Below, in pieces: positions 1-64,000 of a stretch of DNA of 64,000 nt; position 1 is the first letter of the stretch; the number at the start of each line of letters is the position of its first letter. The stretch spans positions 186,001 to 250,000 of the forward strand of contig NZ_ATWN01000001.1 of assembly GCF_000421265.1 (NCBI RefSeq), read 5' to 3'. The notes under the pieces are model-generated. The model searched no databases and had not been told where the DNA came from. It saw only the letters and a list, made by a program, of their open reading frames with translations. The position numbers and the translations under genes were made by a program. This DNA comes from Thalassospira lucentensis MCCC 1A00383 = DSM 14000. GTDB lineage: Bacteria; Pseudomonadota; Alphaproteobacteria; Rhodospirillales; Thalassospiraceae.

Positions 1-104
1 GAAGACAAGGGGGTTGATTTCGATTTCCTTGCCGGTCATCGTGGTAAGGAAAATCCCAAAGACACCCATTGGTTGAAAATTAAATGGATAGCAGATTCAT
101 TTCT

Positions 105-140
105 GTCGCCGGACACCACGGTAGGTGTCCGGCGACTTTT
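105..140 (+). terminator. Rho-independent terminator of an upstream plus-strand gene
   Basis: A perfect 13-bp stem (105-117 with 124-136, core CGCCGGACACC) closes a six-base loop and is followed by TTTT on the plus strand only. It therefore ends a transcription unit coming from the left of the window. The first 104 bases must be the 3' end or trailer of that unit. I could not decide which frame is coding there. Confidence 0.8.
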
Positions 141-173
141 AACCTCATGGAAAGCAGATCTGTCTAACTTAAC

Positions 174-1151
174 TCAGTTTGTGCAATGGGAGGCAACTAT
201 TGCATTGTTCAACAGAAATACTGGAATTCCTTGCAAGTTAGAATACACTAATCCACATGGCTCGCACTTGAGACTGTGTTCGATTTTTGTCAGTTTACTG
301 TGACACTTTGGGCACGCGTGCGACGGAGCTTTGGGAGAATTGACAGAGGTTGGATTTTTCTCAATCAGCACTAACGCGCCATGATGATACGCATCATGGC
401 AATAAGGGACAAGTTCGTGCTTCAGAATCTTGTATCCAAGCTTTTTCACCGCAGGAATTATCCCCAAATTCCAGCCGCGATTGTACAACTTGGTTCTCTG
501 TCCCTTGCTTCCTAGTTCGTAGGATGCCTCAATCACGAATACGTACTTACGGGCTACGCGATACATTTCTTGTATCGCTTCAAGTTCATATCCACCGAGC
601 TCTTCGAGGCAATAGTGGCTGTACACAATATCAATGCTGTTATCTGGGTAAGGTAATTGAAGAATATTTGCAGCCGATAGTGTGTCTAAAGCGATTGATT
701 TTTGGGCAGAAAAATCTCGTGCAAACTTGCATCTAGACCAAGATATGTCACTTCCATTGTAGGAGTTTTGTTCCTGATTTATAAATTCAGCCACTGGTAA
801 AAGTGTTGTGCATTCTCCGGCACCCGCTTCTAGGACGGATCCGGGATCTTTACCTAATAGGCTAGCCACAAGTTCTGAGAGCCATTTATTGTGCAGGTCA
901 ACTGATTCACCGTAGTTTACCTGTTTGATTTCTCCGTAGTGAGTTCCCAGAGACACTAGGCCGCCTTCATCATGCCTTCGCATGTATTCGTCAACATATG
1001 ATCCAGAACGCTTGTCATACGTAATGAGCGCATCCTGATAGTGTTCTTTCTGCAATCCGGCTGGCAGCTTTTGCAATGCTCTTTTAGCAAAAAACTTTAT
1101 CTTGCGTTTGATGATTGCACGGATGTTAATTTTTGTTCTTTTATCAGTCAT
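174..1151 (-). CDS. SAM-dependent class I methyltransferase with C-terminal zinc-ribbon (Trm112-like) tail
   Basis: A 325-residue protein. The middle holds the glycine-rich SAM-binding motif VLEAGAGECTTLL and a downstream PDNSIDIVYSHYCLEEL stretch, as in class I (methyltransf_11 type) enzymes. The last ~50 residues carry two CxxC pairs (CPKC and CEPC) followed by LQGIPVF, the layout of a Trm112-like zinc ribbon. The basic N-terminus (about 30 residues) has no signal peptide. The substrate is unknown; sugar or lipid methylation is possible given the sugar-nucleotide genes next door, but that is inference. The gene is AT-rich compared with its neighbours (52 G+C of 120 bases in 541-660), suggesting transfer. 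It lies 47 bp downstream of the HAD gene on the same strand and may be cotranscribed with it. Confidence 0.85.
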   Translation of the reverse strand: MTDKRTKINIRAIIKRKIKFFAKRALQKLPAGLQKEHYQDALITYDKRSGSYVDEYMRRHDEGGLVSLGTHYGEIKQVNYGESVDLHNKWLSELVASLLGKDPGSVLEAGAGECTTLLPVAEFINQEQNSYNGSDISWSRCKFARDFSAQKSIALDTLSAANILQLPYPDNSIDIVYSHYCLEELGGYELEAIQEMYRVARKYVFVIEASYELGSKGQRTKLYNRGWNLGIIPAVKKLGYKILKHELVPYCHDAYHHGALVLIEKNPTSVNSPKAPSHACPKCHSKLTKIEHSLKCEPCGLVYSNLQGIPVFLLNNAIVASHCTN

Positions 1152-1198
1152 TTTTGACCTGTTAAAAATTTAATTTTATTAAACGAACTGCATATTAT

Positions 1199-1954
1199 TT
1201 AGCTTAAGGTCATCTTTGGTTCAATCGAACTTTTGTTTTCAACGGTATCGTTCAAGTTCGGATCTGTTTGAATTGACCTATTCTTTTGATCTATCTCTTG
1301 ACAGATATTGGTTAGCTCTAAGAAACTTGTCGCATGTTTGTCGGCAACGAGGTGCTTAACACCATTGTTTTTCTCAAAAGACACCGAAATAGAATAAGCT
1401 CCTACACTGCTTGCCGCTTCCATATCATTTGCATGATCACCAACCATGATAGTGGTGGCTGAGTTCTTTGGGGGCTGACCAAGTCGATCAAGAATGTAGC
1501 ACAGGAAACGTCCGTCGGGTTTCTTTACCTCGAATGAATCACCTCCGGCAATCACAGTGAACAGATCAGCAATGCCAAGTTTTTGCAGGATAGCCTTGCA
1601 CGGAGCTTCGGGTTTGTTAGATGCCAATGCAATCGTCCAGCCATCTGCTTTGAGGGCACGTAGAACATTTTCTGCATTCTCATAAAGACGGGTTTGGGTG
1701 TAGTTGGTGGCGACGTAGCGTGCGTTAAAATCAATATTTAGTTCATCAAGCGTTGCGTCGACGGGTGTTTTGCCCTGTGCGGCAAAGGCGCGTTTTGTCA
1801 GCATCCATGTGCCGTCGCCCAGCATGGCTTCGAGGTCGTGGCGCGCAAGCGGTGCCAGATCGTGCACGCCGAGCAACTCATTCATGGCAAAAAGCAAATC
1901 ATCGACCCCGTCAATCAGGGTGCCGTCGAGGTCGAACATGATGAATTTTGCCAT
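1199..1954 (-). CDS. HAD-superfamily phosphatase, phosphoglycolate phosphatase (Gph)-like
   Basis: A 251-residue HAD hydrolase. Motif I FDLDGTLIDG (nucleophile and acid/base Asp) is at residues 7-16, motif II is the Ser of ALASNKPEAP, and motif III/IV is a Lys followed by MVGDHANDM. The helical cap between motifs I and II fits the Gph/PGP subclass, which removes phosphate from phosphoglycolate or similar small substrates; the actual substrate cannot be read here. The start is supported by AGGAG about 10 bases upstream. The last ~35 residues are a polar tail beyond the usual family end. Base composition changes inside the gene: 40 of 60 bases are G+C at 1801-1860 (N-terminal part) but 25 of 60 at 1321-1380. 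Confidence 0.88.
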   Translation of the reverse strand: MAKFIMFDLDGTLIDGVDDLLFAMNELLGVHDLAPLARHDLEAMLGDGTWMLTKRAFAAQGKTPVDATLDELNIDFNARYVATNYTQTRLYENAENVLRALKADGWTIALASNKPEAPCKAILQKLGIADLFTVIAGGDSFEVKKPDGRFLCYILDRLGQPPKNSATTIMVGDHANDMEAASSVGAYSISVSFEKNNGVKHLVADKHATSFLELTNICQEIDQKNRSIQTDPNLNDTVENKSSIEPKMTLS

Positions 1955-2028
1955 GATGTGGGGCTCCTGAAATGGATTGTTTGATCGGGGTGGGTAAGTT
2001 TAGGGGAACTTAACCGAGTTCGTGCCAT

Positions 2029-2068
2029 TAACAAACGGTAACATCCGCTAACAGGCGGTAACAAAACG
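2029..2068. repeat. Four tandem 10-bp TAACA repeats, candidate operator
   Basis: TAACAAACGG, TAACATCCGC, TAACAGGCGG and TAACAAAACG follow one another with an exact 10-bp period, so the TAACA cores lie on one face of the helix. They sit 75-114 bases upstream of the divergent HAD start and about 140-180 bases upstream of glmU. Tandem sites of this spacing are typical of OmpR-family response regulators; that assignment is inference. Confidence 0.5.
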
Positions 2069-2082
2069 TGATTCTTTATGGG

Positions 2083-2097
2083 CTTTTGCTGCAAAAG
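2083..2097. promoter_or_regulatory. 15-bp perfect palindrome CTTTTGCTGCAAAAG
   Basis: CTTTTGC and GCAAAAG flank a single T. The palindrome lies between the TAACA repeats and the larger dyad in the HAD/glmU divergent intergenic region. It could be a repressor site. It has no T-run and is not a terminator. Confidence 0.35.
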
Positions 2098-2130
2098 AAT
2101 ATGTTCTAAGACTTGCGTCAAATTTGATGA

Positions 2131-2158
2131 ACCGTGTGATTACGCATAATCGCACGGT
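2131..2158. promoter_or_regulatory. 28-bp dyad upstream of glmU
   Basis: Arms ACCGTG/CACGGT and GATTA/TAATC, separated by one T-G position, enclose the four-base centre CGCA. The dyad ends 48 bases before the glmU start and is not followed by T residues. As DNA it is a candidate operator; as RNA it would be a 12-bp hairpin in the glmU leader. Confidence 0.4.
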
Positions 2159-2206
2159 GCAAGAACAGGGGATGCTGCACGAAAACGGCAGCAGGCGTGT
2201 TGATAA

Positions 2207-3553
2207 ATGTCACTTGAGTTAAGTGTAGTTGTTTTGGCTGCAGGTATGGGCACGCGCATGAAAAGTGCCCTGCCCAAGGTGATGCATAAGGTGGCCGGTA
2301 AGCCGATGGTCAATCATGTGATTGATGCGGCGGCCAAACTTGATGCCGTGAAAACCATGGTGGTGGTTGGACCGGACATGCCAAAGCTTGTTGAGGCTGT
2401 CGCACCCCATCCGACGTTCGAGCAAACAGACCGTCTTGGCACCGCCCATGCGGTTTTGGCCGCCAAGGACGGGCTTTTGGGCCTGACGGGCAATGTGCTG
2501 GTTCTATATGCCGACAGCCCGCTTTTTACCGCTGAAACCTTGAAACGGTTGGTCGACGCGCGTGAAGAAGGGGATCACAGCGTTGCGGTGCTGGGTTTCC
2601 GCCCGGATGACCCGACCGGATATGGCCGTCTGGTGACGGATGCGAAGACAGGCATGCTCACAGCCATCGTCGAAGACAAAGAATGTGATGACGCGCAGCG
2701 TTTGATCAACTTCTGTAATTCCGGGGTGATGTGTTTCCGTGCCGAAGACATGATTGCGACCTTAGAGGCGATTGATAACACCAATGCCAAGGGCGAGTAT
2801 TACCTGACCGATGCGGTTGAAGTGGCCCGCAACAATGGCAAAAGCTGTGTCGCGGTCGAAGTGGACGAGGCCGAAACCCTTGGGGTGAATTCACGTCCGC
2901 AATTGGCAGCCGCCGAGGCCATCCTTCAGGACCGTTTACGCATCACTGCGATGAATGAGGGGGCGACCCTGATTGATCCGGCGTCGGTTTTCCTGAGTGC
3001 CGATACTAAATTGGGTCGGGACGTCATTGTCGAACCCAATGTCGTGTTTGGACCCGGTGTCACGGTGGGCGATAACACCGTGATCAAGGCATTTAGCCAT
3101 CTTGAAAGCTGCGTCGTTGGCCAAGGGGCCGATATCGGTCCTTATGCCCGCTTGCGTCCGGGGTCGGAGATCGGTGACGGGGCCAAGGTCGGCAACTTTG
3201 TCGAGATTAAAAAGGCAGTCATCGAAGACGGTGCGAAGGTCAATCATCTGAGCTATATCGGCGATGCGCGCGTTGGGGCCAAGGCCAATATCGGGGCCGG
3301 GACGATTACGTGTAATTATGATGGTTATCGGAAACAGCATACTGATATCGGGGCGGGGGCGTTTATCGGATCGAACTCGTCTTTGGTTGCGCCGGTTGAA
3401 ATTGGCGATGGTGCGATTGTCGGTGCGGGTAGCACGGTTACCGGAAAAATTGACAAGGATGCACTTGTCCTGACCCGGGCGGAACGTACTGAAAAACCGG
3501 GCTGGGCTGCGGCGTTTCGCGATAAAATGCGCGCCCTGACCGGTAAGAAATAA
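2207..3553 (+). CDS. glmU: Bifunctional N-acetylglucosamine-1-phosphate uridyltransferase / glucosamine-1-phosphate acetyltransferase
   Basis: GlmU makes UDP-GlcNAc from GlcN-1-P, acetyl-CoA and UTP in the cytoplasm for peptidoglycan and LPS. The N-terminal nucleotidyltransferase domain begins with LAAGMGTRMKSALPK (residues ~10-24). The C-terminal half is a left-handed beta-helix of hexapeptide repeats (IGDGAKVGNF, IGAGTITCNYDG, IGDGAIVGAGSTV) that binds acetyl-CoA. At 448 residues it has normal family length. The start has no strong Shine-Dalgarno. glmS follows 86 bp downstream on the same strand, so the two pathway enzymes are probably cotranscribed. The upstream region is unusually rich in repeats and dyads. 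Confidence 0.97.
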   Translation: MSLELSVVVLAAGMGTRMKSALPKVMHKVAGKPMVNHVIDAAAKLDAVKTMVVVGPDMPKLVEAVAPHPTFEQTDRLGTAHAVLAAKDGLLGLTGNVLVLYADSPLFTAETLKRLVDAREEGDHSVAVLGFRPDDPTGYGRLVTDAKTGMLTAIVEDKECDDAQRLINFCNSGVMCFRAEDMIATLEAIDNTNAKGEYYLTDAVEVARNNGKSCVAVEVDEAETLGVNSRPQLAAAEAILQDRLRITAMNEGATLIDPASVFLSADTKLGRDVIVEPNVVFGPGVTVGDNTVIKAFSHLESCVVGQGADIGPYARLRPGSEIGDGAKVGNFVEIKKAVIEDGAKVNHLSYIGDARVGAKANIGAGTITCNYDGYRKQHTDIGAGAFIGSNSSLVAPVEIGDGAIVGAGSTVTGKIDKDALVLTRAERTEKPGWAAAFRDKMRALTGKK

Positions 3554-3639
3554 ACGAATACAGAACAATGATTTACCATCTGGTCGACCGTCCGGATGGC
3601 CCAAAGTGACAAGCGGCTAGAAGCGGGAAAGAAATCCAT

Positions 3640-5463
<1,824 letters not shown>

Positions 5464-5480
5464 GACAGTTCGCGCTTTTC

Positions 5481-5531
5481 ATTGTGGCCGCCTGAATGTT
5501 GTGAGGCATTCTGTGCGGCCACAATTGTTTT
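5481..5531 (+). terminator. Terminator after glmS
   Basis: ATTGTGGCCGC (5481-5491) pairs perfectly with GCGGCCACAAT (5515-5525). An inner GAATG/CATTC pair sits in the loop and TGTTTT follows. This ends the glmU-glmS unit before the rml genes. Confidence 0.7.
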
Positions 5532-5673
5532 AGAGCATTTTGCCCCAAAGACGACATATCAACGACAAAGTTGCAAACCACAAATCGACGATGCTGTTTT
5601 CGACGCCTGCTTTGGTGTCGACTGCCGGGCGTGATTTCTTGCGCTCGGAACACTGAAATCGAAAGAGTTTGCG

Positions 5674-6735
5674 ATGAAGGTTGTGGTGACCGGAGGGGCA
5701 GGGTTTATCGGCTCGGCTGTTTGTCGGCTTCTTGCTCGAAAAAAGGGCTTTGAGATTCTTAACCTCGACAAATTGACCTATGCGGCCGACTTGCGCACAG
5801 TTGAGGTTGTCTCTGCTTTTCCCAACTATAGTTTCGCGAAAGTCGATGTTTGTAACAAGGAAGCGGTTGCTACGGTGTTTTCGGACTTTCAGCCTGATGC
5901 GGTGATGCATCTGGCCGCTGAAAGCCATGTGGATCGTTCGATAGATGGTCCAGCGGACTTTATTCAGACCAATGTCATCGGCACGTTTACGCTGCTTGAA
6001 GTGGCGCGGGACTATTTCAATGGTCTTGATGATGCGTGCAAACAAGCCTTTCGGTTTCATCATGTTTCAACCGATGAAGTTTATGGCTCTTTGGGTGACG
6101 AAGGGCTGTTTACCGAGCAAACGGCCTATGCACCGAATTCACCCTATTCAGCCACGAAGGCCGGGGCGGATCATTTGGTGCGAGCGTGGCATCATACCTA
6201 TGGTCTGCCGGTGATTATCAGTAATTGTTCGAACAATTACGGGCCTTATCAATTCCCTGAAAAGCTGATCCCGTTGATGATCCTGAATGTTTTGCAGGGT
6301 AAAAAATTGCCCGTTTACGGTGATGGGGGCAATACCCGTGACTGGTTGCATGTCGAGGACCATGCAGAGGCCCTTTTTACCATCCTGACACAGGGCCGGG
6401 TTGGTGAGAAATACAACGTTGGAGGCTGTAACGAGGTTACCAATCTGGATGTGGTCCGCAAAGTTTTTGACGCGGTGACGACCCTTGTTCCCGAAACAGC
6501 GGGCAAGTCATTTGATGAGGTTGTTGATTTCGTTGACGACCGTCCGGGGCACGATTGGCGCTATGCGATTGATCCGTCAAAAATGCGCGATGAACTTGGC
6601 TGGAGCCCGAAATACAGTTTTGAAACCGGTCTTGCACAAACCGTGACGTGGTATGTCGATCATCGCGCGTGGTGGGAACCAATCCTTAAGGACAAATATG
6701 CAGGACAACGGCTTGGCCAGGGGATTGTGCAATGA
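5674..6735 (+). CDS. rfbB: dTDP-glucose 4,6-dehydratase
   Basis: RmlB dehydrates dTDP-glucose to dTDP-4-keto-6-deoxyglucose, the second step to dTDP-L-rhamnose. It is an extended short-chain dehydrogenase. The NAD-binding [10 protein letters not shown] is at residues 7-16, the catalytic region has [10 protein letters not shown], and the YxxxK pair is YSATK. Typical conserved blocks [15 protein letters not shown] and [12 protein letters not shown] are present. At 353 residues it is full length. It overlaps rfbD by 4 bp (ATGA), so the two are translationally coupled. Confidence 0.97.
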
Positions 6736-7643
6736 TCAAGGTTCTGGTCTTTGGTAAGAATGGGCAATTGGCGCAGAGCCTTGCGTGGCGAAGTTCTGCT
6801 TTTGCGGGCTTAAGCTTGCAGTTCCTTGATCGCAATGATTGCGACGTTGCGCAGTCAGACAATATTACCAAGGCCGTCGATCTACATCGTCCCGACATCA
6901 TTCTTAATGCGACGGCCTATACGGCGGTGGATCTTGCCGAGAATGAACCTGAATTGGCGCGGCGTGTAAATTGCGATGCCGTCCGGACGATGGCTGAAAA
7001 CGCGGCACGGCATTTGGTGCCATTTGTTCATATTTCGACAGATTACGTTTTCGACGGTGAGGGAAAGAAACCTTACCGCGAAACAGACCCTGTGGCGCCG
7101 CTGGGTGTCTATGGTGCGACGAAACTGGCGGGCGAAGAAGCCATTCGGGCGATCACCAACCAGCATCTTATTTTTCGAACGTCCTGGGTCTATAGCCCGT
7201 TTGGCAAAAATTTTGTCAAAACCATGTTGGGGTTGTTGGGCGATAAAACACATATTTCTGTGGTGGATGATCAGCAAGGGTGTCCGACAAGTGCGCTTGA
7301 TTTGGCGACGGCCATTCTGCGCATCGTGCCCGACATTATCCGCCCTGGTTTTGATCAATTTGGCACCTATCATCTGGTTTCAGGTACCGAGATGTCGTGG
7401 TGCGCGTTTAGCCGTGAAATACAGGCAAAGGCGATCGAGATTTTTGGGCCGCAATGGCCGGGGGCAACGTGCGAGATCCAAGCGGTTACGAGTGCGGAGT
7501 TCCCGACGGCGGCAAGACGACCAAGCTATTCTGTGATGGCGCCGGAAAAATTCAGGGCCAATTTCGGGTTTGGTTTACCCGAGTTTGATCAGAGTTTGAT
7601 GGCGGTTTTGCAAAATCTCGCAGAAGGGGATGCGCATGCGTAA
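6732..7643 (+). CDS. rfbD: dTDP-4-dehydrorhamnose reductase
   Basis: RmlD performs the final NAD(P)H reduction to dTDP-L-rhamnose. It has a Rossmann start [14 protein letters not shown] (residues 4-17), the family block [14 protein letters not shown] and the catalytic YGATK. The 303-residue length is normal. It sits between rfbB and rfbA with overlaps on both sides, as expected of one operon. Confidence 0.96.
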
Positions 7644-8517
7644 GGGTATTATCCTTGCCGGTGGTACCGGGTCACGTTTGTATCCCTCAACGTTGGTTGT
7701 CTCCAAACAGCTTCAGCCGGTTTATGATAAGCCGATGATCTATTATCCGCTGACGACACTGATGCTGGCGGGGGTCAAGGATATTCTGATCATAAGCACC
7801 CCGCGTGATGTCCCGCTTTTTCGAGAATTGCTCGGCGATGGTTCTCAGTGGGGGGTGCGTTTGGCGTATGCGGTTCAAACCGAACCACGGGGCTTGGCAG
7901 ATGCCTTTATTGTCGGGGCCGATTTTATTGGAGATGATCCCTGTTGTCTGATCCTTGGCGACAATATCTATTTTGGGCATGGCTTAACCGAGTTGCTTGG
8001 AAATGCGATGCGGCAATCGCGCGGTGCGACAGTGTTTGCCTATTTTGTTCAAGATCCCGAGCGGTATGGCGTGGTCGAATTTGATCGCGCGGGAATTGCA
8101 CTTGATATCGAAGAAAAGCCAGACAATCCAAAGTCCAATTATGCGGTTACGGGATTGTATTTTTATGATGCAGACGTCGTTGATATTGCGCGCTCCATCA
8201 AGCCATCAGCCCGCGGTGAGCTTGAAATTACCGATGTGAACAAGGCGTATCTTCAGCGTGGGGCGCTTCGTGTGGAAAAAATGGGGCGTGGCTATGCTTG
8301 GCTTGATACCGGGACCCATGGGGCGATGCTTGATGCTGCCGATTTTGTGCGGACTGTGGAAAATCGGCAGAGCTTAAAAATCGCCTGTCCTGAGGAAATT
8401 GCCCTGAGAACCGGGATGATTTCAATTTCCCAGTTTGAAGACCTTATCACCGGGTTTGGTGCAAGTTCCTATCGCGAGTATCTTCAAACCGTACTGCGGA
8501 CCTATGACCAAATGTAG
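7636..8517 (+). CDS. rfbA: Glucose-1-phosphate thymidylyltransferase
   Basis: RmlA makes dTDP-glucose from glucose-1-phosphate and dTTP, opening the rhamnose pathway. The nucleotide-binding [18 protein letters not shown] starts near residue 10, followed by [12 protein letters not shown]. The first possible ATG is 7630, but AAGGGG touches it, whereas the ATG at 7636 has proper six-base spacing and gives the usual [10 protein letters not shown] start. The 293-residue protein is full length. The gene overlaps the end of rfbD and faces rfbC with only 14 bp between them. Confidence 0.96.
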
Positions 8518-8531
8518 CTAGGCTCAGGGGA

Positions 8532-9089
8532 TCAAAAGTCCGGGTTGCGGCAATAATCAGCAAAGCTCATGGCCTGCATATCTTTTTGCGACAGGGTTAA
8601 GCCGCTTTCCTCGTGTGGCCACGGGATGCCAAGGTCTGGATCGTTCCACATGATGGATCGTTCTGCCTCGGGGGTGTAGGGGGCGGAAACCTTATAGTGA
8701 ACCTCGGTGTCGGGTTCGAGCGTTACGAAGCCGTGGGCAAACCCACATGGGATCAAAATCTGGTTCCATTCTGTCGCACTGATTTCAGCACTTACCCATT
8801 TCCCGAAAGTCTTGGACCCTGCGCGAATGTCCACGGCAACGTCGAGGATGCGTCCATGAGCAACGCGCACGAGCTTGTCCTGCGCATAGGGTGTGCATTG
8901 ATAATGCAGGCCCCGCAAAACACCGGCATTGCATGACACCGACTGATTGTCTTGAACGAAAGACTGGACAATTCCGGCATCGGCATAGGTCGTTTGATTA
9001 TAGGTTTCCGAAAAGAACCCGCGTTCGTCGCTAAACTTTTTAGGAAAAAGCAGTTTTACATCCGGGATGGCGAGGGCTTCAAACTTCAT
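8532..9089 (-). CDS. rfbC: dTDP-4-dehydrorhamnose 3,5-epimerase
   Basis: RmlC epimerises dTDP-4-keto-6-deoxyglucose at C3 and C5. The 185-residue cupin shows FSETYNQ near the N-terminus, the catalytic-His region LRGLHYQ and IPCGFAHGFVTL. All four rhamnose enzymes are therefore present, but this gene is on the opposite strand and converges on rfbA instead of lying in the operon, so it needs its own promoter in the 9090-9270 region. Confidence 0.96.
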   Translation of the reverse strand: MKFEALAIPDVKLLFPKKFSDERGFFSETYNQTTYADAGIVQSFVQDNQSVSCNAGVLRGLHYQCTPYAQDKLVRVAHGRILDVAVDIRAGSKTFGKWVSAEISATEWNQILIPCGFAHGFVTLEPDTEVHYKVSAPYTPEAERSIMWNDPDLGIPWPHEESGLTLSQKDMQAMSFADYCRNPDF

Positions 9090-9193
9090 TATTACGGCCT
9101 GAGATGCTGCGGTCTAACCATTTTAAAGTAACACGAAAAACAGACAAAACGACCTATCGTATTTAAGCTTAAGGATAAAGTTTGAACCAAAAT

Positions 9194-9214
9194 AATAGGT
9201 CCTGACCCTAATCA
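9194..9214. promoter_or_regulatory. 21-bp dyad, copy 1 (also found at 60678)
   Basis: An AATAGG...CCCTAATCA element lies 56 bp upstream of the lipoprotein start. It agrees at 17 of 21 positions, including GACCCTAATCA without a break, with 60678-60698 upstream of the S41 protease. The TAGG/CCTA half-sites form an imperfect inverted repeat. A shared regulator is inferred. Confidence 0.4.
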
Positions 9215-9270
9215 TTGTTGTCAGACGGTGATGGTCGTACGGTACGTTGGTACCCGAATGGAGACGTGTG

Positions 9271-10737
9271 ATGCGGCGTGGGTTTGCTGTTTTTGTGGTC
9301 TTTTTGCCAGCCCTTCTTGCGGCATGCGCACAAGGCACGCGCCCAGTGGGCGATCTGGCGACGTTATCGTGTGATGCGCAACTTGCCTATATTGATGCGT
9401 TGGTCGCCCAAAACGGTGTGAGGAACGCGTCGGCTTCACCGGTTGCCGGGTTCGCATCTCTTCGGGCCAACCGGAACTCTGTTTTATTGGCGCGCCAGCT
9501 TGATGAAGATGGTGACGGGCAGGTCGATCAACCGGATCGTTGGCGGGACTTTATCGCACAGATGCGTGGCCTTGATCGCGACGCACGGCAAAGTGAAATG
9601 GCCAACCTTCCAGTTGTATCAGGTGTCTCTTTTGATCAGATTGAAGCTTGTGCCAACACAATGGCCACGTCTCTGATGCCCGATCAGTATCCGGTGCTGT
9701 CTGCAGCGGTATTTGTGCCTGATGACTATCTTGATTTTCAGCGCATCGCGGGTCTGTATCCGATAACAGCCTTCGCGGCCTATTTCGGATATGAAGGCTG
9801 GAAGCAGGAGAACTTTGCAAGTTTTGAGCAAAGGGGGGAGGACATTGCGTCGTTGGGAACGTGGTACGACTATTTAGTACCCGACCAAACTGATGACGGT
9901 TTCAACGACATTACGCTGGATGCCTTTGGCCTGCTGCAGCCAACGGGTGCCGAGCTTGAAAAACTGGCGCGGGCCTATGCGCCGGTTTTTCGGGTGAGAA
10001 CGGGAAGTGAGAGTGACAAGGTTGGACAGCCGACCTTGCCCACGCGTGATGCTTTGGCCGTCGTCGATACAGATCATCCAAATATCTATTATCGCCTGAG
10101 CCATACATATTTTGCCGGAAAATGGCGGCCGCAAATCGTTTATGAGATCTGGTTCCCGGAACGCCCGGCCACCAGCCGGTTTGATATTCTGGCCGGGCAT
10201 TTTGATGCGCTGGTCTGGCGGGTTACCCTTGATGATGATGGCACGCCATTGATCGGCGATGCGATCCATGGTTGCGGCTGTTATCACATGTTTTTTCCAA
10301 GTAACCGTTTGCAGCGAATCACCGCGCCAGAGGATAACGACATTCGCGAAACGGCGGAAATGCCCGCGAGATATGTTGATCAATCGATCTTGAAGCAGCC
10401 TGTTCTGTGGATCGATGAAACCAGCCACTATCTTCTGAAACTGACCGATGCCCGGGCTGACACAATGGCTGGTAATATGATCAGGCAAAACGCATCCCTT
10501 CGTCCAGCACGGGACTTGAGCCAGTTGCCGTTACAAAACGGGCAGGGCACGGCCAGCCTTTTTGATGAGGATGGATTTGTACCCGGCACGGAACGGCTGG
10601 AATGGATTTTACTCTGGCCGATGGGGGTTGAGAAACCCGGTGCCATGCGCCAATGGGGGCATCATGCAACGGCGTTTGTCGGGCGGCGGCATTTTGATGA
10701 GCCAGACTTGATGGATCGGTATTTCACGCCGCGCTGA
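9271..10737 (+). CDS. Uncharacterised lipoprotein with an EF-hand-like calcium loop
   Basis: Family not recognised. The ATG at 9271 (GGAGA upstream) gives a signal peptide MRRGFAVFVVFLPALLAAC with a lipobox LAAC, so the mature protein (about 470 of 488 residues) should be lipid-anchored. Near residue 80 the string DEDGDGQVDQPD matches the DxDxDG calcium-binding loop. The rest appears globular and soluble, with acidic and aromatic stretches, a GCGCYHMF cysteine/histidine cluster and HHATAFVGRRHFDEP near the C-terminus. It is monocistronic: divergent from rfbC and separated from groES by almost 300 bp. A role in envelope or surface polysaccharide is only guilt by location. Confidence 0.85.
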   Translation: MRRGFAVFVVFLPALLAACAQGTRPVGDLATLSCDAQLAYIDALVAQNGVRNASASPVAGFASLRANRNSVLLARQLDEDGDGQVDQPDRWRDFIAQMRGLDRDARQSEMANLPVVSGVSFDQIEACANTMATSLMPDQYPVLSAAVFVPDDYLDFQRIAGLYPITAFAAYFGYEGWKQENFASFEQRGEDIASLGTWYDYLVPDQTDDGFNDITLDAFGLLQPTGAELEKLARAYAPVFRVRTGSESDKVGQPTLPTRDALAVVDTDHPNIYYRLSHTYFAGKWRPQIVYEIWFPERPATSRFDILAGHFDALVWRVTLDDDGTPLIGDAIHGCGCYHMFFPSNRLQRITAPEDNDIRETAEMPARYVDQSILKQPVLWIDETSHYLLKLTDARADTMAGNMIRQNASLRPARDLSQLPLQNGQGTASLFDEDGFVPGTERLEWILLWPMGVEKPGAMRQWGHHATAFVGRRHFDEPDLMDRYFTPR

Positions 10738-10908
10738 TCTGAACCCGTGATTGTGTGCCACATTATTGCCTTTTGCGCATTGCGATGGCGCGTGATACCT
10801 CTATCGAACTGGCCCATGCTGTTTATGGCGGCACCATGGCAGCCAAGGCCCGATTTGGGCCAATGTCGCCGAATTCATGATATTTTTGCGACGAACACGC
10901 CAATCCTA

Positions 10909-10937
10909 TTGACAAAAATCACCCACTCCAATACATC
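10909..10937 (+). promoter_or_regulatory. groESL promoter
   Basis: A consensus -35 TTGACA (10909-10914) is followed after 17 bases by TACATC, immediately before the CIRCE operator. Transcription would begin inside or beside CIRCE. The rest of the stretch 10738-10908 holds no supportable gene. Confidence 0.6.
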
Positions 10938-10940
10938 CTG

Positions 10941-10967
10941 TTAGCACTCGCCGGGGGTGAGTGCTAA
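10941..10967. promoter_or_regulatory. CIRCE element (HrcA operator)
   Basis: A perfect TTAGCACTC-N9-GAGTGCTAA inverted repeat, 66 bp upstream of groES and just downstream of the promoter. It is the classic HrcA repressor site that limits groESL transcription at normal temperature. No hrcA gene lies in this window. Confidence 0.97.
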
Positions 10968-11033
10968 TACGGGCTCATCCCGGTTAGTCGTAGTTTTAAA
11001 CGAGCCTTTAGCTTTAACACGGAGTTGTCTAAA

Positions 11034-11321
11034 ATGAAGTTCCGTCCGCTGCATGATCGCGTCCTGGTCCGTCGTGTCGAGTCCGACACCAAGACTGCCG
11101 GTGGCATCATTATTCCGGATACCGCGAAAGAAAAACCGCAGGAAGGCGAAGTCGTCGCTGTGGGTTCTGGCGTGCGTAAAGATGACGGCTCTGTCGTCGC
11201 GCTTGACGTCAAATCAGGTGACAAAGTCCTGTTTGGCAAATGGTCAGGTACCGAAGTCAAGGTTGACGGCGAAGAGCTGTTGATCATGAAAGAGTCCGAC
11301 ATTATGGGCATCATGGAATAA
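11034..11321 (+). CDS. groES: Co-chaperonin GroES
   Basis: The 95-residue cap of the GroEL chamber. It begins [15 protein letters not shown] and has the mobile loop [14 protein letters not shown] (about residues 16-29), which contacts GroEL. An upstream in-frame TTG exists, but GGAG nine bases before the ATG at 11034 fixes the start. groEL follows 60 bp later. Heat control by CIRCE/HrcA is visible upstream. Confidence 0.98.
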
Positions 11322-11366
11322 GTCAGCCCTTTGGGTGATTTATGTCCACGTTCATCCGTCTCATAG

Positions 11367-13040
<1,674 letters not shown>

Positions 13041-13074
13041 GCCTTACCAACCAACCGACCTATTTGCTACGGAA

Positions 13075-13109
13075 AGGGGCCTCGCATTCGCGGGGCCTCT
13101 TTTCTTTTG
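13075..13109 (+). terminator. Terminator after groEL
   Basis: An 11-bp stem with two G-U pairs (AGGGGCCTCGC with GCGGGGCCTCT) around loop ATTC, followed by a T-rich run. Confidence 0.75.
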
Positions 13110-13130
13110 TTCTTGGCCCTAAAACAAAAA

Positions 13131-13161
13131 AAAGCCCCGCCACAATCTGTGGCAGGGCTTT
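13131..13161. terminator. Bidirectional terminator between groEL and the flavin oxidoreductase
   Basis: AAAGCCCCGCCACA pairs with TGTGGCAGGGCTTT apart from one mismatch. An A-rich run on the left gives a U-run for the minus-strand transcript. Its better orientation is for the minus-strand gene at 13183. Confidence 0.75.
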
Positions 13162-13182
13162 GTCTTGAGCGCGACTAAAAGG

Positions 13183-14277
13183 CTAGCCAAACAGCTTTTT
13201 CAATGCGCGTGGCTGACACCGCAAATACTGGTTGGCGGCTTTGACTTCGGCCCCCAGTGTTGCAGCCGCATGCCAAGGCCAGCGCGGGTCATACAGAATA
13301 CCGCGCGCAAGGGCGATGGCATCGGCTTGGCCGGTAAAGGTGATGGCTTCTGCCTGTTCTGCCTCGGTGATCAGGCCAACCGCAATCGTAGTAATGCCGG
13401 TTTCTGATTTGATGCGATCGGCAAAGGGGACTTGATAGTTCGGGCCAAGCGGGATTTTCTGATCAATATGCAGGCCGCCCGATGAGACGTGAATGAAGTC
13501 GCATCCACGTGCTTTGAGGACCTTTGCCAACTCAACGCTTTGATCAATGTCCCAGCCGTCCTCAACCCAGTCACTGGCCGATATGCGCATGCCGACGGGG
13601 AAGTCCGTACCGACTTCGCGGCGGACTGCGTCATAAACTTCGAGCGCGAAGCGCATGCGGTTTTCAAGCGATCCACCATATTCGTCATCGCGCTTGTTAG
13701 AATGCGGGGACAAGAATTGATGGAGCAGATAGCCATGCGCGCCATGGAGTTCGATGGCCTCAAACCCGATGCGAAGGGCGCGCTTTGCGCTGTCGGCAAA
13801 GGCTTGCACAATTTCGGCCATGCGTGACTTGGAAAGGGCTTCGGGGGTTGGGTCACCCTGTTTAAACGGGACTGCCGACGGTGCAACAACCTGCCAACCA
13901 TTTTTATGGTCAGGATCAATGGCAGCGCCACCATCCCATGGTTTTTCACAGGATGCCTTGCGCCCGGCATGCGCCAGTTGGATGGCGATTGGCATGTCGG
14001 AATGGCTGCGCACGGCCTTGATGGTTTTATCAAGGCTGGCCTCGGTTGTGTCATCCCACAGGCCAAGATCGCCGTAGGTGATGCGTCCTTCGGGCTCGAC
14101 CGCACTTGCTTCTATGATCAGAAGTCCTGCGCCAGATTGGGCAAGGTTGCCCAGATGCATGTCGTGCCATGCGGTGGAGCTTCCGTTGTCAGCGGAGTAC
14201 TGACACATCGGCGCAATGATAATGCGATTATCGAGGGCCAGTTTCCCCAAAGACAGGGGCGAGAATAAAGTGCTCAT
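13183..14277 (-). CDS. NADH:flavin oxidoreductase, Old Yellow Enzyme family (YqjM/NamA-like)
   Basis: An FMN-dependent ene-reductase-type protein of 364 residues. It begins FSPLSLGKLALDNRIIIAPM (flavin-binding strand), then has IQLAHAGRKAS, the active-site HGAHGYLLHQFLSP pair of histidines and the EYGGSLENR block, typical of the YqjM subgroup that reduces activated C=C bonds with NAD(P)H. The natural substrate is not evident. Longer starts exist, but AAGGAT before the ATG at 14277 and the family N-terminus support this one. The gene is monocistronic and shares a bidirectional terminator with groEL. Confidence 0.93.
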   Translation of the reverse strand: MSTLFSPLSLGKLALDNRIIIAPMCQYSADNGSSTAWHDMHLGNLAQSGAGLLIIEASAVEPEGRITYGDLGLWDDTTEASLDKTIKAVRSHSDMPIAIQLAHAGRKASCEKPWDGGAAIDPDHKNGWQVVAPSAVPFKQGDPTPEALSKSRMAEIVQAFADSAKRALRIGFEAIELHGAHGYLLHQFLSPHSNKRDDEYGGSLENRMRFALEVYDAVRREVGTDFPVGMRISASDWVEDGWDIDQSVELAKVLKARGCDFIHVSSGGLHIDQKIPLGPNYQVPFADRIKSETGITTIAVGLITEAEQAEAITFTGQADAIALARGILYDPRWPWHAAATLGAEVKAANQYLRCQPRALKKLFG

Positions 14278-14438
14278 GGAATATCCTTGATATAGGGGAG
14301 GCGGCGGGGAACCCGCCATGCAATGGGGTGAAGCTAGTCTTTGGCCGTAGACTCCGCCAGTCCCAAAGTCAGTTTTTCCAAGGAATGGAATGCCAGCGGA
14401 GAAAAATCAAAAAAAGATCAAAAAAATGCATCTGGCGA

Positions 14439-14466
14439 CTTGCGGAAATTTTCACCCGATCTATCT
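14439..14466 (+). promoter_or_regulatory. Candidate sigma-32 (RpoH) promoter of the hsp20 gene
   Basis: CTTGCGG (14439-14445) and CTATCT (14461-14466) are separated by about 16 bases, resembling the alphaproteobacterial heat-shock consensus (CTTG and CYTATNT). The start would lie near 14473, giving an untranslated leader of about 90 nt. No CIRCE is present here. Confidence 0.4.
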
Positions 14467-14564
14467 CAAGGAGGCAAAGGGGCATGGTGCCCTGATACGC
14501 GTCACGGTTGCAGCCTGGTCTGGACCACCGACGCAAGGATACTCGTCTGTAATGGAGGGTTATT

Positions 14565-15080
14565 ATGACTGGACTTCAGAACCTTAATGGATCCGCACGT
14601 CGTCTTTCTTCTTCGCCGATTGCTGCCGATCCTTTCACCCTTATTTCCCGTGGTTTCGGGCGTGATTTCGACCAAATGATCGGTTCGATCCTTGGGGATC
14701 GTGCCGTGCCGTCCAAAGCCGCGCCTGGCGCGGATGGTGATGCGCAATCGGTTTTAAGCCCGCGGATCGACGTCCATGAAACCGACGATCATATTGAACT
14801 GTCGGCCGAACTTCCCGGTGTCGAACAAAGTGATGTCGATGTTTCGGTTCTCGAAGGTGTTTTGACCGTCACGGGGGAAAAGAAAACCACCCGTGAAAGC
14901 AATGAAGGTGCCCGCGTTGTTGAACGCAGATATGGTAGTTTCAAGCGGTCGTTCCGTCTTCCCGACACCATTGATGCCGATAATATTGCCGCATCGTTTA
15001 AAAATGGTGTTTTGACACTTACTCTTCCAAAAGTTGTGGAAGAAAAACCTGAGCCGCGCAAAATTACTGTCAGCGGCTAG
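14565..15080 (+). CDS. Small heat-shock protein, Hsp20/IbpA family
   Basis: An ATP-independent holdase of 171 residues. Residues ~62-165 form the alpha-crystallin domain (IDVHETDDHIELSAELPGV, then FKNGVLTLTLPK with the family IxI-type strand region). The N-terminal ~60 residues are variable, as usual. TGGAGG precedes the ATG. It has its own heat-shock-like promoter and a long leader, and is followed by a terminator at 15124. It lies near groESL but is not cotranscribed with it. Confidence 0.95.
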   Translation: MTGLQNLNGSARRLSSSPIAADPFTLISRGFGRDFDQMIGSILGDRAVPSKAAPGADGDAQSVLSPRIDVHETDDHIELSAELPGVEQSDVDVSVLEGVLTVTGEKKTTRESNEGARVVERRYGSFKRSFRLPDTIDADNIAASFKNGVLTLTLPKVVEEKPEPRKITVSG

Positions 15081-15123
15081 GTCTTACCTCATCCTCCCTG
15101 AACTTGTCTTCTCTGTGTTGCCT

Positions 15124-15153
15124 GACGGGCGGTTTTTACCGCCCGTCTTTTTT
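15124..15153 (+). terminator. Terminator after hsp20
   Basis: A perfect 10-bp stem GACGGGCGGT/ACCGCCCGTC with loop TTTT is followed by TTTTTT. Confidence 0.9.
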
Positions 15154-15168
15154 GTGGCCGTCAGGGAT

Positions 15169-16281
15169 TTAAAGTGATGGATGGCGGGCGCAGTTTTCAA
15201 GTGGCATATCAAAAATCCCGGTTTGATCAAACTGGTCGAGTGCGTCATGCCAAGGTTTAAGATCAATTCCCTGAGCCTTGATCCAATCAGGATTATAGTA
15301 AGTATCGCGATATCGATCACCGCCATCACACAGCAGCGTCACGACAGAGCCCTTTTCACCGGCCTTGTTCATGTCGCTGATCAACGACAAGGTGGCGATC
15401 AGGTTGGTGCCGGTTGAGCCACCACAGCGACGGCCAAGATGCTTTTCAAGGTATTGCAGGGCGGCAAAGCTTGCGGCATCGGGAATGCGATACATCCGGT
15501 CAACGACATTTGGGTTGAAGCTTGGTTCAACGCGGGGGCGTCCAATGCCCTCGACGCGTGATCCCTTATCCCCGGTGATGCTGCAATCACCTGTTTCATA
15601 GCCATTATAGAAAACCGAATTTTCCGGGTCGGCCACGCAAAGTTCGCAGCCTTGCCCAAGGATGCGGCCATAGCGAATGTAGCGGCCAATGGTTGATGAC
15701 GTGCCGCCGGTACCCGCCCCGACAATGACCCAGCGTGGAACAGGATGCGGTTCGTGTTTAAGCTGTTCAAAGATGCTTTCGGCGATGTTGTTGTTGCCGC
15801 GCCAGTCGGTTGCCCGTTCGGCATAGGTGAACTGGTCCATGTAATGGCCGCCGAGTTCACGCGCCAGACGTTGTGATTCGTCATAAATCTGACCGCTTTG
15901 GTCGACCAGATGGCTTTCGCCACCATAAAAGGCAATCTGATCAATCTTTTGCTGCGATGTGGATTTGGGCATCACGGCGATAAAGCGCAGGCCCAGAAGA
16001 CGTGCGAAATAGGCTTCTGAGACTGCCGTGGAGCCACTCGATGCCTCGATCACCGGGGTGTCTTTGGTGATCCAGCCATTGCACAGTCCATATAAAAACA
16101 ACGACCGGGCCAGACGATGTTTCAAGCTACCGGACGGATGGGTCGATTCATCTTTGAGATACAAGCCAATCCCGTCAAGCGGGGGCAAATCCAACCGGAT
16201 CAGGTGCGTATCGGCGGACCGGTTAAAATCGGCTTCGATGGTGCTGATGGCTTCGGCAACCCATTGGCAGTCATATGGCAT
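15169..16281 (-). CDS. PLP-dependent cysteine synthase/desulfhydrase family enzyme (Cds1-like)
   Basis: A fold-type II PLP enzyme of 370 residues. [16 protein letters not shown] carries the Schiff-base lysine, [17 protein letters not shown] the substrate loop and [15 protein letters not shown] the phosphate-binding glycine loop. The extended length and the [17 protein letters not shown]-terminal block match Cds1-type proteins, reported as cysteine desulfhydrases, more than CysK. Whether it makes or degrades cysteine cannot be read from sequence. The ATG at 16281 is chosen because AGGAT lies about 8 bases upstream and the extra 33 N-terminal residues of the longest frame look non-family. It is monocistronic and divergent from fliN. 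Confidence 0.9.
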
Positions 16282-16416
16282 GTCGCATCCTGATACTGTT
16301 TTTTTGACGTTATTTTCGATATCGGCCCAGAGATAAGGGATTATAATACAAAAAACGAGCGTGAAATTGTCTCGATACATTTTGACGAAACGTACGAATT
16401 AAAACAGATTGGGCTT

Positions 16417-16456
16417 GCTAACACTTTTTTCAAAGCTAACACTCTATAGTGAGTGT
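16417..16456. promoter_or_regulatory. Direct repeat GCTAACACT x2 plus ACACTC/GAGTGT dyad upstream of fliN
   Basis: GCTAACACT occurs at 16417-16425 and 16435-16443, 18 bp apart. The second copy runs into ACACTC-TATAGT-GAGTGT (16439-16456), an inverted repeat with a -10-like centre. It lies 38 bp upstream of fliN, and a regulator binding site is inferred. Confidence 0.4.
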
Positions 16457-16493
16457 CGCGATTCTATCGATCTGATTAGGTGACTTGGAAATC

Positions 16494-16793
16494 ATGGCTG
16501 ACAAAGAAAAAGATCCATTTGCGGCCCGTCATGGGTCTGAGATAGGTGCGGCCTATGATGTGCCTGTGCGTGTTTCGACCGTGATTGGCAAAAGCCAGAT
16601 TCAGGTGGCACAGCTGATGCGCTTAACGCGCGGGGCGGTATTGGAGCTTGATCGTCGTGTGGGCGAGCCCGTTGATATTTACGTCAACAACCGTCTGGTC
16701 GCGCGCGGTGAGCTGGTTGTGGTCGATGATAACTTGGGTGTCACCATCACCGAAGTGGTGAAAACCGGGACGATTATCGAAACCCATCACTGA
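16494..16793 (+). CDS. fliN: Flagellar motor switch protein FliN
   Basis: A 99-residue SpoA-domain protein of the cytoplasmic C-ring, which with FliM and FliG switches rotation. The C-terminal two thirds match FliN: VSTVIGKSQIQVAQLMRL, the glycine turn GAVLELDRRVGEPVDIYV, then VNNRLVARGELVVVDDNLGV. It stands alone: no other flagellar gene is within the window and a strong terminator follows at once, so it is a monocistronic copy. It could instead be a second FliN-like paralogue, which only the rest of the genome can decide. Confidence 0.92.
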   Translation: MADKEKDPFAARHGSEIGAAYDVPVRVSTVIGKSQIQVAQLMRLTRGAVLELDRRVGEPVDIYVNNRLVARGELVVVDDNLGVTITEVVKTGTIIETHH

Positions 16794-16819
16794 TCTGTTT
16801 TTACGCGATACAAAAATTC

Positions 16820-16855
16820 AAACCACCGCGCCAAACTGGCCGGTGGTTTTTTGTT
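16820..16855 (+). terminator. Terminator after fliN
   Basis: AAACCACCG/CGGTGGTTT with an inner GCC/GGC stem, followed by TTTTTTG. Confidence 0.9.
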
Positions 16856-16978
16856 TTACGCAGTATGGAACCTCGGCAGTTGCTAGGCGTTTGATTGCAA
16901 AGTTCCCTTAAAATGCCACATTGCAGCCCAAGGCTGTATTGACATTTACTGACCTCAATTAAAACGAGGGCGAATTCC

Positions 16979-19315
16979 ATGCTTAATTTCCTGACATCCG
17001 GGCTGATGGCCCTGATTGGTCTTGCACTTGCCGGTGGCGGTGTCTGGCTGATCGCGGTTGGCGGCAGTTGGTACTACGCATTGGCAGGGCTGGCTTTTCT
17101 GGTTGCTGCCTTTTTGTCGTTTAAACGCAAACCTGCACTGTTGCCGTTCTATGGCCTGTTTCTGATTGCCAGTCTGATCTGGGCCGTCTGGGAAATCGGG
17201 TTTGATTGGTGGCAGCTTGGGCCGCGCGGCGGGATTACGGTCCTGATTGGCTTGTGGCTGATTACACCGATGTTTCGCAAAACGCTGACGTCGGGGAAGC
17301 CCGTGCCTGATGTCAAACCTGCACGGTCCTTCTTGCTTGAAGGAAGTGTGGTGCTGGCGGTTGTTGTTGCGGTTTATTCCATGTTGAATAATCCCCATGA
17401 AATCGCCGGACGTTTGCCCAGCGAGCCGGTAACAAGCAGCCCTGCATATGGTGGCACGGTTCCTGACGGCGACTGGCATCAGTATGGGCGTACGCCATTT
17501 GGACAGCGGTATTCACCACTGGATCAGGTCAATGCGGACAACGTTGCATCGCTCGAGCAGGCGTGGGTCTATCAGACGGGTGACGTGAAGCGCGTTGATG
17601 ATGTGCCCGAAACCACCTATCAGGTGACCCCGCTTAAGGTCGGTGAAACGCTTTATCTGTGTACACCGCATAGCTGGGCAATTGCCATTGACGCAAAGAC
17701 CGGGCAGGAAAAGTGGAAATATGATCCCGGCATTCCGCAAAACCCGGATCGTCAGCATCAGACGTGTCGCGGTGTGACCTATTACAAAGACCCGGCGGTA
17801 ACGGAAAATGGGCCGTGTACGGCGCGTGTTTTCCTGCCGACATCGGATGCGCGTCTGATCGCGCTTGATGCGGACACCGGCGAGGTTTGCCCGTCGTTTG
17901 GCGACGAGGGTACGGTGCACCTTGAAGAAAACATGCCCTATAACCCCGAGGGGTATTATTATTCGACGTCACCGCCCGTCGCGGCGGCAGGCAAGATCAT
18001 CATTGGTGGGGCGGTGAATGACAATTATTCGACCAAGTCGCAGTCTGGTGTCATTCGCGCCTATGACATTAATACTGGTGAGCTGATCTGGAATTGGGAC
18101 TCGGGTAATCCCGAACAGACTGAACCGATCCCAGACGATCAGACTTATACCGCCAATTCACCCAACAGCTGGTCGGTATCGAGTGCGGATGAAGCGCTTG
18201 GTATGATCTATGTGCCACTGGGCAACAAGGTGCCTGATCAGCTTGGCATGAACCGCGATGAGAATGTGGAAACCTATTCATCCTCCATCGTCGCACTTAG
18301 CCTTGAAACAGGGCAGGTTCAGTGGGTGCGTCAGACCGTCCATCATGATCTTTGGGATATGGACGTTCCGGCCCAACCGGCGTTAATTGATATCACACAG
18401 GATGGTCAAACAGTTCCGGCCCTTGTCGGTCCGACCAAGCAGGGCGATATCTATGTCCTTGATCGCCGCACCGGGGAGCCGATTATTCCGGTTAATGAAG
18501 TTCCCGCACCGGGTGGTGCGATCCCCGAAGATTTTACGGCACCAACACAGCCGGTTTCTGATCTGACCTTTATGCCTGATCCACTGACCGAAAAGGATAT
18601 GTGGGGCATGACCCTGTTTGATCAGATGGCGTGTCGTATCGCGTTCCATCAGTTGAAATATGAAGGGCGTTATACCCCGCCATCCTTGCAGGGAACGCTG
18701 GTTTATCCGGGGAATTTCGGGACCTTTAACTGGGGCAGTGTTGCGGTTGATCCGGAACGTCAGGTGATGTTTGGCATGCCGACCTATCTTGCCTTTACCT
18801 CAAAATTGATCCCGCGTGCCGAAGTGCCGCCCCGTGGTACGGAAAAAGCCAGCGAAATGGGCATCAACCGGAATGAAGGTGCTGACTACGCGGTGAGCAT
18901 GGGGCCATTTCTGTCACCGCTTGGTATTCCATGTCAGGCCCCGCCTTGGGGCTATGTTGCGGGGGCCGATTTGCGCACGGGCGAGATTGCCTATATGCAC
19001 AAAAACGGTACGGTCGAAGACATGACGCCTTTGCCCTTGCCGTTTAAACTCGGTGTGCCCGGTATTGGTGGTCCAATCATGACCAAGGGGGGCGTGGCGT
19101 TCCTTGGTGCGGCAGTGGATAACTATTTCCGTGCTTATGATGTCTCGACAGGTGATCAGCTTTGGGAAACGCGGCTTCCGGCTGGTGGCCAGTCCACCCC
19201 AATGACCTATGAAACCGATGACGGGACGCAATATGTGCTGATCGTTGCCGGGGGGCATGGGTCCATCGGGACGACGCCGGGCGATTACGTGATCGCTTAC
19301 AAATTGGCGGAATAA
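16979..19315 (+). CDS. Membrane-bound PQQ-dependent glucose/quinate/shikimate-family dehydrogenase
   Basis: A 778-residue quinoprotein. The first ~130 residues hold four to five hydrophobic helices (GLMALIGLALAGGGVWLIA and ALAGLAFLVAAFLSF among them), the membrane anchor that passes electrons to ubiquinone. The remainder is the periplasmic beta-propeller, starting GDWHQYGRTPFGQRYSPL and containing repeated W-type strands (GEKW-like, TGEVCPSFG, ETGQVQWVRQT, TGDQLWETRLPAGG). The substrate may be glucose, quinate or another polyol. No pqq biosynthesis genes are nearby, so cofactor must come from elsewhere. GAGGG precedes the ATG. It is a single-gene unit. Confidence 0.93.
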   Translation: MLNFLTSGLMALIGLALAGGGVWLIAVGGSWYYALAGLAFLVAAFLSFKRKPALLPFYGLFLIASLIWAVWEIGFDWWQLGPRGGITVLIGLWLITPMFRKTLTSGKPVPDVKPARSFLLEGSVVLAVVVAVYSMLNNPHEIAGRLPSEPVTSSPAYGGTVPDGDWHQYGRTPFGQRYSPLDQVNADNVASLEQAWVYQTGDVKRVDDVPETTYQVTPLKVGETLYLCTPHSWAIAIDAKTGQEKWKYDPGIPQNPDRQHQTCRGVTYYKDPAVTENGPCTARVFLPTSDARLIALDADTGEVCPSFGDEGTVHLEENMPYNPEGYYYSTSPPVAAAGKIIIGGAVNDNYSTKSQSGVIRAYDINTGELIWNWDSGNPEQTEPIPDDQTYTANSPNSWSVSSADEALGMIYVPLGNKVPDQLGMNRDENVETYSSSIVALSLETGQVQWVRQTVHHDLWDMDVPAQPALIDITQDGQTVPALVGPTKQGDIYVLDRRTGEPIIPVNEVPAPGGAIPEDFTAPTQPVSDLTFMPDPLTEKDMWGMTLFDQMACRIAFHQLKYEGRYTPPSLQGTLVYPGNFGTFNWGSVAVDPERQVMFGMPTYLAFTSKLIPRAEVPPRGTEKASEMGINRNEGADYAVSMGPFLSPLGIPCQAPPWGYVAGADLRTGEIAYMHKNGTVEDMTPLPLPFKLGVPGIGGPIMTKGGVAFLGAAVDNYFRAYDVSTGDQLWETRLPAGGQSTPMTYETDDGTQYVLIVAGGHGSIGTTPGDYVIAYKLAE

Positions 19316-19332
19316 ACCAGCACGCCAGACTT

Positions 19333-19378
19333 AAAACAACAAAGGCACCTGTTATCGCAGGTGCCTTTGTTGTTTTTT
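19333..19378. terminator. Strong bidirectional terminator
   Basis: A perfect 19-bp stem (AAAACAACAAAGGCACCTG with its complement) around loop TTATCG, with A-runs and T-runs on the outer sides. It serves both the PQQ dehydrogenase gene and the convergent Sel1-repeat gene. Confidence 0.93.
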
Positions 19379-19394
19379 GGCTATAGCTGTATAT

Positions 19395-20165
19395 CTATTG
19401 CGCGGCTTCGTTTTTCAGGCGGTCATGGACGCGTTTGATTTCTTCGGGGCGCAGCCGTGGCTCAAGGGATGTGACGGCGGCTTTTGCATCCATCTTTTCT
19501 TTTTCTTCTGCGCCGGGGGGAAAGGTGATGTTGCCGCGCGCAGCCCGCGTGAGCCAATAATAGGATTCGGCATAGTTTTGCGCGATACCCCAGCCGCGTT
19601 CATACATGGCCCCTAACATGAACTGGGCCGCGTGCATGTTACCCTTGGCAGCAATTTCAAAATAGTGGGCGGCTTCGACGTAGTTTTGCTGGGCTCCACG
19701 GCCATGATAATATTGCGCACCGATCAGATAGGCCGCATTGCTGTTGTTTGGTGCAGCACGCAGGGCGCGTTTAAAGTATTCCGTTGCCCTGAACTGATCG
19801 TAGTTCAGGCCCCAACCATTAAAATAAAGCACCCCGATATAGTAAATCGCGCCAGCATGGTTGGCCTGTGAGGCATACATGAACCATTTGGCGGCTTCTT
19901 CGTAATTGGCGGGGCCAGTGTTGCCGCGATAATACAGCAGACCCAGCGCATATTGCGCACGTGGGTCGTCATTCTGCGCCGCCAGTCGCCACTGCGCGCG
20001 TGCCATTTCATAATTACCCGCCTGATAGGCACGGTATCCTGATTGATAATCGCCACCCGCCGTATTGGCGTGCGCATTGTTAGGGACAAATTGTGCGGTA
20101 AGCAGAAAGCTTGCGACAAGGGCAATTGCCCAACCAAGGCGGAGTTGAGTACGCAGAGATAACAA
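19395..20165 (-). CDS. Secreted Sel1-like repeat protein
   Basis: A 256-residue protein with an N-terminal signal peptide (WAIALVASFLLTAQFVPNNAHA) predicted to reach the periplasm. About five TPR-like Sel1 repeats follow, such as AQYALGLLYYRGNTGPANYEEAAKWF and AAQFMLGAMYERGWGIAQNYAESYYWL. Such repeats mediate protein-protein contacts, and the partner is unknown. The longest frame starts with TTG 11 bp after the stop of the upstream DUF2794 gene, so the two may form an operon. Confidence 0.88.
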   Translation of the reverse strand: MLSLRTQLRLGWAIALVASFLLTAQFVPNNAHANTAGGDYQSGYRAYQAGNYEMARAQWRLAAQNDDPRAQYALGLLYYRGNTGPANYEEAAKWFMYASQANHAGAIYYIGVLYFNGWGLNYDQFRATEYFKRALRAAPNNSNAAYLIGAQYYHGRGAQQNYVEAAHYFEIAAKGNMHAAQFMLGAMYERGWGIAQNYAESYYWLTRAARGNITFPPGAEEKEKMDAKAAVTSLEPRLRPEEIKRVHDRLKNEAAQ

Positions 20166-20176
20166 AAAATGACCGA

Positions 20177-20533
20177 TCAGGAGTTGGATTTGAAGAGTGG
20201 GACCACTTTGCGCGCGCGGCCTTCGATGGCGTCGAGAACCTTGAGGATGTCCGAGCTTTGCTTGATCCGCTCGCCGCTGTGAAGGGCCAGATACTGTCCA
20301 GCATTTTTATGCTCGGCTCCAAGTTTGATGACTTGAAAAAGCGGTGTTTCATGTGTTGATCGGAAAATGGAAAACATCGCCATGCCATCAAGGTGGTCAA
20401 TGGCATAGTCGCGCCATGCGCCGCCTGCAACCTGACGTGAATAGGTGTTCATGAGTCTCATAAGTTCAGCCCGGTCAAAATGGACAAAGCTTTTGGCTTT
20501 GCGGTATTTGGCCAAATCGAACAATGTTCCCAT
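20177..20533 (-). CDS. DUF2794-family protein
   Basis: A 118-residue protein of unknown function that resembles alphaproteobacterial DUF2794 proteins, with FDRAELMRLMNTYSRQVAGG, WRDYAIDHLDGMAMFSIFR and a C-terminal ILKVLDAIEGRARKVVPLF. The family call is from memory of the motif order. It has no signal or membrane segment. GGAG six bases upstream supports the start. The Sel1-repeat gene follows closely. Confidence 0.8.
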   Translation of the reverse strand: MGTLFDLAKYRKAKSFVHFDRAELMRLMNTYSRQVAGGAWRDYAIDHLDGMAMFSIFRSTHETPLFQVIKLGAEHKNAGQYLALHSGERIKQSSDILKVLDAIEGRARKVVPLFKSNS

Positions 20534-20703
20534 GTCATGCTCCGGCGAGGTTGCATTCAGACCGACAGCATCCAGATGTGACTGTCATATGACACGGTAG
20601 CGTGGATTTATCCCCGCCTCAAGTTTCAATGATCAAATAAGGCACGGTTCTGAAATCAACGACAGGATTGGGCATGAGGAAAAAAGTGCTCTCGAACAGA
20701 CTG

Positions 20704-21129
20704 TTACAGGCTGCGCGAGCGGGTCGGCGGCCAATCAAGGGTCTGCGCACCTGTGTTGTATGGGTCTGGTGTGCGATAGCAGCTCACAGCGGCAAGCGAC
20801 CGGTAACAGTAAAGCGGCGGTTCGGGGATCGGGTCTTTTTTGCAGTAGGATTTGCCATCAATTTTACGAATGGTGGAGCAATCCTGCCCGGTTGAAAGCG
20901 AGACCACATGATCGACCAGAGTTTTGTCGGTGTTGATGATGCTGACGACATCAAAAGCCAGATACCACTCAGCACCGGTAAAGATGCTGGTTCCAGCGAT
21001 ATCAGACATGGTTGTGCTGCATCCTGATACGCCCGTACCCAGTAGTGCGGCAAACAGCCCGGCAAGGATGCGTTGACGAATGACGCGCTTGGCATCAGCT
21101 CGGCTGTGGATAATTTGACGACGTTTCAT
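20704..21129 (-). CDS. Small uncharacterised lipoprotein
   Basis: Family not recognised; 141 residues. The basic N-terminus is followed by LAGLFAALLGTGVSGC, with a lipobox VSGC, so lipid attachment is likely. Several cysteines follow in the mature part (DCSTIRKIDGKSYCKKD, LYCYRSLAAVSCYR), compatible with disulfides in the periplasm. GGAGA just upstream of the ATG at 21129 supports the start over the longer frame. It is monocistronic. Confidence 0.75.
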   Translation of the reverse strand: MKRRQIIHSRADAKRVIRQRILAGLFAALLGTGVSGCSTTMSDIAGTSIFTGAEWYLAFDVVSIINTDKTLVDHVVSLSTGQDCSTIRKIDGKSYCKKDPIPEPPLYCYRSLAAVSCYRTPDPYNTGAQTLDWPPTRSRSL

Positions 21130-21522
21130 GGTGGTCTCCGTCCCGACACCGGGCAATTTTGACCGATGACATTTAAAACTCTGTTCCCTCGAAGCCTTTC
21201 AAAGCAAGTAGCGTGCCGAAATGTGTCGGGTTGGGGCAACTATCGGTCATATGGTCGCTGCGAACAGGATTTTTAGGCGTTTGGGCGTTTCTAAGATTGA
21301 TATTAGGGGCCGGGGCGAGCAAGCGTTGTGCGCAATTTTACGGAAATAGCCGTCCAGTACGACCTAAACTGCCAGTCAAAACGTGTTTTTGCGGGGTGTC
21401 AGGCAATTCTTACCGCCCTTTGTTTTGCAACTACACAGGCGTTGTCTGGTTGCCTAATCTGGCTTGAGAGCACCCAGAAGGCAAAATAATCGGCTTAAAG
21501 GTGTGAATGACGTTGAGTAGAC
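21130..21522. other. Gene-free intergenic stretch
   Basis: Between the small lipoprotein gene and the yfgM promoter I see no supportable gene. A short plus-strand frame (84 residues) has no credible start site or family signature and a composition unlike the coding neighbours. No tRNA or known small RNA was recognised. Confidence 0.5.
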
Positions 21523-21551
21523 TTGACCCCTTGTATGCAGGCGCGTTAAAT
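21523..21551 (+). promoter_or_regulatory. Sigma-70-type promoter of the yfgM-bamB-der cluster
   Basis: TTGACC (21523-21528), a 17-base spacer and TTAAAT (21546-21551). The predicted start is near 21558, just before a hairpin in the leader. Confidence 0.55.
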
Positions 21552-21573
21552 CCTTGCCGGAATTAATTCTGAT

Positions 21574-21594
21574 AAGCGGGCAAGTTGCCCGCTT
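21574..21594 (+). promoter_or_regulatory. Leader hairpin upstream of yfgM
   Basis: AAGCGGGC-AAGTT-GCCCGCTT, an 8-bp perfect stem followed by TCTTG. It lies between the promoter and the GTG start, so it could attenuate transcription weakly or simply end upstream reads. Confidence 0.45.
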
Positions 21595-21621
21595 TCTTGT
21601 GACCGGATTGGAGCCGTTTTC

Positions 21622-22272
21622 GTGGTTGATATTTTCCAGGAAGTCGAAGAAGACCTGAAGCGTGAACGCAGCGAAGCGCTGTGGCGCAAATACGGTAAAT
21701 ACGTGATTGGCGTCGCCGCAGTCATCGTGCTGGGTGTTGCTGGTCGCGAAGGCTGGAAAACTTACGAACACAGCACCAGCATTGAAAATGGTACGCGTCT
21801 TGCCAACGCAATTGACCTGACCCAGTCAGGCGAAAACAATCAGGATGCCGCACTCGCCGCACTTGATTCCATCATTGCTGATGGCAATGCGGACTTTGTC
21901 GCACTTGGACATTTCCAAAAAGCAGCAGTTTACCTGCGTGCTGGCGTAAAAGAGTCGGCCGTTGCTGAACTTGAAGCCGTTGCTGGCAATGGTGACATTG
22001 ATCAGGTTTATCGCGATCTTGCGGTTGTCGAAATTGCCATGAACAACGCGACCCAAAGCAACGCCATGGATTTGATTGCGCGTCTTGAGCCAATCGCGGT
22101 TCCGGAAAACGCATGGTATTACTCCGCACGCGAGATGATTGCGATGCTGCATGTTGCTGCGGGCGAAATTGATGCCGCCAAGCCGCTTCTGACCGAAATT
22201 GCCGACGATAACGAAGCACCGTCGGGCATGCGGTCACGGGCAAGCGAGATTCTCAAGGCGATTGGTGCCTGA
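21622..22272 (+). CDS. YfgM-like tetratricopeptide membrane protein (ancillary SecYEG translocon subunit)
   Basis: A 216-residue protein with a short cytoplasmic N-terminus (DIFQEVEEDLKRERSEALWRKYGKY), one membrane helix (VIGVAAVIVLGVAGREGW) and a periplasmic TPR-like domain. This is the YfgM arrangement; in E. coli that protein associates with SecYEG and periplasmic chaperones. The order yfgM-bamB-der is the same as in E. coli, which supports the call. The start is GTG with GGAG about 11 bases upstream. Confidence 0.88.
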   Translation: MVDIFQEVEEDLKRERSEALWRKYGKYVIGVAAVIVLGVAGREGWKTYEHSTSIENGTRLANAIDLTQSGENNQDAALAALDSIIADGNADFVALGHFQKAAVYLRAGVKESAVAELEAVAGNGDIDQVYRDLAVVEIAMNNATQSNAMDLIARLEPIAVPENAWYYSAREMIAMLHVAAGEIDAAKPLLTEIADDNEAPSGMRSRASEILKAIGA

Positions 22273-22346
22273 CCACATCTAGAACAGATTTGGTCGGGAT
22301 AACGTCCTGACCAATGCGATGCGAGCTTGAACCAGAGGATACGGTT

Positions 22347-23681
22347 TTGACGTCACGCGCTTTTAAGTCACTTGTTTGTGTAATGGGTCTTTCGGTCTTT
22401 CTTGCTGGCTGTTCCAGCTGGCTTGGCGAAGACGAAGCACCGCCCTTACCCGGTGAGCGTATCTCGGTTCTTGCCCTGCAAAGTACGGTGCAGCCCGATA
22501 TTGATCTTAGTGATCAGCGCGTTGTCCTGCCTGAACCCGAACCAATGGTCGATTGGCCGCAGAACGGTGGTTTTCCAAGTCATGCGCTTCATCATGTCGG
22601 GCTTGAGAACGATGTTCTTGAGCAAGACTGGTCGGTCAGTATTGGCGAAGGTTCAATGGATGACAACCTGTTGCTCAATCAGGCCATTGTTGCCCGTGGT
22701 GTGATCTTTACCATTGATGCCAGCGCAGAGGTTCGTGCCTTTGCCGCCACATCGGGTAAGGAAATCTGGTCGATTGAACTGGCACCCGAGGATGAAGAAG
22801 ACAGTACCCTGCTTGGCGGTGGTCTTGCCTATGAGAAAGGCATTATTTACGCAACCACTGGCTTTGCCGAAGTCATTGCGATTGACGCACCCAGTGCGAC
22901 GGTCCTTTGGCGTCAGCAGGTAAGTGCGCCGATGCGGTCCGCACCGACCGTACGTGGCGGGCGTGTCTTTGCCATTACGATCGATAACCAGACCATTGCG
23001 CTTAATGCGATGAGTGGTGAGTTGCTCTGGAGCCATCGCGGCGCATCCGAAGGGGCCTCCTTTATCGGTGGGGCAAGCCCCGCTGTGGATCAGGGGGTTG
23101 TGATTTCGGCCTATTCAACGGGTGAGCTTTATGCGCTTCGGGTTGAAAATGGTCAGGTGATCTGGTCGGATGCGTTGGCGTCTGCCGGGCGTACAGATGC
23201 GGTGTCAGCGATTGCCGATATTCGCGGTTTGCCGGTGATTGATAATGATCTTGTATTTGCGACCAGTAACTCGGGTTTGACGGTCGGAATTGACCTTCGG
23301 ACCGGGTATCGCGTCTGGGAACTTGAGGCCGGTGGCATTCAGTCGCCATGGGTTGCGGGCGATTATATATACGTCCTTACCAACACAAATGATCTGATTG
23401 CCTTGCGTCGGAAGACCGGACAGGTTAAATGGGTGACCGTTCTGCCACGTTTTGTCGATCCCGAAGATCAGGATGAACCGATTGTGTGGACCGGTCCGGT
23501 ACTGGTCGGTGACAGGTTGATCGTTGGTAACGAGCAGGGCGAAGTAATGACTGTTTCCCCTTATAGCGGTGAAATCATCGGAAAGGACGAAGTGTCCGGT
23601 CCGATTACCTTACCGCCATCTGTTGCTGGTGACAGCCTTTACTTCCTGACTGCGGATGCCGATCTAATCGCATATCGCTGA
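22347..23681 (+). CDS. bamB: Outer-membrane assembly lipoprotein BamB
   Basis: An eight-bladed beta-propeller lipoprotein that assists BamA in inserting outer-membrane proteins. The TTG at 22347 has GAGGA eight bases upstream and gives a signal peptide ending in the lipobox LAGC. An ATG at 22314 is possible but has no Shine-Dalgarno. PQQ-like repeats recur through the 444 residues (GKEIWSIELA, ATVLWRQQV, GELLWSHRGAS, GQVKWVTVLP). It stands between yfgM and der, with which it is probably cotranscribed. Confidence 0.93.
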   Translation: MTSRAFKSLVCVMGLSVFLAGCSSWLGEDEAPPLPGERISVLALQSTVQPDIDLSDQRVVLPEPEPMVDWPQNGGFPSHALHHVGLENDVLEQDWSVSIGEGSMDDNLLLNQAIVARGVIFTIDASAEVRAFAATSGKEIWSIELAPEDEEDSTLLGGGLAYEKGIIYATTGFAEVIAIDAPSATVLWRQQVSAPMRSAPTVRGGRVFAITIDNQTIALNAMSGELLWSHRGASEGASFIGGASPAVDQGVVISAYSTGELYALRVENGQVIWSDALASAGRTDAVSAIADIRGLPVIDNDLVFATSNSGLTVGIDLRTGYRVWELEAGGIQSPWVAGDYIYVLTNTNDLIALRRKTGQVKWVTVLPRFVDPEDQDEPIVWTGPVLVGDRLIVGNEQGEVMTVSPYSGEIIGKDEVSGPITLPPSVAGDSLYFLTADADLIAYR

Positions 23682-23789
23682 TCAGGTAAGAAAAAGTTTT
23701 CCGCAAGGTTTCCTTGCAAGATTTGCGGTGCGCCGTGGGCTTTTGCCTCCGGCGCATATCGCCGTTTATAACGAGAGTCTGAAAGTCAG

Positions 23790-25331
23790 ATGTCGCTAAA
23801 AGTTGCCATTATCGGTCGCCCCAATGTCGGGAAGTCGACCCTGTTTAACCGTCTGGTCGGTAAAAAGCTGGCCCTGGTTGACGACCAACCTGGCGTGACC
23901 CGTGATCGTCGCTATGGCAAGGGCCGTCTGGGCCATATGTCGTTCGATATCATTGATACCGCCGGTCTTGAAGAAGTGTTCGATAACTCGATCGAAGGCA
24001 TGATGCGCCAGCAAAGTGAGATGGCGTTTGAGGAATGCGACGTTGCGCTGTTCCTGATTGATGCCCGTGCGGGTTTGACGCCACTTGATAACCATTTTGC
24101 CGATTGGCTGCGCAAACGCCAAAAGCCGGTCTATGTTATTGCCAACAAGCATGAAGGCATTAATCAGGACCCGGGGCTGTATGAGGCCTATGGTCTTGGC
24201 CTCGGCGATGTTGCACCGATTTCTGCCGAGCATGGCCTTGGCATTGAATTGCTCTATGACATTCTTGAACCGCATTGGAAAGAATGGAAAGACGGCGTTC
24301 GCGACGAAAAGAAAAAAGCCCAGCAGGCCGCAGCCGAAGCCCAAAAGGATGCGGCGGCGGAAGCAGGCGATGACGGCTTTGAGGATTTCGATAACGAAGA
24401 CGATTTTCCCGATGATGACGGTGAAACCTTCCCGTCGTTTGAGATCGAGCTTTTTGAAGACGACGAAGATGAAGATGGCGAGCTGATTGACGAAGGTCCG
24501 CGCGACAATTCGAAAATCCAGTTGGCGATTGTTGGTCGTCCAAATGCCGGTAAATCGACGCTGCTTAATCAGCTTCTAGGCGAGAACCGCGTGATGACAG
24601 GGCCGCAGGCCGGTTTGACCCGGGATTCGATCGCAGTCGATTGGGCCTATGAAGGACGTCCTATTCGTTTGGTCGATACCGCAGGCATGCGTCGTAAAAA
24701 GAAGATTGATGACCGCGTCGAAAAGCTTTCGGTTTCTGACACGTTGCGCGTGATCCGTTATGCGCAGGTGGTTGTCTTGATGCTTGATGCGACCAACACG
24801 CTTGATAAGCAGGACCTGACGATTGCGCGTATGGTGCTTGAAGAAGGCCGTGCCTTGATTATTGCGGTCAACAAGTGGGACACCGTGATTGATAAATCCG
24901 GTGTCATGCAGGCGCTGCGCGATAAGCTTGATACATCCTTTGCACAGGCCAAAGGCATTCCGGTTCTGACCTTCTCGGCCTTGACCGGGCGCGGGACCGA
25001 ACGGCTTATGCCCACGGTTATGGATATCCACGATATCTGGAGCCGCCGCATCTCGACATCCAAGCTGAACCGTTGGCTTGAAGTTGTTAGTGAACGTCAC
25101 TTGCCGCCGGTTATTTCCGGACGCCGCATTCGCCTGCGCTATATGACACAAGCCAAAGCGCGTCCGCCAAGCTTCTTTATCAACTGCTCCAAGGCGGCTG
25201 AACTGCCCGAAAGCTATACGCGTTACCTGATCAACGGTCTGCGCGAGGATTTCGATATGCCGGGCGTTCCGATCCGCGTTAATTTGCGCAGCAGTGATAA
25301 CCCGTTTGCGAAAAAGAAAAAGAAGCGCTGA
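23790..25331 (+). CDS. der: Ribosome-assembly GTPase Der (EngA)
   Basis: A double-Era-like GTPase needed for 50S maturation. The first G domain has GRPNVGKSTLFN and DTAGLEE, with NKHEG at the G4 position. The second has GRPNAGKSTLLN (near residue 249), DTAGMRR and NKWD. The C-terminal KH-like domain ends in the basic tail KKKKKR. Between the G domains, residues ~172-239 are first Lys/Ala/Glu-rich and then strongly acidic, making the protein 513 residues long. The leader between bamB and der can form alternative hairpins. A terminator follows at 25360. Confidence 0.97.
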   Translation: MSLKVAIIGRPNVGKSTLFNRLVGKKLALVDDQPGVTRDRRYGKGRLGHMSFDIIDTAGLEEVFDNSIEGMMRQQSEMAFEECDVALFLIDARAGLTPLDNHFADWLRKRQKPVYVIANKHEGINQDPGLYEAYGLGLGDVAPISAEHGLGIELLYDILEPHWKEWKDGVRDEKKKAQQAAAEAQKDAAAEAGDDGFEDFDNEDDFPDDDGETFPSFEIELFEDDEDEDGELIDEGPRDNSKIQLAIVGRPNAGKSTLLNQLLGENRVMTGPQAGLTRDSIAVDWAYEGRPIRLVDTAGMRRKKKIDDRVEKLSVSDTLRVIRYAQVVVLMLDATNTLDKQDLTIARMVLEEGRALIIAVNKWDTVIDKSGVMQALRDKLDTSFAQAKGIPVLTFSALTGRGTERLMPTVMDIHDIWSRRISTSKLNRWLEVVSERHLPPVISGRRIRLRYMTQAKARPPSFFINCSKAAELPESYTRYLINGLREDFDMPGVPIRVNLRSSDNPFAKKKKKR

Positions 25332-25359
25332 GCGTTTTGATCTTGATTCAACTCATTGT

Positions 25360-25395
25360 AAAACCGCCCCTGGAAACGGAGGCGGTTTTCTTTTT
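25360..25395 (+). terminator. Terminator after der
   Basis: AAAACCGCC (25360-25368) pairs with GGCGGTTTT (25381-25389), followed by CTTTTT. Confidence 0.85.
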
Positions 25396-25557
25396 GGGGC
25401 TCAAAACTTTATACTTTGGTTCGAAGAGTCGATTTTTCTGTTTCTCAAGCGGATTAATTGTTCGAATTTCACATCCAGTCCCCATATCTAGTTGGGCGCG
25501 GACAAGCTGACTGTGATGTGCGACGTTATCGATAAGGGAATGGGTGGGATAATTTAA

Positions 25558-27240
25558 ATGCGTTTGAAGCATGTGCTGGTGATTTGTTTTCTGGTGCTCT
25601 CGGTGCTGCCGTTGTTCGTGAGTTTCGGGATGCTTCAATCCTATTCTGCCACGCAATACCGCAACCAGATCGGAGACAAGTTGAACGCTGTTTCGCAATT
25701 GGCTAAGCAACGTTTGACGGCGGCGATTGCGCGCATCGAAGACAATACGACGTTGCTTGCGAACCGCACCCTGCTTCGGCAACAAATGGGTGAGTATGCG
25801 CAAACGCGCGAATATGCACTTTACGATACGATTGAAAACAGCCTGCACGAAGCCAAGCAGGGTATGGAACAGATTGTCGATATCGGTGTGTTTGCGGCCA
25901 ACGGGCAGTTTATCGCCTCGATTAATCGGACGGCGACCTCCTTTGATCGTTCCATGCTCAAGGGGCGCGATCGGATTGTTTTCTTGCGCCATTCTCAGGA
26001 ACTTATTGTTCGCAGTATTGCCGAGATTGAGCTGAAGGGCCGTACCGTCGGCTACATGGTCGTTGATTTTTCTGGCCAGTTTATTCTTGATCTTGTGAAT
26101 GATCACACGGGGCTGGGAGAAACAGGCGAATGGCTGTTTGCTGTACGTGACGAAAACGGCGATGCGTTGTTTGCGGTGCCGTTGAAATATGATGCAAGAG
26201 CCGCCTTTATCCGCCGAGTTGCCAAGGATCGTCTGGACGTACCAATTACGCAGGCACTTCTTGGCAAAGAAATCATTATGGCGAATGCACCTGATTATCA
26301 GGAACGGCCTGTCATGGCTTCTACGCGGTATATCAAAAATATGGATATTGGCTTGGTCGCCAAGATCAACGAAAGCGAAGTAACCGCGATCATAGATGAG
26401 GCCAATAAATATCTTGTCATGCTAGGCATTGCACTTGTGCTTATTGCCATTGTCGTCGGAGTTCTGATCGCCAGCCTGATTGCGAAGCCGGTCGAGCAAC
26501 TTCGCAAAGCAACACAGAAGCTGGCTTCTGGCGATTTTGATGTGCAACCGGTTGAGGCCGGTTGGCGCGAGGCAAAGGACCTTGCGGCATCTTTCACCGA
26601 TATGGCCGAATCCATTTACGATTTGCAGGAAAACCTGCAACATAAAGTCGAAGAACGCACACGTGACCTTGATGAGGCCAATCAACGTCTAACGGAGATT
26701 TCCGTGCGCGATCCGTTGACCGGTGTCCATAATCGCCGCCATGTCATGGAACGATTGGACGAGGAGGCCTCAAGAGCGCGGCGCTATAGTGGGCAGTTGG
26801 CTGTGGCCATTTTCGACATTGATCACTTTAAGCAGGTCAATGATACCCTTGGACATGCCACCGGGGATGAGGTTTTGATCGGTCTTGCGTTTTGTGTGGA
26901 ACATACTCTGCGGACGTCTGACTTGTTTGGCCGTATCGGTGGCGAAGAATTCTGCATTGTCATTCCCGAGGCCGACAAAGAAGGCACAATGCTTTTGATC
27001 GAACGCATTCGGTCTGCGATCGAGGCCTTGCCGTTTAATTTTGACGGCAAGCAACTCAAAGTGACATGCAGTTTCGGGATTGTCTTTTTGGCCGAGGAAA
27101 TTGATAGCACAATGCTGCTGATGGAGTGCGCTGATAAGGCGCTTTACCATGCCAAGGAAACCGGACGAAACAAGGTTGTCGTTTACAACGACATGCCAAA
27201 AGACCTTTTGTCTGAAACCAGCAAAGACAACGCCGGTTAA
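25558..27240 (+). CDS. Membrane sensor diguanylate cyclase (periplasmic sensor, HAMP, GGDEF)
   Basis: A 560-residue protein. The N-terminal helix (residues ~5-25) and a second helix (~284-308, LVMLGIALVLIAIVVGVLIA) enclose a periplasmic sensor of about 255 residues, probably a CACHE-like fold. HAMP (~308-360) and a short coiled coil lead to a GGDEF domain. GGEEF is near residue 461, and the product-inhibition I-site RTSD precedes it by five residues, so it should be an active, feedback-inhibited c-di-GMP synthase. The ligand is unknown. It is a single gene, convergent with the cytochrome gene. Confidence 0.93.
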   Translation: MRLKHVLVICFLVLSVLPLFVSFGMLQSYSATQYRNQIGDKLNAVSQLAKQRLTAAIARIEDNTTLLANRTLLRQQMGEYAQTREYALYDTIENSLHEAKQGMEQIVDIGVFAANGQFIASINRTATSFDRSMLKGRDRIVFLRHSQELIVRSIAEIELKGRTVGYMVVDFSGQFILDLVNDHTGLGETGEWLFAVRDENGDALFAVPLKYDARAAFIRRVAKDRLDVPITQALLGKEIIMANAPDYQERPVMASTRYIKNMDIGLVAKINESEVTAIIDEANKYLVMLGIALVLIAIVVGVLIASLIAKPVEQLRKATQKLASGDFDVQPVEAGWREAKDLAASFTDMAESIYDLQENLQHKVEERTRDLDEANQRLTEISVRDPLTGVHNRRHVMERLDEEASRARRYSGQLAVAIFDIDHFKQVNDTLGHATGDEVLIGLAFCVEHTLRTSDLFGRIGGEEFCIVIPEADKEGTMLLIERIRSAIEALPFNFDGKQLKVTCSFGIVFLAEEIDSTMLLMECADKALYHAKETGRNKVVVYNDMPKDLLSETSKDNAG

Positions 27241-27273
27241 GCCGCGAGTAGGCCGGGATATCGGGCCTTTGCC

Positions 27274-27750
27274 TTATTCCGCCGGGATCGACGGCCCGTT
27301 ATCGATAATGTCGCGGATGTGATCGGGCAGGTCGCTTTGCGTCAGGCGTTCCTGCATGCTGGCATCCTGTGTAAAGGCAAAGATGTCTGCCAGATCCTGC
27401 CCGGAAAAATCAACCTGATATCCTAGGTCTGCTTGCTGCAGATGAAGCATTTCATCTGCACCGCGCCACATACGGGCGAAAAATTCAAACGGATTGCGCG
27501 ACTGATCCATGTTGGATGCATCAAGACTGGGCGCAATGTCTCCTCCGACATTATTCACCGCATGACACACAACGCAGCCGCGTTCGGCGAAAAGGTCCTT
27601 ACCGCGTTCTGCGCTCATTTCAGGCCAGGACGTCTTCGGACCATCCTGTGCGGCGTGGGATGGTGTCACACTGGCTGTCAGGGTCGCAAAACCAATCGTG
27701 CAAAAGGCTGCAAGTGACAGGAGCTGTTTGCGATGGATGGCCGATTTCAT
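27274..27750 (-). CDS. Secreted monohaem class I cytochrome c
   Basis: A 158-residue protein with a signal peptide (LLSLAAFCTIGFATLTASV, cleavage after SHA) and one haem motif C59-V-V-C62-H63. A Met in the following region (MWRGADEM) could be the sixth ligand. It should be a periplasmic electron carrier. The redox partner is not visible; no oxidase or dehydrogenase genes adjoin it. AAGGGACG precedes the ATG. Confidence 0.88.
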   Translation of the reverse strand: MKSAIHRKQLLSLAAFCTIGFATLTASVTPSHAAQDGPKTSWPEMSAERGKDLFAERGCVVCHAVNNVGGDIAPSLDASNMDQSRNPFEFFARMWRGADEMLHLQQADLGYQVDFSGQDLADIFAFTQDASMQERLTQSDLPDHIRDIIDNGPSIPAE

Positions 27751-27891
27751 ATGACGTCCCTTTGACGGAGTGTTGATGCGGGTAGGTCATGCTAACGATC
27801 CGACGGCGGGGAAAGCAATCAATTGATGTTGCTAACAGAATTTAAATTCAAAAGGTAGCGGCAAGAAACACATGTTCCTTGCCGCGGGATG

Positions 27892-28929
27892 TCACGAAAA
27901 GCGTGGCGGGTTAAGCCGCGCAAAGCCTTCCTGAATGTAATAGGGGTAATGGGGATAGGGTGGGGTGCGTTTGCTTACCTGATCAAGGCGTGCGATCTGA
28001 TCATCATCAAGTGACCAGCCAACCGCGCCGAGATTGGCGATCAGTTGATCTTCTGTTCTCGCACCAAGAATAACCGAAGAGATGGTGGGGCGTTGCAGCA
28101 GCCAGTTGATCGCCACTTGCGCAACCGTTTTACCAATCTCCCCGGCGATGTCGTCAAGCACATCGACAATGTCATAGAGCATTTCATCGTCAACAGGTGG
28201 CCCAAACTGGGCGGTTTCTTTTAACCGACTGCCACTTGGAAGCGGCGTTTCGCGGCGAACCTTTCCTGTAAGGCGGCCCCAGCCAAGCGGGCTCCAGACC
28301 AAGGCACCCAGTCCCTGATCTTCGGCCAGTGGCATCAGGTCCCATTCATAATCACGCCCGACCAGCGAATAGTAAACCTGATGAGCGACATAGCGCGAAT
28401 ATCCGTGACGCTCGGCAATCGAGAGCGATTTCATGATTTGCCAACCCGCAAAGTTGGACGCACCGACGTAGCGCAGTTTGCCAACCCGGATCAGGTCATC
28501 AAGCGTTGCCATAACTTCCTCAATCGGGGTTGTGGCATCAAACGCATGAAGTTGCAGGATGTCGATGTGGTCGGTGCCAAGACGCATCAATGCGGCATCG
28601 GTTGCTTTGACCAATCGATCACGTGATGTCCCATAGTCGTTGGGGCCATCACCCATCGGAAGTCCAAGTTTGGTCGATAGCAGAACTTTGTCCCGACGCC
28701 CCTTGATGGCCGCCCCAAGGACGGTTTCCGATGCGCCGTCTGAATAGACATCTGCGCTATCAAACAGGTTCATCCCGTGTTCGAGGCTGATATCAATCAT
28801 TCTGGTGGCACCTTTGGCGTCAACCGTTCCCCAGTTGGAAAAAAGCGGTCCCGTGCCACCAAAGGTCCCCGCGCCAAGAGATAATGCCGGGACGCGCAAT
28901 CCGGATCGGCCAAGCTGTCTGTATTCCAT
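27892..28929 (-). CDS. Aldo/keto reductase
   Basis: A 345-residue NADPH-dependent TIM-barrel oxidoreductase. The catalytic tetrad is visible: Asp and Tyr in FDSADVYSDG, Lys in LLSTKLG and His in ILQLHAFD. The cofactor region is near SSVILGARTEDQL. GGAG seven bases before the second ATG (28929) and the family start MEYRQLGRSG favour that start over the ATG at 28941. It is divergent from a LysR gene across 106 bp, so that regulator probably controls it. The substrate is unknown. Confidence 0.93.
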   Translation of the reverse strand: MEYRQLGRSGLRVPALSLGAGTFGGTGPLFSNWGTVDAKGATRMIDISLEHGMNLFDSADVYSDGASETVLGAAIKGRRDKVLLSTKLGLPMGDGPNDYGTSRDRLVKATDAALMRLGTDHIDILQLHAFDATTPIEEVMATLDDLIRVGKLRYVGASNFAGWQIMKSLSIAERHGYSRYVAHQVYYSLVGRDYEWDLMPLAEDQGLGALVWSPLGWGRLTGKVRRETPLPSGSRLKETAQFGPPVDDEMLYDIVDVLDDIAGEIGKTVAQVAINWLLQRPTISSVILGARTEDQLIANLGAVGWSLDDDQIARLDQVSKRTPPYPHYPYYIQEGFARLNPPRFS

Positions 28930-29035
28930 TTCGATCTCCATTTTTGAGCAAGCATGCGATGGGGTCGAATATGGACAGAGGGCATATTTTCAACTAGAGG
29001 TATCTTAGGAATATTATTTGTGAGCTCAATTCACT

Positions 29036-29941
29036 ATGGCGCGTCTTGATACCAATCGATCGGGTGAGATGGAAGTTTTCGTTCGGGTTGTCGAACGGGG
29101 TGGTTTTTCGGCTGCTGCAAAAGACTTCAACATGACACCATCGGCGGTTAGCAAGCTTGTCGGCCGACTTGAAGATCGGCTGTCGGCCAGATTGTTTAAC
29201 CGCTCGACGCGCAGGCTTTTGGTGACTGTCGAAGGACAGCGCTATTACGACCGGTCTGTGCGCATTCTAGCCGATATGCGTGAGGCGGAAGAAGAAGCCG
29301 CCAACATCGTGCAACCCAAAGGAAAATTACGTGTCAGTGTCAATATGCCCGTCGGGCTGCATCGTATATTGCCACTGGTCCCTGAGTTCCAAACGCTCTA
29401 CCCCAACGTTGATCTGGACATCACGGTGAGTGACAAGGTCGTCGATCTTTATGAAGAACGGGCCGACATCGCCATTCGAAGCGGGCCGTTGCAATCATCC
29501 GGCTTGATTGCGCGTAAGCTCGGCGAATGTCGCATGGTCATCGCGGCAGCCCCCGGTTATTTGGAACGCCACGGTGTGCCTCAATCGATTGAAGACCTGA
29601 ATGAGCATGTGCTGATCGGCTACAACTTCCCGCGCGCGATCAGCGAATGGCCGTTCGATGTTAATGGTGAAATCAAAACCGTGATGCCCGGGGGAAAAAC
29701 ATGCGTTGGGGATGCGGAAAGTGCGCGGATGGTTGCGTTGGCAGGCGGGGGGATTGTGCGGCTGGCAGCGTTTCATATCCGTGAGGATGTCAATGCGGGT
29801 GCGCTAAAGGTTTTGGTTGATCAGTTTAATACCGGGATCGGTGTTGAAATCCATGCTGTTTATATCGGGCAGGGCGGCAATATGCCCGCCCGTGTCCGTG
29901 CATTCCTTGATTTCTGTATTGAACGCGTCGATCTGACATAA
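29036..29941 (+). CDS. LysR-family transcriptional regulator
   Basis: A 301-residue regulator. The N-terminal winged helix-turn-helix spans about residues 10-65 (GGFSAAAKDFNMTPSAVSKL), followed by a periplasmic-binding-protein-like effector domain. The subgroup resembles the DsdC/AaeR-like regulators often found divergent from oxidoreductases. The 106-bp divergent region with the aldo/keto reductase gene contains a T-N11-A candidate box at 28995-29007, but this signal is weak on its own. The effector is unknown. Confidence 0.93.
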   Translation: MARLDTNRSGEMEVFVRVVERGGFSAAAKDFNMTPSAVSKLVGRLEDRLSARLFNRSTRRLLVTVEGQRYYDRSVRILADMREAEEEAANIVQPKGKLRVSVNMPVGLHRILPLVPEFQTLYPNVDLDITVSDKVVDLYEERADIAIRSGPLQSSGLIARKLGECRMVIAAAPGYLERHGVPQSIEDLNEHVLIGYNFPRAISEWPFDVNGEIKTVMPGGKTCVGDAESARMVALAGGGIVRLAAFHIREDVNAGALKVLVDQFNTGIGVEIHAVYIGQGGNMPARVRAFLDFCIERVDLT

Positions 29942-29970
29942 AAAAGGCCGGGAGTGCCCGGCCTTTAAAT
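29942..29970. terminator. Bidirectional terminator between lysR and the purF-SDR unit
   Basis: A perfect AAAGGCCGGG-AGTG-CCCGGCCTTT stem. The minus-strand transcript gains a longer U-run, so it mainly ends the purF-SDR operon. Confidence 0.88.
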
Positions 29971-29988
29971 GCGGTGTTTGGTTCGTGC

Positions 29989-30702
29989 TTAATAGGCGTC
30001 GACGACTTCGCCGTGTTTGGTGCAATCGGCTGCTGCCAGATCGACAAAGACATCCATGATGCTGTCAGCACTTGGCAACGTCTGTGGGTCTTCGCCCGGA
30101 TAGGCTTCTGCGCGCATCTTGGTGCGGATGCGGCCCGGGTTGACCAGATTGACCCGTACAGACGTTTCTTCCATTTCCTGAGCATAGGACAGCACAAGGC
30201 TTTCCAATGCCGCCTTGGTGGACGCATAAAGCCCCCAGAAGGCACGCCCCTTTGCCGAGGCGTTCGAGGTCACAAAAATCGCCCGCCCCGCGTCAGACAG
30301 CTGCAAAAGCTTGTCCGTTGTGCGGATCAGGTGGAAGTTTGCCGTGACGTTGGTGGCAAAAGTGTTCTGGAATATCTGACTGTCGATATGACCGACCGGG
30401 GCCAATTCGCCCAGAAGGGCAGCATTTCCGACAACGATGTCGAGCTTGCCAAATTTTTCATAAAGTGACGGCCCGAGAATATCGATCTTTTCAAACATTG
30501 TCAGATCAAGCGGCAGCAAGGTCAATTTGCCACCGGCTTCCCGGACCTCGTCATCAAGTTCTTCAAGTGCGCCAACGTTACGGCCCACAGCAACAACCTG
30601 TGCGCCCTCGGCGGCGAACCGCTTGGCGATTTCACGACCGATCCCGTGCGATGCACCGGTAACCAGTGCAACGCGTCCTTCAAGACGTTTGACATCCGTC
30701 AT
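29989..30702 (-). CDS. Short-chain dehydrogenase/reductase
   Basis: A 237-residue classical SDR: NAD(P)-binding VTGASHGIGREIAKRF near residue 14, the NAG-equivalent VGNAALLG and the catalytic YASTK. The start overlaps the purF stop by 4 bp, implying translational coupling. This SDR often follows purF in alphaproteobacteria (recall), but its substrate is unknown. Confidence 0.92.
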   Translation of the reverse strand: MTDVKRLEGRVALVTGASHGIGREIAKRFAAEGAQVVAVGRNVGALEELDDEVREAGGKLTLLPLDLTMFEKIDILGPSLYEKFGKLDIVVGNAALLGELAPVGHIDSQIFQNTFATNVTANFHLIRTTDKLLQLSDAGRAIFVTSNASAKGRAFWGLYASTKAALESLVLSYAQEMEETSVRVNLVNPGRIRTKMRAEAYPGEDPQTLPSADSIMDVFVDLAAADCTKHGEVVDAY

Positions 30703-32159
30703 GCAGATTGCCTTTCGACCAGCTGGCTGAGCTTGCGGCCCTTGTTTTCGGCAGTGTGATCGGTGAGCTTGATCGGGTAGTCACCCGTGAAGCAAGCGTC
30801 ACAGAATTCCGGACTGTCATTGTCACGGCCGGTAAGACCGGTCGCACGATACAGGCCATCAATCGTGACAAAGGCCAAACTGTCGACGCCAATAAGCTTT
30901 GCCATGCTTTCAATGTCGTGATTGGCCGCCATCAGTTTGTCTTTGGACGGGGTATCAACGCCATAGAAGCACGGGTTCATGGTCGGCGGGCTGGTGATGC
31001 GCATATGCACCTCTGCCGCACCGGCGTTGCGCACCAGATCGACGATTTTGGTCGAGGTGGTGCCGCGCACGATCGAGTCATCAACCAGAATAACGCGCTT
31101 GCCCTTAAGCTTGCCGGGGTTGGCGTTATGTTTCAGCTTCACGCCAAGGTGGCGGATCTGATCGGTTGGCTCGATAAAGGTACGACCGACATAATGGTTA
31201 CGGATAATGCCAAGCTCAAAGGGAATGCCGCTTTCTTCTGCGTATCCAAGGGCGGACGGTACACCGGAATCGGGGATTGGCACGACAACATCGGCGTCAA
31301 CGGCCGACTCACGGGCCAGTTCGCGGCCAATGTTTTTGCGCACGTCATAAACGCTTGTGCCTTCGACGATGCTGTCGGGGCGGGCGAAATAGACATGTTC
31401 GAAAATGCAGAAACGCGATTTGACCGGTTTGAAAGGTTTGATTGATCGAACGCCATTGTCGGTAATCTCGACAACTTCGCCCGGTTCGACGTCGCGGATG
31501 AATTCCGCGCCAACGATATCAAGCCCAACCGTTTCCGAGGACAGGATATAGGCGTCATTCAATTTACCCAGAACCAGCGGACGCACGCCCAGCGGGTCAC
31601 GCACACCGATCAGTTTTTTCTGGGTCATGACCACAAGGCTATAAGCGCCTTCGACCTGACGGATCGCATCGATCAGACGGTCAACGATCTTTTCATACAG
31701 GCTGGTCGCGATCAGATGAATGAAGGTTTCGGTGTCCGAGGTCGACTGGAAGATGGAGCCGCGTTTGACCAAACGTTCTCGTACGGCAAGCGAGTTGGTC
31801 AGATTGCCGTTGTGGGCAATGGCAAGTCCGCCAAATTCAAAATCCGCAAACAGCGGCTGAACATTGCGAAGGCCCTTGCCGCCGGCGGTGGAGTACCGCA
31901 CGTGGCCAACAGCACGGTGGCCTGGCAGGCTTTTGATTACGTCTTCTGATCCGAAGATATCACCGACCTGACCGGAGGCCCGATGTGCGGGGAAATCTTC
32001 GCCGTCGTAGGATACAATGCCTGCTGCTTCCTGTCCGCGATGCTGCAAAGCATGAAGGCCAAGGGCCGTCAATGCCGTGGCATCCGGGGATCCGAAAACA
32101 CCGAAAACGCCGCATTCTTCACGCAGCTTGTCGTCATCAAATGGATTGGTGGTCAGCAT
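30699..32159 (-). CDS. purF: Amidophosphoribosyltransferase
   Basis: PurF transfers glutamine amide nitrogen to PRPP, the first step of purine synthesis. The start MLTTNPFDDDKLREEC places the nucleophile Cys at residue 16, so a 15-residue propeptide must be removed. Cysteines at CIFEH, NPCFYG and FCDACF fit the Bacillus-type class with a 4Fe-4S cluster. The PRPP loop is VILVDDSIVRGTTSTK. The longer upstream frame would run into cvpA and is rejected. The gene order cvpA-purF is widely conserved. Confidence 0.96.
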   Translation of the reverse strand: MLTTNPFDDDKLREECGVFGVFGSPDATALTALGLHALQHRGQEAAGIVSYDGEDFPAHRASGQVGDIFGSEDVIKSLPGHRAVGHVRYSTAGGKGLRNVQPLFADFEFGGLAIAHNGNLTNSLAVRERLVKRGSIFQSTSDTETFIHLIATSLYEKIVDRLIDAIRQVEGAYSLVVMTQKKLIGVRDPLGVRPLVLGKLNDAYILSSETVGLDIVGAEFIRDVEPGEVVEITDNGVRSIKPFKPVKSRFCIFEHVYFARPDSIVEGTSVYDVRKNIGRELARESAVDADVVVPIPDSGVPSALGYAEESGIPFELGIIRNHYVGRTFIEPTDQIRHLGVKLKHNANPGKLKGKRVILVDDSIVRGTTSTKIVDLVRNAGAAEVHMRITSPPTMNPCFYGVDTPSKDKLMAANHDIESMAKLIGVDSLAFVTIDGLYRATGLTGRDNDSPEFCDACFTGDYPIKLTDHTAENKGRKLSQLVERQSA

Positions 32160-32223
32160 GAGTGGGTTCCGCTCTCTCGCCGGTGGCGCAGGGATGCCGC
32201 ACTCTTTGCGATACCCACACGCC

Positions 32224-32910
32224 TCACTCGTTAGTGGTCGCCTCAATCAGGCGATCCAGATCATCGCGCGAGGGCCTTGTATACCCGTTTAGGGGCGCTG
32301 GTCCAGTCCCTTTTGGTTCCGGGCCGAGAAGTTGGCGGTAGGTTTGCTCGTTTGCATCGGCGTCACGCTGGGCACGCGCCAGTTCTTCGGCTGTGGTATC
32401 GAAAATTTCGTTAGGAGCCATGCGCATAATGAGGAAGGCACCTTCCTCAAGAACCGGACGCGTACGGGCATCGCGCACCCAGTCTGGTTGTGAGGTGGCA
32501 GGTAGCAACCACGACAGGGCAAGAAAGGCGACGCAGACAATCAATCCGCCGCGCAGCAGACCAAAAACAAAGCCAAGCGTACTATCTAGGCTGTCCAGTC
32601 CGGAATTTTGCACTGCCCGTCCGATGCGGCCACTGATGAACGAGAAAATCAGGAACGAGATTAAAAACAGGCCGATGCCGGTCGCAAGGTCGGCAATCAG
32701 TTCAGACGGGATCAAATCGCGCACATAGGGCCGTGCAACCGGATAACCATACAGCGCGCAAAGCCCAGCCCCCAGCCAGCCCATCATCGACAGGGTTTCG
32801 TGGATAAATCCGCGGAAAAAGGCAAAGATACCCGACACCAGCACAATGCCGACAATGACAAGGTCAAACACATCGCGTGCACCAAGATCGGGGAGGGCGG
32901 AGAAATCCAT
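32224..32910 (-). CDS. cvpA: CvpA-family inner-membrane protein
   Basis: A 228-residue protein with four hydrophobic helices (DLVIVGIVLVSGIFAFFRGF, MMGWLGAGLCALYG, IGLFLISFLIFSF, LRGGLIVCVAFLALSWLL) and a polar C-terminal tail. CvpA is linked to colicin V production and, more generally, to envelope integrity. It lies directly upstream of purF, as in many proteobacteria. Confidence 0.92.
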   Translation of the reverse strand: MDFSALPDLGARDVFDLVIVGIVLVSGIFAFFRGFIHETLSMMGWLGAGLCALYGYPVARPYVRDLIPSELIADLATGIGLFLISFLIFSFISGRIGRAVQNSGLDSLDSTLGFVFGLLRGGLIVCVAFLALSWLLPATSQPDWVRDARTRPVLEEGAFLIMRMAPNEIFDTTAEELARAQRDADANEQTYRQLLGPEPKGTGPAPLNGYTRPSRDDLDRLIEATTNE

Positions 32911-32982
32911 GTATCGGTAAACCTTGTCAGTCTGTCTGCATATTTGTCAGGGGCTTAGGCGTGTTTAAGGCACAATGACCGG

Positions 32983-34395
32983 TTAGTACATGCCTTCGCG
33001 TGGACGCACCTTGTCACGGACATCGTCGCCGAAGAGGTTTACCAAATCCTGAAGATGGCCGATTTCAGTCTGATTGAGGCCCTTGATCGATATCTTTTTC
33101 TTGGCCTGTATACCGTTTTTCGGGGTGTAGGCGTTACCAAAGCCAAGTTTGGTGGCTTCTTTCAGACGCGATTCGAGTTGCCCGACCGGGCGGACTTCAC
33201 CCGAAAGGCCAATTTCACCGACAATCACGGTTTCATTGGGAACCGGCTTATCGGCCACAGCCGAAATCAGAGCGGCGGCAACGGCCATGTCGGCCGCCGG
33301 TTCACCCACGCGCAAGCCACCGGCCACGTTCAGATACACGTCAAACTGACCCAATGCCAAGCCACACCGGGCATCAAGGACGGCCAAAATCATGTTCATA
33401 CGGGCCGAATCCCAACCGACAACCGCACGACGCGGGGTTGCCAGTGCCGATTGTGCGACCAATGCCTGAATTTCGACAAGCATCGGGCGGGTGCCTTCAA
33501 GTCCGGCAAAGACGGCGGTACCACTTACGGGACTGTCGCGGTCGGCCAAAAACAGGGCGGATGGATTGGGGACTTCGACCAGACCGGCATCACCCATTTC
33601 AAACACACCGATTTCATCGGTGGCACCGAAACGGTTTTTCACTGCGCGCAAGATACGGAACTGGTGGCCACGTTCGCCTTCGAAATACAGAACCGTATCA
33701 ACCATATGTTCCAAAACACGCGGACCGGCAATCTGGCCTTCCTTTGTCACGTGTCCGACCAAAAGGATGGCAAAGCCCCGACGTTTGGCCAGACGGATCA
33801 GTTCCAGTGCACAGGCGCGTACCTGCGAGACGGTGCCGGGCGCACTATCAAGGGTGTCGGCATACATGGTCTGGATCGAGTCAATGACCACGACTTCGTG
33901 TGAGCTGGCCTCTAAGGTTGTGATGATGTCGCGCAGGCTGGTCGCGGCGGCAAAATCGACCTTGGTTTTGCTAAGCCCCAAACGGGCGGCGCGCATGCGG
34001 ACCTGATCAATGGCTTCCTCGCCCGAGATATAGGCGCATTTGTGTTTTGCAGCCATCGCACCGACGGCTTGTAGCAGGATGGTCGATTTACCAATGCCCG
34101 GATCACCGCCAACCAAAAGGGCAGATCCCGGCACCAGACCACCACCACACGCACGATCAAGTTCGGCAATGCCACTGATCATGCGTGGTGGGCTGGCACT
34201 TTGGCCTTCAAGGGCGACGAAATCGATGGTCTTGCCTTTGGCGCCACCGGAAATACCGCCTGTGGCCTTGGGGCCTTTTTCAACCCGTTCTTCTTCGATG
34301 CTGTTCCATTCGCCGCAGCCCTCGCATCGCCCGGTCCATTTGCGATATTCGGCACCGCAGTTCTGGCAGATGAAACGGCTTTGGGTTTTGGCCAC
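32983..34395 (-). CDS. radA: DNA repair protein RadA
   Basis: A 470-residue RecA-like branch-migration ATPase. The N-terminal zinc finger is CQNCGAEYRKWTGRCEGC, the Walker A GGDPGIGKSTILL is near residue 95, and the RadA-specific KNRFGATDEIGVF is present. The C-terminus is a Lon-protease-like domain. The start is GTG with GGAG six bases upstream. It lies between mlaF and cvpA on the same strand. Confidence 0.96.
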   Translation of the reverse strand: MAKTQSRFICQNCGAEYRKWTGRCEGCGEWNSIEEERVEKGPKATGGISGGAKGKTIDFVALEGQSASPPRMISGIAELDRACGGGLVPGSALLVGGDPGIGKSTILLQAVGAMAAKHKCAYISGEEAIDQVRMRAARLGLSKTKVDFAAATSLRDIITTLEASSHEVVVIDSIQTMYADTLDSAPGTVSQVRACALELIRLAKRRGFAILLVGHVTKEGQIAGPRVLEHMVDTVLYFEGERGHQFRILRAVKNRFGATDEIGVFEMGDAGLVEVPNPSALFLADRDSPVSGTAVFAGLEGTRPMLVEIQALVAQSALATPRRAVVGWDSARMNMILAVLDARCGLALGQFDVYLNVAGGLRVGEPAADMAVAAALISAVADKPVPNETVIVGEIGLSGEVRPVGQLESRLKEATKLGFGNAYTPKNGIQAKKKISIKGLNQTEIGHLQDLVNLFGDDVRDKVRPREGMY

Positions 34396-34468
34396 TGAAT
34401 GCTCCGCAGATCATAAGAAAACGTTGAAAAACGTAGAATGGGATGAAGGGCAGGTATGTCAGGTTAGA

Positions 34469-35245
34469 TCAAAGATGTTTGAGATCAAGATCAAGTGGTC
34501 CTTCGATATCACCAGCAACGAACTGTTGCAAATACGGGTTATCGGTCTGATCTATTTCCGACACGGGTCCATCCCAGATGATCTTACCCTGATACAGCAT
34601 GGCAACCCGGTCCGCGATCTTACGCGCGCTGGCCATGTCGTGGGTGATGGTAACAGCACTTGCGCCGAGTTCACGGGTACATTTGACAATCAGGTCATTA
34701 ATAACATCGCCCATGATTGGATCGATGCCGGTGGTCGGTTCGTCAAAAAACAGGATTTCGGGTTCTGTCGCAATGGCGCGTGCAAGGCCAACGCGTTTTT
34801 GCATGCCACCCGACAGGGATGCCGGCGACAGATTGGCAACATCGGCGTCAAGCCCGACATCCGCCAGTCGCGCAATCGCAAGATCGCGGGCAAGCTTGGG
34901 CTTCATGCCTTTGCCTTCGATCAGGCCAAAGGCAACATTTTCCCAGACAGAAAGTGAATCAAACAGGGCGGCCCCTTGAAACAGCATGCCAGTCTTGGCC
35001 AGCATGGCTTCATGGTCGGACCGGATGGCGGTCGTCATATCCAGACCGTCAATGACGATGGATCCCTGATCGGGGGTCAGAAGGCCTAAAATGCATTTCA
35101 GGGTGACGGATTTTCCCGTGCCCGAGCCGCCAATGATCGCCACCGAGGAACCGGCTGCGACATCAAGATCAACCCCTTGCAGCACCTTCTTGGCCCCAAA
35201 GGCCTTGTGAACATTGCGCAGGGATATTTTGGCTGGGGTGCTCAT
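34469..35245 (-). CDS. mlaF: ABC transporter ATP-binding protein MlaF
   Basis: The ATPase of the inner-membrane phospholipid transporter that keeps outer-membrane asymmetry. Walker A is GGSGTGKSVTLK, the signature is LSGGMQKRVGLARAI, and Walker B is ILFFDEPTTGID. The start at 35245 (17 bp after the mlaE stop, AAGGA inside the mlaE end) replaces the longer frame and gives 258 residues. No mlaD, mlaC or mlaB adjoins it, unlike in E. coli. Confidence 0.92.
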   Translation of the reverse strand: MSTPAKISLRNVHKAFGAKKVLQGVDLDVAAGSSVAIIGGSGTGKSVTLKCILGLLTPDQGSIVIDGLDMTTAIRSDHEAMLAKTGMLFQGAALFDSLSVWENVAFGLIEGKGMKPKLARDLAIARLADVGLDADVANLSPASLSGGMQKRVGLARAIATEPEILFFDEPTTGIDPIMGDVINDLIVKCTRELGASAVTITHDMASARKIADRVAMLYQGKIIWDGPVSEIDQTDNPYLQQFVAGDIEGPLDLDLKHL

Positions 35246-35261
35246 GATCTGTTTGCTGTCC

Positions 35262-36071
35262 TTAGCGGGTGAAGAACAGTTCGGTGACGACATAGTTCGA
35301 AATCAGGATCAGGATTGAACTTGATACGACCGCATTGGTGGTGGCCTGACCAACGCCCTGTGCGCCACCACGTGAATTATAGCCGTGGTAACAGCCCATC
35401 AGGGTGATGATAAAGCCAAACACAGCCGCCTTGACCAGACCCGATACAACATCAAGCTGTTCCAGATACTGGAACGTGCTGCGGATGTAGGATGCTTCGT
35501 TAAAGCCAAGCTTGTTCACACCGACCAGATATCCGCCCAGAACGCCGATGATATCACCGATCAGGACCAGAATTGGCAGGGTGATCAATCCGGCAATCAC
35601 GCGCGGCACCACCAGATATTTAAACGGATTGGTCGAAAGGGTGACCAGCGCGTCGATCTGTTCGGTTACACGCATGGTGCCGATTTCAGCCGCAATAGCG
35701 GCACCAACCCGCCCGGCAACCATCAGTCCGGCCAAAACAGGGCCAAGTTCGCGGGTCATGGAAATGACCACAACCGTCGCGACCGCACTTTCGGCAGAGA
35801 ACCGTGAAAACCCTGAATAGGACTGCAGGGCTAAAACCATCCCGGCAAACAGTGTTGTCATCGCGACAACCGGCAAGGAGAAATAGCCGATTTCACGCAT
35901 CTGTTTGAAAATAAGCCGGAAATAGATCGGCGGGGCAATCATATGGCCAATGGTACGCCCGGCAAACACCGTGACACGCCCGACAAGAGCCAAAAACGAA
36001 AGAAACATACGGCCAACCGGCGCAAAGATCGGCATCGGAACCTTGATTACCCCTGTTATTGGCCAACCCAT
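35262..36071 (-). CDS. mlaE: ABC transporter permease MlaE
   Basis: A 269-residue MlaE/TTG2B-type permease with about five to six membrane segments. It contains the coupling region ISMTRELGPVLAGLMVAGRVG and the conserved AEIGTMRVTEQIDAL. It pairs with MlaF immediately downstream to move phospholipids between membranes. The gene begins 23 bp after alr on the same strand. Confidence 0.93.
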   Translation of the reverse strand: MGWPITGVIKVPMPIFAPVGRMFLSFLALVGRVTVFAGRTIGHMIAPPIYFRLIFKQMREIGYFSLPVVAMTTLFAGMVLALQSYSGFSRFSAESAVATVVVISMTRELGPVLAGLMVAGRVGAAIAAEIGTMRVTEQIDALVTLSTNPFKYLVVPRVIAGLITLPILVLIGDIIGVLGGYLVGVNKLGFNEASYIRSTFQYLEQLDVVSGLVKAAVFGFIITLMGCYHGYNSRGGAQGVGQATTNAVVSSSILILISNYVVTELFFTR

Positions 36072-36094
36072 TATAGCTGACCGTTTTTTATCAT

Positions 36095-37216
36095 TCAGCT
36101 TTCTGTATAGACCCGACGATAGCGATGTCCAAGAGAAGTTAGAATTTCATAACCGATTGTACCAGCAGCAGATGCAACGTCGTCAACCGTCATGTTCTCA
36201 TCAAGCAATGATACCATGTCGCCACTCTTAAGCGGTTTACCCGGAAGATCGGTAATATCAACCGTTATGGCATCCATCGAAACCCGTCCGACATAGGGGA
36301 CTGCATGCCCCTTAATCTTAAGCTTTCCGGCATTGGACAACGACCGAAGCCAACCATCGGCATAGCCAACGGCAATGGTTGCGATGCGCGACTTGCGCGT
36401 GGCTTTCCACGATGCGCCGTATCCGACAGTTTGTTCGGCTGGAATTTCGCGGATCTGCAATATCTTGGCATTGAGGGTCACAACCGACCGCATCGGATTT
36501 TCGGCTTCGGGGGTTGGATTCCCGCCCCAAAGTGCAAAGCCCGGACGGCAGAATTCCAAATGGTAGTCGTCGTTACGGAAGATGGCCGATGAATTGCAAA
36601 AACCACGCGGTGCAGGTGGAAGGCGGCGATACCATTTCATAAACAGATCAAACTGTCGCTTGGTAATCGGGTTTTCGTGTTCGTCTGCGGCGACCGGGTG
36701 GGTCATATAACCCGCCTTTTCAAAGCCATAGAGCAGTGATGAGTACCGATCAACCAGATCACTTACGTCTTGGGGCGACAGGCCAAGGCGGCTCATGCCG
36801 GTATCAAGATGGATAAAGGCCGGCGCCGGGCGTTCGTGTTCGCGGCACAGGTTTGACCAGCGTTCGATCTGTTCAAGGTCGTTTAAAACCGGAATGACAT
36901 CATTCTCGATAAAGAACTCCTCGTCACCGGGTAAGACGCCATTGAGAACAGCAATACGTCCGCCGCCCCGCAGAAGCGGGAAAAGCTCGGCGGCTTCGTT
37001 GGCCTGGGCGACAAAGAACAGTCGGCAGCCCTGTTTTTTGAGGACCGGCACAATCATATCCGCACCAAGGCCATAGGCATCTGCCTTTACCACAGCACCA
37101 CAGGTGCGACCGGTATAGCGCTTGGCCAAAGTCTTATAGTTGTCGGCAACTGCTTTCATATTGATTTGCAGTTCCGCGCACTCGGCAGCACGGCCGACGG
37201 CGGGAAAAACAGTCAT
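36095..37216 (-). CDS. alr: Alanine racemase
   Basis: A PLP enzyme that makes D-alanine for peptidoglycan. The Schiff-base Lys44 lies in AVVKADAYGLG, and the second catalytic base Tyr in VGYGASWK. The N-terminal TIM barrel and C-terminal beta domain give 373 residues, the normal length. It lies between dnaB and mlaE, all on the minus strand. Confidence 0.95.
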   Translation of the reverse strand: MTVFPAVGRAAECAELQINMKAVADNYKTLAKRYTGRTCGAVVKADAYGLGADMIVPVLKKQGCRLFFVAQANEAAELFPLLRGGGRIAVLNGVLPGDEEFFIENDVIPVLNDLEQIERWSNLCREHERPAPAFIHLDTGMSRLGLSPQDVSDLVDRYSSLLYGFEKAGYMTHPVAADEHENPITKRQFDLFMKWYRRLPPAPRGFCNSSAIFRNDDYHLEFCRPGFALWGGNPTPEAENPMRSVVTLNAKILQIREIPAEQTVGYGASWKATRKSRIATIAVGYADGWLRSLSNAGKLKIKGHAVPYVGRVSMDAITVDITDLPGKPLKSGDMVSLLDENMTVDDVASAAGTIGYEILTSLGHRYRRVYTES

Positions 37217-37258
37217 TCGAATTACCCCGTGGAGTCCGTTTAGGGATGGAAAAGATCC

Positions 37259-38797
37259 CTATTCATGTTCTTCTTCGGTGTGATCAAGGTCGCCAAATTT
37301 GGTGTAGTTCCCGTCAAAGAACAAACGCACGTTGCCCACCGGGCCGTGACGTTGCTTGGCGACGATAACCTCTGCGGTGTTGTAGACGTGGTTCAAACGG
37401 TCCTGCCAATGTGAATAGCGTTCACCGAATTTATCGGTGGCTTCTTCCGGGCGTTGGACCGGTTCGGAACGTTCGAGATAATATTGTTCACGGTAAATGA
37501 ACATCACAACGTCGGCGTCCTGCTCGATCGAGCCGGATTCACGAAGGTCAGAAAGCTGCGGACGTTTATCGTCGCGCTGTTCGACCGCACGCGATAGCTG
37601 TGACAGGGCCAAAACGGGGACTTCAAGCTCCTTGGCAATTGCCTTGAGCATACGGGTGATTTCCGAAACTTCCTGTACACGGCCATCGCCGCGGAAGTTG
37701 GTCGGTGGTGCCAGAAGTTGGAGGTAATCGACGACGATCATCGCAAGGCCATGCTGACGCTTCAGGCGGCGACAACGTGTGCGCAACGTCGATACCGGAA
37801 GGGCCGGTGTATCATCGATATACAGCGGAACCGTGTTGAGTTCTTGGGTTGCCAACAGCAGGCGTTCAAAATCCTGCTCGTTAAGGTCACCACGGCGCAT
37901 GTTGTCGCCAGAAACCTCGGCGGCTTGCGACAGCAAACGCGCGGCAAGCTGTTCGGCGGCCATCTCAAGCGAGAAGACGGCAATTGCACCCGTACGGATT
38001 TCGTCGCGGGTGTCTTCGCCCTGTGCGCGGTTTTGATTGGATGCGATGGCGGCATTAAAGGCGATGTTCATCGCAAGGGCTGTTTTACCCATCGACGGAC
38101 GCCCGGCAAGGATGAGCAAATCAGATGGATGCAAACCCCCAAGTTTGCGGTCAATGTCGCGCAAACCCGTTGTGACACCAACCACACGCCCGGCATTCTT
38201 ATAGGCGTGATCGATATTCTCATAGGCCTTGGCCAATGCGGGGCCAAAGGCGACAAAACCCGATTCCGCCGACCCGGCGGTGGCAAGCGAGAACAGTTTT
38301 TGTTCGGCTTTTTCGATCTGGTTGGTGGCGTCTGTATCAAGTTCGTACTGATAGGCGTCATTGACCACATCTTCGCCAAGCTCGATCAGCTCGCGGCGCA
38401 GATACAGGTCATAGACCAGCTTGCCGTAATCACCGGCGTTGATCACCGACACAAGATTGTTTGACAGTTCGGCCAGATATTGCGCACCGCCGATCTCGGC
38501 CAGGTGTTCATCCTGCTTGAAAAAGGCTTTCAGCGTGACCGGGTTGGCCAGTTGTCCGCGTTCGATCAGCTTGCCGCAGGCTTCAAAAATACTGCCGTGG
38601 CGGCCATCGGCGAAATGTTCCGGGCGCAAGATATCAGACACACGCTCATAGGCGGCGTTGTTATTGAGTACCGCGCCGAGCAAGGCTGCTTCTGCCTCGA
38701 AGTTATGCGGAGCCATGCGTTCGAGCACCATATCGGCACCGTCACCGTGGTCTACATCAAGAGGAGCAAATAGGGCGTCTAAGTTGGGATCTGTCAT
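37259..38797 (-). CDS. dnaB: Replicative DNA helicase DnaB
   Basis: A hexameric 5'-3' fork helicase of 512 residues. The N-terminal DnaG-interacting helical domain (PHNFEAEAALLGAVLNNNAAY) is followed by a RecA-like domain with Walker A GRPSMGKTALAMN and Walker B MIVVDYLQLL. No intein is present. The gene begins 139 bp after the rplI terminator-side region, so it heads a new transcription unit that may continue through alr, mlaEF, radA, cvpA and purF. Confidence 0.97.
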   Translation of the reverse strand: MTDPNLDALFAPLDVDHGDGADMVLERMAPHNFEAEAALLGAVLNNNAAYERVSDILRPEHFADGRHGSIFEACGKLIERGQLANPVTLKAFFKQDEHLAEIGGAQYLAELSNNLVSVINAGDYGKLVYDLYLRRELIELGEDVVNDAYQYELDTDATNQIEKAEQKLFSLATAGSAESGFVAFGPALAKAYENIDHAYKNAGRVVGVTTGLRDIDRKLGGLHPSDLLILAGRPSMGKTALAMNIAFNAAIASNQNRAQGEDTRDEIRTGAIAVFSLEMAAEQLAARLLSQAAEVSGDNMRRGDLNEQDFERLLLATQELNTVPLYIDDTPALPVSTLRTRCRRLKRQHGLAMIVVDYLQLLAPPTNFRGDGRVQEVSEITRMLKAIAKELEVPVLALSQLSRAVEQRDDKRPQLSDLRESGSIEQDADVVMFIYREQYYLERSEPVQRPEEATDKFGERYSHWQDRLNHVYNTAEVIVAKQRHGPVGNVRLFFDGNYTKFGDLDHTEEEHE

Positions 38798-38935
38798 GGG
38801 CGGAAAAGGTATCAGTCATCTGGTTGGCGGCAAAGAGTTAATCGGTATACATCATAGCGGGTATTCCATAAGCGCAGAGGTCGCGATTCAAATAAATTAT
38901 TGAATTCGGGTGATTTTCCAAATTGGGCAAAAAGA

Positions 38936-38965
38936 AAACGGCATATCCGGATGGATATGCCGTTT
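38936..38965 (-). terminator. Terminator of the rpsF-rplI operon
   Basis: A perfect 13-bp stem (AAACGGCATATCC with its complement) around a four-base loop. The minus-strand transcript then reads TTTTCTTTTT. Confidence 0.92.
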
Positions 38966-38993
38966 CCCAAAGTGCGTCGAAAAAGACCAGCGA

Positions 38994-39608
38994 TTACGCT
39001 TTGGTGTCTTCTTCGTTAGGAGCATCTGCAGAAGCTTCTTCTGGAACTTCTTCTTCGAAGAGTTCTTCAGCAGCTTCGAGAGCTTCTTCTTCTTCCGCTT
39101 CCATTTCCTCGATCGTGCCAAGAACAGCAGCACCTTTACGGAGCTGTTCAGCGGCATCTTCTTCGGAACGTGCAACGTTGGCAGTCACTTCGACAGCGAC
39201 TTCCGGATGCAGATTGATTTTGACCTGGTGCAGACCAAGGTTTTTGATCGGCTGATCAAGAACAACCTGGGTACGGGCAACAGTGAAACCTGCATCGGTT
39301 ACTGCGGTCGAGATATCACGTGCAGTTACCGAACCGTAAAGCTGGCCAACATCGGATGCCTGACGAACGAGGGTAACAGCAAGTTCACCCATGTTCTCGG
39401 CAACCGCTTCGGCTTCTTTGCGGCGGTCAAGGTTGTCAGCTTCGAGCTGTACTTTCTGTGCTTCAAACACGGAAAGGTTTGCTTTGGTTGCACGAAGGGC
39501 CATGCCCTGCGGCAGCAAGCGGTTGCGGGCGTGGCCCGGCTTGACAGTGACTACGTCACCCATCTGACCGAGTTTTTCTACCCGCTGGAGCAGAATAACT
39601 TCCATCAC
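38994..39608 (-). CDS. rplI: 50S ribosomal protein L9
   Basis: L9 begins [19 protein letters not shown], with the GxxNxLLPxGxA-like RNA-binding region [15 protein letters not shown]. The E. coli protein is 149 residues (recall). This one has 204, because residues beyond ~165 form a glutamate/alanine-rich low-complexity tail ([17 protein letters not shown]). The Shine-Dalgarno AGGAGG is strong, and the start overlaps the end of the DUF2232 gene by 4 bp. Confidence 0.96.
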
Positions 39609-40543
39609 CGATCCTCCTCATTGCTACGGGTCATCGGTTCTTTCCCCCGCAGCCTGATTAAATGCTCAACAATTCCAAGTCCGGTGATCGCAACAAACGA
39701 CCAACTAGACAGAACCGCGACGATGTAGAACACCGTCAGAATCATACGTTTTTGCGGCCATCGGGCTGCCTGCCCGTGTACCAGCGCCAATCCCTGAAAC
39801 AGGAACGGCACCGCCAGTACCACCGCGACGTTTCGCGCCACATAGGCCAGAGAACCATCGGCAAAGCCGACCGTAAAACCAGCCACGGCAAACGCAAACA
39901 GCGACCATCCAGGCAGGGCAAAACTTGCCATTTTTGGTGTCGGACGCAGGTTTTTGCCTGCACGTACCAAAATTGCCTGTGCGATTGTTGCATTGGCAAA
40001 CAGCATAAGAAGCCAGCTCACCGCAGCAATCGCCGGGAAGTAAATCTTGAACATACCAATCAGACCCTGAACATCAGACGTCATAGGGACGCCCATTTCC
40101 GAGTATATCTGGCTCAGGAATTGCGAAACGAATTCCTGAATGTCCAAACCTTCCGCCGTCAGTGTTCCGGTAATGATAATCATCACCGTCGCGACCATGA
40201 CAGCCATGGCACTTACAACAACTCCGGAAGGAATAAAGGCAAGATTGCCGTTTTGATCCTTCCGAATGACCAGCGCCATGCGGGTCAACAACATCGCTGG
40301 TCCGGCAAACACGACCATAAAGACCGTGAAAGGCAGTAATCCCCCCAAAAGAACAAGGGCACTACATGCGGCAAATGCCGCAACCAGCAGGCGTTTGGGC
40401 CCTTGCCACAATCCCGTAAGGAAAAGCGGCAGATGCCCGAAATATGAAAGTAATAGCGCAACCGGATTACCCGAGAGAACCAGAAGAAACAGGACGGCAC
40501 TGCCAAGTCCCGAGCCAATAGCTATAAGGGTGTCACGTTGCAT
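39605..40543 (-). CDS. DUF2232-family membrane protein
   Basis: A 312-residue protein with about eight hydrophobic helices and no catalytic motif that I recognise. DUF2232 proteins are found between rpsR and rplI in alphaproteobacteria, which fits here. Translational coupling to rplI (ATGA overlap) is visible. The function is unknown; distant similarity to YbbN/S-component-like transporter folds has been suggested for relatives, and I cannot judge that from sequence. Confidence 0.85.
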
Positions 40544-40590
40544 TATTTACTCCCGACCCGAGACCATAAACGGGTCTCTTGCCGACTGAC

Positions 40591-40824
40591 TTAAACCTGA
40601 TCGGAATAAGGCAGCAGCGCCAGGAAGCGTGCACGTTTAATGGCTTTTGCCAGTTCGCGCTGCTTCTTGGCCGAAACCGCAGTGATACGGCTCGGAACGA
40701 TTTTGCCGCGTTCGGAAACGAAACGCTGCAGCAGTTTGACATCTTTGTAGTCAATCTTCGGCGCATCCGCACCCGAGAACGGGCAGGTTTTGCGACGACG
40801 GAAAAACAGACGACGTCCAGCCAT
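40591..40824 (-). CDS. rpsR: 30S ribosomal protein S18
   Basis: 77 residues. [10 protein letters not shown] at the N-terminus and [20 protein letters not shown] are standard S18 blocks. S18 forms a dimer with S6 on the 30S platform. The gene lies 22 bp downstream of rpsF and has GAGGAG upstream. Confidence 0.97.
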
Positions 40825-40846
40825 AATATATTCTCCTCGCTATCTG

Positions 40847-41224
40847 TTAGCCGTGCTGACGGGGACCGCCGCGACGATTACCGCCTCGACCGCCGCGCTC
40901 GTCGCGGTTACGCAGAATTGCTGACTGTTCTTCTTCGAACTCGTCAACTTTGACAGTCATCTGACGCAGAACGTCTTCGTTCAGGCGCATCTGACGCTCA
41001 TATTCCGCGATCGTTGCGTGGTCGGCTTCAATCTGGAAGAGAGTATAGTGGCCTTTGCGGTTCTTCTTGACACGGTATGTCAGGGAACGCAGACCCCAAT
41101 ATTCGGTTTTAGCAATCTTGCCGCCGAGACCTTCAACGGTCTGGACCAGCTTTTCGTTCAGGCTTTCGACCTGTGCGGTCGAGAAGTCCTGACGTGCGAT
41201 GAACACGCTTTCGTACTTGCTCAT
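40847..41224 (-). CDS. rpsF: 30S ribosomal protein S6
   Basis: 125 residues, beginning MSKYESVFIARQDFSTAQVE, with the GGKIAKTEYWGLRSLTYRVKK core. The tail is rich in Arg and Gly (RDERGGRGGNRRGG). The ATG at 41224 has AGGAG seven bases upstream, so the longer frame is not used. First gene of the rpsF-rpsR-DUF2232-rplI operon. Confidence 0.97.
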   Translation of the reverse strand: MSKYESVFIARQDFSTAQVESLNEKLVQTVEGLGGKIAKTEYWGLRSLTYRVKKNRKGHYTLFQIEADHATIAEYERQMRLNEDVLRQMTVKVDEFEEEQSAILRNRDERGGRGGNRRGGPRQHG

Positions 41225-41324
41225 AATACTCCTAATCACTCCTTGTGGCTTATCTCTTCCCAACATGACCTCATGTCATGCAGGCATAGCCGGGCAATCC
41301 CGGCAAGGAGCCGTGAGACGGCGG
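41225..41324 (-). ncRNA. Structured rpsF leader with three hairpins
   Basis: Three hairpins lie between promoter and start: CATGAC/GTCATG (41264-41280), GCCGGG/CCCGGC (41289-41304) and GCCGT/ACGGC (41310-41322). S6:S18-binding leaders that autoregulate this operon are known in other bacteria. Whether this is one of them is inference. Confidence 0.35.
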
Positions 41325-41352
41325 AATATACACTTTTCGCCCATTAGTGCAA
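41325..41352 (-). promoter_or_regulatory. rpsF operon promoter
   Basis: On the minus strand TTGCAC (41352-41347), a 16-base spacer and TATATT (41330-41325) match a sigma-70 promoter well. Transcription would start near 41318. Confidence 0.6.
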
Positions 41353-41670
41353 CGCCAAATACACCTTTTCCACAAGTAGGCGTCAGGATCGCAATTTGGA
41401 CGCAACGCGTGCGTTTGCGTATGTTTCAGCCTTCTATGCACGTCTTTGTAAGAGTTGCACTTTCCTAAGGTCGGTTATGCGTGAAGTGGTTCACACTTGA
41501 AACAAAAAGTTCAAGGGAGTAGGCCTGTTAGCATTCGCTGGTCCGGTAATTCTCGCTTCCTGTTGGTTGTCCCCGTTGAAATCACGGGGGCCGTTATACC
41601 AAACCGGGGCGGGTGTTTTGTGTGTTAATGCCGAACCAAAGCATTGTCTTTTATTACCCGTGGTTTTGTG

Positions 41671-43464
41671 ATGGTAGAACCCACAATTGATGCTGCGTCC
41701 TCACGCAGGGCATCTATGCTAAGTCTTTGTATGCTGGCACTTGTGGTCGGCGTGGTCACAGGTTATGGCGCGGTTGTTTTCCGTGCGCTTGTCGCGCTTA
41801 TTCATAACGTCGCCTTTTACGGCGTCTTTTCCATTAATTATGATGCAAATCTGCTGACAGCGCCCAGCACCTGGGGCCCTTTGGTCATTCTGGTGCCGGT
41901 CATCGGTGGTTTGTTCGTTGTTTTTCTTGTTAATACATTCGCGCCAGAAGCCAAAGGCCATGGGGTGCCCGAGGTGATGAACGCCATTTATTTCGAACAG
42001 GGCCGTATTCGCCCGATGGTGGCGTTGGTCAAGTCGGTTGCATCTTCGCTTTCCATCGGGACCGGGGCATCGGTCGGGCGTGAAGGCCCGATCATTCAGA
42101 TCGGCTCTTCGCTGGGATCCAGCATTGCGCAAATGTTCAACTTGCAAACCGGGCAACGCATCACATTGCTTGCCGCCGGGGCTGGGGCCGGAATTGCGGC
42201 AACATTTAATACGCCACTTGGTGCGGTGCTATTTGCCATCGAACTGATGATGCCAGAAGTTTCAACGCGCACATTCCTGCCGGTCGTGATTGCCACCGGG
42301 GCGGCGACCTATATCGGACGCATTTCGTTTGGTTTGGCACCCGCGTTCGAGGTGCCATTGGCCGCCGTGCCACAGGTCTCGGCCGTCGATCTTCAGGCGC
42401 TGATTGTTTATGTTGTTCTTGGTGTGTTGTGTGGGATTGCGGCTTGGGCGTTGATCCGTTCCATGCTGGTGACCAGCACCTTGTTTAAAAAGATGCCGGG
42501 CAACGATTATACCCGCCATGCTGTTGGTATGCTGTCGATCGGCATTCTGATGTATGTTTTGCTGCTGACGGGCGGCAATTACTATGTCGACGGTGTGGGG
42601 TATGGGGTCATTCAGGAAATCCTGCGTGGAACGATGACGTCCTTGCCGTTGCTGGTGATCCTGTTCTTTGCCAAACTTTATGCGACATCTGTCAGCATTG
42701 GTTCTGGGGCATCTGGTGGTGTTTTCTCGCCGTCGTTGTTTGTCGGTGCGACCCTTGGGGCTGCTGTCGGTGTTGTCGGCAACATGATCTTCCCGGATGC
42801 GGGCATTACGCCGGTTGAATTTGCGCTTGTGGGTATGGGCGGCGTTGTCGCGGCGGGTACTGGTGCGGCCATGACCGCGATCATCATGATTTTCGAGATG
42901 ACCCGCGACTATAATATTATTGTGCCACTGGTTGTTGCGGTTGCGATTGCGCTTGGCTTCCGCCGGATGATCATCTCTGAGACGATCTATACATCCAAAC
43001 TTGTGTTGCGTGGTCGTCACATTCCAAAGGAACGTCACAGCAACATGTTTATGGTCCACCCGGTGCGCGAAATCATGACATCCGATCAGATTTATATCGA
43101 TGCATCTTTACGTGTTTCTGAAGTGATCGAGAAGATTGGTCCATCACCTGTGGCAAAACCGCTTGTTGTGATGGAAGGGGGGCGTATTGCAGGTGTTATT
43201 CCTGACGTCACGGCGCTGTACGCGGTTGCAGGCGATCAGGGACACAAGGCACTTAAGGAAGTGATCAAGGAAGACTTCGTTGTCGTGGTTGATGATATGA
43301 ATATGTATGACGTGATCAAGCGCATGGAACGCCGTAAGGCACGCGCTGCTGTCGTCGTCAGGCCGTGCCGCGGGGTGCCACGTCAGGACGATATTCGCGG
43401 CGTGATTACGAAGTCGCATATCGCGGACAGCGTTGTTTCAAGCATGCAGCACTATATCGGCTAA
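41671..43464 (+). CDS. ClC-family chloride channel/antiporter with C-terminal CBS domains
   Basis: A protein of about 597 residues. The ClC core shows GHGVPEVMNAIY and GREGPIIQIGSS, with the gating glutamate near residue 138, and GSGASGGVFSPSLFVGATLG. That gating glutamate is typical of Cl-/H+ exchangers. About 150 C-terminal residues carry two CBS motifs (VREIMTSDQIYIDASLRVSE onward), which may bind adenosine nucleotides. The start is uncertain: a TTG at 41644 or the ATG at 41671, neither with a clear Shine-Dalgarno. It is monocistronic, with a terminator at 43518. Confidence 0.93.
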   Translation: MVEPTIDAASSRRASMLSLCMLALVVGVVTGYGAVVFRALVALIHNVAFYGVFSINYDANLLTAPSTWGPLVILVPVIGGLFVVFLVNTFAPEAKGHGVPEVMNAIYFEQGRIRPMVALVKSVASSLSIGTGASVGREGPIIQIGSSLGSSIAQMFNLQTGQRITLLAAGAGAGIAATFNTPLGAVLFAIELMMPEVSTRTFLPVVIATGAATYIGRISFGLAPAFEVPLAAVPQVSAVDLQALIVYVVLGVLCGIAAWALIRSMLVTSTLFKKMPGNDYTRHAVGMLSIGILMYVLLLTGGNYYVDGVGYGVIQEILRGTMTSLPLLVILFFAKLYATSVSIGSGASGGVFSPSLFVGATLGAAVGVVGNMIFPDAGITPVEFALVGMGGVVAAGTGAAMTAIIMIFEMTRDYNIIVPLVVAVAIALGFRRMIISETIYTSKLVLRGRHIPKERHSNMFMVHPVREIMTSDQIYIDASLRVSEVIEKIGPSPVAKPLVVMEGGRIAGVIPDVTALYAVAGDQGHKALKEVIKEDFVVVVDDMNMYDVIKRMERRKARAAVVVRPCRGVPRQDDIRGVITKSHIADSVVSSMQHYIG

Positions 43465-43517
43465 TCAGTTCATAAAGTGCACGAATTTGTGCGCTGCATG
43501 ATAGACAGTTCTTCGAG

Positions 43518-43557
43518 AAAGGCAGCGAGCATGTCATACATGTTCGCTGCCTTTTGA
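43518..43557 (+). terminator. Terminator after the ClC gene
   Basis: AAAGGCAGCGA (43518-43528) pairs with TCGCTGCCTTT (43544-43554), with an inner CATG/CATG pair, followed by TTTTG. Confidence 0.85.
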
Positions 43558-43631
43558 CTTGAAATCATGAAATTTCCTGCCACCTTGGTGTCAAGGTGTG
43601 TATGTGACGAGCCAAAAAGCCGTATCTGTTC

Positions 43632-43659
43632 TTGACAGTCGGGGCGGGCACGGTATCAA
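43632..43659 (+). promoter_or_regulatory. fabD promoter
   Basis: TTGACA (43632-43637), a 16-base spacer and TATCAA. A CCTCAA/TTGAGG hairpin (43665-43678) lies near the start of the transcript. Confidence 0.55.
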
Positions 43660-43731
43660 GAGGGCCTCAATTTTGAGGGGCCGATATTCGGCGCAGCCTT
43701 CGCATAAGCTGACAAAGGTATATTAAGTATA

Positions 43732-44673
43732 ATGACACGCGCACTCGTTTTCCCCGGTCAGGGGTCGCAAGCGGTAGGTATGGGCAAGGAACTGGCGGAA
43801 GCATTCCCGGTTGCCCGCGAAGTTTTTCAGGAAATTGATGACGCGCTTTCACAGAAATTAAGCGCGCTGATGTTTGAGGGGCCGGAAAATGAACTGACCC
43901 TGACGGAAAATGCACAGCCTGCGCTGATGGCTGTCAGTCTTGCTGTTACCCGCGTTCTGGAAAACGAAGGTGGCTTCACGCTGACCGACAAATGCGATCT
44001 GGTCGCGGGGCATTCGCTTGGTGAGTATTCAGCACTTGCTGCGGCGGGGACTTTTGCGGTTGCCGATACGGCACGTCTTTTGAAAATTCGTGGTCAAGCC
44101 ATGCAGGCCGCAGTTCCAGTTGGTGTCGGTGCAATGGCAGCCCTTTTGGGGCTGGACTTTGCCGATGCGGTTGCTGTGGCTGAGGAAGCTGCACAGGGCG
44201 AAGTTTGCACCGCCGCGAATGACAATGCCAATGGACAAGTCGTCGTATCTGGTCATAAGGCTGCTGTTGAACGCGCGATTGAAATTGCTAAGGAAAAAGG
44301 TGCCAAGCGCGCCGTTCTTCTGCCGGTGTCTGCTCCTTTCCATTGCTCGTTGATGCAGCCAGCGGCTGATCGTATGGCCGAGGCCCTTGCCGAAGTGGCG
44401 ATGAATGCGCCCGGTAAGCCGGTTGTTGCGAATGTTACGGCAGAAAAAACTGACAATCCGGAAACCATTCGTAAACTCCTTGTGGAGCAGGTTTGCGGGA
44501 CCGTGCGCTGGCGCGAGTCTGTTCTTTATATGAAGACACAGGGTATTACCGATCTTGTCGAGATTGGCGCGGGCAAGGTTTTGACGGGAATGGTACGTCG
44601 TATCGACCGCGACCTGACCGGCACTTCGGTAAATGGACCGGCTGATATCGAAGCATTCCTCGGCACTTTGTAA
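43732..44673 (+). CDS. fabD: Malonyl-CoA:ACP transacylase
   Basis: FabD loads malonate onto ACP for fatty-acid synthesis. It begins ALVFPGQGSQAVGMG, has the nucleophile Ser in GHSLGEYSALAAAG (about residue 95) and a catalytic His in SAPFHCSLM. At 313 residues it is full length. First gene of fabD-fabG-acpP-fabF. Confidence 0.96.
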   Translation: MTRALVFPGQGSQAVGMGKELAEAFPVAREVFQEIDDALSQKLSALMFEGPENELTLTENAQPALMAVSLAVTRVLENEGGFTLTDKCDLVAGHSLGEYSALAAAGTFAVADTARLLKIRGQAMQAAVPVGVGAMAALLGLDFADAVAVAEEAAQGEVCTAANDNANGQVVVSGHKAAVERAIEIAKEKGAKRAVLLPVSAPFHCSLMQPAADRMAEALAEVAMNAPGKPVVANVTAEKTDNPETIRKLLVEQVCGTVRWRESVLYMKTQGITDLVEIGAGKVLTGMVRRIDRDLTGTSVNGPADIEAFLGTL

Positions 44674-44716
44674 AAGTGTCGTGACCACGACGAACCCAAA
44701 AAGGGAAAGAAAGTTT

Positions 44717-45457
44717 ATGTTTGATCTTGCAGGGAAAACCGCACTTGTAACTGGTGCCACGGGTGGCATTGGTGGCGAAATCGCCAAGGTTTTGGCGCAG
44801 GCCGGTGCGAAGGTTGCTCTGTCGGGGACCCGTGCGGAACGTCTCGAAGCGGTTGCCGCCGAGATCGGTGAAAACGCCGTTGTTGTTCCAGCGAACCTTT
44901 CGGATACAGAATCGGTTGACGGTTTGATCAAGGCGGCTGAAGAAGCCCTTGGTGGTCAGCTGGATATTCTGGTCAATAATGCCGGCATTACCCGCGATCA
45001 GCTTGCGATGCGTCTGAAAGACGAAGACTGGCAGGCGGTTCTTGATGTGAACCTGACATCTGCATTCAAGCTTGCACGGAATTCTTTGCGTGGCATGATG
45101 AAGCGCCGTCATGGTCGTGTCATCAACATTACGTCGATTGTTGGCGTCACGGGGAATCCGGGACAGGCAAACTACGCGGCGGCGAAGGCAGGCATGATTG
45201 GCTGGTCAAAATCGATGGCACAGGAAGTTGCTGCGCGCGGTATTACGATTAACTGTGTTGCACCGGGGTTCATCACCACGGCAATGACCGAAGAGCTCGG
45301 TGATGCGCAGAAAGAGAAACTTTTGGCAGGCATTCCTGCCGGTCGCATGGGCGACAGCAAAGAGATCGCAGCAGCGGTTCTGTTTCTTGCCAGTGACGAA
45401 GCTTCATATGTCACAGGACAGACCTTGCATGTGAATGGCGGAATGGCGATGATTTAA
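44717..45457 (+). CDS. fabG: 3-oxoacyl-ACP reductase
   Basis: A 246-residue SDR that reduces beta-ketoacyl-ACP with NADPH. TGATGGIGGEIA is the nucleotide loop, NNAGITRDQLAMRL the family NNAG block, and YAAAK the catalytic pair. The conventional start MFDLAGKTALVTG at 44717 has AAGGGAAAG upstream. It follows fabD by 43 bp. Confidence 0.96.
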   Translation: MFDLAGKTALVTGATGGIGGEIAKVLAQAGAKVALSGTRAERLEAVAAEIGENAVVVPANLSDTESVDGLIKAAEEALGGQLDILVNNAGITRDQLAMRLKDEDWQAVLDVNLTSAFKLARNSLRGMMKRRHGRVINITSIVGVTGNPGQANYAAAKAGMIGWSKSMAQEVAARGITINCVAPGFITTAMTEELGDAQKEKLLAGIPAGRMGDSKEIAAAVLFLASDEASYVTGQTLHVNGGMAMI

Positions 45458-45480
45458 CCCGTTGCGGGTTGCTTGCTTTT
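45456..45480 (+). terminator. Weak terminator at the end of fabG
   Basis: AACCCG-TTG-CGGGTT overlaps the stop codon, and a broken T-run (GCTTGCTTTT) follows. Partial termination before the separate acpP promoter is plausible. Confidence 0.4.
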
Positions 45481-45498
45481 CTGTTTAAAAGAGGCCGC

Positions 45499-45504
45499 TA
45501 TAAA
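45499..45504 (+). promoter_or_regulatory. acpP -10 element
   Basis: TATAAA at 45499-45504 puts a transcript start near 45511, just before the first leader hairpin. No good -35 hexamer is seen. Confidence 0.45.
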
Positions 45505-45511
45505 AAATCTT

Positions 45512-45618
45512 GAAACCGGCAATGGGTATTGTCGGTTTCCGGTCCCAGGAAGTTCCTTCAATAGGGGGAGCAGACCGGGACCACGCAAACGATAACTGAC
45601 AGAAAACCTATTGAAGGA
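45512..45618 (+). ncRNA. Structured acpP leader covering the Shine-Dalgarno (riboregulator candidate)
   Basis: Hairpin 1: GAAACCG with CGGTTTC and an inner CAAT/ATTG (45512-45539). Helix A: GGTCCC (45541-45546) with GGGACC (45577-45582). Helix B: CCTTCAATAGG (45555-45565) with CCTATTGAAGG (45607-45617), 11 perfect pairs that bury the AAGGA Shine-Dalgarno. A and B interlace, forming a pseudoknot or alternatives. No described RNA family is recognised. Confidence 0.5.
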
Positions 45619-45626
45619 TTTGAGCT

Positions 45627-45863
45627 ATGAGTGATGTCGCAGATCGCGTGAAGAAGATCGTTGTCGAACACCTTGGTGTTGAAGAAGACAAGGTCACTGA
45701 AAACGCCAGCTTCATCGACGATCTGGGCGCAGACAGCCTGGACACTGTCGAGCTGGTTATGGCGTTTGAAGAAGAATTTGGTTGTGAAATCCCTGATGAC
45801 GCAGCCGAGAAAATTCTGACCGTCAAAGACGCGATTGACTTCATCGAAAAAGCTAACAGCTAA
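45627..45863 (+). CDS. acpP: Acyl carrier protein
   Basis: A 78-residue acidic four-helix carrier of fatty-acid intermediates. Ser37 in [10 protein letters not shown] receives the phosphopantetheine arm. AAGGA lies eight bases upstream of the ATG but is inside a predicted 11-bp helix. The gene has its own -10 and leader between fabG and fabF, in line with ACP being needed in large and regulated amounts. Confidence 0.97.
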
Positions 45864-45950
45864 TTTTGCTGTGAGACATGGGCGCCAGAGGGCATCCTCA
45901 GGCGCCCTTTTCGTCTTTGCTGGATTCATAAAATAAAGGCGTAGTGCGGG

Positions 45951-47210
45951 ATGAGACGCGTAGTTGTTACCGGTATTGGTGCTGTTACACCGCTTGCAAG
46001 CGGCGCACAGAACACGTGGCAGAAACTGCTGGCTGGCCAATCTGGAATCAAGAACATCGATACTTTCGATGTGTCCGATATCCCTGCAAAGATCGCGGGA
46101 CTTGTGCCACGTGGTCAGGGTGACGGACTTTTCAACGCGGAAGATCATGTCTCAGTTAAAGACATGAAGAAAATGGACGATTTTATCGTCTATGGGATTG
46201 CTGCGGCCGATCAGGCTCTTGCCGATTCCGGTTGGAAACCCGAAACCGACGAAGATCAGGAAAATACTGGTGTTCTGATTGGTTCAGGTATCGGGGGTCT
46301 TCCAAAGATCTCTGAAGCCACCGAGTTGGTTAATAACGGCAAAACCCGCCGCGTCAGCCCATTCTTCATTCCGTCTTGCCTGATCAATCTGGTCTCTGGC
46401 CAGGTATCGATCAAACACGGTCTTAAAGGCCCGAACCACGCTGTTGTTACAGCATGTTCGACCGGTGCACACGCCATTGGCGACGCATCGCGCATGATCA
46501 TGCTTGGTGATGCCGATGTGATGGTTGCTGGCGGTGCAGAAGCTGCAGTTTGCCGTCTTGGCATGGCTGGCTTTGCTGCTGCCCGTGCACTTTCAACCGG
46601 TTACAACGATACCCCGACCGAAGCGTCGCGTCCGTGGGACGAAGGACGCGACGGTTTCGTCATGGGCGAAGGTGCTGGTTGTGTGGTGCTTGAAGAATAC
46701 GAGCACGCCAAGGCACGTGGTGCACGAATTTACGCCGAAGTCGGCGGTTACGGCATGTCGGGCGACGCCTATCACATCACGGCTCCGGCTGCGGATGGGA
46801 ATGGTGGTTTCCGCTCGATGCGCAATGCGTTGCGCAATGCCGGTGTGAACCCGGAAGACGTCGACTATGTGAATGCTCATGGTACGTCGACTCCGTTGGG
46901 TGATGAAATTGAACTGGGTGCGGTCAAGCGTCTGTTTGGTGATCACTCATCGAAACTTTCGATGTCATCGACGAAATCGGCAACCGGTCACCTGCTGGGT
47001 GCGGCTGGCGCGATTGAAGCTGTGTTCTCGATCCTTGCGATCTACGAAGGTGTGGTTGCACCGACCCTGAACCTGCAAAATCCGTCTGAAGCCTGCAAAG
47101 GTATGGATCTGGTTCCGCTTGAGGCCAAGCAGCGTAAGGTAAACGTCGCATTGTCGAACTCGTTCGGCTTTGGCGGTACCAACGCATCGCTGGTGTTCAA
47201 GGGCGTCTAA
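45951..47210 (+). CDS. fabF: Beta-ketoacyl-ACP synthase II
   Basis: FabF condenses malonyl-ACP with acyl-ACP to elongate fatty acids. The 419-residue thiolase-fold protein has nucleophile Cys in ACSTGAHAIG (about residue 168), the His in NAHGTSTPLGD and the Lys/His in KSATGHLLGAAG. It follows acpP by 87 bp. Confidence 0.97.
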   Translation: MRRVVVTGIGAVTPLASGAQNTWQKLLAGQSGIKNIDTFDVSDIPAKIAGLVPRGQGDGLFNAEDHVSVKDMKKMDDFIVYGIAAADQALADSGWKPETDEDQENTGVLIGSGIGGLPKISEATELVNNGKTRRVSPFFIPSCLINLVSGQVSIKHGLKGPNHAVVTACSTGAHAIGDASRMIMLGDADVMVAGGAEAAVCRLGMAGFAAARALSTGYNDTPTEASRPWDEGRDGFVMGEGAGCVVLEEYEHAKARGARIYAEVGGYGMSGDAYHITAPAADGNGGFRSMRNALRNAGVNPEDVDYVNAHGTSTPLGDEIELGAVKRLFGDHSSKLSMSSTKSATGHLLGAAGAIEAVFSILAIYEGVVAPTLNLQNPSEACKGMDLVPLEAKQRKVNVALSNSFGFGGTNASLVFKGV

Positions 47211-47243
47211 AACAGCAGATCCAACCTTACCGGGAGCTATCCC

Positions 47244-48218
47244 TTGAAGCGTTTTCTGCTTGTTCTTGGCTTTTTATGCATCACCGCCGCTCTCACCATT
47301 GGTGGGGCGGCGGTGTATGTTTATGTGCAATACACGTCACCAAGCAAACTTGTGCAGGGCAGCGACATCATCATCCCGCAAGGGACGGGGGTGCGCGGTA
47401 TTGCCGAAATTTTCCAACGTGAACAGATTGTCGAAGAACCTTTGATCTTTTTGGCCGGGGTGCGTGTCGCCGGGCTGGATCGTTCTTTGCGTGCGGGCGA
47501 ATATCATTTTCCCGCCCGGGTCAGTCCCCGTCAGGCCGCGGAGATTCTGGCAAGTGGTGAGACCGTTCGACGGTTCGTTACCATCCCCGAAGGGTTGAGA
47601 TCAGGAGAAATCATTGACCGGATCAATCTGGTCGATGGTCTGACCGGTGATATCGCCGATATCCCCAAGGACGGGACCCTGTTGCCCGAAACCTACCAGT
47701 TCTCATACGGTGATACGAAGCAAAGCATCATTGATCGGATGCGAGCTGCGCATGATGCGCTGGTCGATGAACTATGGCCGGGCCGGGATTCGGAGCTTCC
47801 ATTCGATACCATTAACGAAGCGATTGTTCTGGCGTCGATTGTGGAACGCGAAACAGGAGTGGCGGCCGAACGTGGACGCGTGGCGGGGGTTTTTGTCAAC
47901 CGCCTAAACCGCAACATGCGGCTTCAATCTGATCCGACGGTGGCCTATGCGGTTAGTCCGAAAAAACGTCTTGATCGCGCTTTGACCCGTAACGATCTTC
48001 GTTTTGAAAGCCCGTATAATACTTATGTCACCGCCGGGTTGCCGCCATCGCCGATTACCAACCCGGGCCGTGATGCGATTTATGCGGTTTTACATCCGTC
48101 GGAAACAGAAGATATTTATTTCGTGGCGGATGGCACAGGCGGTCATGCCTTTGCCCGCACCCTTGACGAGCATAATCGCAATGTTGCCAAATGGCGGCGC
48201 CTGCGTGACAGCCAGTAA
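47244..48218 (+). CDS. mltG: Endolytic murein transglycosylase MltG
   Basis: A YceG-family enzyme that cuts nascent glycan strands and so sets their length. One N-terminal membrane helix (FLLVLGFLCITAALTIGGAA) precedes a periplasmic LysM-like segment and the catalytic domain. The catalytic Glu lies in ASIVERETGV (about residue 201). 324 residues. The TTG start is supported by GGGAG nine bases upstream. The order fabF-mltG is common in proteobacteria. Confidence 0.95.
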   Translation: MKRFLLVLGFLCITAALTIGGAAVYVYVQYTSPSKLVQGSDIIIPQGTGVRGIAEIFQREQIVEEPLIFLAGVRVAGLDRSLRAGEYHFPARVSPRQAAEILASGETVRRFVTIPEGLRSGEIIDRINLVDGLTGDIADIPKDGTLLPETYQFSYGDTKQSIIDRMRAAHDALVDELWPGRDSELPFDTINEAIVLASIVERETGVAAERGRVAGVFVNRLNRNMRLQSDPTVAYAVSPKKRLDRALTRNDLRFESPYNTYVTAGLPPSPITNPGRDAIYAVLHPSETEDIYFVADGTGGHAFARTLDEHNRNVAKWRRLRDSQ

Positions 48219-48272
48219 GGTAATCTAGTCTAGTCTTCGTCAAACGATGTTCGATGCTGAAAATCGATAAAA

Positions 48273-48304
48273 AAAGGCGGTCTCTTAAAAAGACCGCCTT
48301 TGTC
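48273..48304 (+). terminator. Terminator after mltG
   Basis: AAAGGCGGTCT pairs with AGACCGCCTTT around CTTAAAA, followed by G and T residues. An A-run on the left suits termination of the convergent minus-strand SDR gene too. Confidence 0.85.
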
Positions 48305-48343
48305 ATTTTCGAATGGTTTTTGCATAAGTCTGCCGGGCGGGAC

Positions 48344-49132
48344 TTAGTTTTCGATTTGCTTAATGCCTGACGTTTTCTTTGGGATGCGTGACGCTGCCAA
48401 ATCAAGCACCCATTGCGGGGCCATTTTAAGCATGCCGATCAGAATATTCATCGGCCACGGGAATGCGATCATGCCTTTGTTTCTTTCCAGCCCGCGAACG
48501 ATTTTACGTGCGGCTTTGTCTGCCTGCATGAAAAAGGGCATCGGAAAATCATTGGCATCGGTAATCCGGCTTTTAACGAACCCCGGACAAATGACGTTTA
48601 CCTTGATGCCCGATGGGGCCAGTGCACCACGCAAGCCTTCGCCATAGGTGCGAATGGCGGCCTTACTGGCACAATATGCCGGGGCGGATGGCAATCCCCG
48701 CCAGGATGCCTGTGAGGCAACGACAGCGATTTGACCGTGCCCACGGATGCGCATCTTTTCAATCGCCGGATCAATGGTGTTAAGCACGCCGGCAACATTG
48801 GTAGCAAAGATATCGCGGACCTGTTCGGGGCTTTCGCCGTCGCCCCCTGTGCCGGCTGAGATGCCTGCATTAGCAATGACAAGGCTGAGTGCCGCGATCT
48901 CGTCGCATTGCGACACATAGGCCGCCATGGTTTCGCGCGCAGTGACATCAAGGACGTCTGCGAAGACGTTAGCACCGGCAGCACGGCATTCATTTTCAAC
49001 CAGTCGCAGGCGTGTCTGATCACGGCCACTGATGAACAGGGTGACACCCGTACGGGCAAATTGACGGGCAAGGGCTGCACCGATACCGGAACTGGCACCG
49101 GTGATCAGGATGGCATGGTATTGAAATGACAT
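48344..49132 (-). CDS. Short-chain dehydrogenase/reductase
   Basis: A 262-residue SDR with the nucleotide loop ITGASSGIGAALARQF near residue 10, an NAGISAGTGG block and the catalytic YCASK. The C-terminal extension is hydrophobic (MNILIGMLKMAPQWVLDLAA) and could lie on the membrane. Start at 49132; the longer frame upstream is not supported. It interrupts the plus-strand run between mltG and yicC. The substrate is unknown. Confidence 0.9.
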   Translation of the reverse strand: MSFQYHAILITGASSGIGAALARQFARTGVTLFISGRDQTRLRLVENECRAAGANVFADVLDVTARETMAAYVSQCDEIAALSLVIANAGISAGTGGDGESPEQVRDIFATNVAGVLNTIDPAIEKMRIRGHGQIAVVASQASWRGLPSAPAYCASKAAIRTYGEGLRGALAPSGIKVNVICPGFVKSRITDANDFPMPFFMQADKAARKIVRGLERNKGMIAFPWPMNILIGMLKMAPQWVLDLAASRIPKKTSGIKQIEN

Positions 49133-49339
49133 GGTTGCTCGTATGCAGTTCGGATGTGTCGATGTGTTATTTTGGCGGAACATGCTGCAGCATTGGGGCA
49201 GCATTATGAAATACTGCTCAGACATACCATATTGTCGGGACCTGTTTGGTGTTATCTCAATCGGGGCCGTGTTCGACCTTGGCGTGGCTGGGGGCAACCG
49301 TTATAAACACGCAAACATGAAATCAGACTGGATGAAAAT

Positions 49340-50224
49340 ATGACCGTATCAAGCATGACCGGATTTGCGCGCACAGATGGTGCTGCGGACGGCTTTGGCT
49401 GGACCTGGGAACTGCGCAGTGTCAATGGCAAGGGCCTTGATGTCCGTGTGCGCTTGAATGGCGGTTTTGAACGCCTTGAAGCCAAGGTCCGCGATGCGGT
49501 GTCAAAGCGGTTCAAACGCGGCAATATGGGCGTTACCCTCAATGTTGTACGCGCGTCGGACGGAAGTACCTATCAGGTTAATCGGGAACTGCTTTCTGAA
49601 CTGGTTTCCCTTGCCGAAGAATTTGACAACACCAGCAGCCTTTCAGCCGGAACAATTGCGGATTTGATGAACGTACGCGGCGTGCTTGAGACCGTTGAAA
49701 CGCAGGAAGATGATGCAAGTCGGGACGCCCGTGATGGTGCGGTCCTTGCCAGCTTGAGCGATGCGATTGATCAGATGGATGCACATCGTGCAGAAGAGGG
49801 TGCCAAACTCGATGCGATGCTGCGTGGGCATGTCGATAATATCGAGGCGACTGTTACCCATGCGGAAAGCTGTGCATCGGCGCGCGGAGATGCGATCAAG
49901 GAACGACTGAAACGCCAGATCGACGAACTGATGGATGCTGGAAAATTTGACCTGGAACGCCTCCATCAGGAAGCGGCCCTTCTGGCGACCAAGGCCGACA
50001 TTCGCGAAGAGATTGACCGTCTTAAGGCCCATATCATTGCCGCACGCGACATGTTGACCAAAGGTGGAGCCATTGGCCGTAAACTTGATTTCCTGTGTCA
50101 GGAATTCAATCGGGAAGCCAACACGCTGTGTTCCAAAGCCAATGACATCGAACTGACCAATTGCGGGATGGAGCTTAAAGTGATCATTGATCAGCTCCGC
50201 GAGCAGGTCCAGAACGTCGAATAA
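49340..50224 (+). CDS. YicC-family protein (putative endoribonuclease)
   Basis: 294 residues. It begins SSMTGFARTDG and has WELRSVNGKGLDVRVRL, the conserved YicC/YloC N-terminal block, then coiled-coil helices and the family C-terminus GRKLDFLCQEFNREANTLCSKAND. Family members have been reported as endoribonucleases affecting small RNAs. gmk follows 23 bp later, as in many bacteria. Confidence 0.94.
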   Translation: MTVSSMTGFARTDGAADGFGWTWELRSVNGKGLDVRVRLNGGFERLEAKVRDAVSKRFKRGNMGVTLNVVRASDGSTYQVNRELLSELVSLAEEFDNTSSLSAGTIADLMNVRGVLETVETQEDDASRDARDGAVLASLSDAIDQMDAHRAEEGAKLDAMLRGHVDNIEATVTHAESCASARGDAIKERLKRQIDELMDAGKFDLERLHQEAALLATKADIREEIDRLKAHIIAARDMLTKGGAIGRKLDFLCQEFNREANTLCSKANDIELTNCGMELKVIIDQLREQVQNVE

Positions 50225-50247
50225 GCGGGTAGGGAAGGAAACGCGAT

Positions 50248-50880
50248 ATGACTGAACAGGCAAGCCGCCGTGGCCTTATGCTGGTCTTCTGTGCGCCGTC
50301 CGGGGCCGGGAAAACAACTATTACCCGCCAGCTCCTTGAAAAAGACCACAAGATTTCGCTGTCGGTTTCGGCGACTACCCGTGAATCACGGCCCGGTGAA
50401 GACGAAGGCACGCATTATTTCTTTAAATCGGTTGATGAATTTAAGCACATGATCGCCGATGACGAGCTTCTTGAGTGGGCCGAAGTGTTTGGCAACTACT
50501 ATGGCACGCCGATGGCCCCGGTCGAAAAGGCGCTGTCAGAGGGGCACGACGTTCTTTTTGATATTGATTGGCAAGGTGCTCGTCAATTACGCGAAAAGGG
50601 CGGTGATGATGTTGTTTCGGTGTTTGTCCTACCACCGTCGTCAGGCGAACTCGAACGTCGTCTTCGCGATCGCGGACAAGATGCCGATGATGTGATTATG
50701 AAGCGCATGGCAAAGGCCGGTGCAGAAATCAGTCATTGGGAAGAATTCGACTACGTCCTGATCAATGATGACCTTGAACGCTGCCTTGCCGATGTGGAAC
50801 ATATCATTGGGGCAGAGCGCGTGAAACGGGCGCGGCAAACCGGGTTGCCGGGCTTTGTCAAAAAGCTTCTGACAGATTGA
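50248..50880 (+). CDS. gmk: Guanylate kinase
   Basis: Converts GMP and ATP to GDP. The P-loop is APSGAGKTTITR at residues ~11-22, and the GMP-binding region SVSATTRESRPGEDEGTHYFF follows. The 210-residue length is standard. GGAAGGA precedes the ATG. It is probably cotranscribed with yicC. Confidence 0.97.
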   Translation: MTEQASRRGLMLVFCAPSGAGKTTITRQLLEKDHKISLSVSATTRESRPGEDEGTHYFFKSVDEFKHMIADDELLEWAEVFGNYYGTPMAPVEKALSEGHDVLFDIDWQGARQLREKGGDDVVSVFVLPPSSGELERRLRDRGQDADDVIMKRMAKAGAEISHWEEFDYVLINDDLERCLADVEHIIGAERVKRARQTGLPGFVKKLLTD

Positions 50881-50893
50881 TCTATGACCTGGA

Positions 50894-50924
50894 AAATGGC
50901 CGCCTTACGAAGCGGCCATTTCGT
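50894..50924. terminator. Bidirectional terminator between gmk and rsmA
   Basis: AAATGGCCGC (50894-50903) pairs with GCGGCCATTT (50912-50921). The stem overlaps the last codons of the minus-strand rsmA gene. Confidence 0.7.
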
Positions 50925-51774
50925 CATGGATTTGCGTTAGGCGCACGAAATCTGCAACGCTGAGTTCTTCGGCCCGTGATGTTTCCGTAATTTCGGCCTT
51001 TGCCAGCAATTCACCCACATTGATGTTGAGCGTTTTTAAGCTGGCGCGCAGCATTTTACGGCGTTGGCCAAATGCGGCTTGTGTGATCTTTGCCAGACTG
51101 GTCAGGTCTATTTTCGTTCCGCGATCTTCTTTGGGGCGCAATTGCACCACAGCGGACGTCACTTTTGGCGGTGGGGTAAAGGCACTACGATGAACATCAA
51201 ACAGAATGTCACAATCACACAGATACTGACACAGTACCGAAAGGCGCCCGTAAGCTTTACTCTTGGGGCGGGCGACGACGCGTTCGGCAACTTCTTTCTG
51301 GAACATCAAGGTCAGGCTGGTGAACTGGTCAATCTGCATGAGCCAGTTAATCAAAAGCTGTGTTCCAACGTTATAGGGCAGGTTGGCGACGATCTTACGA
51401 GGGGCAGGGCCAAGTGTGGTGACATCTACATCCAACGCATCGCCGTCAATCACATGCAACGCATCGGGATAATGGTTGCTGATCTGTTCAAGAACCGGTT
51501 GGCAGCGTGGATCGCGCTCAATCACGGTCAGGTTGTTGGCACCATTGAACAGCAAGGCCCGTGTTAAGCCGCCGGGCCCCGGTCCGATTTCAATGACGGT
51601 CGCATCGTTAAGCGGTGCCGCAGCCCGGGCAATCCGGCCCGTCAGGTTAAGATCAAACAGGAAGTTCTGACCGAATTTCTTTTGCGCTGACAGATCATGG
51701 GTCGCAATGACCTCACGCAGCGGCGGTAAACCGTCATTGGCAAGTTTGCCAGATGGTGTGTTGTCTTCTGACAC
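50905..51774 (-). CDS. rsmA: 16S rRNA dimethyladenosine transferase RsmA (KsgA)
   Basis: Dimethylates two adjacent adenosines near the 3' end of 16S rRNA during 30S maturation. The SAM motif is [16 protein letters not shown], and the catalytic [11 protein letters not shown] follows. 289 residues with the C-terminal helical domain. The start is GTG, with AGGAG inside the end of pdxA. Last gene of lptF-lptG-lptD-surA-pdxA-rsmA, the same order as surA-pdxA-rsmA in E. coli. Confidence 0.96.
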
Positions 51775-51780
51775 GTTTGG

Positions 51781-52797
51781 TCAGGCTCCTGTTGAAATAC
51801 GTTTGTGCGCCATGTCAGACGCCATTTTAAGCGCCGCGATCAAGCTATCAGGACGTGCAATGCCCTTGCCTGCGATGTTAAGGGCGGTGCCATGATCGGG
51901 CGATGTTCTGATAAATGGCAATCCCAAGGTGACATTTACACCACCATGGAAATCAAGGGTCTTGACCGGAATAAGCGCCTGATCATGATACGGACAAAGT
52001 GCCACGTCGTATTGCGCGCGGGCTTCTTCATGAAACATGGTGTCCGCTGGCAGCGGGCCAATGACATCAAGGCCTTCGTCCCGTAGTTTTTTGATGGCGG
52101 GTATCATGATGGTTTGTTCTTCAATGCCCATGGTACCGTCTTCACCAGCGTGCGGGTTTAGTCCCGCAATCGCAAGGCGTGGGTGCATAATCGCGAAATC
52201 GCGTTGTAGCGCCTTTGCCGTGATGTGACAAAGGATACCAATCAAAGCGGCCGTCAATTGCTTGGGGACCTCTGCAAGTGCAATATGGATTGTCAGTGGC
52301 ACGACACGCAGTTTTGCGTTCGCCAACATCATAACTGGGACCGTGCCCGGACCTGCGAGTTCCGCAAGAAATTCTGTGTGACCGGGATGTTTGAACCCGG
52401 CCGTATAAAGGGCACTTTTCTGGAGCGGGTTTGTCACAACGGCACTTGCCGCACCTGATCTTGTTAACTCTACCGCGCGCGTGATGCTGTCAATCACGAT
52501 TTTTGCCGTCGCGGGCGACGCTGTGCCGGGAATGATTGACGCGTTTGTATCTTCAATATCAAGAACTGGTAGTGCGCTTGTAAACGCAGTGGTCGTTTCT
52601 GAAATGTCGGAAAGACGAACAAGCGGGATATCAATTCCTGTTTGATCTATCGCCTGTTTTAAGATTCTGATCGGGGTCAACACGCAAAACGGCGACAAGG
52701 CATCATCGGTTCGGCGTTGCCATGCCTTCAGGGCAAGCTCCGGGCCGATGCCACCGGGCTCGCCGATGGTTAAGGCAATCGGCGCGATCTTGCTCAT
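51781..52797 (-). CDS. pdxA: 4-hydroxythreonine-4-phosphate dehydrogenase
   Basis: PdxA oxidises 4-phosphohydroxythreonine in the DXP-dependent route to pyridoxal phosphate. Metal-binding histidines are in HPGHTEFLAEL, LNPHAGEDG and CPYHDQALIP. 338 residues. It lies 23 bp after surA and 6 bp before rsmA. Confidence 0.96.
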   Translation of the reverse strand: MSKIAPIALTIGEPGGIGPELALKAWQRRTDDALSPFCVLTPIRILKQAIDQTGIDIPLVRLSDISETTTAFTSALPVLDIEDTNASIIPGTASPATAKIVIDSITRAVELTRSGAASAVVTNPLQKSALYTAGFKHPGHTEFLAELAGPGTVPVMMLANAKLRVVPLTIHIALAEVPKQLTAALIGILCHITAKALQRDFAIMHPRLAIAGLNPHAGEDGTMGIEEQTIMIPAIKKLRDEGLDVIGPLPADTMFHEEARAQYDVALCPYHDQALIPVKTLDFHGGVNVTLGLPFIRTSPDHGTALNIAGKGIARPDSLIAALKMASDMAHKRISTGA

Positions 52798-52820
52798 TGA
52801 AATATATCCCAGAGACCAGA

Positions 52821-54101
52821 TTATATCCGAATATCGATGAAGGCTTCACGACGAAGTTCGCGAAGTTTCCGACGTGCCAAGATATCAAGTCGTTCCATCA
52901 GCAGCCTGTTTTCGACACTTTTGCGATCCGGAAGGTTGCTTTTTTCGATCTTGTCGCAAACCATTACCAGAAGCGCACCACCGTCGACACGGATCACATC
53001 CGAAATTTGGCCTTTGTCTAGGCCACCAACCGCGCGGCTTACCGGACCGGAAAGGTCATTTGGTGAAATGCCTTTCATCTCGCCACTGAGATCAGAACCA
53101 AGATCAACAGCAACATTTGCCAAGGCCTGACAGCTGTCAGCAGTTTTTTTCGCATTATCCATGACTGCGAGTTTTGCATTCAATTGGTCTTGTGGTGTGT
53201 CGGCGGCAACCGGAACAAACAACTGGTAAAGATCAAGTCGGGTATCGGTAATGGCTGCGGCGTCACCGCGGCGGCGATCCAGAAGCTTGATGATGTAGTA
53301 GCCGCGTATGGTTTGGATCGGTGCGCTTACGTCACCGGGTTCAAGCTGATTGATGGCCAGTTGTAGTTCGCTTGCTACTTCACCGGCATACAGCCAACCC
53401 AAGTCACCACCTGCTGGCGCACTCGTGCTGGCGGAAATCTGTCGGGCAAGACCACCGAAATCAGCACCTTGATCCAGCGCCTTGAGGACTTCTTGTGCTG
53501 TTTGATAGACTTTGCTGCTGTCTTGCTGATTATCAACAGGAAGGAAAATCTCCTGTACCCGGTTGCGCGGCTTTCCCTGGTTGCTTTCGATGCGGGCAAG
53601 GTTCTCATCAATTTCAGCATCGGAAATCTGCACATCACGGCGCATCGTGCCCAGCAGTTTTTGCCACGCGACCTGCGGTTTGATCTGATCTTCGATGGTG
53701 CCTGCTGCGACCCGACGTTGTTCAAGGAATTTATCAAGCATCCCGCTTGCCAATCCGGCATTTTGCTCGATCGTTGATTTTGCAAGGTCGATATCGCTTT
53801 GCGTCACTTCAATGCCGCGACGTTCCGCCTCCTGCATTTGTAGCTTCTCATTGATCAGCTGTTGCAGAATTTGCGGAGCCATCTCATTGCTTTTTTGTGG
53901 CGTCATTTCGATGTTTGACGAAACGGCAATCAATTTAATGCGTTCGACAAGATCGATGATTGAAATCGGTTGGTCATTAACGACGGCAGCAACGCCAACT
54001 GGTGATTGGGCGCGTGCAATACCACCGGCAGACACCAGTATGACTGTGCTTAGAATGAAAAGGACGTTCTTGAATGCTACGGTCGAAAATTTTGAAATCA
54101 T
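52821..54101 (-). CDS. surA: Periplasmic chaperone/peptidyl-prolyl isomerase SurA
   Basis: 426 residues, close to the E. coli length. The signal peptide (FILSTVILVSAGGIARAQ) is followed by the SurA N-domain (INEKLQMQEAERRGIEVT). One well-conserved parvulin domain (VQEIFLPVDNQQDSSKVYQ to GYYIIKLLDRR) and a second, degenerate one follow. It escorts outer-membrane proteins, including LptD encoded just upstream, to the Bam complex. Confidence 0.94.
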   Translation of the reverse strand: MISKFSTVAFKNVLFILSTVILVSAGGIARAQSPVGVAAVVNDQPISIIDLVERIKLIAVSSNIEMTPQKSNEMAPQILQQLINEKLQMQEAERRGIEVTQSDIDLAKSTIEQNAGLASGMLDKFLEQRRVAAGTIEDQIKPQVAWQKLLGTMRRDVQISDAEIDENLARIESNQGKPRNRVQEIFLPVDNQQDSSKVYQTAQEVLKALDQGADFGGLARQISASTSAPAGGDLGWLYAGEVASELQLAINQLEPGDVSAPIQTIRGYYIIKLLDRRRGDAAAITDTRLDLYQLFVPVAADTPQDQLNAKLAVMDNAKKTADSCQALANVAVDLGSDLSGEMKGISPNDLSGPVSRAVGGLDKGQISDVIRVDGGALLVMVCDKIEKSNLPDRKSVENRLLMERLDILARRKLRELRREAFIDIRI

Positions 54102-54107
54102 TCTATC

Positions 54108-56285
54108 TTACAATCCGGCTGCAGATGCAAATTCGCCCAGGGTCTTGAATACGAGGCGGAACAAAAATTCGTCGGACTCACCCAAGTCCTGATCCTGATA
54201 GAAGGTACGACGAACCCGACCATCAAAGATGAAGCATTCATCCTCGTACACAAAGCCGACACCGTACTCAAGTGGGTCATCCTGATCAATGTCATAACGG
54301 CTATAGGCCATGCCGGACCAGAATTCACTAAATTGGCGCTCTGCTTTGAAATACAGTTCTTCGCGCTCGTTGAACTCTTCACTGCCGGCATCGTCGGTGA
54401 AATGTACGTAGGTCGTGTTGAGGCGTAGTGTATCTATCGAGCCAACAGTGGCCGACACTTGATTACGTCTAGCAGAAAAATCATCGTTATCGAGACGATA
54501 GCGATAGGTGAGGTCAAGGTATTTACTCGGCGAGACGGTTACGCGGCCCACGTAGTCAGACAGATGTTCGTCAAGGCCAGACCCTGGGGCAAAGGTATTG
54601 TTGTCATTTGCGCGATAGCTTTGGCCAAACATGGCACTGGTGTAACCACCAGACTGACCATATACGCCCCATTCCAAGCCGTAACTTGCGCGGAAACCAT
54701 CTTCTGCCCGGTCAAGTCCACCGAAACGGTCATGCGCCATCAGGTTAATATCGTCAAATTCAAACGACTGGGAATCTTCGTTTGAAATTTCGTCGGGGTT
54801 GCCGCCATTGGGCGACCATGCGGCCATGGCCATTGGTTTGATGATATGGTGGTATTCGCCCTGATCACTGACGAAAGGCATACTCCAGTCAATCGCAGCC
54901 AAGGGCAACAGCCGCCCAGTATATCCGCTATAGTCACTTTTTCCGTCTCGTTCGACGTCTGAGACAATATAGTTGTCGCTACGCACGGATAAGCTAAGTT
55001 TGGTGACGTCGCCCATTGATCCGATATACGGAAGAGCCCATCCAGCTTTGGCGGAGACACGGTGCGAATCTGCACCATCTTCGCGGGTCAGTGAAAGCCC
55101 ATCAAGGTCCAATGTTGTGTAGCTGCCATATTTCGCGGGCTCCGTTTGGCCGTGGAACTCCATATGGGGCAAGATGATAGGCGTTGTATCGCGGTCATCA
55201 TCTTCCTTCAGTCCCTGGAAATAATATCCGTCAATACGACTGTAACTGGCACCCCGGAATCCCTCCGTGAACAGGTTGGAGGTTAAGACAGACGGCGAAT
55301 CAAATCCGTAACGTGACTGATATGTTTTGTTAGATGCCTGCTCTGCATCAAAGCCCCAGCGCCAAGTCTCATCAATGTCAAACCGGCCCTCGGCGTCGAT
55401 ATGGCCTTGGAAACGGTCATCGCTGTCACGTGTTACACTGCCATCAAATTCCATCTCACCACTGTCAAACCGTTGACGGTATTCTGTCGCCAGAACAGGA
55501 CCTTCATCTGTGGTATAGATCGGTGTTAAAGTTACGTCTTTGCTTTTGTCTATGGCGACGTAGTAGGGCTGCGCAAAGAAAGAGCCAACATAGCTCGTGC
55601 TACCAAAGGATGGCGCAAGGAGGCCTGATTGGCGCTTTACTGTCGGGTCCGGATGCTGCAAATACGGGGTATAAAGGATCGGAATACCGCCCACTTCCAA
55701 TCTGGCGTCTTCGTATTCAACAGTCTTTGCGTCGGCGTCGTGCATGACGCGCGCAGCGCGAATGCGCCAAAGAGGAGGGCTGTCGCTGTCGTCTTCGCAT
55801 ACCTTGCAAGGCGAATAGACGGCTTTGGCAATTTCAGTAAAGTTTCCGCCACTGCGCCGTGCGCCGGTGCCCGCAATGCGCGTGTTTTCATCCAGTAGAA
55901 TGTAAATGTCTTTGACAATGCCGTTTTTAAAATCGCCGCTCAGCTCAACATAACTTGCAAACGTCACTTCGCCGTTTGGTTCTGTGATGCTGACGTTTCC
56001 TGAGGCGGTCATGACGTCTTGGGATTGATCATAGCTGACAGTATCAGCGAGAAGAATACGGCCTTCGCGCGATATTTCGACGTTGCCGCGTGCGGTTACA
56101 GTTTGAAGCTCGCGGTTATAATCTACTTCATCGGCACTAAACAGAAGTGCCGGTTCTTCCTCTCCTGCTTGGGAAGATGTCGCCTGCGCCTTGGCTGTGC
56201 TGATGCTGAACCCAACAAAAAACATTCCGCATCCCAATATGGTACCGGCGGCGAGTTTTTTGATCATTCCCCCTGTCATGGCCAT
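54108..56285 (-). CDS. lptD: LPS-assembly protein LptD
   Basis: The outer-membrane barrel that inserts LPS at the cell surface. The 725-residue protein has a signal peptide, an OstA-type jellyroll (ADEVDYNRELQTVTARGNVE) and a long beta-barrel region with alternating strands. Cysteines in YSPCKVCEDD and near the C-terminus (EDECFIFDG) could form the disulfides that govern LptD folding. GAGGATG overlapping the lptG stop supports the ATG at 56285. Confidence 0.95.
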   Translation of the reverse strand: MAMTGGMIKKLAAGTILGCGMFFVGFSISTAKAQATSSQAGEEEPALLFSADEVDYNRELQTVTARGNVEISREGRILLADTVSYDQSQDVMTASGNVSITEPNGEVTFASYVELSGDFKNGIVKDIYILLDENTRIAGTGARRSGGNFTEIAKAVYSPCKVCEDDSDSPPLWRIRAARVMHDADAKTVEYEDARLEVGGIPILYTPYLQHPDPTVKRQSGLLAPSFGSTSYVGSFFAQPYYVAIDKSKDVTLTPIYTTDEGPVLATEYRQRFDSGEMEFDGSVTRDSDDRFQGHIDAEGRFDIDETWRWGFDAEQASNKTYQSRYGFDSPSVLTSNLFTEGFRGASYSRIDGYYFQGLKEDDDRDTTPIILPHMEFHGQTEPAKYGSYTTLDLDGLSLTREDGADSHRVSAKAGWALPYIGSMGDVTKLSLSVRSDNYIVSDVERDGKSDYSGYTGRLLPLAAIDWSMPFVSDQGEYHHIIKPMAMAAWSPNGGNPDEISNEDSQSFEFDDINLMAHDRFGGLDRAEDGFRASYGLEWGVYGQSGGYTSAMFGQSYRANDNNTFAPGSGLDEHLSDYVGRVTVSPSKYLDLTYRYRLDNDDFSARRNQVSATVGSIDTLRLNTTYVHFTDDAGSEEFNEREELYFKAERQFSEFWSGMAYSRYDIDQDDPLEYGVGFVYEDECFIFDGRVRRTFYQDQDLGESDEFLFRLVFKTLGEFASAAGL

Positions 56286-56289
56286 TTAA

Positions 56290-57393
56290 CTAGCCATCCT
56301 CAAGATGTAGCAATGTTGAAACCCCTAGCAACAAAGAAATACCGGCAGGTGCCCATGCCGATAAAATTGGTGGAATGCCGCCTGATACACCCAGTGCCGA
56401 AATGACATCCGTACAGAAATAAAGAATGAAGCCGGTAGCAACCCCCCCACCGATAACAAGAGACACACGCCGCCGTCGAGAAAATTTAAGGCAAAAGGCC
56501 GCTGCAATCAGGACCATAGCACATAAAAGTAGGGGGCGTGAGAGTAGGCTGTGGAAATGAATTCGGTGGCGGGTCGCATTGAAGCCTGCACGTTCCAGCA
56601 AATTGATGAACGGCTTTAAGTCCCAGAACGACATGGTTTCAGGTGATGCAAAACTATCTTGAATTTTACGTGCGGTAAGGTTTGTGGGCAGCATCAATTC
56701 ACTGTTAAACGTACTTGCTTGTCCCGGATTAAACGTCCAGACATCATAAAAATGCCAAGTACCCGGCTCCAGCATCGCACGTTTCGCATCAAGGCGCGTT
56801 GTAAAGTCATCGGAATTTTCAAACCGGAAAACAGTCACATTACGCAGATCAATTTTGTCACCTTCCTGACTACGCACTTCGCGGGCATAGATCACAGCTT
56901 GGCCATCTTGAGTGCCTTGGCGCAACCAAAGCCCGCTTGATGACAGGTTCATCACGCTAACATTGTTCTGAAGGTAACGTGCCTCAAGCATCTCGTAGCG
57001 CTGCAGCAATATCGATGACAGCGGGTTAAGTGCCGCAACCTGCAGCGTACCAAGGATCAGTGCGCACATAAATGGTGGTAGTAGAAACTGCCACGCAGAA
57101 ACACCTGCTGCGCGGGTGACGACAAGTTCCTGATTGCCCGTAAGTTTCCAGAACGAGAACATTGAGCCAAATAAAACCGCAAACGGCAAAACCTTTTCCG
57201 TCATGAACGGAATGCGGCTTGCTGCCATTTGAAAGACGATACTGACTGTTGCATCCGGCTTTCCACCCGCACGGCGCAGCAATTCGATGCTGTCGCCAAT
57301 CATGATCAAACCGATCAGAAGGGCGAGGATCGCCAAAATCGAAAGCAGAACATGTTTGCCAAAATACCACGTCAGCGTTGGAGATATTCTCAT
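56290..57393 (-). CDS. lptG: LPS export ABC transporter permease LptG
   Basis: A 367-residue permease with three N-terminal and three C-terminal membrane helices around a periplasmic jellyroll. With LptF and the LptB ATPase (not in this window) it pulls LPS from the inner membrane. It overlaps lptF by 4 bp (ATGA). The order lptF-lptG-lptD is conserved in alphaproteobacteria (recall). Confidence 0.93.
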   Translation of the reverse strand: MRISPTLTWYFGKHVLLSILAILALLIGLIMIGDSIELLRRAGGKPDATVSIVFQMAASRIPFMTEKVLPFAVLFGSMFSFWKLTGNQELVVTRAAGVSAWQFLLPPFMCALILGTLQVAALNPLSSILLQRYEMLEARYLQNNVSVMNLSSSGLWLRQGTQDGQAVIYAREVRSQEGDKIDLRNVTVFRFENSDDFTTRLDAKRAMLEPGTWHFYDVWTFNPGQASTFNSELMLPTNLTARKIQDSFASPETMSFWDLKPFINLLERAGFNATRHRIHFHSLLSRPLLLCAMVLIAAAFCLKFSRRRRVSLVIGGGVATGFILYFCTDVISALGVSGGIPPILSAWAPAGISLLLGVSTLLHLEDG

Positions 57394-58508
57394 GCCTTGG
57401 CCTCTTCACTGGCCGCGCGGCTGGCGCGAATTTGTGGTCCGCGGAATGTCCAGTAAAGCCCTAAAATAATTGGCAGCAGAGCGTTGGCATACATCAGTGG
57501 AATAAGTGCCGGGTTCTTTGCTGCCAAGTTTTTCATGGCAATGGCCACAGCCTGACTAAGAACCATAACCCCGATGGCGCCCAGTAGGCGCCCGCTTTGC
57601 CCGCGTCGCGAAAAACTACTCGAAACGAGAACAGCCAACGCAATACTGGCAAACCCGATAGCATAAAGCGGCGAAATCAAACGGTCATGACCTTCGGCAC
57701 GGAATGCGCCAATATCGTTTGATGAAATGTTTGGCGGTACACCCGTCAGAAGATTGAATACATTGCGTTCGCGCGCTTCGCGATAGCGCAAGGCCGGATC
57801 TTCTGTACTATGGGCAATATCTACGGCATAGCGATCAAAATACAGGATCGACATTGTGCCGTCGTCCGGGTTTACTTCCTGCCGGTTACCGTCAAGGAGG
57901 ACAATGCGGGGGCCTTCATCGGTGCGAACAAGCGCACCATGCTTTGCCATCATTGTCGTTTGTTTTTCGGGATCGCGGGAGTCATGGACAAGAATGCCAA
58001 GAAGCTCGTTATCACGGCCCACTTCACGGACATAGACAGTCAATCCATCAAGATCGGTGAAACTGCCTTCCTGCAACAGGACTGATGAAAAATCATTGCG
58101 GATCGAGAATTGCAGTTCCTTGAACTGTTGATAGCTGTAAGGCAAATAGAACAGTGTCAGGAAGTAACCAAATCCAGCGGTCATAACGGCAAGCATCAAG
58201 GTCGGCTTTACAAGCGCCCATTGGCTTAGACCTGCAGAGCGCATTACAATCAGCTCACGATCTTGAATAAGTTTGTTGTAGGTAAACACCACAACAAAAA
58301 ACAACGAGATCGGCAGAATGATGGCCAGAAAACTTGGTAGCAGCAATGACGTCAGCTGCAAAAACACCGAGACGGATAGGCCCCGGTTCACAATCATTTC
58401 CACAAAACGCAGACTTTGCGACAGCCAAATGACACAGAGGAGCCCCAGTGTCACAAAGACCATCAAAATTAGCTGCTGTTTTAGCATATATCGGGTTAAG
58501 CGATTCAT
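57390..58508 (-). CDS. lptF: LPS export ABC transporter permease LptF
   Basis: 372 residues from the ATG at 58508; a TTG six codons upstream is also open. It has the same topology as LptG: hydrophobic helices near residues 15-35, 55-75 and 100-120, a periplasmic domain, then three more. The conserved YNKLIQDRELIVMRSAGLSQW coupling helix is present. First gene of the LPS-export operon. Confidence 0.93.
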   Translation of the reverse strand: MNRLTRYMLKQQLILMVFVTLGLLCVIWLSQSLRFVEMIVNRGLSVSVFLQLTSLLLPSFLAIILPISLFFVVVFTYNKLIQDRELIVMRSAGLSQWALVKPTLMLAVMTAGFGYFLTLFYLPYSYQQFKELQFSIRNDFSSVLLQEGSFTDLDGLTVYVREVGRDNELLGILVHDSRDPEKQTTMMAKHGALVRTDEGPRIVLLDGNRQEVNPDDGTMSILYFDRYAVDIAHSTEDPALRYREARERNVFNLLTGVPPNISSNDIGAFRAEGHDRLISPLYAIGFASIALAVLVSSSFSRRGQSGRLLGAIGVMVLSQAVAIAMKNLAAKNPALIPLMYANALLPIILGLYWTFRGPQIRASRAASEEAKA

Positions 58509-58692
58509 CGGGCGGATTATAGACAAGCAATCAGAAACCGAAACAGGAAATTGTTCTCAAATGCCTTCAAATCGTATGGAATTTCCGAATGCAGGCAATT
58601 TGTGTGCGGGGATGAATAGGCTGGGTGGAAACCAACGCGCCATCGTCATCTTGCAATAACGATGGTGCAGCTGACTCTGGGAAATGAGTTTG

Positions 58693-60474
58693 TCAAAATA
58701 GTGGCTGGGGTTCATGGAGTTCGCTTTCGCTGCAATTAGCGATTTGAGCTGCCATGAAAGCCGCTTCCGGCAAGAGTTGGGAAAAGAAGAACTGACAGGA
58801 TTTGACCTTGCCCGACAGGAAATCAGTTGCCTCAGGGGAACTGTTGGCAGTCATCAACGCGCGCAACATCAACCAGCCAGAAACACAAAGGGCAGCTTGA
58901 CGCAAATATGGCGATGCCAAAGCCTGAACCATGGCCGCATCACTGCTGCAGCGATCAAGAACAATGTTGGTGCTTTCTGAAAGTTGTTCAAGTGCGGTTT
59001 GCACTTGCCGCGCTGCTGTTTGTACTTTGCCGTTTTGATCACCGGAAAGCGCTGTTTTGACGGTATCATGTGCCTCAGCAATCAAGATGTTTAATGCGTT
59101 TGCCTGATCGCGCAAAACTTTTCTGCCGATAAAGTCAAGCGCCTGAATGCCATTGGTGCCCTCATAAATCGGGGCGATGCGCGCATCCCGTAAATGTTGG
59201 GCGGCACCGGTTTCTTCGATAAAGCCCATGCCTCCATGAACTTGCACCCCAAGTGATGCATTCTCGACACCAAGGTCAGTTGACCATGCCTTGACCAGCG
59301 GGATCAGAAGATCTGCGCGGGCCTGTGCCGCCGCGCGTTGGTTCTCATCAGGCTGGTGATGGGCAAGGTCAAGCTGAGCGGCTGCATACAGTGAAAGCGC
59401 GCGTGCTGCTTCGGTGGAGGATCGCATACGCATCAACATGCGCTGCACATCGCCATGCATGATGATTGGGGCATCGTCGATTGTTAGGGATTTGCCCTGC
59501 TTGCGTTGTTGGCTATAATCAACTGCTTGCTGATAGGCACGTTCTGAAATTGCCACACCTTGCTGGCCAACGGCCAAACGTGCGTTGTTCATCATGGTGA
59601 ACATGCAGGCAAGGCCTTTGCCTTCTTCGCCGACAAGGTATCCGGTTGCACCACCTTGGTCCCCAAAGGATAAAACGGCTGTCGGGCTGGCATGAATGCC
59701 AAGTTTATGTTCAAGCGAGACACATGAAACATCGTTGCGTGGACCAATTTCGCCGGTTTCCGAGGCAAGGAATTTTGGAACGATAAACAGCGATATGCCT
59801 TTGACACCATCAGGCGCGTCAGGTGTTCTGGCCAAAACGAGATGAACTATATTTTCCGTCATCTCGTGATCGCCGTAGGTGATAAAGATTTTTTGGCCGG
59901 TGATGGCATAGGTGCCGTCCTTTTGGGGGACAGCAAGGCTGCGTACTTTTGAAAGATCCGAACCGGCCTGCGGTTCGGTCAGGTTCATCGTGCCTGTCCA
60001 CTTGCCACTGACCATCCGCGATAGATAAAGCGCACGTTGCTGATCTGAACCATGAATTGTTAGGGCCTCAATCGCGCCTGCGGTCAACATCGGACATAGC
60101 GCAAAGGCCATATTCGAAGCATGCCACATTTCCGCAACTGCGGCGCTGAGCAAAATTGGCAGGCCCATGCCGCCTTCGGTCTCTGGCGCGGAAATACCTT
60201 GCCAGCCACCTTCACAAAACTGTGCATAGGCTTCTTTCCATCCGGTTGGCGTACGAACAGTGCCGTCATCAAGAAGTTTCGCACCTTCCTGATCGCCGAT
60301 ACGGTTCAGTGGTGCGAGGACCGATGACGCAAGTTTGGATGCTTCTTCAAGGATGGCATCGACAAGATCCGGGCTGATCTCCGCGAAAGCGGGCAGGTTT
60401 GCAACCGTATCAAGCCCGATCACGTCGTGGATTAGAAACCGAAAATCCTGAATTGGTGGCGTAAAGTCAGTCAT
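58693..60474 (-). CDS. Acyl-CoA dehydrogenase, long DmdC-like subfamily
   Basis: A 593-residue FAD enzyme, longer than ordinary acyl-CoA dehydrogenases (~380), because it has an extra N-terminal segment and a C-terminal domain, as in the DmdC/FadE-like group. The FAD/substrate region MNLTEPQAGSDLSKVRSLA and the catalytic Glu in YEGTNGIQALDFIGRK are present. DmdC oxidises 3-methylmercaptopropionyl-CoA in DMSP breakdown, but fatty acyl-CoA is equally possible. No pathway neighbours help. It is divergent from the S41 protease. Confidence 0.93.
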   Translation of the reverse strand: MTDFTPPIQDFRFLIHDVIGLDTVANLPAFAEISPDLVDAILEEASKLASSVLAPLNRIGDQEGAKLLDDGTVRTPTGWKEAYAQFCEGGWQGISAPETEGGMGLPILLSAAVAEMWHASNMAFALCPMLTAGAIEALTIHGSDQQRALYLSRMVSGKWTGTMNLTEPQAGSDLSKVRSLAVPQKDGTYAITGQKIFITYGDHEMTENIVHLVLARTPDAPDGVKGISLFIVPKFLASETGEIGPRNDVSCVSLEHKLGIHASPTAVLSFGDQGGATGYLVGEEGKGLACMFTMMNNARLAVGQQGVAISERAYQQAVDYSQQRKQGKSLTIDDAPIIMHGDVQRMLMRMRSSTEAARALSLYAAAQLDLAHHQPDENQRAAAQARADLLIPLVKAWSTDLGVENASLGVQVHGGMGFIEETGAAQHLRDARIAPIYEGTNGIQALDFIGRKVLRDQANALNILIAEAHDTVKTALSGDQNGKVQTAARQVQTALEQLSESTNIVLDRCSSDAAMVQALASPYLRQAALCVSGWLMLRALMTANSSPEATDFLSGKVKSCQFFFSQLLPEAAFMAAQIANCSESELHEPQPLF

Positions 60475-60810
60475 GAAAAAAGACGTCTCCCTGAGATGTG
60501 AGCCGCCCGCTCGGAACAGTCAGCTTTTCGCCAACTTTGTTTGTTAGAAAGCAGCATAACGGGGCGAAGTCACAAGAGCGAGTCTGTTTCGCAAAGATGC
60601 ATTAAAATGCGTCTCAGACATTGGTCGCAAAGGTATGTAAACGGTTGCCACTGGCAAAGAGAGTAAAAGCATCCGATATTAGGCTCAGACCCTAATCAGA
60701 CGATAAAGCAAGTCGAGGGCTCGCCAATCTGAAAAAGGCAGGCTAGACTTGGAAATTATGAAATCGGATTTCGATCCGTAAACCAGATGATAAAAGACAG
60801 GAGTGGGCTG
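60475..60810. other. Divergent intergenic region without genes
   Basis: This holds promoters for the acyl-CoA dehydrogenase (minus) and S41 protease (plus) genes. Visible elements are a GCATT/AATGC dyad at 60599-60610 and the 21-bp dyad at 60678-60698. No coding frame is supported. Confidence 0.6.
60678..60698. promoter_or_regulatory. 21-bp dyad, copy 2 (also found at 9194)
   Basis: ATTAGG...CCCTAATCA with TTAGG/CCTAA half-sites, about 110 bp upstream of the S41 protease start. 17 of 21 positions agree with the element at 9194-9214. Confidence 0.4.
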
Positions 60811-62319
60811 TTGCTGCGCAAAGGAATATTACCGATTTTGTTTGCGGTGCTGATTTCGTTCGCCGGGACAAGGTTGGTCGCCTGTGCAGGGCCTGCATGG
60901 CCCAGCGGTGAAGAGCGCGTGTTTCTTGACGCGTATCGCGATCACGTGACGGTCAATGCGACGGAAGATCAGTTTGCGCGCGCCGACAAACTCTATACCG
61001 AAGCGCTGCAGGTTCTTTCTGAAACCTATGTCGAAAACATTGATACGCCAGTCTTTGTCCAAAATAGCATTGCCGCACTTGATGGGCTGGAAGTCGATGA
61101 TATGTCGCCGACCGGCATCGTTGGTGCTGTTCTTGATGACAGCTTGCATGAACTCGATCCACATAGCGCCTATATGACCGATGACATGTTCCGTCGTTTA
61201 CAGGAAAGTACAGAAGGCAGCTTTGCCGGTGTTGGTATTGTGATTTCGCTTGATGACGATAAACGCATTCGGATCGTCTCGCCGATTGACGACACTCCGG
61301 CTGCACGCGCCGGGCTGCAACCCGATGACCGTATTACCCATATTGACGGTTATGAAATGAATGGCGAACCGATATCTGAGGCCGTGCGCCGCATGCGTGG
61401 CAGGATCGGGGATCCCGTGACCTTAACGATTTTGCGCACCAAGGACAGTTTCGATGTCACGGTAAAACGGGCCCGGATCGAGGTGCCATCCGTGACAGCC
61501 GGAACAATCGATAATGATATCGGGTACATCCGGGTTTCACGGTTCGATGCGACAACGCTTGAACAAACGCAGGACTATCTTTCGCAGCTCGAAGATAAAA
61601 TCGCGTCACCGCGTGGGATCATTGTGGATCTACGTCGCAATCCGGGTGGGTTGCTTGATAGTGCTGCCGACATTGCCGATCAGTTCCTAAGCGACGGTTT
61701 GATTGTTGCGACAGAAGGTCGGGGCGAACGTAAATTGCGCCGCTACGAAGCGGATCGTTCAGACTTCTTTGATGGTGTGCCGATGGTGATCTTACTGGAC
61801 CGTGGGTCCGCATCGGGGGCTGAGCTGATGGCGGCTGCGTTACGTGAAAACGGGCGGGGGGTGATCATCGGGGAGCGTTCATTTGGCAAGGGCTCGATGC
61901 AACGTATTATGCCGCTGACATCGGGTGGTGGTCTTAAAATCACCACTGGATATTACACCACGCCGGAAAACCACATTGTTCAGGGACACGGCGTTATTCC
62001 TGATATTGAAGTGCACCGCAAAGATGTCGAGGAATTTGAGCGCGAGATTGATCTTGCCCATGCCTTGCCATCCCGTCGTCGCGATCCACGTCAATCATTG
62101 GCTTCGATAGAAGCACAAACCTGTGAACGCGATATCAAAATTGATCGTTTTGGTGCACAGGCTGACCGTGAAAGCCTTGATGCGGAAAATGAAGACGATG
62201 AAACGCCAGCCGAAGCATTCAGGGACTCGGTCCTTGAATGTGCCGTTGGCTATTTCAGCAATGGGCCGCTTGCCAACTATCGTGATCAGGTTGAACCGCT
62301 TTTGCGTGCCGGGCTTTAG
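60811..62319 (+). CDS. S41-family carboxy-terminal processing protease (CtpA-like)
   Basis: A periplasmic serine protease. The TTG at 60811 has AGGAG seven bases upstream and gives a clean signal peptide (GILPILFAVLISFAGTRLVA); an ATG at 60787 in the same frame lacks a Shine-Dalgarno. A PDZ domain (FAGVGIVISLDDDKRIRIVS onward) precedes the protease fold with catalytic Ser in RGSASGAEL (about residue 333) and Lys in SFGKGSMQ (about 360). About 100 residues follow the catalytic domain, with an acidic stretch (DAENEDDETPAEAF) and Cys residues. Targets are unknown. Confidence 0.93.
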   Translation: MLRKGILPILFAVLISFAGTRLVACAGPAWPSGEERVFLDAYRDHVTVNATEDQFARADKLYTEALQVLSETYVENIDTPVFVQNSIAALDGLEVDDMSPTGIVGAVLDDSLHELDPHSAYMTDDMFRRLQESTEGSFAGVGIVISLDDDKRIRIVSPIDDTPAARAGLQPDDRITHIDGYEMNGEPISEAVRRMRGRIGDPVTLTILRTKDSFDVTVKRARIEVPSVTAGTIDNDIGYIRVSRFDATTLEQTQDYLSQLEDKIASPRGIIVDLRRNPGGLLDSAADIADQFLSDGLIVATEGRGERKLRRYEADRSDFFDGVPMVILLDRGSASGAELMAAALRENGRGVIIGERSFGKGSMQRIMPLTSGGGLKITTGYYTTPENHIVQGHGVIPDIEVHRKDVEEFEREIDLAHALPSRRRDPRQSLASIEAQTCERDIKIDRFGAQADRESLDAENEDDETPAEAFRDSVLECAVGYFSNGPLANYRDQVEPLLRAGL

Positions 62320-62348
62320 GTCCACGCAAAAGGTTCTGTCGATAAAGA

Positions 62349-62378
62349 AAAACGCGGCCCTTGGGCCGCGTTTTTTGT
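62349..62378. terminator. Bidirectional terminator after the S41 protease gene
   Basis: AAAACGCGGCCC-TT-GGGCCGCGTTTT, a perfect 12-bp stem with T-runs on both strands. Confidence 0.92.
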
Positions 62379-62398
62379 TTGGCGTCTGATTGGTCCAG

Positions 62399-63268
62399 TT
62401 ACCCGCGTGAAAGCAGGTCAATCAAGCTTGACGTATCCCAACGCTGGCCGCCACGTTCCTGCACTTGGGCATAGAACTGATCGACCAGTGACGTCACCGG
62501 CAGGCGGGCGCCATTGCGTTTGGATTCTTCAAGGCAAATACCAAGGTCCTTGCGCATCCAGTCAACAGCAAAGCCGAAATCAAACTTGTTCTCGACCATG
62601 GTGCTGCCGCGATTTTCCATTTGCCAGCTGCCTGCCGCACCCTTGGAAATCACATCAAGAACTTTTTCCATATCAAGACCGGCTTTGACGCCGAAGTTAA
62701 TCCCTTCGGAAAGTCCCTGAACAAGCCCGGCAATGCAAATCTGGTTGACCATTTTGGTCAATTGACCCGAACCGCTTTCGCCCATCAATTTACATGATTT
62801 GGCGAAGGCATCAATGACCGGGGCTGCGCGGTCAAATGCAGCCTGATCGCCCCCGCACATAACGGTTAAAACACCGTTTTCAGCACCCGCCTGACCACCT
62901 GATACCGGTGCATCGATCAGTGAAACGCCTTTTTCCTTGGCCGCAGCATGAAGTTCGCGGGCGACATCTGCGGATGCGGTGGTGTTATCAATCAGGATCG
63001 AACCACTTTCCATGGTTGATAGAATGCCATCACTGCCCGTGGTGACACTGCGTAGGTCATCATCATTGCCGACACAGGAAAAGACGAACTCGGCCCCGTT
63101 GGCGGCTTCTGCCGGGGTGGCTGCCGATGCGCCACCATATTCGGAAACCCATTTTTCTGCTTTTGCCGCAGTACGGTTATAGACGGTAACGTCGTGGCCC
63201 GCTTTCTGCAGGTGACCGGCCATAGGATATCCCATGACACCTAAACCGATAAATGCACATTTAGCCAT
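62399..63268 (-). CDS. NAD(P)-dependent 3-hydroxyisobutyrate dehydrogenase-family enzyme
   Basis: A 289-residue beta-hydroxyacid dehydrogenase. The Rossmann motif is GLGVMGYPMAGHLQKAG, the substrate-binding block is DAPVSGGQAGAENG, and the catalytic Lys lies in LTKMVNQICIAG. Possible substrates include 3-hydroxyisobutyrate, tartronate semialdehyde or succinic semialdehyde. GGGAGG eight bases upstream fixes the ATG at 63268. Confidence 0.92.
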   Translation of the reverse strand: MAKCAFIGLGVMGYPMAGHLQKAGHDVTVYNRTAAKAEKWVSEYGGASAATPAEAANGAEFVFSCVGNDDDLRSVTTGSDGILSTMESGSILIDNTTASADVARELHAAAKEKGVSLIDAPVSGGQAGAENGVLTVMCGGDQAAFDRAAPVIDAFAKSCKLMGESGSGQLTKMVNQICIAGLVQGLSEGINFGVKAGLDMEKVLDVISKGAAGSWQMENRGSTMVENKFDFGFAVDWMRKDLGICLEESKRNGARLPVTSLVDQFYAQVQERGGQRWDTSSLIDLLSRG

Positions 63269-63402
63269 TGTTTGCCTCCCAAATATTTGATGGTGCAAGT
63301 AAAGGTGGCAAGGCTTGTAATGTCAATGAGCGCAAATGTTACCGGGACAATGTTTTCACGATCTGGAAGGATTTTGCCCGAATACATCGTTTTGGGCTGA
63401 AA

Positions 63403-64000
63403 TCACCCTTCTTCGAGCTCTTCGGCGACGTTGTGGATGATCCGGCGATCATAGGTCAAAAGTTCGGGGCGCTTCCCCGGATAATCAAAACCCGACAGGT
63501 AATATCTGATGGCGTTAATCCGCGCGCGTTTCTTGTCGTCGGATTTCACAATCACCCACGGGCTATCTGTGGTTGACGTATGATAGAACATGTCGCGTTT
63601 GGCTTCTGCGTAAGCATCCCAAAGATCCTGAGACGCCAAATCAACCGGGCTGAGCTTCCATTGTTTTAGCGGGTCGTTTTTGCGTTGCTTAAACCGTTTG
63701 GCCTGTTCTTTCTTACTGACCGAGAAGTAAAATTTGGTCATATGAATGTTTGACCGGATCAGCATGCGTTCAAGGTCCGGGGCAGAGCGCAGAAACTCTG
63801 TAACTTCAAACATATCACAGAACCCCATGACCCGTTCGACCATCGCACGGTTATACCAAGATCGGTCAAAAAGAACGATTTCGCCGCCACTTGGCAGATG
63901 TTCGATATACCGCTGGAAATACCATTGGGTGGCTTCGCTATCGTTGGGTTTGGCCAATGCGACAATCCGCGCACCACGCGGGTTGAGATGTTCGGTAAAA
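63403..64000 (-). CDS. Polyphosphate kinase 2 (PPK2), partial
   Basis: The C-terminal ~198 residues of a PPK2; the gene continues beyond the window end. The frame stays open from 64000, reading FTEHLNPRGARIVALAKPND. Walker B GEIVLFDRSWYNRAMVERVM, the following lid region and the ending RRIIHNVAEELEEG are typical. PPK2 enzymes transfer phosphate between polyphosphate and nucleoside di- or monophosphates; the class cannot be decided without the N-terminus. Confidence 0.93.
   Translation of the reverse strand, partial: FTEHLNPRGARIVALAKPNDSEATQWYFQRYIEHLPSGGEIVLFDRSWYNRAMVERVMGFCDMFEVTEFLRSAPDLERMLIRSNIHMTKFYFSVSKKEQAKRFKQRKNDPLKQWKLSPVDLASQDLWDAYAEAKRDMFYHTSTTDSPWVIVKSDDKKRARINAIRYYLSGFDYPGKRPELLTYDRRIIHNVAEELEEG

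Follow-up and report, generated by a model that had tools for sequence, protein, structure and literature searches.

A conserved leader upstream of acpP in Thalassospira and its two predicted, mutually exclusive pairings

Introduction

RNA thermometers such as ROSE and fourU place a helix over the Shine-Dalgarno sequence (SD) of one gene, and a helix so placed can also be drawn in the leader of acpP in Thalassospira. The acpP helix differs from those of ROSE and fourU in being long-range, with 41 nt between its arms, and in competing with a local hairpin; no thermometer family in Rfam matched the leader, and acpP is not, to our knowledge, a heat-shock gene. A second likeness is with the translational riboswitch platforms and other SD-sequestering leaders (cf. 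PMC10907184), in which an upstream strand can pair either locally or with the SD, so that open and closed states result. The acpP leader shares this choice of partners, but it matches no known riboswitch family and, among the acpP leaders examined, is found in one genus only. The autogenously regulated ribosomal-protein genes (cf. PMC7247131) likewise have structured 5' leaders that act on translation, as is proposed for acpP; unlike them, acpP encodes no ribosomal protein.

The leader described here lies in a 64,000-nucleotide stretch of the genome of Thalassospira lucentensis (contig NZ_ATWN01000001.1, positions 186,001 to 250,000), referred to below as the window, whose first letter is position 1. 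All features of the leader are on the + strand.

Results

Layout of the acpP leader

The open reading frame at 45627-45863 (+ strand, from the ORF list) encodes a 78 aa acyl carrier protein, which we take to be acpP from its sequence and the gene order fabD-fabG-acpP-fabF. At the presumed 5' end of its mRNA is an inverted repeat, hairpin H1 (arms 45512-45523 and 45528-45539), with 12 pairs in the window sequence, one of them G.U. The P2-P3 hairpin follows at 45541-45582, recognized as the best local fold and by both-sided changes in P2; P2 joins GGTCCC (45541-45546) to GGGACC (45577-45582) in 6 bp, and P3 pairs 45554-45559 with 45564-45569 around a loop at 45560-45563. A block conserved across the genus, ACTGACAGAAAA (45595-45606), stands ahead of the 3' arm (45607-45618) of a long-range helix, and this arm contains the acpP SD, AAGGA (45614-45618). 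The 5' arm of the helix (45554-45565) coincides with the loop and one strand of P3, and many bases thus serve two exclusive folds.

A sequence-only reading of the window had drawn attention to this locus through a perfect 11-bp complementarity between CCTTCAATAGG (45555-45565) and CCTATTGAAGG (45607-45617). The match is confirmed and is longer by one pair, T45554-A45618, such that TCCTTCAATAGG (45554-45565) and CCTATTGAAGGA (45607-45618) form 12 perfect bp that cover the entire AAGGA. The same reading had described a 6-bp helix (45541-45546 with 45577-45582) crossing the longer one and a separate hairpin beginning where transcription should start; both are present, as P2 and H1, and its view that the two helices are either alternatives or parts of a pseudoknot is supported. 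Shuffled versions of 45499-45660 have a higher folding energy than the real sequence (z -3.3; 2/200 as low).

Perfect inverted repeats of at least 11 bp arose in only 20, and of at least 12 bp in 4, of 20,000 dinucleotide-preserving shuffles of 45512-45626, which bears out the earlier judgement that a chance origin of the 11-bp match is improbable. The 64-kb window contains 14 overlapping words that resolve into seven distinct perfect inverted repeats of at least 11 bp with arms 10-60 nt apart, the acpP one counted; the length of the repeat alone is thus notable, not unique, and it is the position over the SD and the conservation that count. A further perfect 11-bp inverted repeat is at 43518-43554, between fabD and the gene upstream. 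Elsewhere in the window, a perfect inverted repeat at 19333-19376, with 19-nt arms, a 6-nt loop and a run of T at its end, looks like a strong intrinsic terminator.

Distribution within the genus

The leader is present in 28 of the 29 genomes of the genus. The sole genome without it (G008, 92% complete) has no acpP match whatever and is therefore uninformative. Both arms are exact in 22 of the 28 (L001-L022), which represent 15 distinct leaders; in genome G020 (leader L023) 8 nt of the complement are left, and five genomes of one clade (L024-L028) have lost the 5' arm. None of the 28 leader-bearing genomes has a change in the 3' arm, and where the 5' arm is lost or cut the SD arm must be kept for other reasons. 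ACTGACARARAACCTATTGAAGGA occurs exactly once per genome in 28 of the 29. Each of the 22 genomes having both arms has them paired within 60 nt at acpP only, and no second copy was detected in the window's own genome, where a covariance model gave a single match (150 of 2749 candidates scored). The first 30 coding bases of acpP (45627-45656) show no change in 28 genomes of the genus, synonymous sites included.

Conservation and covariation

No change is seen in the 16-nt block 45554-45569 on the tree of the 22 genomes (flank tree length 1.40), as against 1.44 changes per site, with 20.5% of sites unchanged, at 39 neighbouring sites (45540-45553 and 45570-45594). If sites were independent, 16 unchanged sites would occur by chance with a probability of about 1e-10, the neighbour set having been picked after the alignment was seen. 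Strong purifying selection on the 5' arm in 22 of the 28 genomes is, at the level of sequence comparison, a supported conclusion. The frozen block includes four bases that are paired by P3 only (45566-45569) as well as a loop (45560-45563) that is paired by the long-range helix only, and double use accordingly fits it better than either pairing alone. A sequence-specific binder would be the other way to account for it.

The long-range helix shows no covariation; all 12 pairs are invariant in the 15 distinct leaders, which from the standpoint of covariation is evidence neither for nor against it, and outside the 22-genome clade the helix breaks on one side only. The three local helices H1, P2 and P3 are paired in 96.0% of cells in the 15 distinct leaders. 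Cells with both-sided changes number 5 compared with 1.3 in shuffles, and their covariation score reaches 0.127 compared with 0.106; for both measures 0/500 shuffles were as high. Relatedness of the leaders can inflate such scores. Of the five pair-count measures, two do not exceed shuffles: the number of H1, P2 and P3 pairs with both-sided change, two, was reached in 98/500 shuffles, and their nine further pair types are not above shuffles. The both-sided changes are located in P2. P3 does not vary within the 22-genome clade; in L024-L028 another helix takes its place.

Absent covariation and arms unconserved in relatives had been named beforehand as outcomes that would count against the SD-hiding interpretation, and each was seen in part. 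Covariation is absent from the 12-bp helix; both arms are exact in 22 of the 28 leader-bearing genomes, while in one genome 8 nt of the 5' arm remain and in five it is gone.

Each of the 21 distinct leaders has P2-P3 as its lowest-energy local fold, with z values of -1.5 to -4.5 relative to mononucleotide shuffles. The segment folded ran from H1 to the ACTGAC block and excluded the 3' arm by design, and this result therefore identifies the local fold, not the winner of a competition. In L023 a mismatch divides P2 into 3+3 bp, and in L024-L028 P2 has 4-6 bp; H1 folded alone gives a hairpin of 9-12 bp in each of the 21. A covariance model of H1-P2-P3 built from the 15 leaders (R1) detects the other six with rough E-values of 1.4e-11 to 2.2e-3; the match in L026-L028 covers just 56 nt, namely H1 and part of P2-P3. 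R1 also matched these hairpins seven times when they were read on the opposite strand, and in L026 the opposite strand outscores the sense strand, so that the model is no proof of which strand folds.

Promoter-side region

A promoter-like region of acpP at 45459-45504 (+ strand) ends in TATAAA (45499-45504). Its putative promoter role is suggested by conservation, 40 of its 46 sites being without change across the 22-genome clade. From this conserved TATA-like box we infer that the acpP transcript starts at about 45510-45512. No sigma-70 consensus was found in 45200-46000, where 0.5 would be expected; despite its absence, hardly any change is seen across the 22-genome clade in CTTTTCTGTTTAAAAG and GGCCGCTATA (45477-45504), which lie upstream of acpP. 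A small hairpin, AACCCG TTG CGGGTT (45456-45470), lies directly 3' of the fabG stop codon, is followed by T-rich DNA and is identical across the 21 distinct leaders; it may act as a weak terminator separating the two genes.

Predicted energies of the open and closed states

Energies were predicted for RNA running from the presumed transcript start to +30, with an open state defined by P2-P3 and a closed state by the long-range helix. In 12 of the 15 distinct clade leaders the long-range helix has a mean predicted probability of 0.64-1.00; the value is 0.26 for L009 and 0.00 for L001 and L003, which are of the window's own type. The energy models behind the open/closed comparison are rough; by them, 13 of the 15 favour the closed state at 37 C, with closed minus open ensemble energies of -2.7 to -6.8 kcal/mol, and the window-type leaders (L001-L003, three genomes, two distinct sequences) favour the open state by 6.7 kcal/mol. 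For the direct passage from open to closed, barriers of 16.5-33.1 kcal/mol are predicted, high enough that the two states may not interconvert. These energies suggest that in most species of the clade the closed state would win at equilibrium and the open state could win during RNA synthesis, and that in the species of the window the open state would prevail at both stages. Lowering the temperature from 37 C to 20 C is predicted to strengthen the closed state relative to the open one in 9 of the 15 leaders, to weaken it by 0.1 to 0.4 kcal/mol in about four, and to favour the open state further in the two leaders of the window type. A fold in which the SD block pairs with H1 has the lowest energy only in the window type (L001 and L003; three genomes); L009 shows part of this pairing among its partners. 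It is not treated as conserved.

Comparison beyond the genus and with known families

Of 150 genomes from the order, 146 have relatives of acpP. The set used for comparison outside the genus comprised the closest acpP relatives, 96 loci with 94 distinct leaders; its part from the order was drawn from the best 30 loci, of which 14 belong to the genus. A complement of at least 9 nt to the last 25 nt before the start codon, where the SD lies, was present in 0 of these 94 leaders, and three reach p 0.05 in shuffles where 4.7 are expected. R1 gave no match at acpP in the 96 loci; its three matches (E 0.27-2.9) are far from the leader. The absence of the complement from all 94 leaders and the silence of R1 at acpP argue against a general alphaproteobacterial feature.

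A cmscan search of 43000-48000 against Rfam, taken up to E 10, gave five matches below the gathering score, of which none is in the leader and none belongs to a riboswitch family, in agreement with the earlier reading, which knew of no described RNA family of this kind. A leader-peptide attenuator was also considered and rejected; the starts and ends of short ORFs differ among the 21 distinct leaders, and an SD-like word precedes one only (L026). Among titles and the openings of abstracts, in a coverage that leaves out preprints and most subscription papers, no acpP leader switch is described. Neither acpP nor acyl carrier occurs in the main texts of PMC11109978, PMC2864571 and PMC6413936.

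Discussion

The sequence comparisons show two conserved, mutually exclusive pairings and selection on a 16-nt block that takes part in both. A helix of 12 perfect pairs can lie over AAGGA in 22 of the 28 genomes, and a competing structure that would free the SD, P2-P3, is found in all 21 distinct leaders. We propose, as a tentative reading whose chance of being right falls a little short of even, that this is a cis-acting two-state translational leader of acpP, in which the SD would be open when P2-P3 forms and closed when the long-range helix forms. The earlier interpretation, that a helix hiding the SD controls translation of acpP, is partly supported in this way: the leader is structured and conserved and its 5' arm is selected in 22 of 28 genomes, whereas the helix itself lacks covariation. 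Its further suggestion, that control is exerted by a factor, a small molecule or a ribosomal protein, did not gain from the analysis, and no result favours a particular one.

Loss of the 5' arm in five genomes and its reduction to 8 nt in one, with the 3' arm intact, counts against a two-state leader; the SD arm needs no partner. The lack of covariation in the long-range helix, the predicted preference of the window type for the open state, the high predicted barriers and the two pair-count measures not above shuffles weigh on the same side. In another reading P2-P3, together with H1, would itself be the functional element, a stabilizing or protein-binding structure in the 5' UTR of a strongly expressed mRNA, with the SD match a by-product or a weak secondary effect. 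The hairpin persists even in leaders without the 5' arm, both-sided change is seen in P2, and for the window's own species the predictions favour the open state. What this explanation leaves unaccounted for is that the 16-nt block is frozen in 22 genomes, including the loop and two U.G pairs, and that it contains an exact 12-nt match to the SD block (4/20,000 shuffles); a sequence-specific protein would explain the freezing, not the match. We regard it as the main rival, possible if on balance doubtful, and the two-state leader as the best supported. Chance complementarity, with the 5' block conserved for an unrelated reason, would agree with the seven perfect inverted repeats of at least 11 bp in 64 kb and with the lack of covariation, but the rarity of such a match at the acpP position in shuffles and the joint invariance of the arms in 22 genomes make it very improbable.

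The crossing of the helices also raises the prospect that P2 and the 12-bp helix form a single H-type pseudoknot, perhaps stabilized by a ligand or protein, and the loops of 7, 11 and 24 nt (as counted in the window) look long enough by estimate. P3 would have to open, however, and the rough energy of the pseudoknot is above that of the best nested state in all 15 distinct leaders, lying 1.3 to 11.3 kcal/mol above the open state when a penalty of 7-10 kcal/mol is assumed and no ligand is included; we consider this structure unlikely. At the DNA level, the repeat could be an operator with two half-sites bound by a repressor; its arms are inverted copies without a mismatch, and the distance of about 52 bp between them is close to five turns of the helix. 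Away from acpP, on the other hand, the 11-nt arm occurs 18 times in 29 genomes and its reversed control 42 times, so that no regulon is visible; the spacing varies from 51 to 53, and the 5' copy is lost in five of 28 genomes with the other copy unchanged. An operator is, on these grounds, scarcely to be expected.

Under the two-state reading, P2-P3 could form first during RNA synthesis, leaving the SD free and acpP translated. The P3 strand could instead pair with the SD block, either nested or as a pseudoknot on P2, and keep the ribosome off, and this closed state would lower translation of acpP. Some condition of the cell would shift the balance between the two; the candidates are ribosome occupancy, transcription speed, temperature and a bound factor, and a first guess is plain competition of ribosomes with refolding. 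The service of many bases of the 16-nt block in two pairings would permit little drift, and this would account for a block that neither changes nor covaries.

Membrane synthesis depends centrally on acyl carrier protein, the amount of which has to keep pace with growth. The leader may be a small on/off switch for this key protein of fatty-acid synthesis. A more specific version, which we offer as speculation and consider rather unlikely, is a dual-coded RNA switch in which the 16-nt block, through its parts in the local hairpin and in the SD-closing helix, would set the synthesis of acyl carrier protein according to a signal of the cell such as ribosome supply, temperature or a factor related to acyl chains. 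We know of no example of a cis-RNA control point of this kind on fatty-acid synthesis. A leader gating translation of acpP would, at the level of RNA, couple lipid synthesis to translation or to some other signal, and the case illustrates how strong selection on a dual-coded switch could leave no covariation.
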